Under the pieces are notes generated by a model. That model did not search any database and had not been told where the DNA came from. It saw only the letters and a list, made by a program, of their open reading frames with translations. A DNA stretch of 45,758 nucleotides from Acidobacteriota bacterium (GTDB taxonomy: Bacteria > Acidobacteriota > Terriglobia > Terriglobales > SCQP01): assembly GCA_021818955.1 (NCBI GenBank), contig JAKASR010000029.1:1-45758 (forward strand), written 5' to 3'. The position numbers and the translations under genes are program-made. Shown in pieces: positions 1 to 45,758 of this stretch. Numbering within the stretch: the stretch's first letter is position 1; the number at the start of each line of letters is the position of its first letter.

Positions 1-294
1 CGAGGCAGGAGGGAGGCCGCCTCGGAGCTGCTGCCGCGAGTGCACTTGGTGATCTCTCTGCTCAAACGCTGGCTGCTGGGGACGCATCAGGGCGCAGTCA
101 GCCATCGTCATTTGGACGATTACCTGGTCGAATTCACATTCCGCTTCAACCGTCGAAGGTCCCGAAGCCGCGGTAAGCTCTTTTTCCGCTTGGCGCAACT
201 GGCCGTCACCATTGAGCCGATCACTGAGCGCCAACTCATTCATCGTCATACCAATGCCGCTGCGTCAAAACCACAATCCCTTGGGGCCTGGTGA
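1..294 (+). CDS. ISXO2-like transposase, C-terminal part (cut by window edge)
   Basis: The frame is open from base 1 to the TGA at 292-294, so the gene starts upstream of the window; the GTG at 40 is an internal codon, not the start. The visible 97 residues carry the end of the ISXO2-like (IS1595 family) DDE domain: the stretch LLPRVHLVISLLKRWLLGTH, then QGAVSHRHLDDYLVEFTFRF and the RRRSRSRGKLFFRLAQLAV tail. This family moves DNA by cut-and-paste or copy-paste transposition. The reading frame is intact as far as visible. The C-terminus continues to the candidate terminal repeat with hardly any spacer, as is usual for compact insertion sequences. Family assignment is confident; activity cannot be judged. 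Confidence 0.8.
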   Translation, partial: RGRREAASELLPRVHLVISLLKRWLLGTHQGAVSHRHLDDYLVEFTFRFNRRRSRSRGKLFFRLAQLAVTIEPITERQLIHRHTNAAASKPQSLGAW

Positions 295-308
295 GTCAAC
301 CGGATACC
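1..308 (+). mobile_element. 3' end of an IS1595-family (ISXO2-like) insertion sequence
   Basis: The left edge of the window lies inside an insertion sequence. Seen: the C-terminal part of an ISXO2-type transposase up to 294, and at 291-308 a sequence whose reverse complement, GGGTATCCGGTTGACTCA, begins with GGG like the ends of this family. I infer that this is the right terminal repeat. The left end lies outside the window, so neither the pairing of the ends nor a target-site duplication can be tested. The element abuts the 3' end of the CgeB-type operon, so it may mark the border of a rearranged or acquired region. Confidence 0.6.
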
Positions 309-362
309 CACCTCGTGAAAAATGAAGGACCGAAACTAAGCACGAGCCGTGATCGAGGGCTA

Positions 363-400
363 ATAATTAATCAAGCTATGTCACGCCTTTGATAAATTAT
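363..400. repeat. AT-rich imperfect stem-loop between the IS end and the CgeB-type operon
   Basis: ATAATTAATC at 363-372 faces GATAAATTAT at 391-400, giving a 10-bp inverted repeat with one mismatch and an 18-base loop. It lies just beyond the stop codon of the last glycosyltransferase gene (453, read leftward), in an AT-rich island within GC-rich sequence. It could work as a weak transcription stop for that operon. Otherwise the 295-452 stretch holds no gene that I can support. Confidence 0.3.
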
Positions 401-452
401 TCGAAAATATGGGGATGCTGCTGTTTTTGAAGAACCTGTGGATTCGCCGTTT

Positions 453-1547
453 CTACATGGCTTGGGGCAAGGCGTGGGAGCAGGCGCTTTCCAGAGCCGC
501 CAACAGTTCCGCAGCGCGATGGCGGCCGGTATGAGATTCGAAGACCCGCGCCCGGGCCGCCGCGCGAAGCTGGGTAAGAGGATCGCGGGAGCGCAGGATT
601 TCGAGCATTTCACCAGTCTCGGAGGCAACCAGAATCTCAACCCCCGGCTGGAAAAAGCTATCCAGCCCTGGCCAGGGATCGCTGACGATGACAGCGCCGC
701 AAGCGGCGGCTTCAAACAAGCGGATGGAGGGCGAATAGCCCGCTTCGACCATAGCCTGGCGGGTCAGATTCAAGCAGAACCGGCTGCTGGCATAAAGCCC
801 GCGGTGATCGCGAGGGTAGAGGTGAATGACATGCCTCACATTGGGGGGCCACTGGGCGGCATCGGGATAGAGCGGGCCGGCGATCAGGAAGCGGGCCTGC
901 GGCAACTGGCGCGCTGGCGCGAGCAGCAGCCGTTTGAGCTTGGACTGGCGGTCGGGAGTATAGGTGCCCATATAGCTGAGGTCATTTGAGAGTTGCGGGG
1001 CAAAAGTCTCTCCGGCGCGGGCAGGGTAATAAACCTCCGGATCGAAGCTGCAATACAGCGGCACGGCTTGGCGGGTGCCAAAGCAGCGCGCCAGCTCAGC
1101 CAACAACGGCCCACCGGTAAAACTGAAATAGGCATCCAGCGCCGGAATGTGCTCAGGGCGGAGGTATTCGCAAACTCCGCGGCGCAGCGCATCCAGAGTA
1201 ATTGGCGTATCGATATCGTAAAAGGCGATCCGGGGATGGTCGGCGGCAAGCAAGGTGTCGAGCAACACGGTGGCGTGCGGAGTAAAGCTGCCCACCAGGA
1301 CGGCATCGGCATCCAATACGGCGGAGCGCGCGGCCGCCAGCATCTGAGCGCGGGTTTCGAGCAGGTACAACTCGCAAAAGCCGGGGTGAGGCAGATCGCG
1401 GTTGGATTGATACCATTCCTGCTGGAGTTCGTAGAATACCGCCTGATGACCGAGCTGGCGCCAACCGCTCAGTAACGAGCGATAAGTTACGGCATGGCCA
1501 TTGCCCCAGGAGGACGAGAGAGTCAAGCCAAAAATCGCCAGCCGCAT
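453..1547 (-). CDS. CgeB-like glycosyltransferase (third of three)
   Basis: Predicted cytoplasmic glycosyltransferase of 364 residues with the CgeB architecture. The N-terminal Rossmann half opens with MRLAIFGLTLSSSWGNGHA and the C-terminal half is of the Glyco_trans_1_2 type (PF13524). The latter carries GYSPSIRLFEAAACGAVIVS followed by DPWPGLDSFFQPG, the nucleotide-sugar-binding loop of GT-B enzymes with the conserved Glu of FEAAACG. Its start at 1547 shares one base with the stop of the preceding gene, so translation is probably coupled. It is the last gene of a five-gene minus-strand operon. Donor and acceptor sugars cannot be read from sequence. Its similarity to the two upstream neighbours suggests tandem duplication followed by specialisation for successive sugar additions. 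Confidence 0.8.
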   Translation of the reverse strand: MRLAIFGLTLSSSWGNGHAVTYRSLLSGWRQLGHQAVFYELQQEWYQSNRDLPHPGFCELYLLETRAQMLAAARSAVLDADAVLVGSFTPHATVLLDTLLAADHPRIAFYDIDTPITLDALRRGVCEYLRPEHIPALDAYFSFTGGPLLAELARCFGTRQAVPLYCSFDPEVYYPARAGETFAPQLSNDLSYMGTYTPDRQSKLKRLLLAPARQLPQARFLIAGPLYPDAAQWPPNVRHVIHLYPRDHRGLYASSRFCLNLTRQAMVEAGYSPSIRLFEAAACGAVIVSDPWPGLDSFFQPGVEILVASETGEMLEILRSRDPLTQLRAAARARVFESHTGRHRAAELLAALESACSHALPQAM

Positions 1548-2674
1548 TAAGCCGCCTCAATCAGCCAGGGCTGGTGCGGGCGAGCCCCGCGCCGAATCAG
1601 AATCGATTCCGCCAGGCGGGCGCGTTGCTCGTAGCTGTGCTCCAGGAGCGCGCGACGGTGCATGCGCTCGCCCATCTGACGCGCACGCTCGGGGGTCAGC
1701 GTTTGCAGCAGTGACTGTAGTTGCAGCCTATCTTCAATCTGGAATATTTCCTCGCCTGGAGAGAAAAACTGTTCCAGCCCATCCCAGTGATCGCTGATCA
1801 CACAAGCCGCGGCGCCGGCGGCTTCGAAGATCCGGGTGGGGGGAGAGTAGCCGTAATCGGCCATTGAGCTGCGATTGATATTCAAAACGGTTTCCGCGGA
1901 GGAGTTGGCGACGTTGTGGTCGGCACAGCCGACATGTCCGGCATAGATGACATTGGCGGGCATCGGAAGGTCACGCCAGCCTTCCCCTCCGAGTAAAAAG
2001 GTGAATTGCGGTAGCGCCCGCGCGGTCTGGAAGAAGAAGCGCTGGACGCGTTCCTCGCGATCGGGCAGGCGGTGGCCGAGAAAGGACATCTTAGCGCGCC
2101 AGCGCGAATCGGGCGAGACCGGGAAATGGGTTTCCGGATCCAAGCCGTTGTAGATGGGATAGCAGGCGCGGGCGCCCAAGGCGAGATATTCGCGGATGAC
2201 CCGCGCGCCGCCGCCGTAGGTTAACACCAGGTCATAGTCGGGTAGGCATTTAAGCAGCCGGGCATCGCGGCGACTCCAGAGATCGCTTAAAGTTGCGGGC
2301 GAATCCACATCCCAGTACACCGCCAAGCGGCGATCTTCCCCGGCGGCGCGGGCGGCTTCGATCAGAGCGCCATCCAGGAATGCGTCTTCCACTCCGATGC
2401 CGCTGTGCTTGATCAGCACATCGGCTTGGGCGGCGGCGGCCAGACAGCGCTCCAATTCGGCGTGATTGCGATAGATGACGGAAGTGGCGTAAGGCGCCCG
2501 CTCGATATCGCGGTGGCGCTGGCGCTCGAAGGCGTCGGGCTCATAAAAGACGATCTCATGACCGCGGACATGCAGGTATTTATAGATGCCCCGGTAATAA
2601 GTGGCGGCGCCGTTCCAATAGCTGGACAGCAAGCTGGAGCCAAAGACGTGCAGCTTCAGCCTTATGCGGCGCAC
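1547..2674 (-). CDS. CgeB-like glycosyltransferase (second of three)
   Basis: Predicted GT-B glycosyltransferase of 375 residues and a paralogue of both flanking genes. The N-terminus (LHVFGSSLLSSYWNGAATYY) resembles the SSWGNGHA region of the next gene. The C-terminal PF13524-type domain has GYSPPTRIFEAAGAAACVIS followed by DHWDGLEQFFSPGEEI. The start at 2674 lies 13 bases inside the upstream gene, and the stop overlaps the next start by one base, which points to a translationally coupled polycistron. The ATG used here precedes MRRIRLKLHVFG; a start a few codons later is possible. The usual Cys/Gly-rich FEALACG loop reads FEAAGAAAC here, so the donor pocket may differ from the sisters. The specific sugar is unknown. 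Confidence 0.8.
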   Translation of the reverse strand: MRRIRLKLHVFGSSLLSSYWNGAATYYRGIYKYLHVRGHEIVFYEPDAFERQRHRDIERAPYATSVIYRNHAELERCLAAAAQADVLIKHSGIGVEDAFLDGALIEAARAAGEDRRLAVYWDVDSPATLSDLWSRRDARLLKCLPDYDLVLTYGGGARVIREYLALGARACYPIYNGLDPETHFPVSPDSRWRAKMSFLGHRLPDREERVQRFFFQTARALPQFTFLLGGEGWRDLPMPANVIYAGHVGCADHNVANSSAETVLNINRSSMADYGYSPPTRIFEAAGAAACVISDHWDGLEQFFSPGEEIFQIEDRLQLQSLLQTLTPERARQMGERMHRRALLEHSYEQRARLAESILIRRGARPHQPWLIEAA

Positions 2675-3789
2675 AGAGCCTCCAGTTGCTGGGCGCGATG
2701 GCGGCAGGTATGCCGTTGCAAGACGGTATCACGACCCTGGCTGGCGAGTTCGACGCGGCAACGGTCATCGCGTAAAAGCTCGGCGAGCATGGCGGTCATT
2801 TCGGCGCCGTCGCGCGCCATCCAGTAATCTCGGCCCGCCTGGAACAAGCCTTCGCGGTCTTCCCAGGGGCTCGAAACCAGCGCGATACCGCAAGCCAGGG
2901 CTTCAAAGACGCGAATCGTTGGAATGCCGCTCAAGCCATTGGCGTAAGTTTGGCGGGGAATATGAACACTGGCGCAGGCGGCGCCGTAAACTTCCACGGC
3001 GCGCAGATTAGGCAGATAGCCGGCATAACGAATGCCGGAGCGATCCATTTCTCCGCGAGCCCAGTCGGGATAACGGACGCCATGCGCCAAAAAACGGTAT
3101 TGCGGCAGGTGGCTGGCAGGCAGCAGAAGAAACTCGCGAATCTGGCGAGTCCGTTCCTCATCGCCCCAGTTGCCGATCCAGACGACTTCGGCCCGAGGCT
3201 CGGCGGAGGGCGCCAGAGGGCGAAATACGGTTTCATCGGCGGCTTCGTGAAAGCAGTAGGCGCGACAGACGCCAAAGCGGGTGAGATAAAGCTGGCGCAA
3301 GCTCTCGCCAAAGGCTAAAACCGCATCAAACTCGCGCAAGGGAAAACGCGCGATCGCTTCCGGTTGGCTGTAGCCGCGATGATGGGTGTCGAGCAGGAAT
3401 AATTGAAAGCCCAGGCGGCGGCGCAGCCGCGCCAGCACTTCCCCCAACTCCGGTTCGTTCCATTCATGCAGCAGCACGACCGCGGTCTCGCGTAGACGGC
3501 GGCTGAGCCAGTCTTCGGCGATTTCCGGCCAGCGGCGGGCGCAAGGATAAAACTCGGGGCGCAATTCCGGATAATGACGGCGAAAATCCTGGATGGCGCT
3601 GAGGGCGACGACCGGTTCTTCGGCAAACAATTGCGCCAGCGACCAGGCGCCCCAATTTCCCGGTTGTCCCTCGAAAGCCTGCACCTGGTGTCCGCGCGCG
3701 ATCAACGCGCGCGCCAGGCCGCGCAGGAAATGGGCATTGCCGTGATTCCAATCGGAAAGCCAGGAATGAGCGAAGATGGCTAGGCGCAT
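2662..3789 (-). CDS. CgeB-like glycosyltransferase (first of three)
   Basis: Predicted GT-B glycosyltransferase of 375 residues. I place the start at 3789 (MRLAIFAHSWLSDWNHGNAH) because the paralogue at 1547 begins with the same MRLAIF motif and this start overlaps the upstream stop by 10 bases. A longer open frame to 3936 would run through the end of the GT4 gene and has no family similarity. The C-terminal half carries IPTIRVFEALACGIALVSSP followed by WEDREGLFQAGRDYW, the PF13524 signature. All three CgeB-like proteins share the pattern of a W, a D/G pair and a [L]FFxPG-like loop after the motif. Likely role: one transfer step in building a surface or storage glycan. The acceptor is not known. 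Confidence 0.8.
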   Translation of the reverse strand: MRLAIFAHSWLSDWNHGNAHFLRGLARALIARGHQVQAFEGQPGNWGAWSLAQLFAEEPVVALSAIQDFRRHYPELRPEFYPCARRWPEIAEDWLSRRLRETAVVLLHEWNEPELGEVLARLRRRLGFQLFLLDTHHRGYSQPEAIARFPLREFDAVLAFGESLRQLYLTRFGVCRAYCFHEAADETVFRPLAPSAEPRAEVVWIGNWGDEERTRQIREFLLLPASHLPQYRFLAHGVRYPDWARGEMDRSGIRYAGYLPNLRAVEVYGAACASVHIPRQTYANGLSGIPTIRVFEALACGIALVSSPWEDREGLFQAGRDYWMARDGAEMTAMLAELLRDDRCRVELASQGRDTVLQRHTCRHRAQQLEALCAA

Positions 3790-4931
3790 GGCGTTTCCGC
3801 GATTTCCGCCCGGGCGGGCGTGGGCGCGCCGTGCGCCAGCGCCTGACAATACAGGTGTAAATATTTTTTCGCCATGCGGGAGGAGTGGTAGCGCTCGATG
3901 GCAAGCCGGCGGGCGGCTGTGGCGGCACGATCGCATTGCGCGGGAGCCGCGGCCAGGGAGGCCAGAATGTGTTCTAGCGCCGGACGGGCATCGGGATGAG
4001 GCGGGGGCGGGAAATAGTAGGCGGTATCGCCCCAGATTTCGCGCTGGCTTTCAATGTCGGCCAGCACCAGCGCGCAACCGGCCAGTGCCGCTTCCAGCGC
4101 TGATAATCCGAACGGCTCATAACGGGCGCACCCGATGAACAGGCGCGCGCGTTCGAGCAAATCGAGCCGGCCGGCGGAATTCAATTCGCCCAGGAAGCGC
4201 ACCTCCGGCGACTGCGGCAGGGTGGGAGCGGCGCCATTTTCCGGATGCCGCAACGAGCCGGCCACCTCAATTGGAATTGGCCATTTCCACTGTCCCAGCC
4301 AGGCCAGTTGCTTGGCGTCATCCCACACCCGCCCCATAGCGGCGGCCAGATTCTGCTTGACGGGCGCCGGCCGGTTTTCCGCGGCTGCGCGGCCATTGGA
4401 AATAATCACGACGGGCCGGCTGCAGCTATAGCTCTGGCGCAAGTCGCGGTCGACCGCCCGCGTTGGCGCCACCACTTGGCCGGCATTCGCAAGCGCCCGC
4501 AACACCAACCCGCGGTACCAAGCGTGAAATTTATCCGGAGGCGGTGCCATCTGCCGCACATGCCGCCACCAGGAAACTACATCGCTATGGACGGTGAGGA
4601 CCGTGGGATAGCTATTTTCACCGCAGGCAAAAGCAAAATGGTTGGCGTGAACCAGATCCACACGTAGTTCGGCGGCTAACCACGCAAGATGGCGCTGCGC
4701 CTCAGCGGTGTCCCGCTCGGCGGCTTGCATCCATTCCAGGCGCCACGGCAGGGTATAAAGGGGAATATCCGCATGCTCCAACTCGCGCAAATTTTCGGTC
4801 GAGGGCTTTGGACCCAAGCTGACCAAGGTGACCCGGCAGCCCTGTTTCCGCAGTTGCTGGCTTAATTCGAGAGTGAAAGTCCAAATTCCACCCCAGGTAT
4901 CGGTCGTGAGCAGAATATGGAGTGTTTGCAT
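3780..4931 (-). CDS. GT4-type glycosyltransferase
   Basis: Predicted retaining glycosyltransferase with the GT-B fold, 383 residues. The start is taken at 4931 (MQTLHILLTTDTWGGIWTFT), where the typical glycosyltransferase-4 N-terminal strand and glycine loop begin; an ATG 12 codons upstream is possible but overlaps the preceding gene. The C-terminal Glycos_transf_1 domain contains RYEPFGLSALEAALAGCALV, the classical E-x7-E motif that binds the nucleotide-sugar donor. This is the second gene of the operon, 13 bases after the glycosidase-like gene and overlapping the first CgeB-like gene. A GT4 enzyme followed by three CgeB-like enzymes suggests four successive transfers onto one acceptor. Membrane anchors and signal peptides are absent, so it should act in the cytoplasm. 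Confidence 0.8.
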   Translation of the reverse strand: MQTLHILLTTDTWGGIWTFTLELSQQLRKQGCRVTLVSLGPKPSTENLRELEHADIPLYTLPWRLEWMQAAERDTAEAQRHLAWLAAELRVDLVHANHFAFACGENSYPTVLTVHSDVVSWWRHVRQMAPPPDKFHAWYRGLVLRALANAGQVVAPTRAVDRDLRQSYSCSRPVVIISNGRAAAENRPAPVKQNLAAAMGRVWDDAKQLAWLGQWKWPIPIEVAGSLRHPENGAAPTLPQSPEVRFLGELNSAGRLDLLERARLFIGCARYEPFGLSALEAALAGCALVLADIESQREIWGDTAYYFPPPPHPDARPALEHILASLAAAPAQCDRAATAARRLAIERYHSSRMAKKYLHLYCQALAHGAPTPARAEIAETPCA

Positions 4932-4944
4932 ACGCGCCCTCCGC

Positions 4945-5874
4945 TCAGACCGGCTGCAGATCGACATCCGCCGCGGCGGTTGCTGGCAGAGCTTTAGGCC
5001 GGCAATAACGCTGGGCTACCCACCCGGCAAACCGGGCAAATTCCTGAGTATTGAGCGGGGGACTATTATGCACAGGCAGAATGCCGAAGTGCTCGGGGGT
5101 ATAACACAAAGTCAATGTGATTTCAAAATCCGCGAGCTGGCTCATTTGGCGATCGAACCAGGCTTCGGCGCCGGGACGATACCAATCGGCCCAGCTCAGG
5201 CCTGTCCGTAGCTTGCGCACGCCAAGCCGGTGCAAATAGCCAATCGCCGGTTGCAGGCGATGATCATCAAAATGAAACCACTGGCAAATGCCCATGCCGG
5301 CGGGGAAGTGATAGAACGCCGGCTTGTAATTACCATCGGCGCGGATTAAGCCCATATAGTAATGACGGTAATAAGCACTACCCTCGTTTTCGCGGTGGCG
5401 AGTGGTCGCGGCCCAAGTCGGAGGCAAGTCCATGAGGCTATACCAAAACAGCCGCTCGACACGATGCAGAAGCAATTGCGCCGTTGTTTTTAGGCCAAAC
5501 ACCTGAACTTCCTCGGCCCCGAACGAAGAACAACCGGCTTCGGTCACCCAAACCGGATGGCTACAGGCTTTTTTGATGGATTCGATTTGGCGCGGCCATT
5601 CGTGAATATTCCAGTGGTTCCAGTCGAGAGGAAATCCGTGGACGGCGACAATATCAATGTTTTCCAGGGCGCCATGGCTATCGAGCAGGCGAACGAAGGA
5701 TGGATCAATGGGGGATATGCCGCCCAGCACAATCCGCAACCCCGGCGCCTGGCGGCGTACCTCGGCGGCCGCCTCCTTCAGCAGGCGGGAGTAAATCTCC
5801 CAGTCCTTGTCCAACTGGAAATCCCAGTGTGAGAGGTTATTCGGCTCGTTCCAAAGCATCAGGGCTTCGACCAT
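4945..5874 (-). CDS. TIM-barrel glycoside-hydrolase-like protein with permuted domain order
   Basis: 309 residues from ATG 5874; the frame stays open to 6054, but the extra 60 residues show no family character. Catalytic-type motifs sit far forward: LMLWNEPNNL puts the presumed acid/base Glu at residue 10, and VWVTEAG puts the presumed nucleophile at residue 112. In clan GH-A barrels these mark strands 4 and 7. The segment from residue 194 (GMGICQWFHFDD, LRTGLSWADWYRPG, TLTLCYTPEHFGI) reads like strands 1 to 3, which normally come first. So the order is strands 4-8 then 1-3. No signal peptide is visible. It heads the glycosyltransferase operon, 13 bases before the GT4 gene. It could trim or sense a lipid-linked glycan intermediate, or be a non-hydrolytic transferase. 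I vaguely recall similar proteins beside other CgeB clusters but cannot verify this. Confidence 0.65.
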   Translation of the reverse strand: MVEALMLWNEPNNLSHWDFQLDKDWEIYSRLLKEAAAEVRRQAPGLRIVLGGISPIDPSFVRLLDSHGALENIDIVAVHGFPLDWNHWNIHEWPRQIESIKKACSHPVWVTEAGCSSFGAEEVQVFGLKTTAQLLLHRVERLFWYSLMDLPPTWAATTRHRENEGSAYYRHYYMGLIRADGNYKPAFYHFPAGMGICQWFHFDDHRLQPAIGYLHRLGVRKLRTGLSWADWYRPGAEAWFDRQMSQLADFEITLTLCYTPEHFGILPVHNSPPLNTQEFARFAGWVAQRYCRPKALPATAAADVDLQPV

Positions 5875-6095
5875 GCAGCCGTGCACCTTCAGGAAAGATA
5901 GGCGGGGCCATGACGCACCCGCATCAGCACTTAACGATGCCGGCCAGTGTAGGAAGTTTGTTCGTATTCGGCTGAAATCGGGACATTTTCGGGAAATTGA
6001 TCGGGATAAACCACGATCAGTCAGCATTAGCAGGGTGAACCGCGCGCCATGCAATATGCTAATTTTAAAATGGCAATGTAGGCTCGCTCTTTCCC

Positions 6096-7604
6096 TTGAG
6101 CAATATCGATGAAGCTCGCCGCAGGCTGGTCACCGTGCTGGGCGCGGATGCCGTGGTATGGGACGGCATTGGGCGCATGCTTTATGAGTACGACGGCGGC
6201 GTGGATCGCGCTGTGCCGGACCTGATCGCTTTTCCGGCCAATGAAGCCGATGTAGTGGTAATAGCCCGGATCGCTACGGAAAGCGGGCTGCCGCTAATTC
6301 CGCGCGGGGCCGGAACCGGCTTGAGCGGCGGCGCAATCGCACGCGAAGGCGGAATTGTGGTGGCCTTTAATCGGATGCGAAAGATCCGGCGGCTGGATTA
6401 TGAAAATGCCCGGGCCATAGTCGAACCCGGAGTAGTCAACCTGGAGTTATCGCAAACCACAGCGCCGGCCGGATATATATTCGTCCCTGATCCCTCCAGC
6501 CAGCAGGCATGCACGATTGGCGGCAATGTAGCCGAGAACAGCGGCGGGCCGCATACCCTGGCCTATGGGGTTACGGTCAACCACATCACCGGGTTGCGCG
6601 CAGTGCTGGCGGATGGACGCGTGGTCTCGACCGGCGGTTTAGCCAATGACATCCCCGGTTATGACCTGACCGGAACCCTGGTGGGCTCGGAAGGCACAAT
6701 GGCGATGGTGACGGCTATTGCCGCCAAGTTGACTCGCCTGCCGGAGGCGGTGCGCACGCTTTTGGCTGTCTATGCGCGGATTGAATCCGCCGCCGATACC
6801 GTCTCCGCGGTTACGGCGGCGGGAATTACTCCGGCCGCGATGGAAATGCTCGACGGCTTCACGCTCCGCGCGGTGGAGGCGTACATACACGCCGGTTATC
6901 CGCTCGATGCCGCCGCGGTGTTGTTGATCGAACTGGAAGGACTGAAAGAAGAAGTTGCAAGCCAGGCGGAAGAGGTGCTGCGAATTTGCCGGGAAAGCGG
7001 TGCGGCGGAAGTACGGCTGGCGCGCGACGCGGAAGACCGCGCCCGCTTATGGAAAGGCCGCAAACATGCCTTTGGGGCGGTGGGACGGATCAGCCCGAAC
7101 TTTTATGTCATGGATGGCGTCATCCCCCGCACCCGCATCGCGGATGTTTTGCGTGACGGCGACCATATCGGCCGGCACTATCAATTGCGGATCGGCAATA
7201 TTTTTCATGCCGGGGACGGCAATCTGCACCCATTGGTTTTCTACGACGGGCGGCAAGCGGGCGAGTTGGATCGGGCCATTGCCGCCAGCCGGGAAATCAT
7301 CCGCTTATGCGTCGAAGCCGGCGGTTCGATTTCGGGTGAACACGGCGTGGGCATGGAAAAAGATGAGCTGATGCCGTGGATGTTCTCCGAAGCCGATCTG
7401 GATTTTATGCGTCAATTGCGCGCGGTCTGGAATCCGGAGGGGCGGCTGAATCCCGGCAAATTACTGCCTGCGCGCGCCTGCCGGGAAACACGGGATGGCG
7501 GGCCCGGCGGCTTGCGGATGGCCGCCGGCCAGGATGATGGGGATCGTTCGGATCAGCCGCGTAGCGCGGCGGCCGCCGGCCAGCAGCAAACGGAGCCGCG
7601 ATGA
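6096..7604 (+). CDS. glcD: Glycolate oxidase, FAD-binding subunit GlcD
   Basis: Catalytic flavoprotein subunit of glycolate (2-hydroxy-acid) oxidase, which turns glycolate into glyoxylate and passes electrons to the membrane quinone pool through GlcE/GlcF. Residues 40-220 form the PCMH-type FAD domain with LIPRGAGTGLSGGAIA, DPSSQQACTIGGNVAENSGG and GTLVGSEGTMAMVT. The C-terminal FAD-oxidase-C domain contains GNIFHAGDGNLHPLVFYD and GGSISGEHGVGMEKDEL, with the conserved His of GDGNLHP and GEHGVG. Length of 502 matches the family. The start is a TTG with no clear ribosome binding site; an in-frame TAG shortly upstream rules out a longer protein. The last 35 residues are low-complexity. The stop overlaps the glcE start (ATGA). 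Confidence 0.93.
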   Translation: MSNIDEARRRLVTVLGADAVVWDGIGRMLYEYDGGVDRAVPDLIAFPANEADVVVIARIATESGLPLIPRGAGTGLSGGAIAREGGIVVAFNRMRKIRRLDYENARAIVEPGVVNLELSQTTAPAGYIFVPDPSSQQACTIGGNVAENSGGPHTLAYGVTVNHITGLRAVLADGRVVSTGGLANDIPGYDLTGTLVGSEGTMAMVTAIAAKLTRLPEAVRTLLAVYARIESAADTVSAVTAAGITPAAMEMLDGFTLRAVEAYIHAGYPLDAAAVLLIELEGLKEEVASQAEEVLRICRESGAAEVRLARDAEDRARLWKGRKHAFGAVGRISPNFYVMDGVIPRTRIADVLRDGDHIGRHYQLRIGNIFHAGDGNLHPLVFYDGRQAGELDRAIAASREIIRLCVEAGGSISGEHGVGMEKDELMPWMFSEADLDFMRQLRAVWNPEGRLNPGKLLPARACRETRDGGPGGLRMAAGQDDGDRSDQPRSAAAAGQQQTEPR

Positions 7605-8881
7605 GTACGTCCGCGCCGCTTACCGGGCCGGATTGGCGCGAGTTGGAAAACCTGCTTGGCGCCGAAGCCCTACGGCGGATGGAACGAGCGATTTTCCCGG
7701 CCAATGCGGAACAAACCGCGGCTTTGGCGCGCTGGGCCGGCAGCCATGGCATCATGCTGCGCCCGGGCGGCGAGACCCGGCGGGACGCGGAAACCTCCGG
7801 CCTGCGAGTGGATTTCAGCCGGCTGCAAGCGACGCGCTTTTATGAGCCGAACGACTTGACCGCCGGGTTTGAAGCGGGCATGGCCATTACGGATCTGGAA
7901 AAGATCCTGGGCGCCCAAAGCCAATTCCTGCCGTTCGATATTCCCCGTAACGGCAAGCGCAAGCTCGGCTCGGCCATGGGAGAACACGCCTCCGGTCCGC
8001 TGCGCCAGGCTTATGGAACGATGCGCGACTTTACGATCGGCATTGAGTTCATATCGGGGCGGGGCGAGATCGTGCACGCCGGCGGCCGCGTTGTCAAAAA
8101 CGTCGCCGGTTATGATTTGATGAAACTGCTGATCGGCAGCCGCGGCAGCCTGGGATTAATTACGGGTGTAAATTTCCGGGTTTTTCCCCGCCCCCGCGCC
8201 ACCGCAACCCACCTCATTGAAGTGCCCCGGCTCGAGGATGCTGAGCGGCTGCGCCAAGCCATACAGGCCTCCTGGCTTAGGCCGCTGGCTTTCGAGCTCT
8301 ACACGGCTGAAACATCTTCGCCTTCATCCTGGCTTGCGGCCATACGCTTTACCGGCGGCGAGGCAACGCTCGTACGCTGCCGGCAGGATTTACAAGCAAT
8401 TGCCGCCAAGCTGGGCTTAGTCGTGCGAGATGTTCTCAAAGAAGACGAGCCGGAGTTTTGGAATATTTATGCCAAACGAGCCCCATTCGAATCCGGTTGC
8501 TGGCTGCATCTTTCCGCGCCCCCCGCGCTCGGTGCCGCCGCTTTGGCCATCTGCCAGGAAGTCTTGCAAGCCGGGACCGGCGCGAGGCCGGGCGCTATGC
8601 TTGAATTTCAGGGGCGCCTGAGTTTGGGCGTGTATCGCTTGCATCGAGGAACTCCTCCCGATTCCGCAACGCTGGCATGCTGCCGTCAACGCTTGCGCCA
8701 AATCGGATATTCCGGGTGGGGCGACACGGGCGCAGATATCCACCTGAGCTGGCCCGAAGCGTCCACTCCCGCCGACCGCTGGGGGGAGTGGACGCAGGAC
8801 CGCGAGCTGATGAGGCAAATTAAAATGGAGCTGGATCCGTTGCGCATTTTTCCCGACCCCTTTGGCCTTTTGAGCGCATGA
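7601..8881 (+). CDS. glcE: Glycolate oxidase, FAD-binding subunit GlcE
   Basis: Second FAD-domain subunit of the glycolate oxidase complex. The N-terminal FAD_binding_4 half is visible as MLRPGGETRRDAETSG, FDIPRNGKRKLGSAMGEHAS and GGRVVKNVAGYDLMKLLIGS with GSLGLITGVNFRVFP. The VVKNVAGYDLMKL stretch is diagnostic for GlcE. Length 426 is at the upper end for the family (about 350-420), and the second half is more divergent. It overlaps glcD by four bases (ATGA) and glcF by four bases, so the three subunits are translated together. GlcE is thought to support assembly or electron transfer rather than to bind substrate itself; that is family knowledge, not seen here. Confidence 0.92.
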   Translation: MSTSAPLTGPDWRELENLLGAEALRRMERAIFPANAEQTAALARWAGSHGIMLRPGGETRRDAETSGLRVDFSRLQATRFYEPNDLTAGFEAGMAITDLEKILGAQSQFLPFDIPRNGKRKLGSAMGEHASGPLRQAYGTMRDFTIGIEFISGRGEIVHAGGRVVKNVAGYDLMKLLIGSRGSLGLITGVNFRVFPRPRATATHLIEVPRLEDAERLRQAIQASWLRPLAFELYTAETSSPSSWLAAIRFTGGEATLVRCRQDLQAIAAKLGLVVRDVLKEDEPEFWNIYAKRAPFESGCWLHLSAPPALGAAALAICQEVLQAGTGARPGAMLEFQGRLSLGVYRLHRGTPPDSATLACCRQRLRQIGYSGWGDTGADIHLSWPEASTPADRWGEWTQDRELMRQIKMELDPLRIFPDPFGLLSA

Positions 8882-10239
8882 CCTCCGCCCCCACAGCCGC
8901 AGCGGTATCGGCTGAAAACCGTCCCACGGATGGCGTTTCCGCATTTCAAACTGACGACCGCCCGCGTTGGGAAGATTACTCGCGCTGCGTGCATTGCGGA
9001 CTCTGCCTGAACGTCTGTCCCACGTTTCGGCTGCTGGGTGAAGAGATGGATTCGCCGCGCGGGCGCATTTACCAGATCGCGCAAGCCGATGCCGGCCGCC
9101 TGGAACTGGAGCGCTTGCGGACACACCTGGATCGCTGTCTCGATTGCCGCGCCTGCGAAACCGCCTGCCCTTCCGGGGTGCAGTATGGCCGTATTCTCGA
9201 AGGGGCGCGGGCGGAACTGGCGGCGGCAGACCGCCTTGCGGCGGGCAAGCGCCTGCGCGACCGGTTGGCCGGGCGCCTGCGGAGGCATTTATTCGAGCGC
9301 GTTTTGCCCAGCCGAGGCCGGATGCGGCTTTATGCCTCGCTGCTCGATGCCGGGCAACGGATGGGGCTGCCTGGGCTTGCCGAACGCATTGGGCTGTTGC
9401 GCGCGCTGGGCTTGGAAAACGCCGCACGGCTGGCGCCGCGGCTCGCGCGCCCGTTTTTCCATCGGGAAATCGGCCAAACTTTTCCCGCCCACGGCGAACG
9501 GCGGGCGCGGGTGGTGCTGCTGGCCGGCTGCATGCAAAACATTTTTTTTACGAACATGAACCGCGCGGCGCTGCGCGTCTTGCAATGGAACGGTTGCGAG
9601 GTGGAGATTCCCGCCGGGCAAACCTGCTGCGGCGCGCTGCACATGCATGCCGGCGAACGCGAGACCGCGCGCCGGCTGGCGAGAAAAAATCTCGAAGCTT
9701 TTGACGCCGGCGGCTTTGACGCCATCGTGACCGCCAGCGCCGGCTGCGGCTCGACACTGAAGGAATATGGCGAATTGCTTGCGCAAGATGCTCGCGCCGC
9801 GGTGTTTGCCGGAAAGGTGCGCGACATTACCGAATTTCTGGCCGCGCTCGGACTGCGCAACGATGGGCTGCGCGCGCTGCCGGCGAGCGTGACCTATCAG
9901 GATGCCTGTCATTTGGCGCACGGACAGCGCATTCGTTCAGCGCCGCGAGAGCTGTTGAGGGCGGTGCCCGGGCTCAAGCTGATCGAGATGCCGCACGCCG
10001 ACCAATGCTGCGGCAGCGCCGGAACTTATAATCTCGAACAGCCGGAAATTGCGGGCCGCCTGCTGCGGGAAAAGATGCAGTGGGCGCGCTCGACCGGGGC
10101 CGATTGGATTGTCACCGCCAATCCCGGCTGCCAACTGCAAATCCAGGCCGGGGTGCGCGCGTCCGGCCAGCCTCAGCCGGTATTGCACGTGATCGAGTTG
10201 CTGGCTATTGCGCACGGCTTCCCCCCAATGCCCGATTGA
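8878..10239 (+). CDS. glcF: Glycolate oxidase, iron-sulfur subunit GlcF
   Basis: Iron-sulfur subunit that carries electrons from the GlcD flavin toward the quinone pool. Near the N-terminus are two 4Fe-4S ferredoxin motifs: CVHCGLCLNVCPTF and, about 50 residues later, CLDCRACETACPSG. The C-terminal two-thirds hold two CCG domains (DUF3400/PF02754 type): GCMQNIFFTNMNRAALRVL with AGQTCCGALHMHAG, and YQDACHLAHGQRI with ADQCCGSAGTYNL. Length 453 is slightly longer than typical because of about 25 extra N-terminal residues. The start ATG overlaps the glcE stop. No terminator hairpin with a T-tract is evident downstream. Confidence 0.93.
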   Translation: MTSAPTAAAVSAENRPTDGVSAFQTDDRPRWEDYSRCVHCGLCLNVCPTFRLLGEEMDSPRGRIYQIAQADAGRLELERLRTHLDRCLDCRACETACPSGVQYGRILEGARAELAAADRLAAGKRLRDRLAGRLRRHLFERVLPSRGRMRLYASLLDAGQRMGLPGLAERIGLLRALGLENAARLAPRLARPFFHREIGQTFPAHGERRARVVLLAGCMQNIFFTNMNRAALRVLQWNGCEVEIPAGQTCCGALHMHAGERETARRLARKNLEAFDAGGFDAIVTASAGCGSTLKEYGELLAQDARAAVFAGKVRDITEFLAALGLRNDGLRALPASVTYQDACHLAHGQRIRSAPRELLRAVPGLKLIEMPHADQCCGSAGTYNLEQPEIAGRLLREKMQWARSTGADWIVTANPGCQLQIQAGVRASGQPQPVLHVIELLAIAHGFPPMPD

Positions 10240-10539
10240 ATAAAAATGGCTTACAGCCGGATCCACCCTGGAAACAAACTTCAGCTTCCATACTCATACC
10301 GCAGGTAAGCCGCGGATTGGGCGTGTATCAAAGAGAAGATAAACCACGGCCGGTCATCGCGCCAATGAGGTTGCGGCGAATTCATTGGGCGGCTCGTTTA
10401 TAAAAGTGCCAAAGTTCCTTGAAAATAGGCCCATGTGTTTCCCTGTGTAGTGGAGACGAAACAAACGGCAGTTTGACGAAACCTTGCGGGAAGTGCTCGA
10501 TAAAATCAGAACCTGATTGAATTTATCCAGGCGATTCAA
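10240..10539. other. Convergent intergenic stretch between glcF and rnr, no gene seen
   Basis: About 300 bases between two converging genes. A 61-codon minus-strand frame (10354-10539) has no family character, no ribosome binding site and unusual composition, so I do not call it. I see no hairpin with a T-tract and no tRNA-like structure. The stretch is somewhat more AT-rich than its surroundings, as expected for a spacer holding the 3' ends of two transcripts. Confidence 0.5.
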
Positions 10540-13005
10540 CTACTCATCGGTCTCCGCCAGGGCGAAGTGGATACGGTTGCGCACCGGATCGATGCGCTCG
10601 ACCAGCACGTCGAGATGATCGCCGATGCGGAGATGGCGGCGGCTGTGCTGGCCGACCCATTCGCGGGTGCCGGGCTGGAAACGATATCCGTCGTCCTCCA
10701 GCGTGGCGGCCGGCACGAGGCCTTCAATGAAGAGATCGAGTAGTTCGACGAAACAACCGTTCTTATTGGCGTTGGTGACCAGGGCGGAGAAGCGCTCGCC
10801 CAGCCGGGTTTCCATGAAGCGCACTTTTTTCCAATCCAACAAGTCGCGCTCGGCTTCTTCCGCACGCCGCTCTGCATCGCTGGATTCGCGGGCCAGCGCG
10901 CGCAGGCGGGCATAGGGAAGGGGGGAGGCGGCCAACTCTTCCGGCGGCGGGAATGGGGCAGACTCGGGCTGGTAGCGCCGGGCGCGATAGAGTTGGCGGC
11001 CGCTGCCGCCCGGCGGCAACAAGCGTTTCAGAATGCGGTGCACCAGCAGGTCGGGGTAGCGGCGGATGGGCGAAGTGAAATGGGTATAGGTGGCCATGGC
11101 CAGGGCGAAATGGCCGGAGTTGGCGGGGTTGTAGCGCGCCTGCGGCAGCGAACGCAACATAAGATAAGACAGGATGCGCTCTTCCGGCTTGCCGCTGATA
11201 CGAGCGGCGAGTTGCTGGTAATTGCGCGGGGCGACGCGCAAGCTGGGCGCCAGTTGAATTTGCTGGCGGCGGTCGCGTTTGCGCGTAACCGGCTGGCGGG
11301 CGTTCATTGCCGCAGGCGAGAGCGAGTAGCCGAAACCGGCGGCGATTTCCTCAAATTCCAGTACTTTGGCCGGATCGGGCACATCGTGAATACGATAGAT
11401 CGAAGCTACGTTCTGGCGTTCCAGGTGCAGCGCCACGGCTTGATTGGCGGCAAGCATGTATTCTTCGATCAGCCGGTGGGCGACATTGCGCTCGGATTTC
11501 ACAATCGAGCGCATCAGGCCGAATTCATCAAAGGAAATTTCCGGTTCGGGCAGGTCGAAGTCAATCGAGCCGTCGCGCTGCCGTTTGGCATAGAACGCCT
11601 GCTGCAACTCGAGCATGGCGAGCCAGTCAATACCCGGCGGCAAGTCGGCCGCGGGCAGGGAAGCGGCGTACTCGTCCGCGATCACCGACTGCAGCTGCTG
11701 GTTAACGCGGGTATAGGTCAGGCGGGCGGCGGAACGGATGACGCCAGGCACGATTTCGTAGGCGGCAATCTCGCCCGCCGGCGTAATCTCCATCAGGCAC
11801 GACATCACCGGGCGCTCCTCCAGCGGGCGCAGGCTACAAAGGTCGGTGGAGAGCTCGGTCGGCAGCATGGGAATGGCGCGGTCGGGGAAATAGACGGAGG
11901 TGCCGCGCAGCCGGGCTTCATGGTCGAGTTCGGAATCAGGTTGGACGTAATGGGCGACATCGGCGATATGCACCTGTAAGGCGAAGCCGCCGCCCGGTAA
12001 GCGCTCGACATGGACCGCATCATCAAAATCGCGTGCGCTCTCGCCGTCAATGGTGACTATGGGCAGGTGGCGGAAGTCGCGCCGGCCCTCCAGCGGGAAG
12101 CCGGCATGGGCTTTGGCATGTAAGCGCCGGGCTTCGTCCAGCACGGCATCGGCAAAACGGTGCGGCAAATGGTGCTTGCGGATGATGATTTCGACATCCA
12201 CGCCAAAATCGTCGCGCGCGCCCAAGACTTCGATTACCTTACCGCGCAGAGGGCGGGTGGCGGAGCCGTAGTCGGTGACTTCGACTTCGACCACGAGACC
12301 ATCCAGGTTTTGCGCGCGCGCTTCCCGGGCGGCGGGTGCGCCGCGCCGTCCGGCCGGAAGGGTGACTTTTGCCTCACGGCCAATCACGCGATGGCGTTCC
12401 AGATCGGTTTCCGCGGGTTGTTCTTCACCCGGGGGAATGAAAATGCGCTGCGACAGACGGTAGTCGAAAGGCTGGATATAGTTTTGCCGGGGCGTGGCGT
12501 GGAATGTGCCGACTACGGTTGCATGCAGCCGGCGCAGAATGCGAACGACTTTGCCGGCTCGACGCTGGCCGCCGGCTTGCGTGCGCGTTAACTCCACTTC
12601 CACCCGGTCGCCGTGCATGGCGCCGCCGGTCATGGGCGGGGGGATGAAGATATCCGCTCCGGCATCGGGCGCATCGCGGTCGGGTAAGACGAAGCCGAAA
12701 CCATCCGCATGTAGGCTGATTCGGCCATGCACCCGATTGCCGCCGCCGTCTGACTCTATGCGGCGAGTACCGCTTGCGCCAGCGGGGCGTGAATGCTGAG
12801 CTGCCTTTGCCGGGCGTTCGGGCGCCAATTGATAAGCATGGCGGAGCTCCCGCAGTTTTTTTTCGCGCAGCAGATCGGAAAGCAGCATCCGCAAGCGCTG
12901 GCGTTCGGCGCCACGGCCGCCCAATTCTTTAACCATTTGTTTAAAGGTCGCCTGATGACGGGGCTGGCGTTGGAGCAGGTCAAGGATGGCGTTAGAGGTG
13001 ATCAT
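10540..13005 (-). CDS. rnr: Ribonuclease R (3'-5' exoribonuclease)
   Basis: Processive 3'-5' exoribonuclease of the RNB family that degrades structured RNA and defective rRNA and mRNA in the cytoplasm. Order: an N-terminal winged-helix domain (ILDLLQRQPRHQATFKQMVK), two cold-shock-type OB folds (VHGRISLHADGFGFVLPD), the catalytic RNB domain with IDGESARDFDDAVHVERLPG and its conserved metal-binding Asp residues, the HFTSPIRRYPDLLVHR signature, and a C-terminal S1 domain (GERFSALVTNANKNGCFVEL). From ATG 13005 it has 821 residues, a normal length; a TTG two codons earlier is less likely. It lies about 110 bases after ispF in the same direction and may belong to an alaS-ispF-rnr transcript. Confidence 0.93.
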   Translation of the reverse strand: MITSNAILDLLQRQPRHQATFKQMVKELGGRGAERQRLRMLLSDLLREKKLRELRHAYQLAPERPAKAAQHSRPAGASGTRRIESDGGGNRVHGRISLHADGFGFVLPDRDAPDAGADIFIPPPMTGGAMHGDRVEVELTRTQAGGQRRAGKVVRILRRLHATVVGTFHATPRQNYIQPFDYRLSQRIFIPPGEEQPAETDLERHRVIGREAKVTLPAGRRGAPAAREARAQNLDGLVVEVEVTDYGSATRPLRGKVIEVLGARDDFGVDVEIIIRKHHLPHRFADAVLDEARRLHAKAHAGFPLEGRRDFRHLPIVTIDGESARDFDDAVHVERLPGGGFALQVHIADVAHYVQPDSELDHEARLRGTSVYFPDRAIPMLPTELSTDLCSLRPLEERPVMSCLMEITPAGEIAAYEIVPGVIRSAARLTYTRVNQQLQSVIADEYAASLPAADLPPGIDWLAMLELQQAFYAKRQRDGSIDFDLPEPEISFDEFGLMRSIVKSERNVAHRLIEEYMLAANQAVALHLERQNVASIYRIHDVPDPAKVLEFEEIAAGFGYSLSPAAMNARQPVTRKRDRRQQIQLAPSLRVAPRNYQQLAARISGKPEERILSYLMLRSLPQARYNPANSGHFALAMATYTHFTSPIRRYPDLLVHRILKRLLPPGGSGRQLYRARRYQPESAPFPPPEELAASPLPYARLRALARESSDAERRAEEAERDLLDWKKVRFMETRLGERFSALVTNANKNGCFVELLDLFIEGLVPAATLEDDGYRFQPGTREWVGQHSRRHLRIGDHLDVLVERIDPVRNRIHFALAETDE

Positions 13006-13117
13006 GGCCAAAATCGCGAGGCGATAAGCCGAGCATGGCTACGGGCATCTTGAGGCCTCGGTAATCCTCATGTAGTTACGTAATCAGCAATTTACAATGA
13101 GTACATTATGGGATGCA

Positions 13118-13801
13118 TTAAGGTTCGGTGCGCTCCAGCAGCAGCACCACCTGTGCGATAGCGGAGTCGGGCAGGCCTAAACCCTCTGGAGTTTTGGCTT
13201 TGATCGAGATGCGGTCGGGCGGAGTATTGAGCAGTTTCGCCAAGCTACGGCAGAGGCGCTCGCGCAGTGGGCCGAGGCGCGGCGATTCCATGATCAAGGT
13301 GGCATCCAGATTGGACACCCGCGCGCGCTGGCGGCCGGCCAGGTCCAGCGCATAGCGGACGAATTGCTGGCTATCGGCATCGCGCCAGCGCGGGTCGCCG
13401 GGCGGGAAATGCTGGCCAATATCGCCCAGACCCAACGCGCCCAACAGCGCATCGCAAACCGCGTGCAGCAGCACATCCCCATCGCTGTGCCCGGCTAGCC
13501 TGCGTTCCGACTCGAAGGTCACGCCGCCCAGGCGCAACGGGCGGGTGGGATCCAACTGCGGGGCAAAGCGATGCGAATCGAAGCCTTGGCCGATCAAGTA
13601 TTGAGTTTTAAGTTGCGAGTTTTGCGCTTTGGGCTTTGCCGTTTGTGTGTTGGATGAGGCGGCGCTGGAAGATCGCTTGGCAGTGATAACGCCTGGGGGC
13701 GGTTCACTAATTTTGGAACGCGCGCGGGTAGCCCGGCTGTTTTCTTTGCTTTGCGGTTTCCGACTGCGGCCGTTAACACTTTTCGATAGGGTCCGGCTCA
13801 T
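13118..13801 (-). CDS. ispF: 2-C-methyl-D-erythritol 2,4-cyclodiphosphate synthase, with N-terminal extension
   Basis: Enzyme of the non-mevalonate isoprenoid pathway that cyclises 4-diphosphocytidyl-methylerythritol 2-phosphate and releases CMP. The last 160 residues are a complete IspF: GQGFDSHRF with zinc ligands Asp75 and His77, LAGHSDGDVLLHAVCDALLG, GDIGQHFPPGD, DATLIMESPRLGP and IKAKTPEGLG. The frame opens 67 residues earlier with a Ser/Lys/Arg/Thr-rich stretch unlike any enzyme domain. Its ATG overlaps the alaS stop as ATGA, which favours coupled translation from 13801. A TTG at 13597, just before LIGQGFDSHRF, would give a normal-size protein but lacks a ribosome binding site. The extension does not look like a leftover IspD domain. 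Confidence 0.9.
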   Translation of the reverse strand: MSRTLSKSVNGRSRKPQSKENSRATRARSKISEPPPGVITAKRSSSAASSNTQTAKPKAQNSQLKTQYLIGQGFDSHRFAPQLDPTRPLRLGGVTFESERRLAGHSDGDVLLHAVCDALLGALGLGDIGQHFPPGDPRWRDADSQQFVRYALDLAGRQRARVSNLDATLIMESPRLGPLRERLCRSLAKLLNTPPDRISIKAKTPEGLGLPDSAIAQVVLLLERTEP

Positions 13802-16488
13802 AAACTATCTTCCACCGCCTGATAAATGGCGTCGAGGACTGAATCCAATTTTTCCGGCTCGCGGCCACCGGCTTCGGCCAAGTCGGCGCGGCCGCCGCCG
13901 CTGATGCCAGGCAGCTTGCGGATCAGTTTGCCCGCGGGGAGGCGTTCGGCCAGATCGGCGGTAACGCCGACCAGCAATGCGGTTTTGCCATCCTGAGCGC
14001 TGCCCAGGGCGACCACGCCGCTGCCCAGCTTACGGCGAAGCTCATCCATCATTTGCCGTAGTTGCGAACGCTCGAGGCGGTCGACGCGCACCGCCAGCAC
14101 TTTGACATCCTTCACCAGCCGCTGGCGCTCTCCCCACTGGTTACGGCCTTGTTCCTGGGCGGATTTCAGCCGTTCCTCGTCCAATTCCCGCTGGCGGCGG
14201 CGCTGCTCTTCCAGCATGCGCTCGACGGTTTGCGTCAGCTCCGGCTCGGAAGCGCGCAGCAACTCGCTCAAGCGGTGCAGCCGCTCTCCGGCTTCGCGAT
14301 ATTCGCGCCAGGCGCGCAGGCCAGTGATAGCTTCAATACGGCGCACGCCGGCGGAGATGCCGCCTTCGGAGATGATGCGGCATAGGCCGATATCGCCGGT
14401 TGCGCGGCAATGGGTGCCGCCACACAGTTCCTTGCTGAACCCGGGCACGGTCACCACCCGTACCTGCTCCTGATATTTTTCGCCAAATAAGGCCATGGCG
14501 CCGGTGTTGAGCGCTTCTTCCAAGGGAAGAATTTGCGTCTCGACAGGATCGTTTTTCAAAATTTCTTCATTCACCAGCCGTTCAATCTCCTCCAATTCGG
14601 CGGGCGAGAGGGAGGTGAAATGGGTGAAATCGAAGCGCAGGCGATCCGGTTCGACAATGGAGCCGGCCTGTTTGACATGAGGGCCCAAAACCCGGCGCAG
14701 CGCGGCGTGCAGCAGGTGGGTCGCGGTATGATTGCGGCGCGTAGCCCAGCGGCGCGCCTCATCCACCGCCGCTTCGAGCTGCATGCCGGGTTCGAGGCGC
14801 TGCCGGGCGATGATTTTATGGATGATCAGGCCGGCAACGGGGGCATAAGTGTCGGTGACTTCGGCGGCGGTGCCCTCGGCGTTGACCAGCACCCCACGAT
14901 CCCCGATTTGTCCGCCGCTGGAGGCATAGAAAGGGGTGAGATCGAGCGCCGCCTCGGCGCTTTCGCCCGGCTCGATCGCCTCGATTTTTTTGCCGTCGCG
15001 GACCAGCGCCAGCAAGGTGGTTTGGCGCTCATAGAGCGATTCGTATCCGCTAAACCGGGTGCGGCCGGCGGCAGCCAGTTCCTGATAAACCGGAGCGGCG
15101 GCGGCTTTGGCGCCGCCCTTCCAACTGGCGCGCGCGCGCTTGCGCTGGGCTTCCATTTCGGCCTCGAAGCCGGCAAGGTCGAGCTCGAAACCGCGTTCCC
15201 GGGCAATTTCCTGCAAAAGATCGAGCGGCAGGCCGTAAGTATCGTAGAGCTTGAACATGCGCGCGCCGGTTAAGGTCGCTGCGCCGATATGAGATTGGCT
15301 ATGGGATAAGGGCAAATCTTCGCTACCATCGGCCCAACGCAAGGGAATGCGGTCGAGTTCCTTGAGCGCCAACGAGAGCGTGTGGGTGAAGCGTTCTTCC
15401 TCGCCGCGAATGACTTCCTGCGTCCGGGCCAATTGCGAGCGCAGTTCCGGGTAGGCGGTTTCCATCTCGTCCGTGACCACTTCGGCCAGGCGATAGAGGA
15501 AGGTTTCGGCGATGTCGAGCATTTTGCCGTGGCGGATGGCACGGCGCAGGATTTTGCGCAGCACATAGCCGCGGCCTTCGTTGGCCGGCAGCACGCCATC
15601 TCCGATCAGGAAAGTCGCCGCGCGGCTATGGTCGGCGATGATGCGCAGCGAGATATCGCCGGCGGGCGCCGCGCCATACCGCACCCCGGCCAGTTTGCCG
15701 GCGGCGGCGATGATCGGCTGAAACAGATCGGTTTCGAAATTGGAAATTTTATCCTGCACTACTGCCGCCAGCCGCTCCAGCCCGGCGCCGGTATCGATCG
15801 AAGGCTGCGGCAGGGGCGCGAGCTTGCCGGCGGCGTCGCGCTCGAACTGCATGAAGACCAGGTTCCAGATCTCGACATAACGCCCGCATTCGCAGGGAAA
15901 GTTACAATCGGCATGGCCGGCTTCGCTGGCGCGCGGGCCGAGATCGACATGCAACTCGGAGCAGGGGCCGCAGGGGCCGGTATCGCCCATGGCCCAGAAA
16001 TTATCCTTTTCGCCCAGCCGGAAGACTTTTTCCGACGGCAGGCCAATCTGGTTGCGCCAGAGTTCGTATGCCAGATCGTCGTCGCGGAAAACTGTGGCGT
16101 AAAGCCGGCGCGGCTCAATGCCGTAGCCGGAGGGCGAGGTCACCAGTTCCCAGGCAAAGGCAATTGCTTCCTGCTTGAAATAATCCCCAAAGGAGAAGTT
16201 CCCCAGCATTTCAAAAAAAGTATGGTGCCGGTTGGTGAAGCCGACATTTTCCAAATCGTTATGCTTGCCGCCGGCGCGCACGCATTTTTGCGCGGTGGTG
16301 GCCCGGCGGTAATTGCGCTTTTCCAGTCCCAGAAAGACATCCTTGAACTGGTTCATGCCGGCATTGGTAAAAAGCAGGGTAGGGTCATTTGCCGGCACCA
16401 ACGAGGAAGAATGCACCTTCTGGTGCCCTCGATCGGCAAAATAGTCTAAAAATCGGCTGCGCGCTTGATTGCCTGTCATCCATTCCAT
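13798..16488 (-). CDS. alaS: Alanine--tRNA ligase
   Basis: Charges tRNA-Ala with alanine and edits mischarged Ser/Gly. The N-terminal class II catalytic core shows LVPANDPTLLFTNAGMNQFK (motif 1 region) and VGFTNRHHTFFEMLGNFSFG (motif 2). The editing domain follows with RNHTATHLLHAALR and SKELCGGTHCRATGDIGL, giving the zinc-binding His/Cys set (HxxxH plus CxxxH). The C-terminal coiled-coil and DHHA1-type domain ends with a glycine-rich SGGGRADLAEAGG region. Length 896 fits the family (about 875). The ATG at 16479 (MTGNQARSRFL) matches the usual family start better than 16488, but both are possible. The stop overlaps the ispF frame by four bases. Confidence 0.96.
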   Translation of the reverse strand: MEWMTGNQARSRFLDYFADRGHQKVHSSSLVPANDPTLLFTNAGMNQFKDVFLGLEKRNYRRATTAQKCVRAGGKHNDLENVGFTNRHHTFFEMLGNFSFGDYFKQEAIAFAWELVTSPSGYGIEPRRLYATVFRDDDLAYELWRNQIGLPSEKVFRLGEKDNFWAMGDTGPCGPCSELHVDLGPRASEAGHADCNFPCECGRYVEIWNLVFMQFERDAAGKLAPLPQPSIDTGAGLERLAAVVQDKISNFETDLFQPIIAAAGKLAGVRYGAAPAGDISLRIIADHSRAATFLIGDGVLPANEGRGYVLRKILRRAIRHGKMLDIAETFLYRLAEVVTDEMETAYPELRSQLARTQEVIRGEEERFTHTLSLALKELDRIPLRWADGSEDLPLSHSQSHIGAATLTGARMFKLYDTYGLPLDLLQEIARERGFELDLAGFEAEMEAQRKRARASWKGGAKAAAAPVYQELAAAGRTRFSGYESLYERQTTLLALVRDGKKIEAIEPGESAEAALDLTPFYASSGGQIGDRGVLVNAEGTAAEVTDTYAPVAGLIIHKIIARQRLEPGMQLEAAVDEARRWATRRNHTATHLLHAALRRVLGPHVKQAGSIVEPDRLRFDFTHFTSLSPAELEEIERLVNEEILKNDPVETQILPLEEALNTGAMALFGEKYQEQVRVVTVPGFSKELCGGTHCRATGDIGLCRIISEGGISAGVRRIEAITGLRAWREYREAGERLHRLSELLRASEPELTQTVERMLEEQRRRQRELDEERLKSAQEQGRNQWGERQRLVKDVKVLAVRVDRLERSQLRQMMDELRRKLGSGVVALGSAQDGKTALLVGVTADLAERLPAGKLIRKLPGISGGGRADLAEAGGREPEKLDSVLDAIYQAVEDSL

Positions 16489-16690
16489 TCTAGCGGCTTG
16501 GACGCTTTACTTTTTGGTATAGGTTCCGTATGGCAGCGCCCAGCCGCGGAGCCGCAACGCGGGGAATTCGTGCGTCGGGCACCCACATCGCAGCCTACGG
16601 CGGATGCGAACCCGATTTTAGACATAAATTACGATTCGGCCGGGGCGGTATCCGCCTAAGGCCAATGAATTGCTGGAAGGAATTACCAAA

Positions 16691-16747
16691 ATGAAAAATT
16701 CCAGTTATTCTGTAACCGTTCAACCGGTACCGGATTCCCATGAGTAG
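16691..16747 (+). CDS. Short leader peptide overlapping the sigma factor start
   Basis: An 18-codon open frame (MKNSSYSVTVQPVPDSHE) begins at an ATG preceded by GGAAGGA at 16675-16681, nine bases upstream, the best ribosome binding site in the neighbourhood. It ends at a TAG at 16745-16747, so its last codons overlap the sigma factor ATG at 16740 (ATGAGTAG). The sigma start itself has no Shine-Dalgarno sequence. What I see fits a leader peptide that delivers ribosomes to the sigma gene by re-initiation. The peptide sequence suggests no function of its own. It is too short to exclude chance. Confidence 0.45.
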   Translation: MKNSSYSVTVQPVPDSHE

Positions 16748-17360
16748 TGGTCAATTTACCGCCGCGGCGGGCGCCCCCGCGGATCCGGATTTAAGCTTGG
16801 TGCGCCGGGTGCAAGCCGGCGACCGGGAAGCTTTCCAACCGCTGGTGCGCCGCTATGAGCACACGCTTTACCGTATGGCAATGGCGATCATGCGCAATTC
16901 AGCCGATGCCGAGGAAATCACGCAGGAAACATTTCTGCGCGCTTACGAGCATTTACATCAATTCCGGGGCGAGTCGCGCTTCTCGACCTGGCTGACGCAG
17001 ATTGCCATCAATGCGGCGCGCATGCGGCTGCGGAAGAGCCATGCCGCGCTCTGGGAATCACTGGATGAGCCGGTATCGCAGGAACAAGGCGGCACCCCGC
17101 GGGAAGCGCCCGATACCCACGACAACCCGGAGCAGAGTCTACAACGGTCCGAAACGCGGGAACACATTGCGCAAGCGCTTTCGGGATTGCCGGCGGGCTA
17201 TCGCATGGTGTTGGTATTGCGCGATTTGCAGGAGTTGAGCACGCAAGAAACGGCCAAGCTATTAAAACTCAGCGACGCCAATGTGAAAACCCGGCTGCTG
17301 CGCGCGCGCCAGATGCTGCGCCAGCGCTTGGCCCGGCTGGCGCCGGCGGAGCGAGGATAA
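16740..17360 (+). CDS. ECF-type RNA polymerase sigma factor
   Basis: Sigma-70 family factor of the extracytoplasmic-function group, 206 residues, expected to direct RNA polymerase to a stress or envelope regulon. Region 2 spans about residues 30-95 (RRYEHTLYRMAMAIMRNSAD, EEITQETFLRAYEHLHQFRG, SRFSTWLTQIAINAARMRLR). Region 4 covers about 140-200 (ALSGLPAGYRMVLVLRDLQE, LSTQETAKLLKLSDANVKTR) with its helix-turn-helix. A Glu/Pro/Thr-rich linker lies between them. The anti-sigma gene starts six bases after the stop, so the pair is one operon. The start codon lacks a ribosome binding site and overlaps a short upstream frame. The regulon and inducing signal are unknown. Confidence 0.92.
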   Translation: MSSGQFTAAAGAPADPDLSLVRRVQAGDREAFQPLVRRYEHTLYRMAMAIMRNSADAEEITQETFLRAYEHLHQFRGESRFSTWLTQIAINAARMRLRKSHAALWESLDEPVSQEQGGTPREAPDTHDNPEQSLQRSETREHIAQALSGLPAGYRMVLVLRDLQELSTQETAKLLKLSDANVKTRLLRARQMLRQRLARLAPAERG

Positions 17361-17366
17361 ATCGAC

Positions 17367-18062
17367 ATGCATTCCTGTCAGCCGATTCGCGACCTGTTCC
17401 ATGCCTACCTGGAAGGCGAACTCGACCCGGCGGCACAGGCTTCGTTTCTGGAACATCTGAAGCAATGTCCAGCCTGCTGCGCCTGCCTGGAAGAATGCCG
17501 TCCCGCCAGCGGCCTGCTGCGCGAAGGCTTGCCGGAAAGCATGCCCGAAGCCGCCATCGCGCGGCTCGAACACCGGCTATCTACCCGCCTGGCGGACGCG
17601 CCGGCTCCCGCCTGGTGGCGCCGGTTCGCCATTCCAGTTCCCGTCTGGGCAATAGCCGGGCTGCTCTTAATTGCCGGTTCGGGCCTGTGGATTTATTTCC
17701 AGGGCCGCAGCATCACCCTGCAGGGCTGGCTCATTGACGGGCATTGCGCCCCGAAATTTATCGCACAAGGCTTGTCGGGCGCTTCCCATCTCCGCTCCTG
17801 CGATCTCAAGCCGGAGTGCCGCCGGGCCGGCTATGGCGTGCTGGCGCATGGACGATTTGTGCGTTTTGACGCTCACGGCAATGCCGTTGCCTTCAACGCA
17901 CTGCTGCATACGCATGCACCCGATCATTTGCGGGTGGTGGTCAGCGGCCGCAAACAAAATCATGTTTTGCACGTTGCCCGGCTAAAGCTGATGGCGCCCG
18001 CGGCGGCAAGTTCCAGCAGCAGCGGCGATGGATCGGATGCGATGCCGGCGGCGGCGCGATAG
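17367..18062 (+). CDS. Zinc-finger anti-sigma factor with an extracytoplasmic sensor-like domain
   Basis: 231 residues. The N-terminus has the ZAS pattern of anti-sigma factors: Cys4, then His30-x3-Cys34-x2-Cys37 (FLEHLKQCPAC), which binds the partner sigma factor. One transmembrane helix lies at about residues 91-111 (VPVWAIAGLLLIAGSGLWIY), so the rest is predicted to be outside the membrane. Residues 116-208 (ITLQGWLIDGHCAP through HVLHVARLKLM) resemble the mature part of the small secreted protein encoded at 19975-20313: the same G-x-x-x-D-x-x-C opening, a Cys pair, a G-x-x-Y/G-x-x-x-HGR core and a closing beta strand. The C-terminal tail is Ala/Ser-rich. Spacing to the sigma gene is six bases. 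The signal sensed is unknown. Confidence 0.85.
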   Translation: MHSCQPIRDLFHAYLEGELDPAAQASFLEHLKQCPACCACLEECRPASGLLREGLPESMPEAAIARLEHRLSTRLADAPAPAWWRRFAIPVPVWAIAGLLLIAGSGLWIYFQGRSITLQGWLIDGHCAPKFIAQGLSGASHLRSCDLKPECRRAGYGVLAHGRFVRFDAHGNAVAFNALLHTHAPDHLRVVVSGRKQNHVLHVARLKLMAPAAASSSSSGDGSDAMPAAAR

Positions 18063-18161
18063 CGCAAACCACCAAGCCGGAATCTGCCGTAATCCGCGGC
18101 TACGAACCATCGGAGTGCTTTCCAGGAAGAGAACGTAAACGCGCTAAAACCGGCTAGAACC

Positions 18162-18203
18162 GGGCAGAATTTGCCCTGGCGCAACTCGCAAGCGAGTTGT
18201 TTT
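18162..18203 (+). terminator. Intrinsic terminator after the sigma/anti-sigma operon
   Basis: A perfect 8-bp stem, CAACTCGC at 18182-18189 with GCGAGTTG at 18192-18199, is followed at once by TTTT (18200-18203). A second small hairpin, GGGCA/TGCCC at 18162-18176, lies just before it. Both are in the convergent gap between the anti-sigma gene and trmJ, 100-140 bases beyond the anti-sigma stop. Confidence 0.65.
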
Positions 18204-18274
18204 CCAAGCAAGGGAAAAAAGAACAAGATGTACCACAACGATCTTTAGATAGCTAAAACGAGACCAGACAGGCA

Positions 18275-19024
18275 TCAGCCGCGGGGGGCATGCAGACCGA
18301 GCACGCGGCGCAGTTCGCGCGCCACGCCTAGCAGCAAGCGCGCATCTCCAGGAGTCATTTGCCAATGCGCCAACATGCGGCGCAGGCGCCGCGTCTGGCT
18401 GTCGCGATGTTGGCTGCGAAAAACGCCCAGATGCTCCAGCAAGGGCACGAAGGCGCCGACGATGCGCTCCCGGGCAGGCATATCCGCGAATTCGGCCAGA
18501 GGCGCGGCTAACGCCGGCGCCGGCGCTCGCGCCCGGCGTTGGCAGAGCTCATAGCAACAGACTGCGATGGCTTGGCCGAGGTTCATGGAGGGGCTGTCGG
18601 CGGTGGTTTTGAGCCGCAACACCGCTTGGCAAAAACTCAGGTCGCCGCTGGTCAGCCCGGTTTTTTCCGAGCCAAACAGCAAAGCCCAGGGCTGCCGCAA
18701 ATCGAATTCCTGCAAGGCGTCGGGCCAGACGCGCAGCGCAACTTCGGGCTTGCGTCCGGTGGCGGCGGAGGTGCCTAAGGCCAGGCTGATGCCCGACAAA
18801 GCCTCGACCAAAGAGTCGGCCACCCGGGCGCGCGCCAGCACGGCCTGGCCGGCCCGCGCCGATTTGGCGGTTTTCCAGGCTTCTGAATAGGGGCGCACCA
18901 GCACCAGGTCGTCCAAGCCAAAATTGGCCATGGCGCGGGCAGCGGCGCCGATATTGAGCGGATTGCGCACGCCGGCCAGCACGATTCGCGGCAGGCGCGC
19001 GGGGGCTGGCGGCAAGGAGGGCAT
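18275..19024 (-). CDS. trmJ: tRNA 2'-O-methyltransferase, TrmJ/SpoU (SPOUT) family
   Basis: Predicted S-adenosylmethionine-dependent methyltransferase that 2'-O-methylates C/U at position 32 of tRNAs. The trefoil-knot SPOUT fold is recognisable by IVLAGVRNPLNIGAAARAMA (motif 1), WALLFGSEKTGLTSGDLSFC (motif 2) and LRLKTTADSPSMNLGQAIAV (motif 3, where the usual I-P-T is L-K-T-T). After about residue 170 comes a family-typical C-terminal helical extension, ARERIVGAFVPLLEHLGVF. Length 249 is normal. The start overlaps the stop of the DUF218 gene by one base, so the two form an operon. Other SpoU members remain possible, but the C-terminal part favours TrmJ. Confidence 0.88.
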   Translation of the reverse strand: MPSLPPAPARLPRIVLAGVRNPLNIGAAARAMANFGLDDLVLVRPYSEAWKTAKSARAGQAVLARARVADSLVEALSGISLALGTSAATGRKPEVALRVWPDALQEFDLRQPWALLFGSEKTGLTSGDLSFCQAVLRLKTTADSPSMNLGQAIAVCCYELCQRRARAPAPALAAPLAEFADMPARERIVGAFVPLLEHLGVFRSQHRDSQTRRLRRMLAHWQMTPGDARLLLGVARELRRVLGLHAPRG

Positions 19025-19815
19025 CAGCGGGTTTCTCCGCGCAATCCGGCCCAGGCGCGGCCGAGGATTTCATGCCATGCGGCGGTGAAATCATTGAGAT
19101 TGGCGGGATCGGGCTGCCAAGCCTGCCAGCGCGGGGCCATGCCCAGTCCCAACCGATCAGAGGGAGCGGCAATCGGATGCAGGCCCTGCGCTTGAAACAG
19201 GGCAATCGCCCGCGGCATGTGCACGGCGGAAGTCACCAGCAGGAAAGGATGGGTACCGAGCATCGGCTTGAGCCGGCGCGCTTGGGAAGCGGTATCGAGC
19301 GAGCGCGTTTCCAGCCGCATCGCAGAACCAGGAATGCCCAATGACAACGCGACCTGGCGCATGATTCCGGCATCGCCGGATCCGGCCGGCTTGCCGCCGC
19401 CCGAGAGCACCAACCGCGCTTGGGGATTGACCGGCGCCAAGGCGCGGTATAAACGTATGCCTTCGATCAGGCGATCCAGGCTGACCAGCGAAAGCTGCGC
19501 GACCGGGGGCAAGCGCGCATCGTTGATGCTGCCTCCGCCCAGCACAACGACGACGGAGGGCGCGTTTTTTAGCGAGTGGGCAGAGACGCGCCAAGGGGGA
19601 TAGCGGACGGTCAGAAAATGATCGAAATGCCAGGCCACCCAATGGCTGCTGGTCAGAAACAGAAGCAGCAGGGAGGCCAGCGCCAGCCAGCGTCCGAGGC
19701 GCTGCCGGCGAGTCAACCCAAGCAGCACCAGCGCCGCCGCCAATAAGGCCAGGCCCAAGGGCAACGGCATCAGCAAAGTGCCGATGAACTTTTTGAAAAA
19801 GTACATGGCAGCCAT
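19024..19815 (-). CDS. YdcF/ElyC-like DUF218 membrane protein
   Basis: 263 residues. Two N-terminal hydrophobic segments (about residues 12-32, and 42-60 with LALASLLLLFLTSSHWVAWH) are followed by a DUF218 domain: PSVVVVLGGGSINDARLPP, ARLVLSGGGKPAGSGDAGIM, IRLYRALAP, RLETRSLDTASQARRLKPML and LVTSAVHMPRAIALFQAQGL. This is the layout of E. coli ElyC, an inner-membrane envelope-biogenesis factor, and of SanA/YdcF. The biochemical activity of the family is not firmly known. ATG codons at 19815 and 19806 are both possible starts. It is the first gene of a pair with trmJ. Confidence 0.85.
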   Translation of the reverse strand: MAAMYFFKKFIGTLLMPLPLGLALLAAALVLLGLTRRQRLGRWLALASLLLLFLTSSHWVAWHFDHFLTVRYPPWRVSAHSLKNAPSVVVVLGGGSINDARLPPVAQLSLVSLDRLIEGIRLYRALAPVNPQARLVLSGGGKPAGSGDAGIMRQVALSLGIPGSAMRLETRSLDTASQARRLKPMLGTHPFLLVTSAVHMPRAIALFQAQGLHPIAAPSDRLGLGMAPRWQAWQPDPANLNDFTAAWHEILGRAWAGLRGETR

Positions 19816-19974
19816 TATCGGACAGGCGGGAAATAGCTACCAGCGATCGGCTGCCAGTTGTCAAATGTCAGATGATAGAAAAGGCTGAACGCGTTAACGG
19901 CCGAGTCGGGCAACGCCTTCAGTACGCCGCCAATCTACAACAGCCTACGAGCGGCAGGCAGGCTTTTCCGGCGC

Positions 19975-20313
19975 TTAGCGGCGGAGTTCGACAACACGGG
20001 TCACGTCGAAGATCTTGCCGGAATAATGGCCGGTGAGGGTGACCTTTTGGGCGGCGAAGCGATTGAGCGCCGCTTTGGCGGGGGCGTTGAGGGGCGCCAG
20101 CGTAATGACGCGTCCATGCACCGCCAGCGCATAGCTGCTGCCGCTTTTGACGCAATCGCGGGTGCATTTGGCCGGCTTGTCTTTCAGCATGTGATGCAGC
20201 CCGCACATGCTGTCGGTAACCGTTCCGGTTAAATGCGTGGGAGCGGCCGAAGCTGAAAGAGAGAGCGCCAGCATCGCTGCCGGCAAAACCGCACACAGCT
20301 TACGAATGTCCAT
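19975..20313 (-). CDS. Small secreted protein with a cysteine-containing OB-like domain
   Basis: 112 residues from ATG 20313, which begins a clean signal peptide (MDIRKLCAVLPAAMLALSLS, cleavage near ASA-A); a GAGG sits about ten bases upstream. The open frame to 20409 is not needed. The mature part, about 88 residues, starts THLTGTVTDSMCGLHHM and continues with KCTRDCVKSGSSYALAVHGR and VTLTGHYSGKIFDVTRVVEL. Such single-domain secreted proteins recur in Acidobacteriota as I recall, with no assigned function. The pattern resembles the outer domain of the anti-sigma factor at 17367. Three cysteines (C, then C-x3-C) and several His might bind a metal or haem. That is speculation. Confidence 0.75.
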   Translation of the reverse strand: MDIRKLCAVLPAAMLALSLSASAAPTHLTGTVTDSMCGLHHMLKDKPAKCTRDCVKSGSSYALAVHGRVITLAPLNAPAKAALNRFAAQKVTLTGHYSGKIFDVTRVVELRR

Positions 20314-20524
20314 ATTCGGAAAGCCTCGCCAGGTTTTTCTCCGCGCTGGAAGAAGTATCAAAACGCGATCCAGGAAGCGGGATATTCGTACGATTCCCGA
20401 AAAATTCAAGGGTTACATAAATGTCGCGGGGCGATTCAAACAAGGCTGAAACTCAAGACCGCGCAAGCAGCAAGCTTGCAGCAGGAGAACCCCGGCGGCT
20501 GAAAACGGTTGCATGGCAGCCTTT

Positions 20525-21541
20525 TTAACGCGCCAGCGAGGCGGTGCGCGATGGTTCCAGGTCGCGGAAATGGAACCGGTAGGTCACGCGCGTATCTTTT
20601 TTGCCATTCAGCTCGACGTAGGGGTAAACAAAATAGTTCAAAGGCCGGCCCTGCTGGCGCGGATCAAGCTGCAAATCGCGGCCTTCGGTGAAGCGCACGC
20701 GGTCGGCGTCAATATTGCCAAAGAAAAAATGCCGGTCGGCGGGATGCAGCCAGGCTTCGGATATATCGGCCGGGGCCCAGCCGACGCCGCGCACATAGAA
20801 ATAGACCCAGCAATGATAGCCGGGCACCTCGCCTTGGCTTTGGTGACGGGGCAGGGGAAAGCCGATTTTGAAGCGCACGGGGATGCCCTGGGAGCGCGCC
20901 ATGGCCATAAACAGGGAATGAAAATCGGTGCAGTTGCCATGATGCGCGGTGCAGGCATAGAGCGCGTTGCCATGTCCCCAGCCGGTACCGGTTTTCGAAT
21001 AGGTCATGTGGTGGAGCACGTACAAGTAGATGGCGCGCGCTTTACCGAGCACGGTACGGTGTCCGGCGACCGCCTGCCGCGCCAAGCGGGCGGGCAAGCC
21101 GGTCACCGGCACCAGTCGGTTGGGCAAGAGATAGGGATTAAAGGACGCCGGCAGCGCCGTATCCTGAATGCGGGCGGGCGGGGCGGAACGCCCGCGCAAC
21201 CCATCACGCCGATAACGCAGGACATCATAGATCAGGGTGAAATGCAGTTTGCCGGCGGGGGCCTGTGGGGTTTGGGCAAACCAGACCTGATTGCCATAGT
21301 TAGGCTCGCGCACCAGCCGCAAGGGCAAGTCGCCCTGGCGGCTGAGCAGACGGACGCGCTGGCCGCGGGTGTTATGCGCGGCGGGTATCCAGATACGGAG
21401 CCGCCCACCCGCACGCGGGTGGGTCACGGTGACGGCATAACGGAATCGGAAATGGCGTAGCGGGCGATGTTGCGCCGCCAGCGGCATGGCGGCCAGCAGC
21501 AGAAAATAAACGGGGGAGAAGCGGGCACACGACAGGCGCAT
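20525..21541 (-). CDS. Secreted transglutaminase-like protein
   Basis: 338 residues with a signal peptide (MRLSCARFSPVYFLLLAAMP, ending LAAQ). Residues about 30-150 look like a beta-rich N-terminal domain. The transglutaminase-like core (PF01841) follows with the full triad: Cys in HHGNCTDFHSLFMAMARSQG, His in GYHCWVYFYVRGVGW and Asp in APADISEAW. Family members act as cysteine proteases or amide-transferring enzymes on peptides or cell-wall material. The export signal puts this one in the periplasm or outside. It is transcribed divergently from pyk, with about 147 bases between the starts, and shares its strand with the next gene after a 211-base gap. The substrate is unknown. Confidence 0.83.
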   Translation of the reverse strand: MRLSCARFSPVYFLLLAAMPLAAQHRPLRHFRFRYAVTVTHPRAGGRLRIWIPAAHNTRGQRVRLLSRQGDLPLRLVREPNYGNQVWFAQTPQAPAGKLHFTLIYDVLRYRRDGLRGRSAPPARIQDTALPASFNPYLLPNRLVPVTGLPARLARQAVAGHRTVLGKARAIYLYVLHHMTYSKTGTGWGHGNALYACTAHHGNCTDFHSLFMAMARSQGIPVRFKIGFPLPRHQSQGEVPGYHCWVYFYVRGVGWAPADISEAWLHPADRHFFFGNIDADRVRFTEGRDLQLDPRQQGRPLNYFVYPYVELNGKKDTRVTYRFHFRDLEPSRTASLAR

Positions 21542-21688
21542 GAGTCCTCATTCCGGCCGAACCTTATGGTGATAGTGTACGAGAAGTCCCGAACAGGGCG
21601 GGGAGTTGGATAGCCTACAATAAATTTTCCGAGGTCCTGCTCGACGCGATTTCCCGGGCTGGCGGCGAAGGTTAACTCGAAGAACATC

Positions 21689-23128
21689 ATGCGACGCGCG
21701 AAAATCGTCTGCACGCTGGGGCCTTCCAGCGCCACTCCGGAACGCATACGCGAGCTGGCGCAAGCGGGCATGGATGTCGCCCGGCTCAATTTTTCGCATG
21801 GCGACCATGCTTATCATGCCGGCTTGCTGGAGCAGGTGCGGCTGGCGTCGGCCGCGTTCGACCGCCCGATCGCCATTCTGCAGGATCTAGCCGGGCCCAA
21901 GCTGCGCATAGGGTTGCTGGAAAACCACCAGCCGGTGCGGCTGGAAGCGGGCGCGGAGGTCGAACTGGTCAAAGACGAGGCTCCGGGCAATGCCGCGCGG
22001 CTGTCGACCAGCATCGATTTAGGGCCGCACCTGAAGCCCGGCGACGCCGTGCTGCTGGCTGACGGCGCATTTGAACTGCAAGTGCGGGACATCCGCGCCC
22101 AGGGCGTGCTCTGCACGGTGATTAGCGGAGGCGTGCTGGGCGAGCGCAAGGGCATCAACGTGCCGGGCGGCGCGCTGGACATACCCGCGCTCAGCGAAAA
22201 GGATTTTCGCGATCTCGAGTTCGGCCTGGAACAGGGCGTGGATTACGTGGCGCTCTCGTTTGTGCGCCGCCGGCGCGATGTGCGCCTGGTGCGGGAGCGC
22301 ATGCGCTACTGGTCCGGACGGCACCAGGACCGCGGCATGGATACGGCGGTGATCGCCAAGCTGGAAAAGCCGCAGGCGATCGAGCACTTGGAAGAAATTC
22401 TCGCCGTTTCAGACGGGGTGATGGTGGCGCGCGGCGATCTGGGCGTGGAAATGCCGCTGGAGCGGGTGCCGGCGCTGCAAAAGACGATAATCCGCCAGGC
22501 GCACGCTCACCGCCTGCCGGCGATTACCGCGACGCAGATGCTGGTCTCCATGACCCGGCAGCCGCGCCCGACGCGCGCCGAGGCCAGCGACGTCGTGAAT
22601 GCGGTGCTCGACGGCTCGGACGCGCTGATGCTTTCGGAAGAGACCGCCAATGGCGATTATCCAGTCGAAGCGGTGCGCATGTTGGACCGGCTAATCGTCG
22701 AAGCGGAAAAGATCGCTACCAGCCTGCCGCCGGCGATGCCTTCCGGTTCGATTCCGGAAGCGATTGCCGCCGCCGCCGCGCAGGCGGCGGCGGCGCTGCC
22801 GCTCGATGCCATCGCCGCTTTCACCCAAACCGGCTCGACCGCGCGCCTGCTCAGCAGTTATCGTCCGCCCTGTCCGATTTTCGCGCTGACGCCCAATGCC
22901 CGCACGCGCTCGCGGCTGGCGCTGTATTGGGGCGTTTACCCGCTCTCCTTGCCCGAAATCGCCTCGACCGACGAGATGATCACCCGGGCCGAGGCCAAGT
23001 TATTGGCTAGCGGCTGCCTGGCTTCCGGTAACGTCTTCGCGCTGGTCGCCGGCGCGCCCTATGGCGTACCCGGGCGGACGAACCTGATGAAGATTCTGAA
23101 GGCCGGCGAGCTACAAGACGTGGAGTGA
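21689..23128 (+). CDS. pyk: Pyruvate kinase
   Basis: Converts phosphoenolpyruvate and ADP to pyruvate and ATP, the last step of glycolysis. The (beta/alpha)8 domain begins with RRAKIVCTLGPSSATPERIR and MDVARLNFSHGDH. The active-site Lys/Glu region is VIAKLEKPQAIEHLEEILAV followed by SDGVMVARGDLGVEM. The signature SDALMLSEETANGDYPVEA-type loop is present (residues about 310-330). The B domain is inserted near residues 70-165. The C-terminal regulatory domain contains AIAAFTQTGSTARLLSSYRP and GVPGRTNLMKI. Length 479 is typical. The ATG at 21689 is followed directly by the conserved RRAKIVCTLG, which fixes the start. Confidence 0.96.
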   Translation: MRRAKIVCTLGPSSATPERIRELAQAGMDVARLNFSHGDHAYHAGLLEQVRLASAAFDRPIAILQDLAGPKLRIGLLENHQPVRLEAGAEVELVKDEAPGNAARLSTSIDLGPHLKPGDAVLLADGAFELQVRDIRAQGVLCTVISGGVLGERKGINVPGGALDIPALSEKDFRDLEFGLEQGVDYVALSFVRRRRDVRLVRERMRYWSGRHQDRGMDTAVIAKLEKPQAIEHLEEILAVSDGVMVARGDLGVEMPLERVPALQKTIIRQAHAHRLPAITATQMLVSMTRQPRPTRAEASDVVNAVLDGSDALMLSEETANGDYPVEAVRMLDRLIVEAEKIATSLPPAMPSGSIPEAIAAAAAQAAAALPLDAIAAFTQTGSTARLLSSYRPPCPIFALTPNARTRSRLALYWGVYPLSLPEIASTDEMITRAEAKLLASGCLASGNVFALVAGAPYGVPGRTNLMKILKAGELQDVE

Positions 23129-23535
23129 GGAAAACAATGAGACACGGGGATAAGCGAGAACACCGATAAAAAACGCTTTAACCTGCTGAAACACAGGCGC
23201 TTAGCAGTCGTTTCGCGAGAATAAAGCAAAAATATAAATGTCTCATTGCCGGCGCCAAATTGAGGGCAAGCGCGGCTGCGCCGTTTGGTTCAGAGCGGAA
23301 AACAATGAGACACGGAAGCTAAGGCGTACATCGGCAGAAGCTATACAAACTATTGAAAAACAAGTTCTTAACTGACAATATCGGGCGCGGGCGCAAATTG
23401 AGATGTGTCACATATTCATTAGAATTCTCTAATGAATGGCTTAACCATACACTACAAAAGATTTAAAATTTGATTGCCGCTATCCCGTTCAAAGCTTCGC
23501 GGCCACCGGCGCTCCTGCTGACATACGAAAATAAT
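23129..23535. repeat. AT-rich convergent intergenic region with diverged repeats and a palindrome
   Basis: No gene is seen in these 407 bases. An identical 19-base string (GGAAAACAATGAGACACGG) begins at 23129 and 23297. After each copy a second block is similar at matching offset (near 23174 and 23340), and a third block contains CAAATTGAG (23256 and 23394), so this looks like a diverged tandem duplication with a period near 168. Within copy 1, CAATGAGACA (23135-23144) faces its exact reverse complement TGTCTCATTG at 23239-23248. A 10-bp palindrome with a 4-base loop lies at 23414-23437. Such repeated short ends recall insertion-sequence termini, for example of the IS21 type, but no transposase remains. 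Confidence 0.5.
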
Positions 23536-25029
23536 TCAACTTGTCCAGGTCAGGGTGGAGACCGAATCGGCGGGCAGACTCAAGGCGGCGGCCGCGTCGC
23601 CGTGCCGGATGCTGACCGCGCGCGGCGAGCTGGTGGAGTTGGTCAGCACCAGCAGATAGCCGCCGTCCGGATTGATGGCCGCCACATGGCTGACGCCCGG
23701 CTCGCCGCCTTCGGAGCCGACGATGCGCGCGCCGCGCCGGATCGAGCGCGAGTAGTGATTGAAGGCCCAGAACTGCCCGCTGTAGCTGACTTTTTTGGAA
23801 ATGGAGTTCACCGTGGCGACGCCGCCGCAACTGAAGGGGCCGATGTTGGGACGGCCGCGCTCATCGAGCACCAGGTTCCAGGCGATGATGCAGCGCGGGC
23901 CATTGCGGAGGATGCCGGTAAACGTATCGCTCCATTTCGCCCAATCGGTGGCGTAGTCGGGGGCGGTGTAATCGGGGCCGCCCTCGGTCCAGTACATTTC
24001 GACGCCGGGATGAGCCGCGGCCACTTTCTGCATCCATTCCGGCTTGCCGACGTAGCCGTGCCAGGCGATGGCGTTGGCAAAGCGGCGGACGTCGGGATCG
24101 TCCAGCTCGCAAATAGCGCGGCCCCATAAATTGTAGTTATGGTCAATCAGCCAGATGGCGGTTTTCAGGCCGGCATGGCGGAGGGCCGGACCGAGATTCT
24201 GGCCGACGTAGCCCACCTCGACCTCCTGGGGAAACAGGCAGGCGGGCATATGGCCGTCCTGGTCGGTATCCACCTCATTCTGGCAGGAGATGGCATTGAT
24301 TTCGACGCCGGCGGCGCGGTAGGCCTGAAGAAATTTCACCATGTATTGGGCATAGACCGGCAGCAGATGGCGGCGGATGGTGCCGCCCTTCATGGAGTTG
24401 TTGTCTTTCATCCAGTTGGGCGGGCTCCAGGGCGAGGAAAACAGGAAGAGTTCGGGATTGAGGGCGCGGGCACGGCGCAGCATGGGCAGGATGTAGGCTT
24501 TATCGTGGGCGATGGAGAAACGCCGCAGCTCGGGGTCGGGGGCGCCTTCATCGAAGCTGTAGAGCGTGCGCGAATAATCGCTGGAGCCGACGCAGGTGCG
24601 GCAGACGCTGAAATTCAGCTCGCGGGGAGAAAAGAAGGCATGGAGCAGGGCTTCGCGCCCGGCGCGCGGCATGCGGGCGAGATTGTAACAGGCGGCGTCG
24701 GTCATGGCCGCGCCAAAGCCGAGGATTTCCTGCTGCCGCCATTGCGGATAGATGAAGATTTCATTTTGCGGCGAGGAGGGGGCGGAAGGAGCCGGGGCCG
24801 CGGCCGGCTGCCAAGCCAGCGGACCGGCCAGCGCATAACGCCTGCCGGGATCGGTGATACGCCATGCGATGGCTCCGCCGGGATGAGGCGAGGGGGCGCC
24901 GGAATGAGCGCTCTCGTTTTGGGGCCGAGCCGGCGGCGGCAACGGCTGCGCTGAAAGCGATTCGCCCAAACCCGCCGCCGCGGAAACCGCGGCGGTTTTT
25001 AAAAAATTCCTGCGCGTAGGAGTTTCCAT
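23536..25029 (-). CDS. Exported GH30-family glycoside hydrolase
   Basis: 497 residues from ATG 25029, chosen because it begins a twin-arginine leader (METPTRRNFLKTAAVSAAAG); the frame stays open 17 codons further without support. The (beta/alpha)8 barrel follows with EILGFGAAMTDAACYNLARM and SSPWSPPNWMKDNNSMKGG. The acid/base Glu lies in INAISCQNEVDTDQDG and the nucleophile Glu in VEMYWTEGGPDY. The C-terminal beta-sandwich typical of GH30 ends the protein. GH30 enzymes include glucosylceramidases, beta-1,6-glucanases and xylanases. The overall pattern fits the glucosylceramidase/beta-1,6-glucanase side, but specificity is open. Folded export by the Tat system is likely. It is separated by about 136 bases from the cytochrome b gene. 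Confidence 0.88.
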   Translation of the reverse strand: METPTRRNFLKTAAVSAAAGLGESLSAQPLPPPARPQNESAHSGAPSPHPGGAIAWRITDPGRRYALAGPLAWQPAAAPAPSAPSSPQNEIFIYPQWRQQEILGFGAAMTDAACYNLARMPRAGREALLHAFFSPRELNFSVCRTCVGSSDYSRTLYSFDEGAPDPELRRFSIAHDKAYILPMLRRARALNPELFLFSSPWSPPNWMKDNNSMKGGTIRRHLLPVYAQYMVKFLQAYRAAGVEINAISCQNEVDTDQDGHMPACLFPQEVEVGYVGQNLGPALRHAGLKTAIWLIDHNYNLWGRAICELDDPDVRRFANAIAWHGYVGKPEWMQKVAAAHPGVEMYWTEGGPDYTAPDYATDWAKWSDTFTGILRNGPRCIIAWNLVLDERGRPNIGPFSCGGVATVNSISKKVSYSGQFWAFNHYSRSIRRGARIVGSEGGEPGVSHVAAINPDGGYLLVLTNSTSSPRAVSIRHGDAAAALSLPADSVSTLTWTS

Positions 25030-25165
25030 CGTCATCCCCATCTTCGTCGTCAAAATTGAAATATCTACTTTGGCACACAATGCCGCCGCGTGCGCACCGG
25101 CCTAGCCCGCGGCTTCCCATTGCGCCAGATGATTGAGATCGTGTGCGGCCATGGTTTCGAGGATC

Positions 25166-26053
25166 TCAGAAGAACGAATACAGGGTGAGCACCAGCAGCA
25201 CGAAGCCGATGGCGATGGCGGCGAAGCCGATGATTTTACCGGCGACCACAAACCAGGGTTGCGCGGGCCCGGCGCGCAGGTCCGCCAGCCGGCCTTCGGC
25301 TTTCAGCCGGGCGTATTCCCGCGGATGCTTTTCCTCGAATTCGCGCTCGGTCAGCCTGCCGGTGAAGATCACCGTATCCATGGGAAAGCTGCCGGGGCGC
25401 AGGTGGGTATTGAAGAAATGGATAGAAAAGATGAACCATGCCGCCAACAGCGCTTCATCGCCATGCAGCAACAGCGCCACATTGAGCCAGGAGCCGGGGA
25501 GCAAGCGCGAAACGAAGGGCGCAAACCACATGCTGTAGCCGGAAATGCCGATGACCGCCATGCCCCAAAAAACGGCCCAATAATCGAACTTTTCCCAATA
25601 GGTAAAACGGTCGAAGCGAGGCCGCGGCCCCAGGCCCAAGAACCAGCGGAAATGCGACCCCAGGTCGAGAAAATCCTTGGGCTGGGGCACCAGTGAATTG
25701 GGTCCCCAGAGCAGGCCAAACTCGCGCTTGAGGAATACCCGGCGCAGGATGATGGCCAGATGCAGCAAAAAGGCCGCGGTGAGGATCAGGGCCAGGGATT
25801 TATGGAAAAACAGAATGGCGCGAAAGCCGCCGACAACCTGGGCAAAGGCTTGCGCCCAGCGGGCTTCGCTGAAGCGCAGCGTCAGGCCGGTGAGCGCCAG
25901 GCCGAGAAAAGTGGTAAACAGGGTGGCGTGCAGCAAGCGTTGGCCCGGGCTAAAGCGATAAAAATAGCCGGTCGAGGGGGTGGCGCCGGCCGGCGCGGGC
26001 GCCGGTTGCGCCGCGCCCGGGGAGGTTTCAAGAGGCGGGCGTGGAGGCGTCAT
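25166..26053 (-). CDS. Membrane cytochrome b (b561/formate-dehydrogenase-gamma type)
   Basis: 295 residues from ATG 26053 (MTPPRPPLETSPGAA); the open frame continues far upstream only because it shadows the cytochrome c gene. A Pro/Ala-rich N-terminus is followed by about five membrane helices: LLHATLFTTFLGLALTGLTL, ILFFHKSLALILTAAFLLHL, FWGMAVIGISGYSMWFAPF, VALLLHGDEALLAAWFIFSI and a C-terminal IIGFAAIAIGFVLLVLTLYS. Histidines in helices 1, 2 and 4 (LLHA, FFHKS, LLHGDE, SIHFF) can ligate two b haems. Its start overlaps the stop of the multihaem cytochrome gene (ATGA). Together they look like a quinone-linked electron-transfer module, with the b subunit exchanging electrons with quinone and the c subunit passing them outside. 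Direction and partner are unknown. Confidence 0.82.
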   Translation of the reverse strand: MTPPRPPLETSPGAAQPAPAPAGATPSTGYFYRFSPGQRLLHATLFTTFLGLALTGLTLRFSEARWAQAFAQVVGGFRAILFFHKSLALILTAAFLLHLAIILRRVFLKREFGLLWGPNSLVPQPKDFLDLGSHFRWFLGLGPRPRFDRFTYWEKFDYWAVFWGMAVIGISGYSMWFAPFVSRLLPGSWLNVALLLHGDEALLAAWFIFSIHFFNTHLRPGSFPMDTVIFTGRLTEREFEEKHPREYARLKAEGRLADLRAGPAQPWFVVAGKIIGFAAIAIGFVLLVLTLYSFF

Positions 26054-27282
26054 GTCCGGCCTCGTTTCGCCGTCCGCTCCGAGATGGAGCGCGAGAACCA
26101 GAGCACGGTGTGAATGCCAAAAAAGGTGAAAACGCCGAGCAGCAGCAGGTTCATGAAACGGGCGGTGTAGTACAACCCGGGAAAACGCCGGCGATTGCGC
26201 GGATCGGCATGCGGGTTGTAGCTGATGAAGCCGCGCGGCACTTGGCCATGACATTGACCGCAGGTCGCGGGCAGATTGGCGGGGGCGATGCTGGATTTCG
26301 GGTTGGAGGCAGGGAGAATCTCGTGGGCGCGGTGGCAATTCCAGCAACGCGCGGTGACGGCGAACCCCAGCGCGGTCACCTGTCCATGAAAAGTGTCGCG
26401 ATAAGTGGCGAGGCGCTGGGAATGACAGCCGCCGCATTGGGCGGTGGTGTGCAATTGCCAGGCGGTGGTGCGGACGCTGGCGATGGAATGCGCGGTATGG
26501 CAACTGATGCAAACCGGGGCGGAAGCGACGCCGGCGCGCAGCGCCTGGCCATGCGCGCCGCGAAGATATTTGGCTGCGATGCCGGCATGGCACTTGCCAC
26601 AGGTGGCGGGCACGCGGGCGCGGAAGGTGGGGCTGCGCGGATTGTTATGGCTCAGGATCTGGTGCGCGCCGTGGCAACTGGTGCAGGTGGCCGCCACCAA
26701 TAAGCCGTCGCGCGTCAGGGCCATGCCGTGGATCGAATCCACGTACATGGAATAAACATTGGGCAAGCCGTATTTTTTCGCCAATTGGGGATTGCCGTGG
26801 CAGGCGCCGCAGGTGCGCGGCAGATTGAGCGGATAGACCGGCGAGCGCGGATTGTTGACCGGCACGATGGCGTGCGGGTTGCCGTGGCAATTCAAACAGG
26901 CCGGCGAATCGAGATTCCGCATGACCAGGCGCAGCGAAGCGGCGCGCCAGATCCGATGCACGCTGGTTTTCAATTTTGCGCCTTCGCCGGCATGGCATTT
27001 GGCGCAATCGACTTTTGCGACCGGCAGCTTGTGCGGAAAGCCCTGGATGTCGGCATGGCAGGCGGGACAGCCGAGGGCGCCGTGCACCGAGGCGGCAAAG
27101 CTTGCCGGCGCGATGGTCAGATTGCGCCCCTGGCCATCGGCGATGCCGGGTTGGGAATGGCAGGCCAGGCAGGCGGCGGCGGAGGGCGCGGCGGTTTGCG
27201 CGCGCAGCGGCAATAGCCACGCCATTGAAATTGTCGCCAGCGCGAGCCCGCGGCCGGCCCGCCCGGCCCGAAGCGCCTTCAT
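26050..27282 (-). CDS. Exported undecahaem cytochrome c with C-terminal membrane anchor
   Basis: 410 residues from ATG 27282, preceded by AAGGAAG and beginning a signal peptide (MKALRAGRAGRGLALATISM, ending PLRAQ). I count eleven CxxCH haem motifs: CLACH, CPACH, CAKCH, CLNCH, CGACH, CTSCH, CGKCH, CISCH, CGGCH, CWNCH and CGQCH. Extra histidines (SVHGAL, SVHRIW, SIHGMA, GAHGQA, TFHGQV) probably supply distal ligands. A hydrophobic helix near the C-terminus (MNLLLLGVFTFFGIHTVLWF) anchors it. Spacing of the motifs resembles tetrahaem/octahaem cytochromes of respiratory chains. It is the first gene of a two-gene operon with cytochrome b. No catalytic subunit lies beside it, so its electron donor or acceptor must be encoded elsewhere. 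Confidence 0.9.
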   Translation of the reverse strand: MKALRAGRAGRGLALATISMAWLLPLRAQTAAPSAAACLACHSQPGIADGQGRNLTIAPASFAASVHGALGCPACHADIQGFPHKLPVAKVDCAKCHAGEGAKLKTSVHRIWRAASLRLVMRNLDSPACLNCHGNPHAIVPVNNPRSPVYPLNLPRTCGACHGNPQLAKKYGLPNVYSMYVDSIHGMALTRDGLLVAATCTSCHGAHQILSHNNPRSPTFRARVPATCGKCHAGIAAKYLRGAHGQALRAGVASAPVCISCHTAHSIASVRTTAWQLHTTAQCGGCHSQRLATYRDTFHGQVTALGFAVTARCWNCHRAHEILPASNPKSSIAPANLPATCGQCHGQVPRGFISYNPHADPRNRRRFPGLYYTARFMNLLLLGVFTFFGIHTVLWFSRSISERTAKRGRT

Positions 27283-27555
27283 TCGCTTCCTTTCCCGCCG
27301 ACCTTGCAGCATAGAAAATCTCCGGCGCCGCAGCCGTGACCGCCGACATAGCTTGAGTTGATATATAACGAAGCCGGGCAGGGCGGGAGCGAGCAAAATC
27401 GCGGTTTTTGACCAGCATCATGCTTTCCATTCGCGCCGCCTCGTCCGGCGAGGTCATGACGCCGGGCACGGCCAGGTTTGCGGATAAGAACCGCCGCGAG
27501 GAACGGCGCAGGCGCGGCGCGCCGGCCGAGATGTGTTAGCATCGTTTCTGTTCGT

Positions 27556-27729
27556 GCCCTGGGTGTCCCGGCAAGCCGGGATGAAAAGGGAAGCCGGGTG
27601 CAATTCCCGCACGGCCCCGCCACTGTAAGCGGCGAGCCGGCTCTTCAATCGCCACTTGGCCGCCAGCAGGCGGCCGGGGAAGGGAAGAGCCGCAGCGAAG
27701 ACCCGCAAGTCAGGAGACCTGCCCCGGGC
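27556..27729 (+). promoter_or_regulatory. Cobalamin (adenosylcobalamin) riboswitch
   Basis: The cobalamin-riboswitch consensus is readable in order: GGGAAGCCGGGTGCAA near 27588-27603, then ACGGCCCCGCCACTGTAAG (the B12 box region), a variable stem GGCCGCCAGCAGGCGGCC, the GGGAAGAGCC and GCGAAGACCCGCAAG stretch, and AAGTCAGGAGACCTGCC at 27707-27723. GCCCTGGG (27556-27563) can pair with CCCCGGGC (27722-27729) as closing stem P1, seven of eight pairs. It lies about 230 bases before the ATG of the TonB-dependent receptor and should switch that gene and cobQ off when B12 is plentiful. Confidence 0.93.
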
Positions 27730-27903
27730 TGGTTCAGCCAGTGGTCCGAGTTACCCGATTTCCAAGTGAATTCGGAACGGGCCACCGCGATTCGAGGGGA
27801 ATCGCCATGGTGCCAGCTTACCAATCCGGCGCGGTTTTCATTTTTTCCGCTAGCGCGGCGGTGACTGTCACCGACGCCGCGCGCCCGGGCCGGCCCCGTG
27901 TTG

Positions 27904-27953
27904 ATTCCTCTCACTCGCGCGCAGTGAAGCGATTTCGAGAACATGAGAGGAAT
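27904..27953 (+). promoter_or_regulatory. Hairpin that would hide the receptor's ribosome binding site
   Basis: ATTCCTCTCA at 27904-27913 is the exact reverse complement of TGAGAGGAAT at 27944-27953, with a 30-base loop. The second arm contains the Shine-Dalgarno sequence GAGAGGA (27945-27951) for the ATG at 27957. Pairing would block translation. Placed between the B12 riboswitch and the receptor gene, it is a natural translational expression platform. How the aptamer controls its folding is inference. Confidence 0.65.
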
Positions 27954-27956
27954 GCC

Positions 27957-30380
27957 ATGTCTTTGCTCCGCCGGTGGTTAGTTGTCAGCCTGTGGCTTTT
28001 TCCCACCCTGGCGCAGGCCTCCACCCCCAACGCGCGGCTGCGCGGAACGGTGAGCGATGCGTTCGGGCGGCCGATTGCGGGCGCGCGGGTGCGGCTTTAC
28101 AGCCGCCAGGGAAGCCTGGCTGGCACCGCCCGCACGCCAGCGAGCGGCCAATATCAAATGCGCGTTCCCGCCGGCGTGTACCGGCTGCAAATCACCGCGC
28201 CGAAATTTCAGACGCTGAGCGCGGTGGTGCGGCTCTCCGCCCGTCATCCCCGGCGGCGCGATGCCACGCTGGCGCTGGCGCCGCTGCGCCAGCGGATCGT
28301 GGTGGCCGCCACCGGCGTGCCCATGCCCGCGGCGCAAACCGGGCAATCGGTCTCAATTCTTTCGCGCCGCCGCCTGGCGCGGCTGAATGGGCTGACCGCC
28401 GCGCGCGCGCTTTCCATGCTGCCGGGAGTACAGGTGCTGCACACGGGCGCCACCGGAGGCTTGACGACGGTATATCTGCGCGGCGGCAACGGGCGTTTCG
28501 CCGCGGTCGAATTGGACGGCATTCCGCTGCAGCGCTTCGATTTCGGCTCATTCGATTTTTCCGAGCTGCTGCCCGGCTCGCTGGACGAGTTGCAGGTGGT
28601 GCGCGGGCCTGACAGCGTGCTTTATGGCTCGGGCGCGGTGTCGGGCGTGATCGCGCTGGAGACGCGCCGCGGCGGCCGGCGGCTGGCGCCGGAACTTTCC
28701 GGCGATGCCGCCTGGGGCAGCTACGCCACCGTGACGCAAAGCGATTCGCTGGCCGGCGCCAGAGGCGGCTTCGACTACGCCCTCGACTTCGGCTACCTGG
28801 GCGCTCACAACCAGATTGCCAACAGCCATTACCGCAACGCCAACGGGCTGTTGCGGCTGGGCTGGCACGCGCTGCCCGGAACCTGGCTGCACATGGATGC
28901 CGCCGATCTGCACGGCAATGCCGCCCTGCCCAACGCCATCGCATTTTTTGGCCTTCCCGATCATGCCTGGCAGCGCCAGACGGGCGGGTATGGCGGTTTT
29001 ACGCTCGACCAGCAGACCACGGCCAACTGGCACAATGAGCTGCAAGTTTCCGAAGCCGCCGCGAATTATTTTTATGAAGAGCCCGCGCCCGCCGGCATTC
29101 CGTACAATCCCTTCGGGTTGGGCGTGAACTATATCGGAGAGCCGGTCACGATCAGCGGCGCCAATGGTTATCGCGCCAGCGGCCAGGCGATTATGACCTA
29201 TGGAGGCATTTATCCCTCCGGCTTCGGCTCCGACACGTTGCGCCGCGATTTCGACGCGCAATCGTTTTACACCTTCTCTCCGGTCGCCAGCTTTGCCGCC
29301 GGGTATCGTTATGACAACGAGCGCGGGCTTTCCAGCGGCGAGCAGTTCAGCCGGCACGACGATGGCGTTTACTTCGAGTTCAAAGAGGGGCTCTGGAACC
29401 GTCTTTTTCCCAGCGGCGGCCTCGCCTGGGACCGCAATACCCCCTTCGGCTCGGCCGCCAGCCCGCAGGCGGCAATCGCGTTTTATCCGCGCCTGGGCCC
29501 GGCTGATGGCGCGATCAACCAGACCCGGCTGCGCGCCAGCGCCGGCGCGGCCTGGAAAGCGCCGGATTTATTCGATCAGGCTTCATCGCTCTATCAGGAA
29601 CTGGCGGCGGCGGGCGCATATAGTTCCATCCAGAAATACGGCATCCAGCCGGAACACCCGGAGCGCAGCCACGACTTCGATGCCGGCATCGATCAGTACC
29701 TGTTCCAGCAGCGGTTGCGCATCAGCGCGACCGTCTTCGATAACCGCGAATACGACCTGATCGAGTTCGTGCCCGCTGCCGCCTTGCCCCGCCTGGGAGT
29801 GCCGCCGAGCGTGGCGGCGCAAACCTTCGGCGCGAATTTCAACTCGCTATCGGAATCCGACAAAGGGCTGGAGCTTTCCGCCGCCGCGCGGCTGCCGCAG
29901 GGTTGGGTGTTGCGCGGCGCGTTCACGCGGCTGCATGCGCGCGTGCTGCGCAGCTATAGCAGCGATGCGCTGGCGCCGTCGTACAATCCCAATATTCCCA
30001 ACGTGCCCATCGGCGCTTACGCACCGCTGGCGGGCGCGCGCCCTTTCCGGCGCGCCCCGGAAAGCGGCAGCCTGGAACTTTTTTACGCGCATGCCGCCTG
30101 GCAATTCGATCTGAACAGTTATCTATCCAGCCGGCGCGACGACAGCACGTATTTGCTGGACAAGGATTTTGGCAATACCCTGCTGCTGCCCAACCGCAAC
30201 CTGTCGCCCGGTTTCGCGCTTTTCAACCTGATGGGCGGCTGGCGGCTGTCGCGGCGGCTGGAATTGCGCCTGGGGCTGAACAATATCTTCAACCAGCATC
30301 CGCAGGAAGTTTTTGGTTATCCCGGCCTGGGGCGCACGGTCTCCGCCGGCCTGCATTTTACGTTTCTGCCCGGGCGGTAA
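27957..30380 (+). CDS. btuB: BtuB-like TonB-dependent outer-membrane receptor
   Basis: Predicted outer-membrane transporter for vitamin B12 or related corrinoids, 807 residues from ATG 27957. The start is fixed by the GAGAGGA ribosome site and a signal peptide (MSLLRRWLVVSLWLFPTLAQ, ending AS). The frame is open to 27741, but that region is riboswitch leader. Residues about 25-100 form a carboxypeptidase-regulatory-like beta-sandwich (LRGTVSDAFGRPIAGARVRL). The plug follows with ARALSMLPGVQVLHTGATGG, TTVYLRGGNGRFAAVELDGI and QVVRGPDSVLYGSGAVSGVI. A beta barrel ends in GLGRTVSAGLHFTFLPGR with a terminal-strand aromatic pattern. Substrate assignment rests mainly on the upstream riboswitch and the downstream cobQ. 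Confidence 0.88.
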   Translation: MSLLRRWLVVSLWLFPTLAQASTPNARLRGTVSDAFGRPIAGARVRLYSRQGSLAGTARTPASGQYQMRVPAGVYRLQITAPKFQTLSAVVRLSARHPRRRDATLALAPLRQRIVVAATGVPMPAAQTGQSVSILSRRRLARLNGLTAARALSMLPGVQVLHTGATGGLTTVYLRGGNGRFAAVELDGIPLQRFDFGSFDFSELLPGSLDELQVVRGPDSVLYGSGAVSGVIALETRRGGRRLAPELSGDAAWGSYATVTQSDSLAGARGGFDYALDFGYLGAHNQIANSHYRNANGLLRLGWHALPGTWLHMDAADLHGNAALPNAIAFFGLPDHAWQRQTGGYGGFTLDQQTTANWHNELQVSEAAANYFYEEPAPAGIPYNPFGLGVNYIGEPVTISGANGYRASGQAIMTYGGIYPSGFGSDTLRRDFDAQSFYTFSPVASFAAGYRYDNERGLSSGEQFSRHDDGVYFEFKEGLWNRLFPSGGLAWDRNTPFGSAASPQAAIAFYPRLGPADGAINQTRLRASAGAAWKAPDLFDQASSLYQELAAAGAYSSIQKYGIQPEHPERSHDFDAGIDQYLFQQRLRISATVFDNREYDLIEFVPAAALPRLGVPPSVAAQTFGANFNSLSESDKGLELSAAARLPQGWVLRGAFTRLHARVLRSYSSDALAPSYNPNIPNVPIGAYAPLAGARPFRRAPESGSLELFYAHAAWQFDLNSYLSSRRDDSTYLLDKDFGNTLLLPNRNLSPGFALFNLMGGWRLSRRLELRLGLNNIFNQHPQEVFGYPGLGRTVSAGLHFTFLPGR

Positions 30381-30383
30381 CCT

Positions 30384-31880
30384 ATGCCGGCGCGGCGCAT
30401 GATGATCCAGGCGACGGCTTCGCACGCGGGCAAATCATTGCTGGCGGCGGCGCTATGCCGCTGGTTTGCGCGCCAGGGGCTGCGAGTGGCTCCGTTCAAA
30501 GCCTGGAACATGTCGCTGAATGCCGCGCCGGCGGCGGGCGGCGAGATCGGCTGGGCGCAAGCGCTGCAGGCTTCCGCCTGCGGCATCGAAGCCCGGGTAG
30601 AAATGAATCCGGTGCTGGTCAAGCCCAGCGGGCCGGGAGAATGCCAGCTCATCCTGTCGGGGCAGCCGGCGGGACGGCTGCAGGCGGGCGAGACGGGCCC
30701 GCGCGAGGCGGCCATTGCCGCCATCCGTTCCGCCTGGGCGGCGATCGAGGCGGAGCACGATCTGGTCGTGCTCGAAGGCGCCGGCAGTCCGGCCGAGATC
30801 AATCTGCTCGACCGCGATCTGGCCAACATGTGGATGGCGCGCGAGGCCGATGCCCCGGTGCTGGTGGTGGGCGACATCGACCGCGGCGGCGTGTTTGCCG
30901 CCCTGCTGGGCACCTGGATGCTCGCGCCGGAAGCCGAGCGCATTCGCGGCTTCATCATCAATAAATTCCGCGGCGACGCCCGCCGGCTGGAGGGCGGCCT
31001 GGAAGCGCTGCAGCGCAAGACCGGCGTGCCAACGCTCGGCATCGTGCCCTACCACCCGCCCGAGTTGCCGGAAGAGGATGCGCTGGGCGTTCCCGCCGGC
31101 TCGCTGCCGCCCGCGGATGGGCGGCGGCTGCGCATCGGGGTGGTGCGCCTGCCGCACATGGCTAATTTTTCCGATTTCGATTCGCTGGCGCTGGAGCCGG
31201 AAACCGCGCTGGCCTACAGTTTTTCGCCGCGCGTGCTGGCTGAAGCGGATGTCCTGATACTGCCCGGCACGCGCGCCACCGTAGCCGATCTTGCCGCGCT
31301 GCGGGCGGCCGGGCTGGAGCCGGTGATTCGCGCGGCGGCGGCGGCCGGCAAGCCGGTCTGGGGCATTTGCGGCGGGTATCAGATGCTAGCCGAGTCCATC
31401 GCCGACCCCGAAGGCGTCGAAACCGACGCGCCCCTGACGCGCGGGTTGGGGTTACTGCCGGTGCAGATTCGTTTTGAACGCCACAAGCGTTCGGAAGCCG
31501 TAGCCGGGGAATGCGCCGAATGCGAGCTGCCCGGGCTGCCGGGTTTGCCCGTACGCGGCTATTTCATGCAGCATGGGCGCGCCGGTAACACGCCCCACCC
31601 GTTATTTAGCTTGCGCGCCTCCGCCGGCGGCGAGCCCGAACGGGAAGGCTGCCTTCAAGGCTCGGTGGCCGGCACGGCGCTGCACGACATCTTCAATGGC
31701 GAGCATCGAGAAGCCGCGTTCCGGCGGGCGGTGGTGGCCGGGTGGCGGCGGCAATGCGGGCTGCCTGCCATCACCGCCCATGCGCCCTTGCCCGGGCTTG
31801 CCGCGCGGCTCGACGCCTGGACCGAGCATGTCATCGGCCACCTGGACATGGCGGCGATCGCGCGGATTGCCGGGCTGTAG
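30384..31880 (+). CDS. cobQ: Cobyric acid synthase CobQ/CbiP, divergent at signature positions
   Basis: Glutamine-dependent amidase that amidates the b, d, e and g carboxylates of adenosylcobyrinic a,c-diamide. The N-terminal ATPase domain has IQATASHAGKSLLAAALCRW (P-loop), VVLEGAGSPAEINLLDRDLA, DIDRGGVFAALLGTWML and GFIINKFRGDARRLEGGLEA. The C-terminal type I glutaminase has GICGGYQML with Cys329 as nucleophile and a candidate catalytic His434 in ALHDIF. Odd: the usual FKAQN and IGRAQA read FKAWN (Trp41) and IGWAQA (Trp57), and GYEIH is GYFMQ. It begins three bases after btuB, so it shares the B12-controlled transcript. Function as CobQ is likely, but altered activity is possible. Confidence 0.85.
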   Translation: MPARRMMIQATASHAGKSLLAAALCRWFARQGLRVAPFKAWNMSLNAAPAAGGEIGWAQALQASACGIEARVEMNPVLVKPSGPGECQLILSGQPAGRLQAGETGPREAAIAAIRSAWAAIEAEHDLVVLEGAGSPAEINLLDRDLANMWMAREADAPVLVVGDIDRGGVFAALLGTWMLAPEAERIRGFIINKFRGDARRLEGGLEALQRKTGVPTLGIVPYHPPELPEEDALGVPAGSLPPADGRRLRIGVVRLPHMANFSDFDSLALEPETALAYSFSPRVLAEADVLILPGTRATVADLAALRAAGLEPVIRAAAAAGKPVWGICGGYQMLAESIADPEGVETDAPLTRGLGLLPVQIRFERHKRSEAVAGECAECELPGLPGLPVRGYFMQHGRAGNTPHPLFSLRASAGGEPEREGCLQGSVAGTALHDIFNGEHREAAFRRAVVAGWRRQCGLPAITAHAPLPGLAARLDAWTEHVIGHLDMAAIARIAGL

Positions 31881-31927
31881 TGCAACACGCGCCTGAATTC
31901 AGATCAATTCGTTAAGCAAGGCGAGAA

Positions 31928-31984
31928 GCCGGGCAGGAGTTCGGACTCCTCCACATGCCGGCCATTGGCGGCGCCGCGTATTTT
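31928..31984 (+). terminator. Hairpins and T-tract after the btuB-cobQ unit
   Basis: AGGAGT/ACTCCT (31935-31950) closes a 4-base loop and is enclosed by GCCGGGCA and TGCCGGC (31928-31962) with one bulge. A second GC-rich palindrome around GGCGCC is followed by TTTTT at about 31980-31984. This lies 50-100 bases beyond the cobQ stop in a convergent gap and could end transcription, though the T-tract is not directly attached to the strongest stem. Confidence 0.4.
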
Positions 31985-32025
31985 TGGCGACGCCCAAGTC
32001 TGTGGAAACCACCACCGCGCCGCAC

Positions 32026-33837
32026 TTACGCCAGCGTGATCTTCAGCGCGACGGCGTAATCGGAGCGAGGCATGTAGTGACGCGGCAAGCCGATCTCCAG
32101 CGCGGCCGCGCCCTGGCGCCAGGTCAATTTCTCATCCGTGCCCAAGAGCTGAACGCGGGCAATCTTGCCGGGGTTGACGGACGAGCCGGCGCCGAGCGAT
32201 TGAATGCTGAAACCCGGATGGGGATTGGCCTTATCCGGACGCGGCCAGCCCAGCGGCAAGGCATAAATCACCTTGCCCGATTTGCTGCGGGTAAAGCGCA
32301 CGTCCTGAACGCCGAGCTGGCGAATGCTGTTGCCCTGGAACGAGCCGGCGTGGATCATGTTCGGGCCTTCACCAAAAACTTTCCAGGGGCGGGTTTCGTA
32401 AATCGCCTCGCCATTGGTCCAAAACCAATCGCCGATCTCGTCCAGAATGCGCTCTTCCTTCCGGTCAATGGTGCCGTCCGGCTTGCCGGGAATGTTGAGC
32501 ACGAAGGTGCCATTCTTGCTGACCGTGTCGATCAGCCAGTGAATGACCTCGCGCGGATGCATATAACCGCCATAGACGCCCGGCTGGTTGAAGAGCGCGC
32601 GCTGATAATGCCATTCCCCAATGCAGGTTTCCGATTGCCAGGCATGCGGCATGATATCGCTGGCCAAGCCGCGTTCGATATCGGCGACCACCGTGCCCTG
32701 CAGCGCGGGGGGAACATTCTTGATGGTGCAGACCGCCTCGACCCGGCCGCCATTCAGGCGACGGCTGTGATTGTAGAGATAAGCGCCGACATTGATGCCC
32801 GCCCAGCCCAGCGGAAAGAGCGCATTGTCGAAATACAGCAGGTCGGGGTTGTGCTGATCGATCAGGTCGCGGGTGCGGTCGTAAAAATTTTTAACGTAGG
32901 CCGGATCGGGCAGGGCGTCATGGGGATGCTTGGCGCCATAGAGTTGCTGCGGGTCGAGCCCTTCCCACCACTGTCCCTTGCCGTCGGCCCGGGTCAATTC
33001 GCCGTCGTAGGGAACGCCGGCCAGCGGCCCGGTCGAATCGGCGCCGTGCGAAGGCTGGAACCACCACCAATTGCGACCCTGATGCACGGTTACGCCGAAG
33101 CGCAGCCCGTGCCGCCGCGCTTCCGCCGCCCAGGTGCCGATCACATCGCGATGCGGTCCCAGGCGGACGGCATTCCATTCATGATGGCGCGAGTTCCAGG
33201 TATCGAAGCCGTCATGATGGTTGGCCAGCGCGAAAAAGATGCGCGCTCCGGCGCGCTTGTAGCGTTCCATCAGCGCCGAGGGATTCCAGTTCAGCAGCGT
33301 CCATTGAGCGCAAAGATCTTTGTAGCCGAATTTCGAGGGCGGCCCGTAATGCTCCAGGGCAAAGCGGTTTTGCCAGGAACCTTGCAAATACATATTGCGC
33401 GCAAACCAATCGCCATCCTCGGGCACGCATTGCGGGCTCCAGTGGTTCCAGATGGCGAATTTGGCGTCGCGGTACCACTCCGGGCATTCATATTGTTTCA
33501 GCGAATCCCAATGACCCTGGAAAGGGCCCCCGCCGGCCAGGCCGGCGACCGGGGCGCGCATCGGCACGCCATCCCAGGAACCGCCGGGCACGGGCAGCTT
33601 GGGCGGATTGCCCCAGCCGGTCGGCTTCCAGCCGGCAAGCTGCAGCTTTTCGGTGACGATGCGGCCGTTATGCAAGGCGTAAAAACGGCGGCGCATTTCC
33701 GGCGTGGCGCAGAAGGCGGCGTAATCTTCAACCGGCCGGTCCCAATGGGCTGAGGCGGACGCTTGCCCCAAAAGCGGCAGCGCGCCGGGAAAGGCGGCGG
33801 CGGCGGCGATTAACTGCACGAAGTTGCGGCGTTGCAT
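32026..33837 (-). CDS. Exported GH29-family alpha-L-fucosidase
   Basis: 603 residues from ATG 33837, which begins a short twin-arginine-like leader (MQRRNFVQLIAAAAAFPGAL). The longer open frame to 34029 lacks support and would run across the start of the divergent gene. The GH29 barrel is clear: EWYRDAKFAIWNHWSPQCVP, RYKRAGARIFFALANHHDGF, TWNSRHHEWNAVRLGPHRDV and GTWAAEARRHGLRFGVTVHQ. The nucleophile Asp is expected in DLLYFDNALFPLG. WLIDTVSKNGTFVLNIPGKP with DGTIDRKEERIL is the typical late barrel region, and a beta-sandwich ends the protein. It removes terminal alpha-L-fucose from plant or microbial glycans outside the cytoplasm. It is divergent from the YVTN gene, with 67 bases between the starts. 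Confidence 0.9.
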   Translation of the reverse strand: MQRRNFVQLIAAAAAFPGALPLLGQASASAHWDRPVEDYAAFCATPEMRRRFYALHNGRIVTEKLQLAGWKPTGWGNPPKLPVPGGSWDGVPMRAPVAGLAGGGPFQGHWDSLKQYECPEWYRDAKFAIWNHWSPQCVPEDGDWFARNMYLQGSWQNRFALEHYGPPSKFGYKDLCAQWTLLNWNPSALMERYKRAGARIFFALANHHDGFDTWNSRHHEWNAVRLGPHRDVIGTWAAEARRHGLRFGVTVHQGRNWWWFQPSHGADSTGPLAGVPYDGELTRADGKGQWWEGLDPQQLYGAKHPHDALPDPAYVKNFYDRTRDLIDQHNPDLLYFDNALFPLGWAGINVGAYLYNHSRRLNGGRVEAVCTIKNVPPALQGTVVADIERGLASDIMPHAWQSETCIGEWHYQRALFNQPGVYGGYMHPREVIHWLIDTVSKNGTFVLNIPGKPDGTIDRKEERILDEIGDWFWTNGEAIYETRPWKVFGEGPNMIHAGSFQGNSIRQLGVQDVRFTRSKSGKVIYALPLGWPRPDKANPHPGFSIQSLGAGSSVNPGKIARVQLLGTDEKLTWRQGAAALEIGLPRHYMPRSDYAVALKITLA

Positions 33838-33904
33838 GCATGGGATTGTAGCTCGATTTACCCAGGCAGTGACTAAAAATGCCGCTTGCTTTAGAGTGTT
33901 GGGC

Positions 33905-34912
33905 ATGAAGCCCGCCGCCAAACTGCCGATCATCTTAGCCAGCTTTGCCGGGGCGTGGTTGCTGCCGGCGCCGGCGCGAACGCCCGCCGCTTTGATGGCC
34001 GTGGTCAACAAAGCGGCGCATACGGTCACGATCTACCGCCTGCCGGGCGACCGTCGCGTGTGCACCGCCGAAGTCGCGCCCAATCCGCACGAGGCCGCCT
34101 TCTCGCGCCATGGGCGCGAGTTGATCGTTCCCATTTACAGTAATGTCTTCATCGGCCAGCGCGGGACGAATCAGCACCTGGTCTATTTTCTCGATGCCCG
34201 CAACTGCCGCCGGATCGGCGTGCTCGATACCGGGCGCTACCAGCGCCTGCACGGCATCGCGGTCGCCGCCAACGGACGCGTTTATATCACCGCCGAAGTG
34301 GGCGGCGCGTTGCTGGAAATCGATCCGCGGCGGCGGCGGCTGGTGCGCGCCATCCCCACCGGCTCGCCGTATTCGCACATGGTGGCGCTGGCTGGGGGGC
34401 GGGCTTACGTCAGCAATGTGCTTTCCAAGACGATATCCGTGCTTTCGCTGCGCCGCCATAAGCTGCTGTTCACGACGCCGACCGGCGCCGTCAACCAGCG
34501 CATCAGCGTCAGCCCCAACCATCAATGGTTTGCAACCTGCCTGGGCTCGAAGCATGCGGTCGCGGTCTATCGCGCCAGCCATGGACAGCCCGCTTTCCGG
34601 ATTGCAACGCCCGGCACACCTTATGTCGTTCACTTCAGCCCGCGCGGGCATTATCTTTATGCCGGCGGGAATGGCCGCCAGGGCACGACTTTATGGAAGC
34701 TGGAGATCGCGCGCCGGCGGGTGGTTTACAGCCGAACCGGCCTGGGCAGCAGCCTGGGCTCGTTTGCGCTGGCCCCCGGCGGCCGCCGCATTTATGTCAC
34801 CGATTATGGCCAAAGCCGGATTTCGGTTTTAAAGGCGAGCAATCTGGAGTTGCTGCGCTCATTTCCGAGCGCCGGCAAAGGCCCGGACGAGATTGCATTC
34901 CACCAGCGATGA
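33905..34912 (+). CDS. Exported YVTN-type beta-propeller protein
   Basis: 335 residues from ATG 33905; the signal peptide (MKPAAKLPIILASFAGAWLL, ending APA) fixes the start, although the frame is open to 33824. The mature protein is a chain of four-stranded repeats of about 40-45 residues: LMAVVNKAAHTVTIYRLPGD, HGIAVAANGRVYITAEVGGA, RAYVSNVLSKTISVLSLRRH, ISVSPNHQWFATCLGSKHAV and GGRRIYVTDYGQSRISVLKA. This is the YncE/surface-layer propeller pattern, probably seven blades. Such proteins bind partners or DNA/metal ligands rather than acting as enzymes. The role here is unknown. A paralogue of the same general type lies at 43121. Confidence 0.82.
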   Translation: MKPAAKLPIILASFAGAWLLPAPARTPAALMAVVNKAAHTVTIYRLPGDRRVCTAEVAPNPHEAAFSRHGRELIVPIYSNVFIGQRGTNQHLVYFLDARNCRRIGVLDTGRYQRLHGIAVAANGRVYITAEVGGALLEIDPRRRRLVRAIPTGSPYSHMVALAGGRAYVSNVLSKTISVLSLRRHKLLFTTPTGAVNQRISVSPNHQWFATCLGSKHAVAVYRASHGQPAFRIATPGTPYVVHFSPRGHYLYAGGNGRQGTTLWKLEIARRRVVYSRTGLGSSLGSFALAPGGRRIYVTDYGQSRISVLKASNLELLRSFPSAGKGPDEIAFHQR

Positions 34913-34976
34913 AGCCGCGGAAATTGCCGCTTTGTTACGATAGAAACAGACCGCTTAAGGACCAAAAAACCGCGGC

Positions 34977-35507
34977 ATGAAACCGGTAATGCATGTGGCG
35001 GCTTCCGCCGCCTTGGGCATGGCGCTAGCACCCTGGACAGGCTGGGCGGGCGCAGGAGCCTGCGTAGCCGCCGGCACGCTGATCGATATCGACCACGCCT
35101 TCGATTTCTATCGCGAAGGCAGACGCTGGCGCGGCCGCCGCGACTTTTCCGATTTTTTTTACCGGCATCGCATGCGGCGGCTGGTGCTGCCGCTGCATGG
35201 CTGGGAATGGGCGGCTCTCGGCGCGACCGCGCTGGCGGCGCCGCCAGGGCTGCGCCCCGGCTTCGCGGCGGCCTGGATGGGCGTATTGTGGGCCGCCTGG
35301 GCGGGGGCGACCTTTCATCTACTCTGCGATAGCTTGACCAATCCCCTGCCGGCGCGCGGCTACTTTTTCTTTTGGCGGGCGCGGCACGGTTTTCTCGTGC
35401 CCCGCATGATGCCCGCCGCGCCGGCCGAACCGGCCGCCGGCGCGATCGAAGCCATCCCTCCCCACTTGAATTTTTCCGGAAAATCAAACCGGGCGAAGGC
35501 GCGATAG
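34977..35507 (+). CDS. Small membrane protein, YdjM/DUF457-like metal-dependent hydrolase family
   Basis: 176 residues. The pattern MHVAASAALGMALAP with His6, then GTLIDIDHAFDFYREG (Asp-x-Asp-His), a His in RLVLPLHGWEWAALGA and ATFHLLCDSLTNP matches the conserved His/Asp set of the YdjM/YbcI (DUF457) group of membrane-bound, presumed metal-dependent hydrolases. Hydrophobic segments lie at about residues 8-30, 80-92 and 100-120. The C-terminal 35 residues are Ala/Pro-rich. It follows the propeller gene by 64 bases on the same strand and may share its transcript. No substrate is known for the family with certainty. Confidence 0.6.
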   Translation: MKPVMHVAASAALGMALAPWTGWAGAGACVAAGTLIDIDHAFDFYREGRRWRGRRDFSDFFYRHRMRRLVLPLHGWEWAALGATALAAPPGLRPGFAAAWMGVLWAAWAGATFHLLCDSLTNPLPARGYFFFWRARHGFLVPRMMPAAPAEPAAGAIEAIPPHLNFSGKSNRAKAR

Positions 35508-35509
35508 GC

Positions 35510-35545
35510 GGCGCGGCCGTGAACGCTTCAGGAGGCGGCCGCGCC
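35510..35545. terminator. GC-rich hairpin in the convergent gap before ftsK
   Basis: GGCGCGGCCG at 35510-35519 is the exact reverse complement of CGGCCGCGCC at 35536-35545, enclosing 16 bases. It sits three bases after the stop of the YdjM-like gene and 16 bases beyond the ftsK stop, so it could end transcription from both sides. No T-tract follows, so an intrinsic terminator is not proven. Confidence 0.4.
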
Positions 35546-35561
35546 CGCAATCCGCCGGGTT

Positions 35562-38018
35562 TTATCGCAGCGCCTCGTCCACTTCCCGCAGCCATTCCGG
35601 GCGTTTGAGCACTTCGCGCGGCTTAGGCCCATCGGCGGGGCCGACGATGCCGTCGTTATACATGAGGTCAATCAGATGGGCGGCGCGGCCATAGCCAATG
35701 CGGAGCCGGCGCTGGAGCAGGGAAGTGCTGGCCTTGCCATATTCCAAGACCACGCGCACGGCGTCTTCATACATGGGATCATCGCTCCCGCCGCCACTGC
35801 CGGCCTCGCCGTCTTCTCCCACCGCGAGGTCCGCCCCCTCAATTTCCTCCGGCGGCGGCTTCAGGAAGCTCTCGTTGATTTGCGGTTCGCCTTGCCGGCC
35901 CCAGAATTGGACCACGGCGGCGATTTCTTTTTCGCTGACAAAAGCGCCATGCACCCGCTGCAGGCGCGCGCTGCCGGGCGGCAGGAACAGCATGTCGCCC
36001 TTGCCGAGCAGCGCTTCCGCTCCCTGGGCATCGAGGATGGTGCGGGAATCGATCTTGGTGGCGACGCGGAACGAGATGCGGGCGGGGAAGTTGGCCTTGA
36101 TCAAGCCGGTAATGACATCCACCGAGGGACGCTGCGTGGCCAGAATCAGGTGAATGCCCACCGCGCGCGCCATCTGCGCCAGGCGGGTGATGGATTCTTC
36201 CACGTTTTTGGCGTCCACGATCATCAAGTCGGCCAATTCGTCGATGATGATGACGATGTACGGCAACGGGCGGTCGTCGGGATTGGCATCGAGCTGGTCG
36301 AAGAGGCCGGGAGCGGGCTGGTCGAAAAGTTTGTTGTATTGCGCGATGCCGCGCACGCCGCGCGAGGCCAGCAGCTTGAGCCGGCGCTCCATCTCGCGCG
36401 TGGCATTGCGCAAGACGTTGGCCGCCAGTTTGGCTTCGGTGATGATCGGGGTATAGAGATGGGGAATGCCGGCATAGAGGCCCAGTTCCAGCCGCTTGGG
36501 ATCCACCAGGATAAAGCGCACCTCGTCGGGGGTGGATTTATACAACAGCGAGGTCAGTATGCTATTCAGGGCCACCGATTTGCCCGAGCCGGTCGAGCCG
36601 GCGATGAGCAGATGCGGCATGGAGGTCAGGTCGGTCACCACGATGCGGCCGTTGATATCCTTGCCCAGGGCGATGGTGAGGTGCGAGCCGGAATCGTGAA
36701 ATTCGCGCGATTCGACCACTTCGCGCAGCACAATGGTTTCGCGCTGGCGGTTGGGCACTTCGATGCCGACCGTGCTTTTGCCGGGAATGCGCTCGATAAA
36801 GACCGATTCGGCTTCGAGCGCCAGGCAAAGATCGTCGGCGAGGGCGGGAATGCGATTGTATTTAATGCCGGCTTCAGGCTTGAACTCGTAGGTCGTGACC
36901 ACCGGGCCGGGATTGATCTGGGTGACCTGGCCGCGCACGTCAAACTCCTCCATTTTGGCTTTCAAAATCAAGGCCAGGCGGCGCAACTCTTCCTCATCTA
37001 TTTTTTCCGTCGCATTCGGCGCCTGCAGCAGCGAACTGGCGGGCATTTTATAGCCATCGGGACGCAGCCGCACCAGCGGCGGGGTGGCGCGGTCCAGCTC
37101 CAGGGGCGGCATCACGACGGGCTCGGCTTCTTCCGGCGCTTGAGCACGGACGCGGCGCGCGGGCGTGGGCAGGGGGGCGCGGGCGGGCGCGGACTCCACG
37201 GGCTCATGCCGCAATTCCTGCCGGGCGCGGGTGGAGGCGTCTTCGAAGGCGGGCGCGCGCGAGGGCATAAAGCTGGTGGGAATGACCGGCGCCGGGCGAA
37301 CGGCGGCCGCGCGTTCCGCCATGCGGGCCAGGCGCAATTCCCGGCGGCGCTGGCGGCGGCGGCGCCAATGCTCGAGCAGCGCCAGCGCGCGGGCCAGCAG
37401 CGGCCGCATCCAGCCGGGCATGCGGGCGGCGAGCCAGATGCGGCTGGCGCGGAAGGAAAAAGTGGTGGCCAGAAACAAGCCGCACAGCCCGAGCGCCAGC
37501 GTCAGAATCCAGGCGCCCAGGCGGTTAAAGCCCGCCATTAACGAGACCGCCAGCCAGGAGCCCAGCAGCCCGGACAAGGGCACCCGGCTTCGCCAAAGCA
37601 GCCCTCCATGCGGCCAGAGCGCCAGGCTGGCGCCAAGGGCGAGCGCAGCGAGCAGCACCCCCAGACTGCGCGAGACGGGCGCGCCTAGGCGCGGCGGCAT
37701 GGCAAACCACTTCCAGCCAAAACCCGCCAACCCCGCGACCAGAAGGAATGCGCCCAGCCCAAAAACCTGAAACAACAGGTCGGCGATCAGGGCGCCGGCC
37801 GGCCCAATCCAATTCGCGGGAGGGTTGGCGCTGACCGTATTCAGCGACGGGTCGGCGGGATGATAAGAAATCAGGGAGAGGAAAAGCAGCGCCGCCAATA
37901 CCAGCACGAGCACGCCAATCAGCTCGTTAAAACGATGATTGGAAGTCGGATGCGGCAGTTTCACGCGTATGCGCGGAGTCAAACCCCTCAACACCACGGC
38001 AGCGAATGCAAGCCGCAA
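35562..38018 (-). CDS. ftsK: DNA translocase FtsK
   Basis: Septal ATP-driven DNA pump that clears chromosome termini from the division site and activates XerCD recombination. About four N-terminal membrane helices (LIGVLVLVLAALLFLSLISY, ALIADLLFQVFGLGAFLLVA and two more before residue 190) precede a Pro/Ala/Arg-rich linker. The RecA-like motor has HLLIAGSTGSGKSVALNSIL (Walker A), PYIVIIIDELADLMIVDAKN (Walker B) and HLILATQRPSVDVITGLIKA. The gamma winged-helix domain ends the protein (EYGKASTSLLQRRLRIGYGR). Length 818 is normal for a short-linker FtsK. The called start is a TTG; an in-frame GTG at 37964 is an equal candidate and leaves the first membrane helix intact. Confidence 0.94.
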   Translation of the reverse strand: MRLAFAAVVLRGLTPRIRVKLPHPTSNHRFNELIGVLVLVLAALLFLSLISYHPADPSLNTVSANPPANWIGPAGALIADLLFQVFGLGAFLLVAGLAGFGWKWFAMPPRLGAPVSRSLGVLLAALALGASLALWPHGGLLWRSRVPLSGLLGSWLAVSLMAGFNRLGAWILTLALGLCGLFLATTFSFRASRIWLAARMPGWMRPLLARALALLEHWRRRRQRRRELRLARMAERAAAVRPAPVIPTSFMPSRAPAFEDASTRARQELRHEPVESAPARAPLPTPARRVRAQAPEEAEPVVMPPLELDRATPPLVRLRPDGYKMPASSLLQAPNATEKIDEEELRRLALILKAKMEEFDVRGQVTQINPGPVVTTYEFKPEAGIKYNRIPALADDLCLALEAESVFIERIPGKSTVGIEVPNRQRETIVLREVVESREFHDSGSHLTIALGKDINGRIVVTDLTSMPHLLIAGSTGSGKSVALNSILTSLLYKSTPDEVRFILVDPKRLELGLYAGIPHLYTPIITEAKLAANVLRNATREMERRLKLLASRGVRGIAQYNKLFDQPAPGLFDQLDANPDDRPLPYIVIIIDELADLMIVDAKNVEESITRLAQMARAVGIHLILATQRPSVDVITGLIKANFPARISFRVATKIDSRTILDAQGAEALLGKGDMLFLPPGSARLQRVHGAFVSEKEIAAVVQFWGRQGEPQINESFLKPPPEEIEGADLAVGEDGEAGSGGGSDDPMYEDAVRVVLEYGKASTSLLQRRLRIGYGRAAHLIDLMYNDGIVGPADGPKPREVLKRPEWLREVDEALR

Positions 38019-38258
38019 TGACGAGTGACAGGCAGCCAGGTTCGATACACAGCCAGAGCAGTTTTCATCATATCGGTAAAAGCCTGCATTCCCAAGCGTT
38101 AAATAGTGTCAATCGAGATACATCCGCGGCAACACCAAATCGCGGACATGATGTCATAACGGGCGGCGCCGGCAGGGTTCCGGCAGGGTTAAAGCCAAGC
38201 TTGAAGCTGCCGCCAGGCTGGCTCGCCGCCGGGTTCGATTTCCATCCCGGGCCAGGGA

Positions 38259-38834
38259 TCAGATGGCGGCCATGCCGGCCAGGCCCAGCGCCGGGGCGAC
38301 GGCTTGCATGGCTTGCAGGCAGAAGGCGATATGGTCTTCCAGCGGCAGGCCCAGTTCTTCGGCGCCGCGCTGGATATCGTCGCGGCTGACCGAGCGGGCG
38401 AAGGCTTTGTCTTTGAGTTTGCGTTTTACCGAAGCGGCTTCGACCTCGGCCAGGCTTTTGTTGGGCTTGACCAGGGCGCAGGCGGTGAGAAAGCCGGCCA
38501 GCTCGTCGCAGGCGAACAGCGTCTTATCGAGCGGCGAGACGCGGGGCACGCCGGTGTAATCGGCATGCGCCAGAATGGCATGGCGCAGTTCCTCGGGATA
38601 GCCCAATTCGGTGAGGATGCGGTGGCCTTCCAGCGGATGTTGCGGCGGTTCGGGCCAGCGCTCGTAATCGAAGTCATGCAGCAACGCGGTCACGCCCCAC
38701 AACTCTTCATCAGCGCCCAGGCGGCGGGCATACGCGCGCACGCAGGCTTCCACCGCCAGCGCATGCTTGCGCAGGCTTTCCGAGCGGGTGTATTCGTGCA
38801 GCAGCGTCAGGGCTTGTTCGCGGGTGGGAATCAT
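38259..38834 (-). CDS. HD-domain (HDIG) phosphohydrolase-like protein
   Basis: 191 residues. A single HD domain is readable: SLRKHALAVEACVRAYARRL supplies the first His, WGVTALLHDFDYERWPEPPQ the HD pair, and HPLEGHRILTELGYPEELRH with AILAHADYTG later metal-ligand His residues. HDIG proteins hydrolyse nucleotides or phosphate esters. The substrate of this one cannot be told. The C-terminal part (LAEVEAASVKRKLKDKAFAR) is helical and typical of predicted hydrolases of this size. It follows nuoB by 87 bases on the same strand and may be co-transcribed with it. The gap on the other side, toward ftsK, contains an exact tandem duplication of CCGGCAGGGTT (38169-38190). Confidence 0.8.
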   Translation of the reverse strand: MIPTREQALTLLHEYTRSESLRKHALAVEACVRAYARRLGADEELWGVTALLHDFDYERWPEPPQHPLEGHRILTELGYPEELRHAILAHADYTGVPRVSPLDKTLFACDELAGFLTACALVKPNKSLAEVEAASVKRKLKDKAFARSVSRDDIQRGAEELGLPLEDHIAFCLQAMQAVAPALGLAGMAAI

Positions 38835-38921
38835 TGCACGGCCGAAAGCAAACCAGCAGCATAACAGGATTTGCGCGGCTTTACCGGAAATGGCGGGCTG
38901 CCGCTTCGTTGCCGCGCCGGT

Positions 38922-39509
<588 letters not shown>

Positions 39510-39552
39510 ATGCTCATGATGCCATAAAGCGGTGGCGGCAGCGGCCCGAGGG

Positions 39553-40629
39553 CTAGGAGGCCGCCGGACAACAATCGCCCTGCGGAATCGGGCTGCCATG
39601 CGGGCAGGCGCGAGGATGCCCGAGGAAGGCGCAAATGCGGGCCGTGGCTTCCGGGCTGAGGCTATGCTCGAACTTGAAAGCCTGGTCTTCGAGTTCGGCC
39701 TCGTTGCGCAACTCGAAGGTATGGCTGAACAGCAGCTCCGTCAGGCGATGGCGGCGGATCAGGTCGCTGGCGCGTTTTTCTCCGGGCGGCAGCAGCGTAA
39801 TGCGGCCGTTTTCGCGGCACAGCCAGCCGCGCGCGGTCATGGCCGCAATCGCCCGGCCGACGCTGAGCGGGCCGGCAATGCGCAAGCTATCGTCGTGGAG
39901 CGGCTCGTGATTTTCCCGCAGCGTCCAGAGCTTGCTGAGGATTTGGTCGAATTCCCGCTCATCATCTTCGGAAAAGATGCTGATGTCGGTGATGCGCCCA
40001 TGATGCAGTTGAATGCGGCGGTCGGCGTAACGGGCAATGGTGGGATCGTGCGTAACCATCACCAGGGTTTTGCCGGCTTGATGGGCGGCGCGCAGCAGTT
40101 CCATCACCGCCTCTTCGTTGCGCTCGTCCAGATTGCCGGTAGGCTCATCGGCCAGAATGATGGCGGGATCGTTGATCAGCGCCCGCGCGATGGAGACGCG
40201 CTGCTGCTCGCCGCCGGAAAGCTGGCCGGGAAGATGCCGCGCGCGGTGAGCCATGCCGACCCGTTCCAGGGCGGCCATCGCCTCGGCCGCATCCGCCAGG
40301 CTGTGGAAATACTGCGCCAGCAGGATGTTTTCCAGCGCGGTCAGGTAGGGCACCAGGTGAAATTGCTGGAAGATGAAGCCGATTTTTTCCGCGCGGAAAC
40401 GCGCCAGTTCGCGCCGTGAAAACGAGGAAACGTCCACCCCATCCACCCAGACCGAGCCGGACGAGGGCGTATCCAGGCAGCCGGCCAGGTTGACCAGCGT
40501 CGTCTTGCCCGAGCCGGAAGGCCCCATCACCGCCAGCCATTCTCCCGCCTCGACGCGCAGCGAAACCTGGTCGAGCGCGACCACCGAGCCATAGGTTTTC
40601 GACACGTCCTGCAGGTCAATTGCGGGCAT
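39553..40629 (-). CDS. ABC transporter ATPase fused to a DtxR-type metal-dependent regulator domain
   Basis: 358 residues from ATG 40629; an ATG at 40662 is possible. Residues 1-218 are a LolD/MacB-type ATPase: Walker [10 protein letters not shown] (36-44), Q-loop FIFQQF, signature LSGGEQQR (137-144), Walker B IILADEP (157-163) and switch His194. Residues 225-350 resemble a full DtxR/MntR regulator: winged helix ([14 protein letters not shown], then [14 protein letters not shown]), dimer/metal helices ([37 protein letters not shown]) and [13 protein letters not shown] at the end. Of the DtxR metal ligands, His294, Glu298, Glu321 and His322 align; positions like His98 and Cys102 are Leu and Phe. 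No permease gene is adjacent. Confidence 0.85.
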
Positions 40630-40796
40630 ATCAGGAACGCTAACGGCCGAATCGGGCCGCATGGCCTATCTGGAGCAATCGCAAAGAATTGCTAAAAGAC
40701 CCCGGCCATTTCGAGGAAATTGCCGGAAGAATCGCCGGGCCGGGAACTTTTATATTGTCGTTGATCCCGGGGCTGGAAAGCAAAGGCCGGCAGGCA

Positions 40797-42332
40797 TCAG
40801 CGCCGCGGCCGCCAGCTCACGACGCTGACCTGAAACGGCGCCAGCGCCAGCGTATTGCCCGGCACTTGCGCCGCCGCGGGCGGCTGATAGGCGCGATTGA
40901 CGCTTTCCACGGTGGCGCCTTTCGCGCCGGGCAAGGCCACCTCGATATTCCGGTCGCGCTTGTTCACCAACAGCAATTCGCGCGCGCCAGCGGGCGTAAT
41001 CACCGCCTGGGCGAAGATGGCCGAGCCGCCGCCGAGGGTGGAAACCAGGCGGTCGCCGGGCCCCAAGTGGTCATGTAGAAGTTTCAAAATCCAATAACGC
41101 GCATTCGGTTTTCCGGTGCGCCAATCCACCATGGTCACACTGGGAAACTGGCTGGGGTAGCCCACCAGTTGCGATTCGCCCGCGACTTGCACGCCCAGCG
41201 CCGCCAGGCGCGCGTAGAGATAAGCGTACATGGCGCCGCAGAGGTTCCAATAGCGCGGCGGAATCGGCTTGACCAGATGGGGCGCGGTATCGTGCGGCAG
41301 AATGCAGCCCAGTTCGTCCGCGTCGGTTTTGGTGCTCCACGCCAGGCGTTGGCGGATGGCCTGGATGTAGCGCACGCTGTCGAGAAAATGGTCCGCCTGG
41401 TCGAAAAAGGTGTATTGCCAGTCGCGCAGATCCTGGCCAGGGGTGGGGCTGGCGTAAAAGTGGTAGGACAGCATATCCAGCGGCGCGCCCCGGCGATGGC
41501 GGGGGTCGAGAAAATAATCGAAAAATTCGGGATTCAGCGACGGCATGGCCAGCGCCGCGCCGACAAACTTCATGCGCGGGGCGACGCGATGCAACGCGGC
41601 GGTGATGCCGCGGTAAAGCCGGGTGTAAAAACGCGGGCTCATGGAGTGCTCGAAATCCACTTCGTTGAGCACTTCCCAGTACTGGATTTTGTAGTGATAG
41701 CCGGAGGCATGCCAGCGGCCGGTTTCATCGCGAAAACCGCCGCGCATGTACCAACTCGCCAGGCGGGCATAATAAGCCGCCACGGCGCTAATCGGAACCC
41801 GCAGCCGGCGACCCTGCTCGTAGTTCCATACCACCTGGTTGGGATCGGCGGGGTAGGCGACCGGCCGCGCAGTGGCGAACATCCATTGCGGGATGGTGCT
41901 GAAATTAACAATGCGGCTGTGCCCGCGCGTGGCGCGGAAAAAATCGCGCACGATGGGGTCGATCAGGGAAAAATCCCAGTCGGCGCGGCCGGCCCGCGGC
42001 GGCCGCAGCTCGGCCACCGCCAGCCGGGGATACGGCAGCCAGGGTACGAAACGCACCTCATCGGCGCCGAGATTCTTCAGCGCCTGAAAGGCGGCGTCGT
42101 GGATGGGCGAGCCGCGCCGCAGCAGCGGATTCACCACCACCTGGAGCGTGGGCGTCGCACTCGAAATCGCCGTAACCCGCCGCCAATGGGCCTGGATGGC
42201 GATTGCCGGCGGGGCCTGCGCCCGCACCGCGGCCATCCGGCACCCGGCCATGCCAATGGCCGCCATGGCCAGCACCCCCGCCCACCGCGCCTGCGCGCGT
42301 GAAGGCCGTCCGCTATGTGTTTGAAGTCGCAT
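40797..42332 (-). CDS. Secreted GH39-like beta-xylosidase-type glycoside hydrolase
   Basis: 511 residues from ATG 42332, which begins an export signal; a lipobox-like GMAGC around residue 31 suggests a lipoprotein. The TIM barrel shows LGADEVRFVPWLPYPRLAVA, FSTIPQWMFATARPVAYPAD and YHYKIQYWEVLNEVDFEHSM, where the Glu of LNEVD is the presumed acid/base. The later strand LDMLSYHFYASPTPGQDLRD follows, and the nucleophile is expected in the STKTDADELGCILPHD region. A C-terminal beta-sandwich (ARELLLVNKRDRNIEVALPG) ends the protein. Clan GH-A membership is clear and GH39 is the nearest match I recognise, but specificity is uncertain. It starts 75 bases after ribE on the same strand. Confidence 0.72.
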   Translation of the reverse strand: MRLQTHSGRPSRAQARWAGVLAMAAIGMAGCRMAAVRAQAPPAIAIQAHWRRVTAISSATPTLQVVVNPLLRRGSPIHDAAFQALKNLGADEVRFVPWLPYPRLAVAELRPPRAGRADWDFSLIDPIVRDFFRATRGHSRIVNFSTIPQWMFATARPVAYPADPNQVVWNYEQGRRLRVPISAVAAYYARLASWYMRGGFRDETGRWHASGYHYKIQYWEVLNEVDFEHSMSPRFYTRLYRGITAALHRVAPRMKFVGAALAMPSLNPEFFDYFLDPRHRRGAPLDMLSYHFYASPTPGQDLRDWQYTFFDQADHFLDSVRYIQAIRQRLAWSTKTDADELGCILPHDTAPHLVKPIPPRYWNLCGAMYAYLYARLAALGVQVAGESQLVGYPSQFPSVTMVDWRTGKPNARYWILKLLHDHLGPGDRLVSTLGGGSAIFAQAVITPAGARELLLVNKRDRNIEVALPGAKGATVESVNRAYQPPAAAQVPGNTLALAPFQVSVVSWRPRR

Positions 42333-42407
42333 TTCTGTTGCCTGTTTCCACTCAACGATTTTGAAAATGCTCAGCCGGCAAAACGCCAAAAAGGGCGGAA
42401 ACCGGAA

Positions 42408-43079
42408 TTAACCGGGACGCTTGGCGCGCCGCGGCTTAGGCGCGCCGCGCGCCTCCAGCCAGCGGGCCAGATAGCGAGCCAGGATATCGGCTTCAAGGTT
42501 CAGCGGCGCGCCAGGCTCCAGCGTGGCCAGGTGCGTGTGCTTGCAGGTATAGGGGATGATGGCGAAGCCGGCGCGCCGGCCTTCCAACCGCGCCACCGTC
42601 AGGCTGATGCCCTCGACCGCAAGCGAGCCTTTCCAGACGACAAAGGGCAGGATTTCGGCGGGCAAGCGGATGCTGAGCCAGTAATCACCCTCGCCAGCGC
42701 GCTGAGCCGTGCCGTCGAGCCGGGATGAGGGCGCCAGCCGCTTGAAGCTCAAGAGGGTGCCGACGGCTTCAATGTGGCCTTGCACCCAGTGTCCGCCGAG
42801 CGGATCGCCGGCGCGCAGCGCCGGTTCCAGGCTGACACGCTCGCCGGGTTGCAGCCGCTTCAGCGCGGTGCGTTCCACCGTTTCCGGGGCGAGCGAAAAC
42901 AGCAGCCTGCCCGCGCCGGCTCGTTCCACGGTCAGGCAGCAACCATTGACGGCGATGCTGTCACCGGGCCGCGGCGCCGGCTGCAACCCCGCGGCCGCAA
43001 TCGTCAATCGCGCCCCGCCGCCAGGCCGCGGTTCATACCGGGTGACTTGGCCGAGCGCGGCAATGATGCCGGTGAACAT
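42408..43079 (-). CDS. ribE: Riboflavin synthase, alpha chain
   Basis: Dismutates two 6,7-dimethyl-8-ribityllumazine molecules to riboflavin. 223 residues from ATG 43079, where the invariant MFTGII begins. Two lumazine-binding repeats are visible: the first with DSIAVNGCCLTVERAGAGRL and FSLAPETVERTALKRLQPGE, and the second starting near GGHWVQGHIEAVGTLLSF with GSLAVEGISLTVARLEGRRA and FAIIPYTCKHTHLATLEPGA. The linker and length are standard, with a basic C-terminal tail (PKPRRAKRPG). It lies 41 bases after the YVTN gene and about 1.2 kb from the divergently oriented ribD, so two riboflavin genes are neighbours but not in one operon. No FMN riboswitch is seen. Confidence 0.93.
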   Translation of the reverse strand: MFTGIIAALGQVTRYEPRPGGGARLTIAAAGLQPAPRPGDSIAVNGCCLTVERAGAGRLLFSLAPETVERTALKRLQPGERVSLEPALRAGDPLGGHWVQGHIEAVGTLLSFKRLAPSSRLDGTAQRAGEGDYWLSIRLPAEILPFVVWKGSLAVEGISLTVARLEGRRAGFAIIPYTCKHTHLATLEPGAPLNLEADILARYLARWLEARGAPKPRRAKRPG

Positions 43080-43120
43080 GAATCTCAGTGTATGCCAGGC
43101 GGATGCGGGACGGGATTCGG

Positions 43121-44230
43121 CTAAGGATGCGTATGGAATATCCACAGCGCGGGACGGCCCCGCAGGTTTTGGATCGGAAGGTAGACCCGATGCCGCTCAT
43201 CGACCGCAATCGAATGGGCCTCCGGGGCAACGAAACCCTGCCAGAGTTTGCCGACGCGAGGCGCCGCCGGCGAGCCGCCGAGCGCGAAAGCCGCCACCAC
43301 GCCGCTCTCCGCGGCGACATAGAGCCGGCGCAGGCCGGCATCATACGCCAAGACATCGGGAGCCTTGCCGACGCTGAAGCGCGCCAGGACCCGATGCGAA
43401 CGCAGGCTGAAGGCCAGCAGCCGGGCATTGCCGTCGCAGGCGATCATCGCCAGCCGCAGCGGGGCGATCAGATGCAAGCCATGATCGTGCCGGCAGCCGG
43501 GCAGGGGATAGGAAGCCGTAATCTTCCGGGTTGCCGGATCGATCGCTTTCAGGCGATTGGCAGTTTGCACGTCCACATAAATCAGGTTCCGGACCGGGTC
43601 GTATTGCGTGTTGCCGGCCTCGCCGCCCAGCGCGATAGTGGCGACTCGCCGATTGGTGCGGGTGTTCAGCACGGTGTCCGTTCCACCGGCTTCATCGGAA
43701 ATATAGATTTCGTGGGTGTGGCTCTCGTAAGCCAGCCCATCCGGATAAACTCCCGCCGGAGCCCGCGCGATAACGCGCAGCGTCTTTTCGCTGATGACCG
43801 CTACCTGGTTTTTTCCGGTCGCCGAGGCATAAACCCGCCCCAGCGAGGGCACGGCCAGCACGCCATGCACCCTGGAAATTCCCGGGATGATCTGCACAAG
43901 CTTTTGCCGGCGGGTATCGAAAACCAATACCTGGCTGTCGCCCAAATGGGCAATGTAAAGCCGATGCGTACGCGGGTCATAACTCTCATAATCGAAACGC
44001 GTCGGGCGACCCGGCAGGGGCAGACGCCGCGGTTGGATCAAGCCGGGAAAAGCCGGCTGGAAGGCCCGCGCCGGATGCCGGTTTTGAGCTTCCAGCCGGG
44101 AAGCTTTTCGACCGGCCAATAGCATTCCCAACGCCATTCCCAAGGCGGCAATCGAATTGACGGCAAAACGCCTGCGATTTGACGGCTGAAGATTAAGCAT
44201 TTGGCTCCATGAATAAGGTAGGGGATTCAT
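43121..44230 (-). CDS. Exported YncE-like YVTN beta-propeller protein
   Basis: 369 residues. The N-terminus has a twin-arginine-like leader (NRRRFAVNSIAALGMALGML); ATG 44230 and ATG 44200 both keep it. The body is a series of propeller repeats: YDPRTHRLYIAHLGDSQVLV, HGVLAVPSLGRVYASATGKN, GLAYESHTHEIYISDEAGGT, NTQYDPVRNLIYVDVQTANR and APDVLAYDAGLRRLYVAAES, a pattern of seven blades as in YncE-like proteins. It is the first gene of a minus-strand set with ribE and the GH39-like gene, so the set has mixed functions. A binding or scaffold role is likely. The ligand is unknown. The divergent ribD starts 88 bases away. Confidence 0.83.
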   Translation of the reverse strand: MNPLPYSWSQMLNLQPSNRRRFAVNSIAALGMALGMLLAGRKASRLEAQNRHPARAFQPAFPGLIQPRRLPLPGRPTRFDYESYDPRTHRLYIAHLGDSQVLVFDTRRQKLVQIIPGISRVHGVLAVPSLGRVYASATGKNQVAVISEKTLRVIARAPAGVYPDGLAYESHTHEIYISDEAGGTDTVLNTRTNRRVATIALGGEAGNTQYDPVRNLIYVDVQTANRLKAIDPATRKITASYPLPGCRHDHGLHLIAPLRLAMIACDGNARLLAFSLRSHRVLARFSVGKAPDVLAYDAGLRRLYVAAESGVVAAFALGGSPAAPRVGKLWQGFVAPEAHSIAVDERHRVYLPIQNLRGRPALWIFHTHP

Positions 44231-44318
44231 TTCTAAAATGCCATCCCGGGCATCTCATCTTGCCTTGCCGGCCGATCAAAGGGAAACTGGGAAACTGTAG
44301 GGTGGATTCGAGGCGAGC

Positions 44319-45488
44319 TTGACCGATACCGAATACATGGATCGCGCTTTAACGCTGGCCCGGCAGGGAACGGCGCTGGCGACGCCGAATCCCATGGTGG
44401 GAGCGGTAGTGGTGCGCGACGGCCGTGTTTTAGGCGAAGGCTGGTACGACTATGAAGGGGTGAAGCACGCCGAAGTGCGGGCGCTGCAGCAGGCCGAGTC
44501 GGGCGGCGGGGCTCGGGGCGCCACCTTATACGTCACCCTCGAACCCTGCAGCCATCAGGGCCGCACCGGTCCCTGCAGCACCGCGGTGATTGCCGCCGGC
44601 ATCGGGCGCGTGGTGGCGGCGATGCTCGATCCCAATCCGCGCGTTTCTGGCCGCGGTTTCGCCCAGCTTCGCGCCGCCGGCCTCGAGGTCGAAGTCGGGC
44701 TGGGCCAGGAAGAGGCACAGCGGCTGAATGAAGCCTATAGCAAATGGATACGCACCGGCCTGCCGTGGGTCATTCTCAAGGCGGGAATGACACTCGATGG
44801 GAAGATATCGACACCGCCTTCGCGCCTCGACGACGGCATTCGCACGCATGAATGGATTACCTCGCCGCAGGCGCGCTGGCATGTGCATCAACTCCGCCAC
44901 CAGCAGGACGCGATTATGGTCGGCGTCGGCACGGTCATCACCGATAACCCGCTGCTGACCGACCGCACCGGACTGCCGCGGCGGCGCCCGCTGCAGCGCA
45001 TCATCCTGGATTCGACTTTGCGATTGCCGCTCGATGCGCGCGTGGTGCAAACCGTGCACGAAGACGTCATCGTTTTTTGTTCGTTTGCGGAAAACAACAA
45101 GCGGCGGGCGCTGGAGCGCGCCGGCGTGCAGGTGCTGCAGGTGCCGGCACAGGCCGGGCGCACCGATATCGAAACCGTCATGCGCCGTCTCGGCGACTTG
45201 AATCTGCTCTCGGTCATCGTCGAAGGCGGATCGCTGGCCAATTGGGCGGTGCTCAATTCCGGCTGCGTGGATAAGGTCTTTCTTTATTACGCGCCCAAAA
45301 TCCTGGGCGGCTCCGAGTCCGTGCCGCTGGCCGGCGGCGAAGGTTATCGCCGGCTGGAAGGCGCGGTCACGCTGGGGGAATACTTTCTGCACCGTTTTGG
45401 CCCGGACTTTGCCGTGGAAGGCTATGTGGCCCACGGGGCGAAAGCGGACGACCCCGGGCGCACGCCGGCCCAGGAAGACGGAATCTGA
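44319..45488 (+). CDS. ribD: Riboflavin biosynthesis bifunctional deaminase/reductase RibD
   Basis: Deaminates 2,5-diamino-6-ribosylamino-pyrimidinone phosphate and then reduces the ribosyl group with NADPH. The N-terminal deaminase has His50-Ala-Glu52 (GVKHAEVRAL) and the zinc pair Cys77/Cys86 in LEPCSHQGRTGPC; LATPNPMVGAVVV is the family opening. The reductase domain contains PWVILKAGMTLDGKISTPPS, AIMVGVGTVITDNPLLTDR and SVIVEGGSLANWAVLNSGCV. Length 389 is normal. The start is a TTG at 44319 with GAGGCGAG just upstream; an ATG seven codons later (MDRALTLARQG) would also keep the domain. It is divergent from the propeller-ribE unit. Confidence 0.95.
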   Translation: MTDTEYMDRALTLARQGTALATPNPMVGAVVVRDGRVLGEGWYDYEGVKHAEVRALQQAESGGGARGATLYVTLEPCSHQGRTGPCSTAVIAAGIGRVVAAMLDPNPRVSGRGFAQLRAAGLEVEVGLGQEEAQRLNEAYSKWIRTGLPWVILKAGMTLDGKISTPPSRLDDGIRTHEWITSPQARWHVHQLRHQQDAIMVGVGTVITDNPLLTDRTGLPRRRPLQRIILDSTLRLPLDARVVQTVHEDVIVFCSFAENNKRRALERAGVQVLQVPAQAGRTDIETVMRRLGDLNLLSVIVEGGSLANWAVLNSGCVDKVFLYYAPKILGGSESVPLAGGEGYRRLEGAVTLGEYFLHRFGPDFAVEGYVAHGAKADDPGRTPAQEDGI

Positions 45489-45513
45489 AGCCGTGCAGGA
45501 GCGCAGCCCTGAA

Positions 45514-45758
45514 TCAAGGCTGGCCGGCGGCGCGCCCCAGGGCCGAGACGGTCGCGGGGGCCGAGAGTTCGGCCAAGGCGGGCGCGACCGTGCGGGACAG
45601 GAGTTCGACCACGCTGGCGGCGGCCACGCCAGTCAGCGAAGGCTTAGAGGTAAAGCCCAGCCGCAAGCTGCCGCGATGGCCGCCGGCGGCGAGCGGAATA
45701 GAGACTTCCCATAGCAACGGGGCGGGAGCTTCCAGCCAGCAATCGCGCTCGAAATCTC
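45514..45758 (-). CDS. Unidentified protein, C-terminal part (cut by window edge)
   Basis: The minus frame is open from the window end to the TGA at 45514-45516, about 80 residues without a start of its own. The visible piece (RDCWLEAPAP, then LWEVSIPLAAGGHRGSLRLG, FTSKPSLTGVAAASVVELLS and RTVAPALAEL) alternates strand-like and helical stretches and reads like a real protein end, but I do not recognise the family. It converges on ribD with a 25-base gap. The opposite strand is also open here, so the call is moderate. Confidence 0.5.
   Translation of the reverse strand, partial: DFERDCWLEAPAPLLWEVSIPLAAGGHRGSLRLGFTSKPSLTGVAAASVVELLSRTVAPALAELSAPATVSALGRAAGQP

Follow-up and report, generated by a model that had tools for sequence, protein, structure and literature searches.

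What is assembled by a run of five closely packed genes, encoding a glycosidase-like protein (here GH-like), a GT4 family glycosyltransferase and three ‘CgeB-like’ transferases (PF13524), is the question raised by this acidobacterial locus. The window, that is the whole stretch of DNA analysed, is the entire contig (45758 bases); as its left end lies inside an IS1595-type transposase, the stretch beyond is not readable from the window alone. The five genes are found on the minus strand at positions 453–5874, as listed here with the transposase fragment.

4945–5874, minus strand: GH-like protein; ATG start, 309 aa; a predicted circularly permuted clan GH-A barrel, with putative acid/base E10 and nucleophile E112
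3780–4931, minus strand: GT4 family glycosyltransferase; ATG start, protein beginning MQTLHILLTTDTWGG
2662–3789, minus strand: C3, CgeB-like (PF13524), first of the run; ATG start, protein beginning MRLAIFAHSW
1547–2674, minus strand: C2, CgeB-like (PF13524), second of the run; GTG start
453–1547, minus strand: C1, CgeB-like (PF13524), third of the run and the last gene of the operon; ATG start
1–294, plus strand: C-terminal end of an IS1595-type (ISXO2-like) transposase (PF12762, E=4e-7); context, outside the system

The initial annotation had described five leftward genes joined by overlaps or a gap of 13 bases, and open reading frames and Pfam matches confirmed this description. Read from the sequence, 13 bases separate the GH-like stop from the GT4 start, whilst overlaps of 10 bases (GT4/C3), 13 bases (C3/C2) and 1 base (C2/C1, as TAATG) join the remaining genes. 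The GT4 enzyme matches PF13439 and PF13692, and PF13524 forms the C-terminal domain of C1 (E=9e-38), C2 (3e-32) and C3 (2e-33). A longer version of the GH-like reading frame with a TTG start at 6054 was rejected because 80 homologues align from, and share, the start residue at 5874; the protein so defined has no N-terminal extension and opens directly with a core strand, which is consistent with the cytoplasmic enzyme that had been proposed. Scans for sigma-70 promoters and terminators gave matches at chance level only. In a same-genus relative (L022, L117) the operon likewise stops after C1.

Relatives of the GH-like protein were collected by scanning one genome per species, which yielded 233 encoding stretches, and the best 80 of these 233 were analysed. 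They share 56–78% identity and come mostly from Acidobacteriota, alongside Myxococcota (Myxococcus xanthus, Sorangium, Minicystis and Anaeromyxobacter), Planctomycetota, Verrucomicrobiota and Gemmatimonadota; a virus or phage origin was rejected, no relative being encoded in viral contigs. By our count 48 of these 80 loci have the order GT4-C3-C2-C1, many of the others being cut by contig ends, and it is found in Acidobacteriota, Myxococcota, Planctomycetota and Verrucomicrobiota. This recurrence is far beyond chance, and the proposal of one operon is supported. All five genes are directly adjacent, as in the window, at 4/80 loci (L022, L044, L048 and L059).

What had appeared to be an isolated five-gene system instead belongs to a larger cassette, with some nine genes or more, two of which have been modelled at NCBI. 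Its usual order is a TIGR04290 methyltransferase, GH, SDR1, SDR2, a TIGR04295 B12-radical-SAM enzyme, GT4, C3, C2 and C1, where SDR1 and SDR2 are SDR epimerases and an inositol-3-phosphate synthase is sometimes also included; the pairing of methyltransferase and GH is conserved across phyla. The two marker genes adjoin the GH-GT4-CgeB genes in most homologous loci, and one such locus (L028) scores 367 bits for TIGR04290 (cut-off 300) and 638 bits for TIGR04295 (cut-off 400). Of the flanking genes that had been anticipated, epimerases and a methyltransferase were therefore found, whilst UDP-galactopyranose mutase is absent from the annotated cassettes that were read. Both NCBIfam models are hypothetical equivalogs, named meth_Rta_06860 (TIGR04290) and B12_rSAM_oligo (TIGR04295), and we read these names as evidence that the NCBI curators recognised an oligosaccharide-linked cassette; Rta_06860 is a locus tag of Ramlibacter tataouinensis. 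A literature search found no paper naming either model, the Rta_068xx genes go unmentioned in the main text of the paper on the Ramlibacter genome, and the sources searched gave no product, acceptor or activity for any cassette member. The locus is hence a version of a known but uncharacterised cassette, one that soil Acidobacteria have in common with myxobacteria, rhizobia and Azospirillum and for which we found no described product.

The genome of the window holds the cassette in two parts. The methyltransferase, SDR2 and radical-SAM genes lie together on another contig (C43, 71655–74769), with scores of 323.5 bits for TIGR04290 (cut-off 300) and 558.2 bits for TIGR04295 (cut-off 400), so that the window shows one half of a split cassette; in the same-genus relative (G001) the three genes are likewise on a separate contig (C35). 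Compared with the common form, the window operon has orthologous GH, GT4, C3, C2 and C1 genes in the same order, homologous loci share the same neighbours in the same order, and both markers are present in the genome; it differs in this division into a glycosyltransferase half and a methyltransferase-SDR2-radical-SAM half, and in lacking SDR1 between GH and GT4, for which a 50%-identical candidate is found on contig C42. The inositol-3-phosphate synthase genes of this genome are also on other contigs. Distribution within the phylum is patchy: of 247 genomes sampled across it, only three encode the GH-like protein, and exactly these three have TIGR04295 (Fisher p=4e-7, kinship not corrected); they also carry TIGR04290 above its cut-off. 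All three markers are present in most genomes of the window's own family, and all three fall below cut-off in the sampled genomes of a sister family.

The three CgeB-like enzymes represent distinct lineages. A tree was built from 89 CgeB-like proteins, those of the window included, and resolved them into single clades for C1 (37 proteins, support 0.88), C2 (26, support 1.0) and C3 (26, support 1.0); each clade includes the window's own protein and spans the sampled phyla, the other proteins being from homologous loci. The labels had been taken from best BLAST matches, so that the grouping is partly non-independent. This clean separation across phyla indicates that the three lineages were distinct before the cassette spread, and it fits the pattern expected of separate, non-redundant transfer steps, as had been proposed when the enzymes were read as ordered transferases. 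A sequence comparison with solved structures gave no relative of C2 at E<=0.1.

The most surprising part of the cassette is the glycosidase. Sequence comparisons and a predicted structure together identify it as a circularly permuted clan GH-A barrel of the type of PslG, the GH39-like Psl glycosidase of Pseudomonas aeruginosa. Part of PF11790 (Glyco_hydro_cc) is its sole Pfam match. The AF2 model (pLDDT 88, pTM 0.87) has eight core strands in the order b4-b8-b1-b3; the glutamate of the NEP motif comes just after strand one and that of the TE motif at the end of strand four, which is the b4/b7 spacing of clan GH-A, so that the chain would begin at canonical b4 and finish with b1-b3, the canonical b1-b8 order being absent. 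These glutamates, the clan's marks of a retaining glycosidase (Glu after b4, Glu ending b7), correspond to E10 and E112, which are invariant or near-invariant in homologue alignments; the protein is accordingly a putative retaining-type glycosidase, although kept glutamates are no proof of hydrolysis.

It is the PslG and rotation comparisons of sequence that are decisive for the permutation. When the Anaeromyxobacter homologue (L057) was used as a phmmer query against solved structures, its native order matched PslG over residues 4–190 (23 bits, E=4e-4), whilst moving its C-terminal third to the front gave a colinear match over residues 9–289 (41.5 bits, E=9.7e-10). The PslG residues aligned with E10 and E112 are E165 and E276 (numbering counted by us, offset 26), which are reported as the key hydrolytic residues of that enzyme (PMC9075953). 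A homologue in canonical order is found at the N-terminus of an SDR (SDR2) in Rhizobium leguminosarum (L130); native GH-like queries align with it as two crossed segments and rejoined queries as one segment of about 290 residues. When six homologues were rotated against this protein in 10-residue steps, the score was lowest for cuts at 20–50 and highest around 160–190. Foldseek and VIA searches with the native model matched numerous TIM barrels of a generic kind and, over about 125–200 columns, parts of clan GH-A enzymes (GH128, GH10 and GH2), with PslG not among the matches listed; as these tools align in chain order, partial matches are consistent with permutation but no proof of it. Rejoining the halves gave little gain in Pfam. 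A literature search, far from exhaustive, did not find this permutation described.

Canonical-order copies fused to SDR2 are also present at loci L051 and L045. The fused copy of L051 has lost both glutamates (NHP, TQTG) and that of L045 apparently the first (read by eye), whilst the permuted copies at both loci keep the pair. Natural permutation in a clan GH-A glycosidase, whose relative in canonical order is joined to an epimerase of the same pathway, is an uncommon case of barrel evolution. The GH-like protein resembles PslG in its clan GH-A barrel, in the conserved acid/base and nucleophile glutamates with their flanking motifs, and in being encoded in a glycan biosynthesis cluster, PslG too being reported as intracellular (PMC9075953). 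It differs in being permuted, at about 290–320 aa and with no extra domain, and in belonging to an oligosaccharide cassette, whereas PslG is encoded in a polymerase/export cluster.

Annotated versions of the cassette hint at its chemistry. On plasmids of Azospirillum (L123, L126) and Bradyrhizobium (L129) it includes TIGR04295, an inositol-3-phosphate synthase and a histidine phosphatase, with SDRs, GT4 and three glycosyltransferases; Sphingobium (L124) and Paracoccus (L125) carry an otherwise matching set, and Roseomonas (L127) a version with the synthase, in all three cases without an annotated TIGR04295. The R. leguminosarum version, whose glycosidase domain is the one fused to the SDR, carries TIGR04290, GT4 and three glycosyltransferases. 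Several annotated versions add a UDP-glucuronic acid decarboxylase, a zinc-binding dehydrogenase or a Gfo/Idh/MocA oxidoreductase. Taken together, the enzyme families suggest NDP-pentose and inositol chemistry.

From these data we consider it probable that the operon is the sugar-transfer half of a widespread cassette that builds a short, chemically modified oligosaccharide. The likeliest course, we infer, is the ordered assembly of a short, methylated and possibly inositol-headed oligosaccharide that the permuted glycosidase trims or transfers. The two SDR enzymes (with UDP-glucuronate decarboxylase in Alphaproteobacteria) would supply NDP-sugars, GT4 would make the first transfer onto a small acceptor, and C3, C2 and C1 would extend the chain by a sugar apiece; either this chain or a sugar nucleotide may be modified by the methyltransferase and the B12-radical-SAM enzyme. 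The acceptor is plausibly myo-inositol, since cassettes of several phyla include an inositol-3-phosphate synthase. The synthase adjoins the cassette in 5/80 best loci and, in the window's genome, is encoded on other contigs, which makes the inositol acceptor the weakest element for the window lineage. GT4 together with inositol-3-phosphate synthase in several homologous cassettes recalls glycosyl-inositol biosynthesis by MshA-type GT4 enzymes; in contrast to that system, the GT4 of L028 scores about 21 bits against the MshA model TIGR03449 (cut-off 462), and no mycothiol pathway gene was seen. The permuted retaining-type glycosidase would trim, proofread or transglycosylate the product in the cytoplasm, as may be compared with PslG, which with its catalytic residues is needed for normal Psl production (PMC9075953). 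No polymerase or flippase was identified in the annotated cassettes or among the recurrent neighbours that were identified, which suggests a product of fixed length; this may be kept in the cell or exported through an ABC exporter of the kind found near some loci. More tentatively, and with clearly less confidence than in the sugar-transfer role itself, we propose that this is an undescribed pan-phylum oligosaccharide pathway, probably leading to a glycosyl-inositol modified by the methyltransferase and the cobalamin radical-SAM enzyme, in which the permuted clan GH-A glycosidase and its canonical-order paralogue (epimerase-fused, sometimes without catalytic residues) act together on the product. 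With the halves linked, a nine-gene core defined and inositol-3-phosphate synthase present in several versions, the product can be sought by metabolomics in hosts that are open to genetics.

The need for PslG in Psl production is a precedent that also backs a different product, in which the cassette would make the repeat unit of an exported polysaccharide or lipopolysaccharide, or a decoration at its end; the genes for polymerisation and export would then lie elsewhere in the genome, and the glycosidase would be PslG-like in role. The solved structure most closely related to the glycosidase, PslG, acts in an exopolysaccharide cluster, 9/80 loci have a homologue of an ABC exporter at a distance of up to 10 kb, and a polysaccharide pyruvyl transferase is found near the Paracoccus and S. 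meliloti loci; we nonetheless regard this product as rather unlikely, no Wzx/Wzy, chain-length or outer-membrane export gene being among the annotated cassettes or the recurrent neighbours identified (46 recurrent clusters, fewer than half of them annotated singly). A short oligosaccharide might also serve more specifically as a stress protectant, that is a compatible solute of the glycosyl-inositol type, a narrower form of the preferred explanation that we likewise hold to be somewhat improbable. The inositol synthase and histidine phosphatase of the alphaproteobacterial cassettes would suit such a solute, as would neighbouring genes for DUF1003, manganese catalase, treZ and ECF-like sigma factors, and EcfG-like promoter motifs are present between divergent genes in Sphingobium and ahead of the inositol synthase gene in Bradyrhizobium. 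Such motifs occur at cassette genes in only 2/8 alphaproteobacterial loci, however, with totals near the shuffled expectation in most, and are a weak lead; the stress-type neighbours may just share a stress island, and none of them is seen in the window lineage.

CgeB belongs to the outer layer of the Bacillus spore, and the enzymes could accordingly O-glycosylate a surface protein, as is thought for CgeB and related Bacillus spore enzymes. C1, C2 and C3 have the C-terminal PF13524 domain in common with CgeB, and the Bacillus link lies in this domain only; they differ from it in being three paralogue lineages in tandem with a GT4 gene, with no sporulation genes identified nearby, and none of the three matches the NCBIfam CgeB model. 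Since the neighbours identified at the loci include neither a recurrent protein acceptor nor an oligosaccharyltransferase or sporulation gene, and the two NDP-sugar SDRs, the radical-SAM enzyme and (in several phyla) the inositol synthase favour small-molecule chemistry, protein glycosylation is judged to be highly improbable, well below the other alternatives. A spore-coat function drawn from the likeness to CgeB is disfavoured, with no sporulation gene identified in the annotated homologous neighbourhoods or among those genes of the unannotated loci that were identified; a literature search on CgeB with Myxococcus returned nothing relevant. A fourth CgeB-like gene (42% to C1) is present in the window's genome on contig C29.

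Genes resembling glycolate oxidase subunits adjoin the operon and diverge from it; L022 and L025, two relatives, likewise have such genes beside their GH gene.
Window 6096-10239, + strand: glycolate oxidase subunit-like genes.

A fourth CgeB-like gene of the window's genome stands alone on another contig and is closest to C1 (42%); at other loci, e.g. L057 and L077, such a gene is often found immediately ahead of MT-GH.
L115:8196-9260 (G000:C29): lone CgeB-like gene.

Three loci encode an SDR epimerase fused with a canonical-order glycosidase domain, in which both catalytic glutamates are gone (L051), the first is apparently gone (L045) or the glutamates are retained (L130).
L051:947-2980: fusion.
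L045:6742-8709: fusion.
L130:11632-13674: fusion.

In the Sphingobium cassette, a single divergent intergenic region (L124:13276-13572) carries three EcfG-like promoter motifs.

The assembly break at window position 1 is probably due to a transposase at the contig edge.
Window 1-294, + strand: IS1595/ISXO2-like transposase, C-terminal end.

A B12-binding domain is present in the radical-SAM partner of the cassette, and the window itself contains a cobalamin riboswitch, followed by two genes assigned by eye from the sequence.
Window 27544-27740, + strand: cobalamin riboswitch (117.7 bits).
Window 27741-30380: TonB-receptor-like gene, directly after the riboswitch.
Window 30384-31880: CobQ-like cobyric acid synthase gene, after the TonB-receptor-like gene.

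Follow-up and report, generated by a model that had tools for sequence, protein, structure and literature searches.

Clan GH-A is the largest glycoside hydrolase clan, and an invariant arginine on strand 2 is one of its hallmarks. To our knowledge, natural circular permutation of a glycosidase barrel has rarely been described, with GH70 as the textbook case, and we know of no natural circular permutation in clan GH-A. By sequence, the closest solved relative of the protein described here is PslG of Pseudomonas aeruginosa, a GH39-like clan GH-A endoglycosidase (PDB 5bx9 and 4zn2). PslG sits at the inner membrane, its hydrolase activity matters for Psl production and its residues E165 and E276 are reported to be catalytic (PMC9075953). 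Published accounts describe the GH70 glucansucrases, relatives of GH13, as glycosidase TIM barrels that were circularly permuted in nature (PMC4919382, PMC11299179). Clan GH-A and PslG-like enzymes are well known; what is new in the present family is the permuted topology. In the literature that we searched, with CAZy and InterPro lying outside the search, we found no paper describing a permuted clan GH-A or GH39 enzyme.

The window analyzed here is a whole stretch of 45,758 nucleotides from an Acidobacteriota bacterium (contig JAKASR010000029.1). The 309-residue protein under study opens MVEALMLWNEPNN..., which is followed by VTEAG (E112) and then by GICQWFHFDD, KLRTGLSWADW and LTLCYTPEH. A first-pass annotation, made from the sequence alone, had proposed a permuted TIM-barrel glycosidase with its acid/base Glu at residue 10, pointing out that WNEPN and VTEAG stand ahead of ICQWFHFDD, LRTGLSWADW and TLTLCYTPEH. 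This order is read in the 309-residue open reading frame and is kept in the homologues to a degree that chance could not produce, and the proposal was borne out by the reading frame, the homologues, the profile comparisons and the fold prediction. The barrel strands are arranged along the chain as 4-5-6-7-8-1-2-3. Because strands 4-8 come before strands 1-3 instead of running from 1 to 8, the protein is a permuted variant and not a standard member of clan GH-A.

The N-terminus lies immediately ahead of strand 4, and the C-terminus follows helix 3 (Table 1). An in-frame stop codon immediately precedes the ATG in four homologues (L017, L029, L040 and L059, the first two from a genome of the same genus), and the shortest permuted members, at 292-295 aa, end just past the RYx of helix 3. 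The whole protein is thus the permuted barrel. A longer N-terminus starting from TTG at 6054 was considered and rejected: conservation does not extend into the upstream frame, and the same-genus sister has a stop right before the ATG. Family models recover little of this protein. The NCBIfam search returned no model for it, and Pfam PF11790 (Glyco_hydro_cc) matches residues 3-146 only, with 24.8 bits against a gathering threshold of 21. The Pfam GH39 model PF01229 did not match the window protein, which is therefore not filed as GH39; against one swapped homologue the same model scored 18.9 bits, under the cut-off of 26.

Table 1. Features of the permuted glycosidase gene and of the glycosyltransferase genes that follow it in the window.
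Feature	Position	Strand	Details and basis
Permuted clan GH-A (PslG-like) glycosidase gene	4945..5874	-	ATG 5874-5872, TGA 4947-4945, 309 aa
Residues 1-192, barrel strands 4-8	5299..5874	-	DSSP of AlphaFold2 model; correspond to unpermuted barrel residues 104-288
Residues 193-290, barrel strands 1-3, carrying R223	5005..5298	-	AlphaFold2 model; correspond to unpermuted barrel residues 2-93; invariant columns
E10, predicted acid/base, in WNEPN	5845..5847	-	Aligned with PslG E165
E112, predicted nucleophile, in VTEAG	5539..5541	-	Aligned with PslG E276
GT4-type glycosyltransferase	3780..4931	-	Pfam PF13439 and PF13692; start 13 nt past glycosidase stop codon
Glycosyltransferase (Glyco_trans_1_2)	2662..3789	-	Pfam PF13524, E 2e-33; overlaps preceding gene
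Glycosyltransferase (Glyco_trans_1_2)	1547..2674	-	Pfam PF13524; overlaps preceding gene
Glycosyltransferase (Glyco_trans_1_2)	453..1547	-	Pfam PF13524; overlaps preceding gene by 1 nt

The rearrangement is apparent from comparison with PslG. A native-order profile built from 72 permuted proteins aligned with PslG in two blocks whose order was reversed, positions 191-291 matching PslG 18-129 and positions 2-153 matching PslG 131-301. When the halves were swapped, a profile that also includes three unpermuted sisters aligned in one continuous block (4-255 with PslG 26-307; 48 bits, 9e-12); a segment-swapped profile search was one of the checks that the first-pass annotation had proposed. The single-sequence score against PslG rose from 28.9 bits in native order to 41 bits after swapping, and the similarity was significant with phmmer in both arrangements (6e-6 native, 1.3e-9 swapped). 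All 96 permuted members matched an unpermuted barrel from Pontibacter in two blocks, 104-288 first and then 2-93. The joint alignment of permuted and unpermuted barrels contained 46 invariant columns, distributed over both segments.

Structure prediction, the other check that had been proposed, yielded a single eight-stranded barrel (AlphaFold2; pLDDT 89, pTM 0.87) with strands assigned by DSSP at residues 2-7, 47-53, 75-80, 108-114, 142-145, 195-197, 221-227 and 251-257. Complete TIM barrels match model residues 1-295 in structural alignments (Z 13). The alignment with PslG pairs model residues 1-220 with PslG 156-360 (Z 11.5, rmsd 3.0, 176 residues, 24% identity) and stops at residue 220 because the permutation interrupts a sequence-order aligner. 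A half-barrel reading of this partial match is countered by the full-length TIM-barrel matches and by the swapped profile. We also modeled the unpermuted barrel L057, from only two sequences; this model (pLDDT 59) has seven strands in the normal order, its C-terminal quarter was not modeled, and it was left out of the evidence. Overall, sequence, fold prediction and the unpermuted sister clade described below give strong support to circular permutation.

The active site is highly conserved. The motif WNEPNN is present in 96 of the 96 permuted members, as is the strand-7 Glu (95 by motif; L008, with WVLEVG, by eye), and the family shows long invariant active-site stretches. In the alignment with PslG, WNEPN lies opposite WNEPN and TEAG opposite TEWG, positions that correspond by count to E165 and E276. 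R223, the invariant strand-2 Arg, lies in the C-terminal segment, so that one active site needs both segments. Strand order apart, the protein shows structural features of clan GH-A: the predicted model is a (beta/alpha)8 barrel, the acid/base Glu follows an Asn where strand 4 ends, and the nucleophile Glu closes strand 7. The two chain segments would close one barrel in which E10 (strand 4) would serve as the acid/base and E112 (strand 7) as the nucleophile.

A scan of species genomes found relatives encoded in 286 of 295 candidate stretches. The best 80 of these 286 relatives are 57-78% identical, collinear with the order seen in the window, and span 12 phyla: Acidobacteriota, Myxococcota, Pseudomonadota, Fibrobacterota, Thermodesulfobacteriota, Bacteroidota, Nitrospirota, Planctomycetota, Chloroflexota, Bdellovibrionota, Verrucomicrobiota and Gemmatimonadota. 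The 96 homologues that were checked have a common order, a common breakpoint and both Glu residues. The gene is found on complete chromosomes (L077, L084 and L097) and on complete plasmids. Among plasmid records, 147 matched and 100 of these cover at least 80% of the query; they include Sinorhizobium pSymB, Azospirillum, Roseomonas and Paracoccus, annotated as "beta-xylosidase" or "glycosyl hydrolase", and part of the Rhizobium records among them are an unpermuted fusion. These results indicate that the rearrangement is real, ancient and present in at least twelve bacterial phyla. The idea of a one-off adaptation of the window's operon gives way to an old and widespread family. In one genome (G348; L009/L015), which lacks the TIGR04290 methyltransferase discussed below, the permuted gene is broken into two frames and its N-terminal part was not found; the gene appears to have decayed once the pathway was lost, or else the break is an error of sequencing.

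The unpermuted fusion provides a natural point of comparison. The swapped query finds a 715-aa protein of Pontibacter ruber (L127) in which a normal-order barrel is followed by an SDR domain; the match covers residues 1-280 of the barrel with 34% identity (E 1.5e-41). Unpermuted barrel-SDR fusions are also present in Rhizobium etli p42b (RHE_RS22270) and Paracoccus sp. AK26. They are annotated as "NAD-dependent epimerase/dehydratase", and their SDR part is NDP-sugar epimerase/dehydratase-like. Permuted and unpermuted barrels are 31-34% identical after swapping. We built a tree from 37 permuted (swapped) barrels, 10 unpermuted SDR-fused barrels (L127, L148, L149, L187-L191, L057 and L080) and 4 secreted outgroup enzymes. 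The permuted barrels formed one clade (SH-aLRT 99) and the unpermuted fusions another (95), the two being sisters, with two fused sequences on very long branches. The best fit is one permutation, after which the family spread widely by horizontal transfer.

One or both catalytic Glu residues are lost in seven of the ten unpermuted fused barrels, compared with none of the 96 permuted ones. Judging from their sequences, many N-terminal barrels of the SDR fusions look like pseudo-enzymes attached to the SDR. We considered whether the fused barrel degenerates only where a permuted copy exists, and found no clean rule among the ten: the catalytic residues are intact in G889 and G939, which have no permuted copy, and in G415, which has one, and they are lost in G424, G1136, G412 and G413, with a permuted copy, as well as in G1133, G1147 and G1159, without one.

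The first-pass annotation had the gene leading a biosynthetic operon, and it is indeed the first of a tight minus-strand run with four glycosyltransferases (Table 1). Glycosyltransferases lie near the permuted gene at 56 of 79 loci. A TIGR04290 methyltransferase is found at 28 of the 79, mostly directly upstream of it. Other neighbors are a TIGR04295 B12-binding radical-SAM protein, two SDRs, an inositol-3-phosphate-synthase-like protein, a histidine phosphatase, a Gfo/Idh oxidoreductase, a UDP-glucuronate decarboxylase-like protein and a protein of 580-610 aa without a family match. The last of these (L178, L179 and L032) is conserved, has no Pfam or NCBIfam match and, by eye, resembles a phosphoribosyltransferase-like part fused with an APH-like, kinase-like one. 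Across the phylum, TIGR04290 is present in all seven genomes with an intact permuted gene and in none of ten without it, congeners of both kinds included (Fisher p 2.5e-4, counting G348 with its broken copy and no TIGR04290). One incomplete genome (G407) carries the methyltransferase, with no barrel detected. In the window's own genome, the TIGR04290, SDR2 and TIGR04295 genes lie side by side on another contig (C43; L182 5545-8803), apart from the glycosidase operon, so that the full cluster is not contiguous there and is split in this lineage. Our literature search found no description of a TIGR04290/TIGR04295 cluster.

Both topologies occur in clusters of close relatives. In R. etli p42b and Paracoccus sp. 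AK26 the order is Gfo, Zn-dehydrogenase, SDR1, unpermuted barrel fused to SDR2, GT4, three glycosyltransferases, UDP-glucuronate decarboxylase and TIGR04290. The same gene set is found in Sinorhizobium meliloti pSymB and Paracoccus yeei, where SDR2 is bare and the stand-alone permuted barrel lies a few kb off. From this gene context, the permuted barrel and the unpermuted barrel-SDR fusion look interchangeable.

Three other features of the window were named by eye from their translations. A glcD/glcE/glcF-like glycolate oxidase operon (6096-10239, plus strand) is divergent from the glycosidase operon, and the minus strand encodes a GH30-like protein with a twin-arginine-like signal (23536-25080) and a GH29 alpha-fucosidase-like protein (32026-34029). 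A second GH-A-like protein (40797-42389, minus strand) is secreted-looking and has the normal strand order, with NEV replacing NEP; its position is unrelated to that of the permuted gene.

Taken together, the window gene belongs to an old, horizontally mobile permuted GH-A family with one barrel and the usual active site, and probably encodes a cytoplasmic retaining beta-glycosidase with a biosynthetic role. With strand 4 beginning directly after the N-terminus, the protein has no space for a signal peptide, and we saw no hydrophobic segment in its 309 residues; both observations argue for a cytoplasmic location. The enzyme would then work alongside the glycosyltransferases, with retaining beta-glycosidase chemistry, as a hydrolase or a transglycosidase. 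It may act on an intermediate of the cluster, an oligosaccharide or a glycolipid, by trimming, proofreading or transferring a sugar; this intermediate would be made by the neighboring glycosyltransferases, SDR enzymes and TIGR04290/TIGR04295 proteins. Involvement of a pentose in the substrate is plausible given the UDP-xylose-type decarboxylase of several clusters; the database label "beta-xylosidase" is no evidence for the substrate. More tentatively, and with somewhat less than even confidence, we propose that this ancient family is the cytoplasmic biosynthetic (trans)glycosidase for a widespread bacterial oligosaccharide, interchangeable with the unpermuted barrel-SDR fusion in orthologous clusters.

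Trimming both ends of a tandem duplicate can yield a permuted order, and the window's genome is in multiple contigs, so we asked whether two truncated barrel copies had been fused here, whether the gene is a pseudogene, or whether assembly or binning had created a chimera. We give such an origin virtually no credence. The order and breakpoint are common to 96 homologues, the best 80 relatives lie in 12 phyla and on complete chromosomes and plasmids, and all permuted members sampled form the one well-supported clade. The gene is single-copy in its genome and we found no remnant of a second copy elsewhere in the window, where the best tblastn match of either half outside the gene has an E of 0.13. 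The fusion that the first-pass annotation had offered as an alternative also fails because the barrel is complete within 292-309 aa and its arrangement is conserved across phyla. That annotation had further suggested an adapted function such as transfer or glycan sensing. Conservation of both Glu residues in all 96 members favors catalysis over sensing, which leaves the suggestion partly supported. A catalytically dead, sugar-binding or regulatory barrel appears very improbable for the same reason and given the long invariant active-site stretches, even though the loss of Glu in SDR-fused sisters implies that non-catalytic use exists in the superfamily.

The remaining alternatives concern the reaction itself. 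Hydrolysis, transglycosylation and binding without turnover do not appear separable by sequence, and the suggestion of transfer therefore stands beside hydrolysis. A quality-control or trimming hydrolase, clearing misassembled or mis-loaded intermediates, is a real possibility that we would stop short of calling likely. It draws on the analogy with PslG, also a glycosidase encoded in a biosynthesis cluster and one whose activity Psl synthesis needs, and a stand-alone gene that is sometimes apart from its cluster would fit a housekeeping role; however, the tight co-occurrence with TIGR04290 makes the enzyme look tied to one specific product. We regard as rather unlikely that the enzyme is a transglycosidase moving a sugar from a beta-glycoside or an activated donor onto the cluster product, such that a linkage is added and not removed. 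Its probable cytoplasmic site beside glycosyltransferases, the NDP-sugar SDR to which the unpermuted sister is fused and the extreme conservation of the active site are all consistent with transfer, and the permuted GH70 barrel is itself a transferase. In contrast, the closest enzyme of solved structure, PslG, catalyzes hydrolysis (PMC9075953), and no sequence feature distinguishes the two reactions.

The persistence of both topologies as sister clades in orthologous clusters of close relatives (Rhizobium and Sinorhizobium, two Paracoccus) allows one to ask directly how permutation affects folding, activity and fusion to a partner. If our interpretation is correct, these proteins are a pair, found in nature, that builds the same active site from two different chain topologies. 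The family has been hidden from annotation, since Pfam sees only half of it and the records read "beta-xylosidase". It also serves as a marker of a mobile oligosaccharide cluster that occurs in at least twelve phyla, nitrogen-fixing symbionts among them.

Among described systems, PslG is likewise the product of a gene in a polysaccharide biosynthesis cluster. It differs in its normal strand order and its extra N- and C-terminal parts, whereas members of the present family are permuted, about 295 aa long and without a signal peptide. The unpermuted barrel-SDR fusions occur in the same type of cluster; unlike the permuted proteins, they have the normal order, a fused SDR and catalytic Glu residues that are often degenerate. 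The "beta-xylosidase" or "glycosyl hydrolase" proteins of Sinorhizobium, Azospirillum, Roseomonas and Paracoccus are members of the permuted family, under database names that record no permutation. Finally, the GH70 enzymes are large, secreted, multidomain proteins of the alpha-retaining clan GH-H whose breakpoint and catalytic residues differ from those of the present family. The sequence and motifs of the window protein are of the clan GH-A type, and not those of a GH13-like alpha-retaining barrel with its own catalytic triad.
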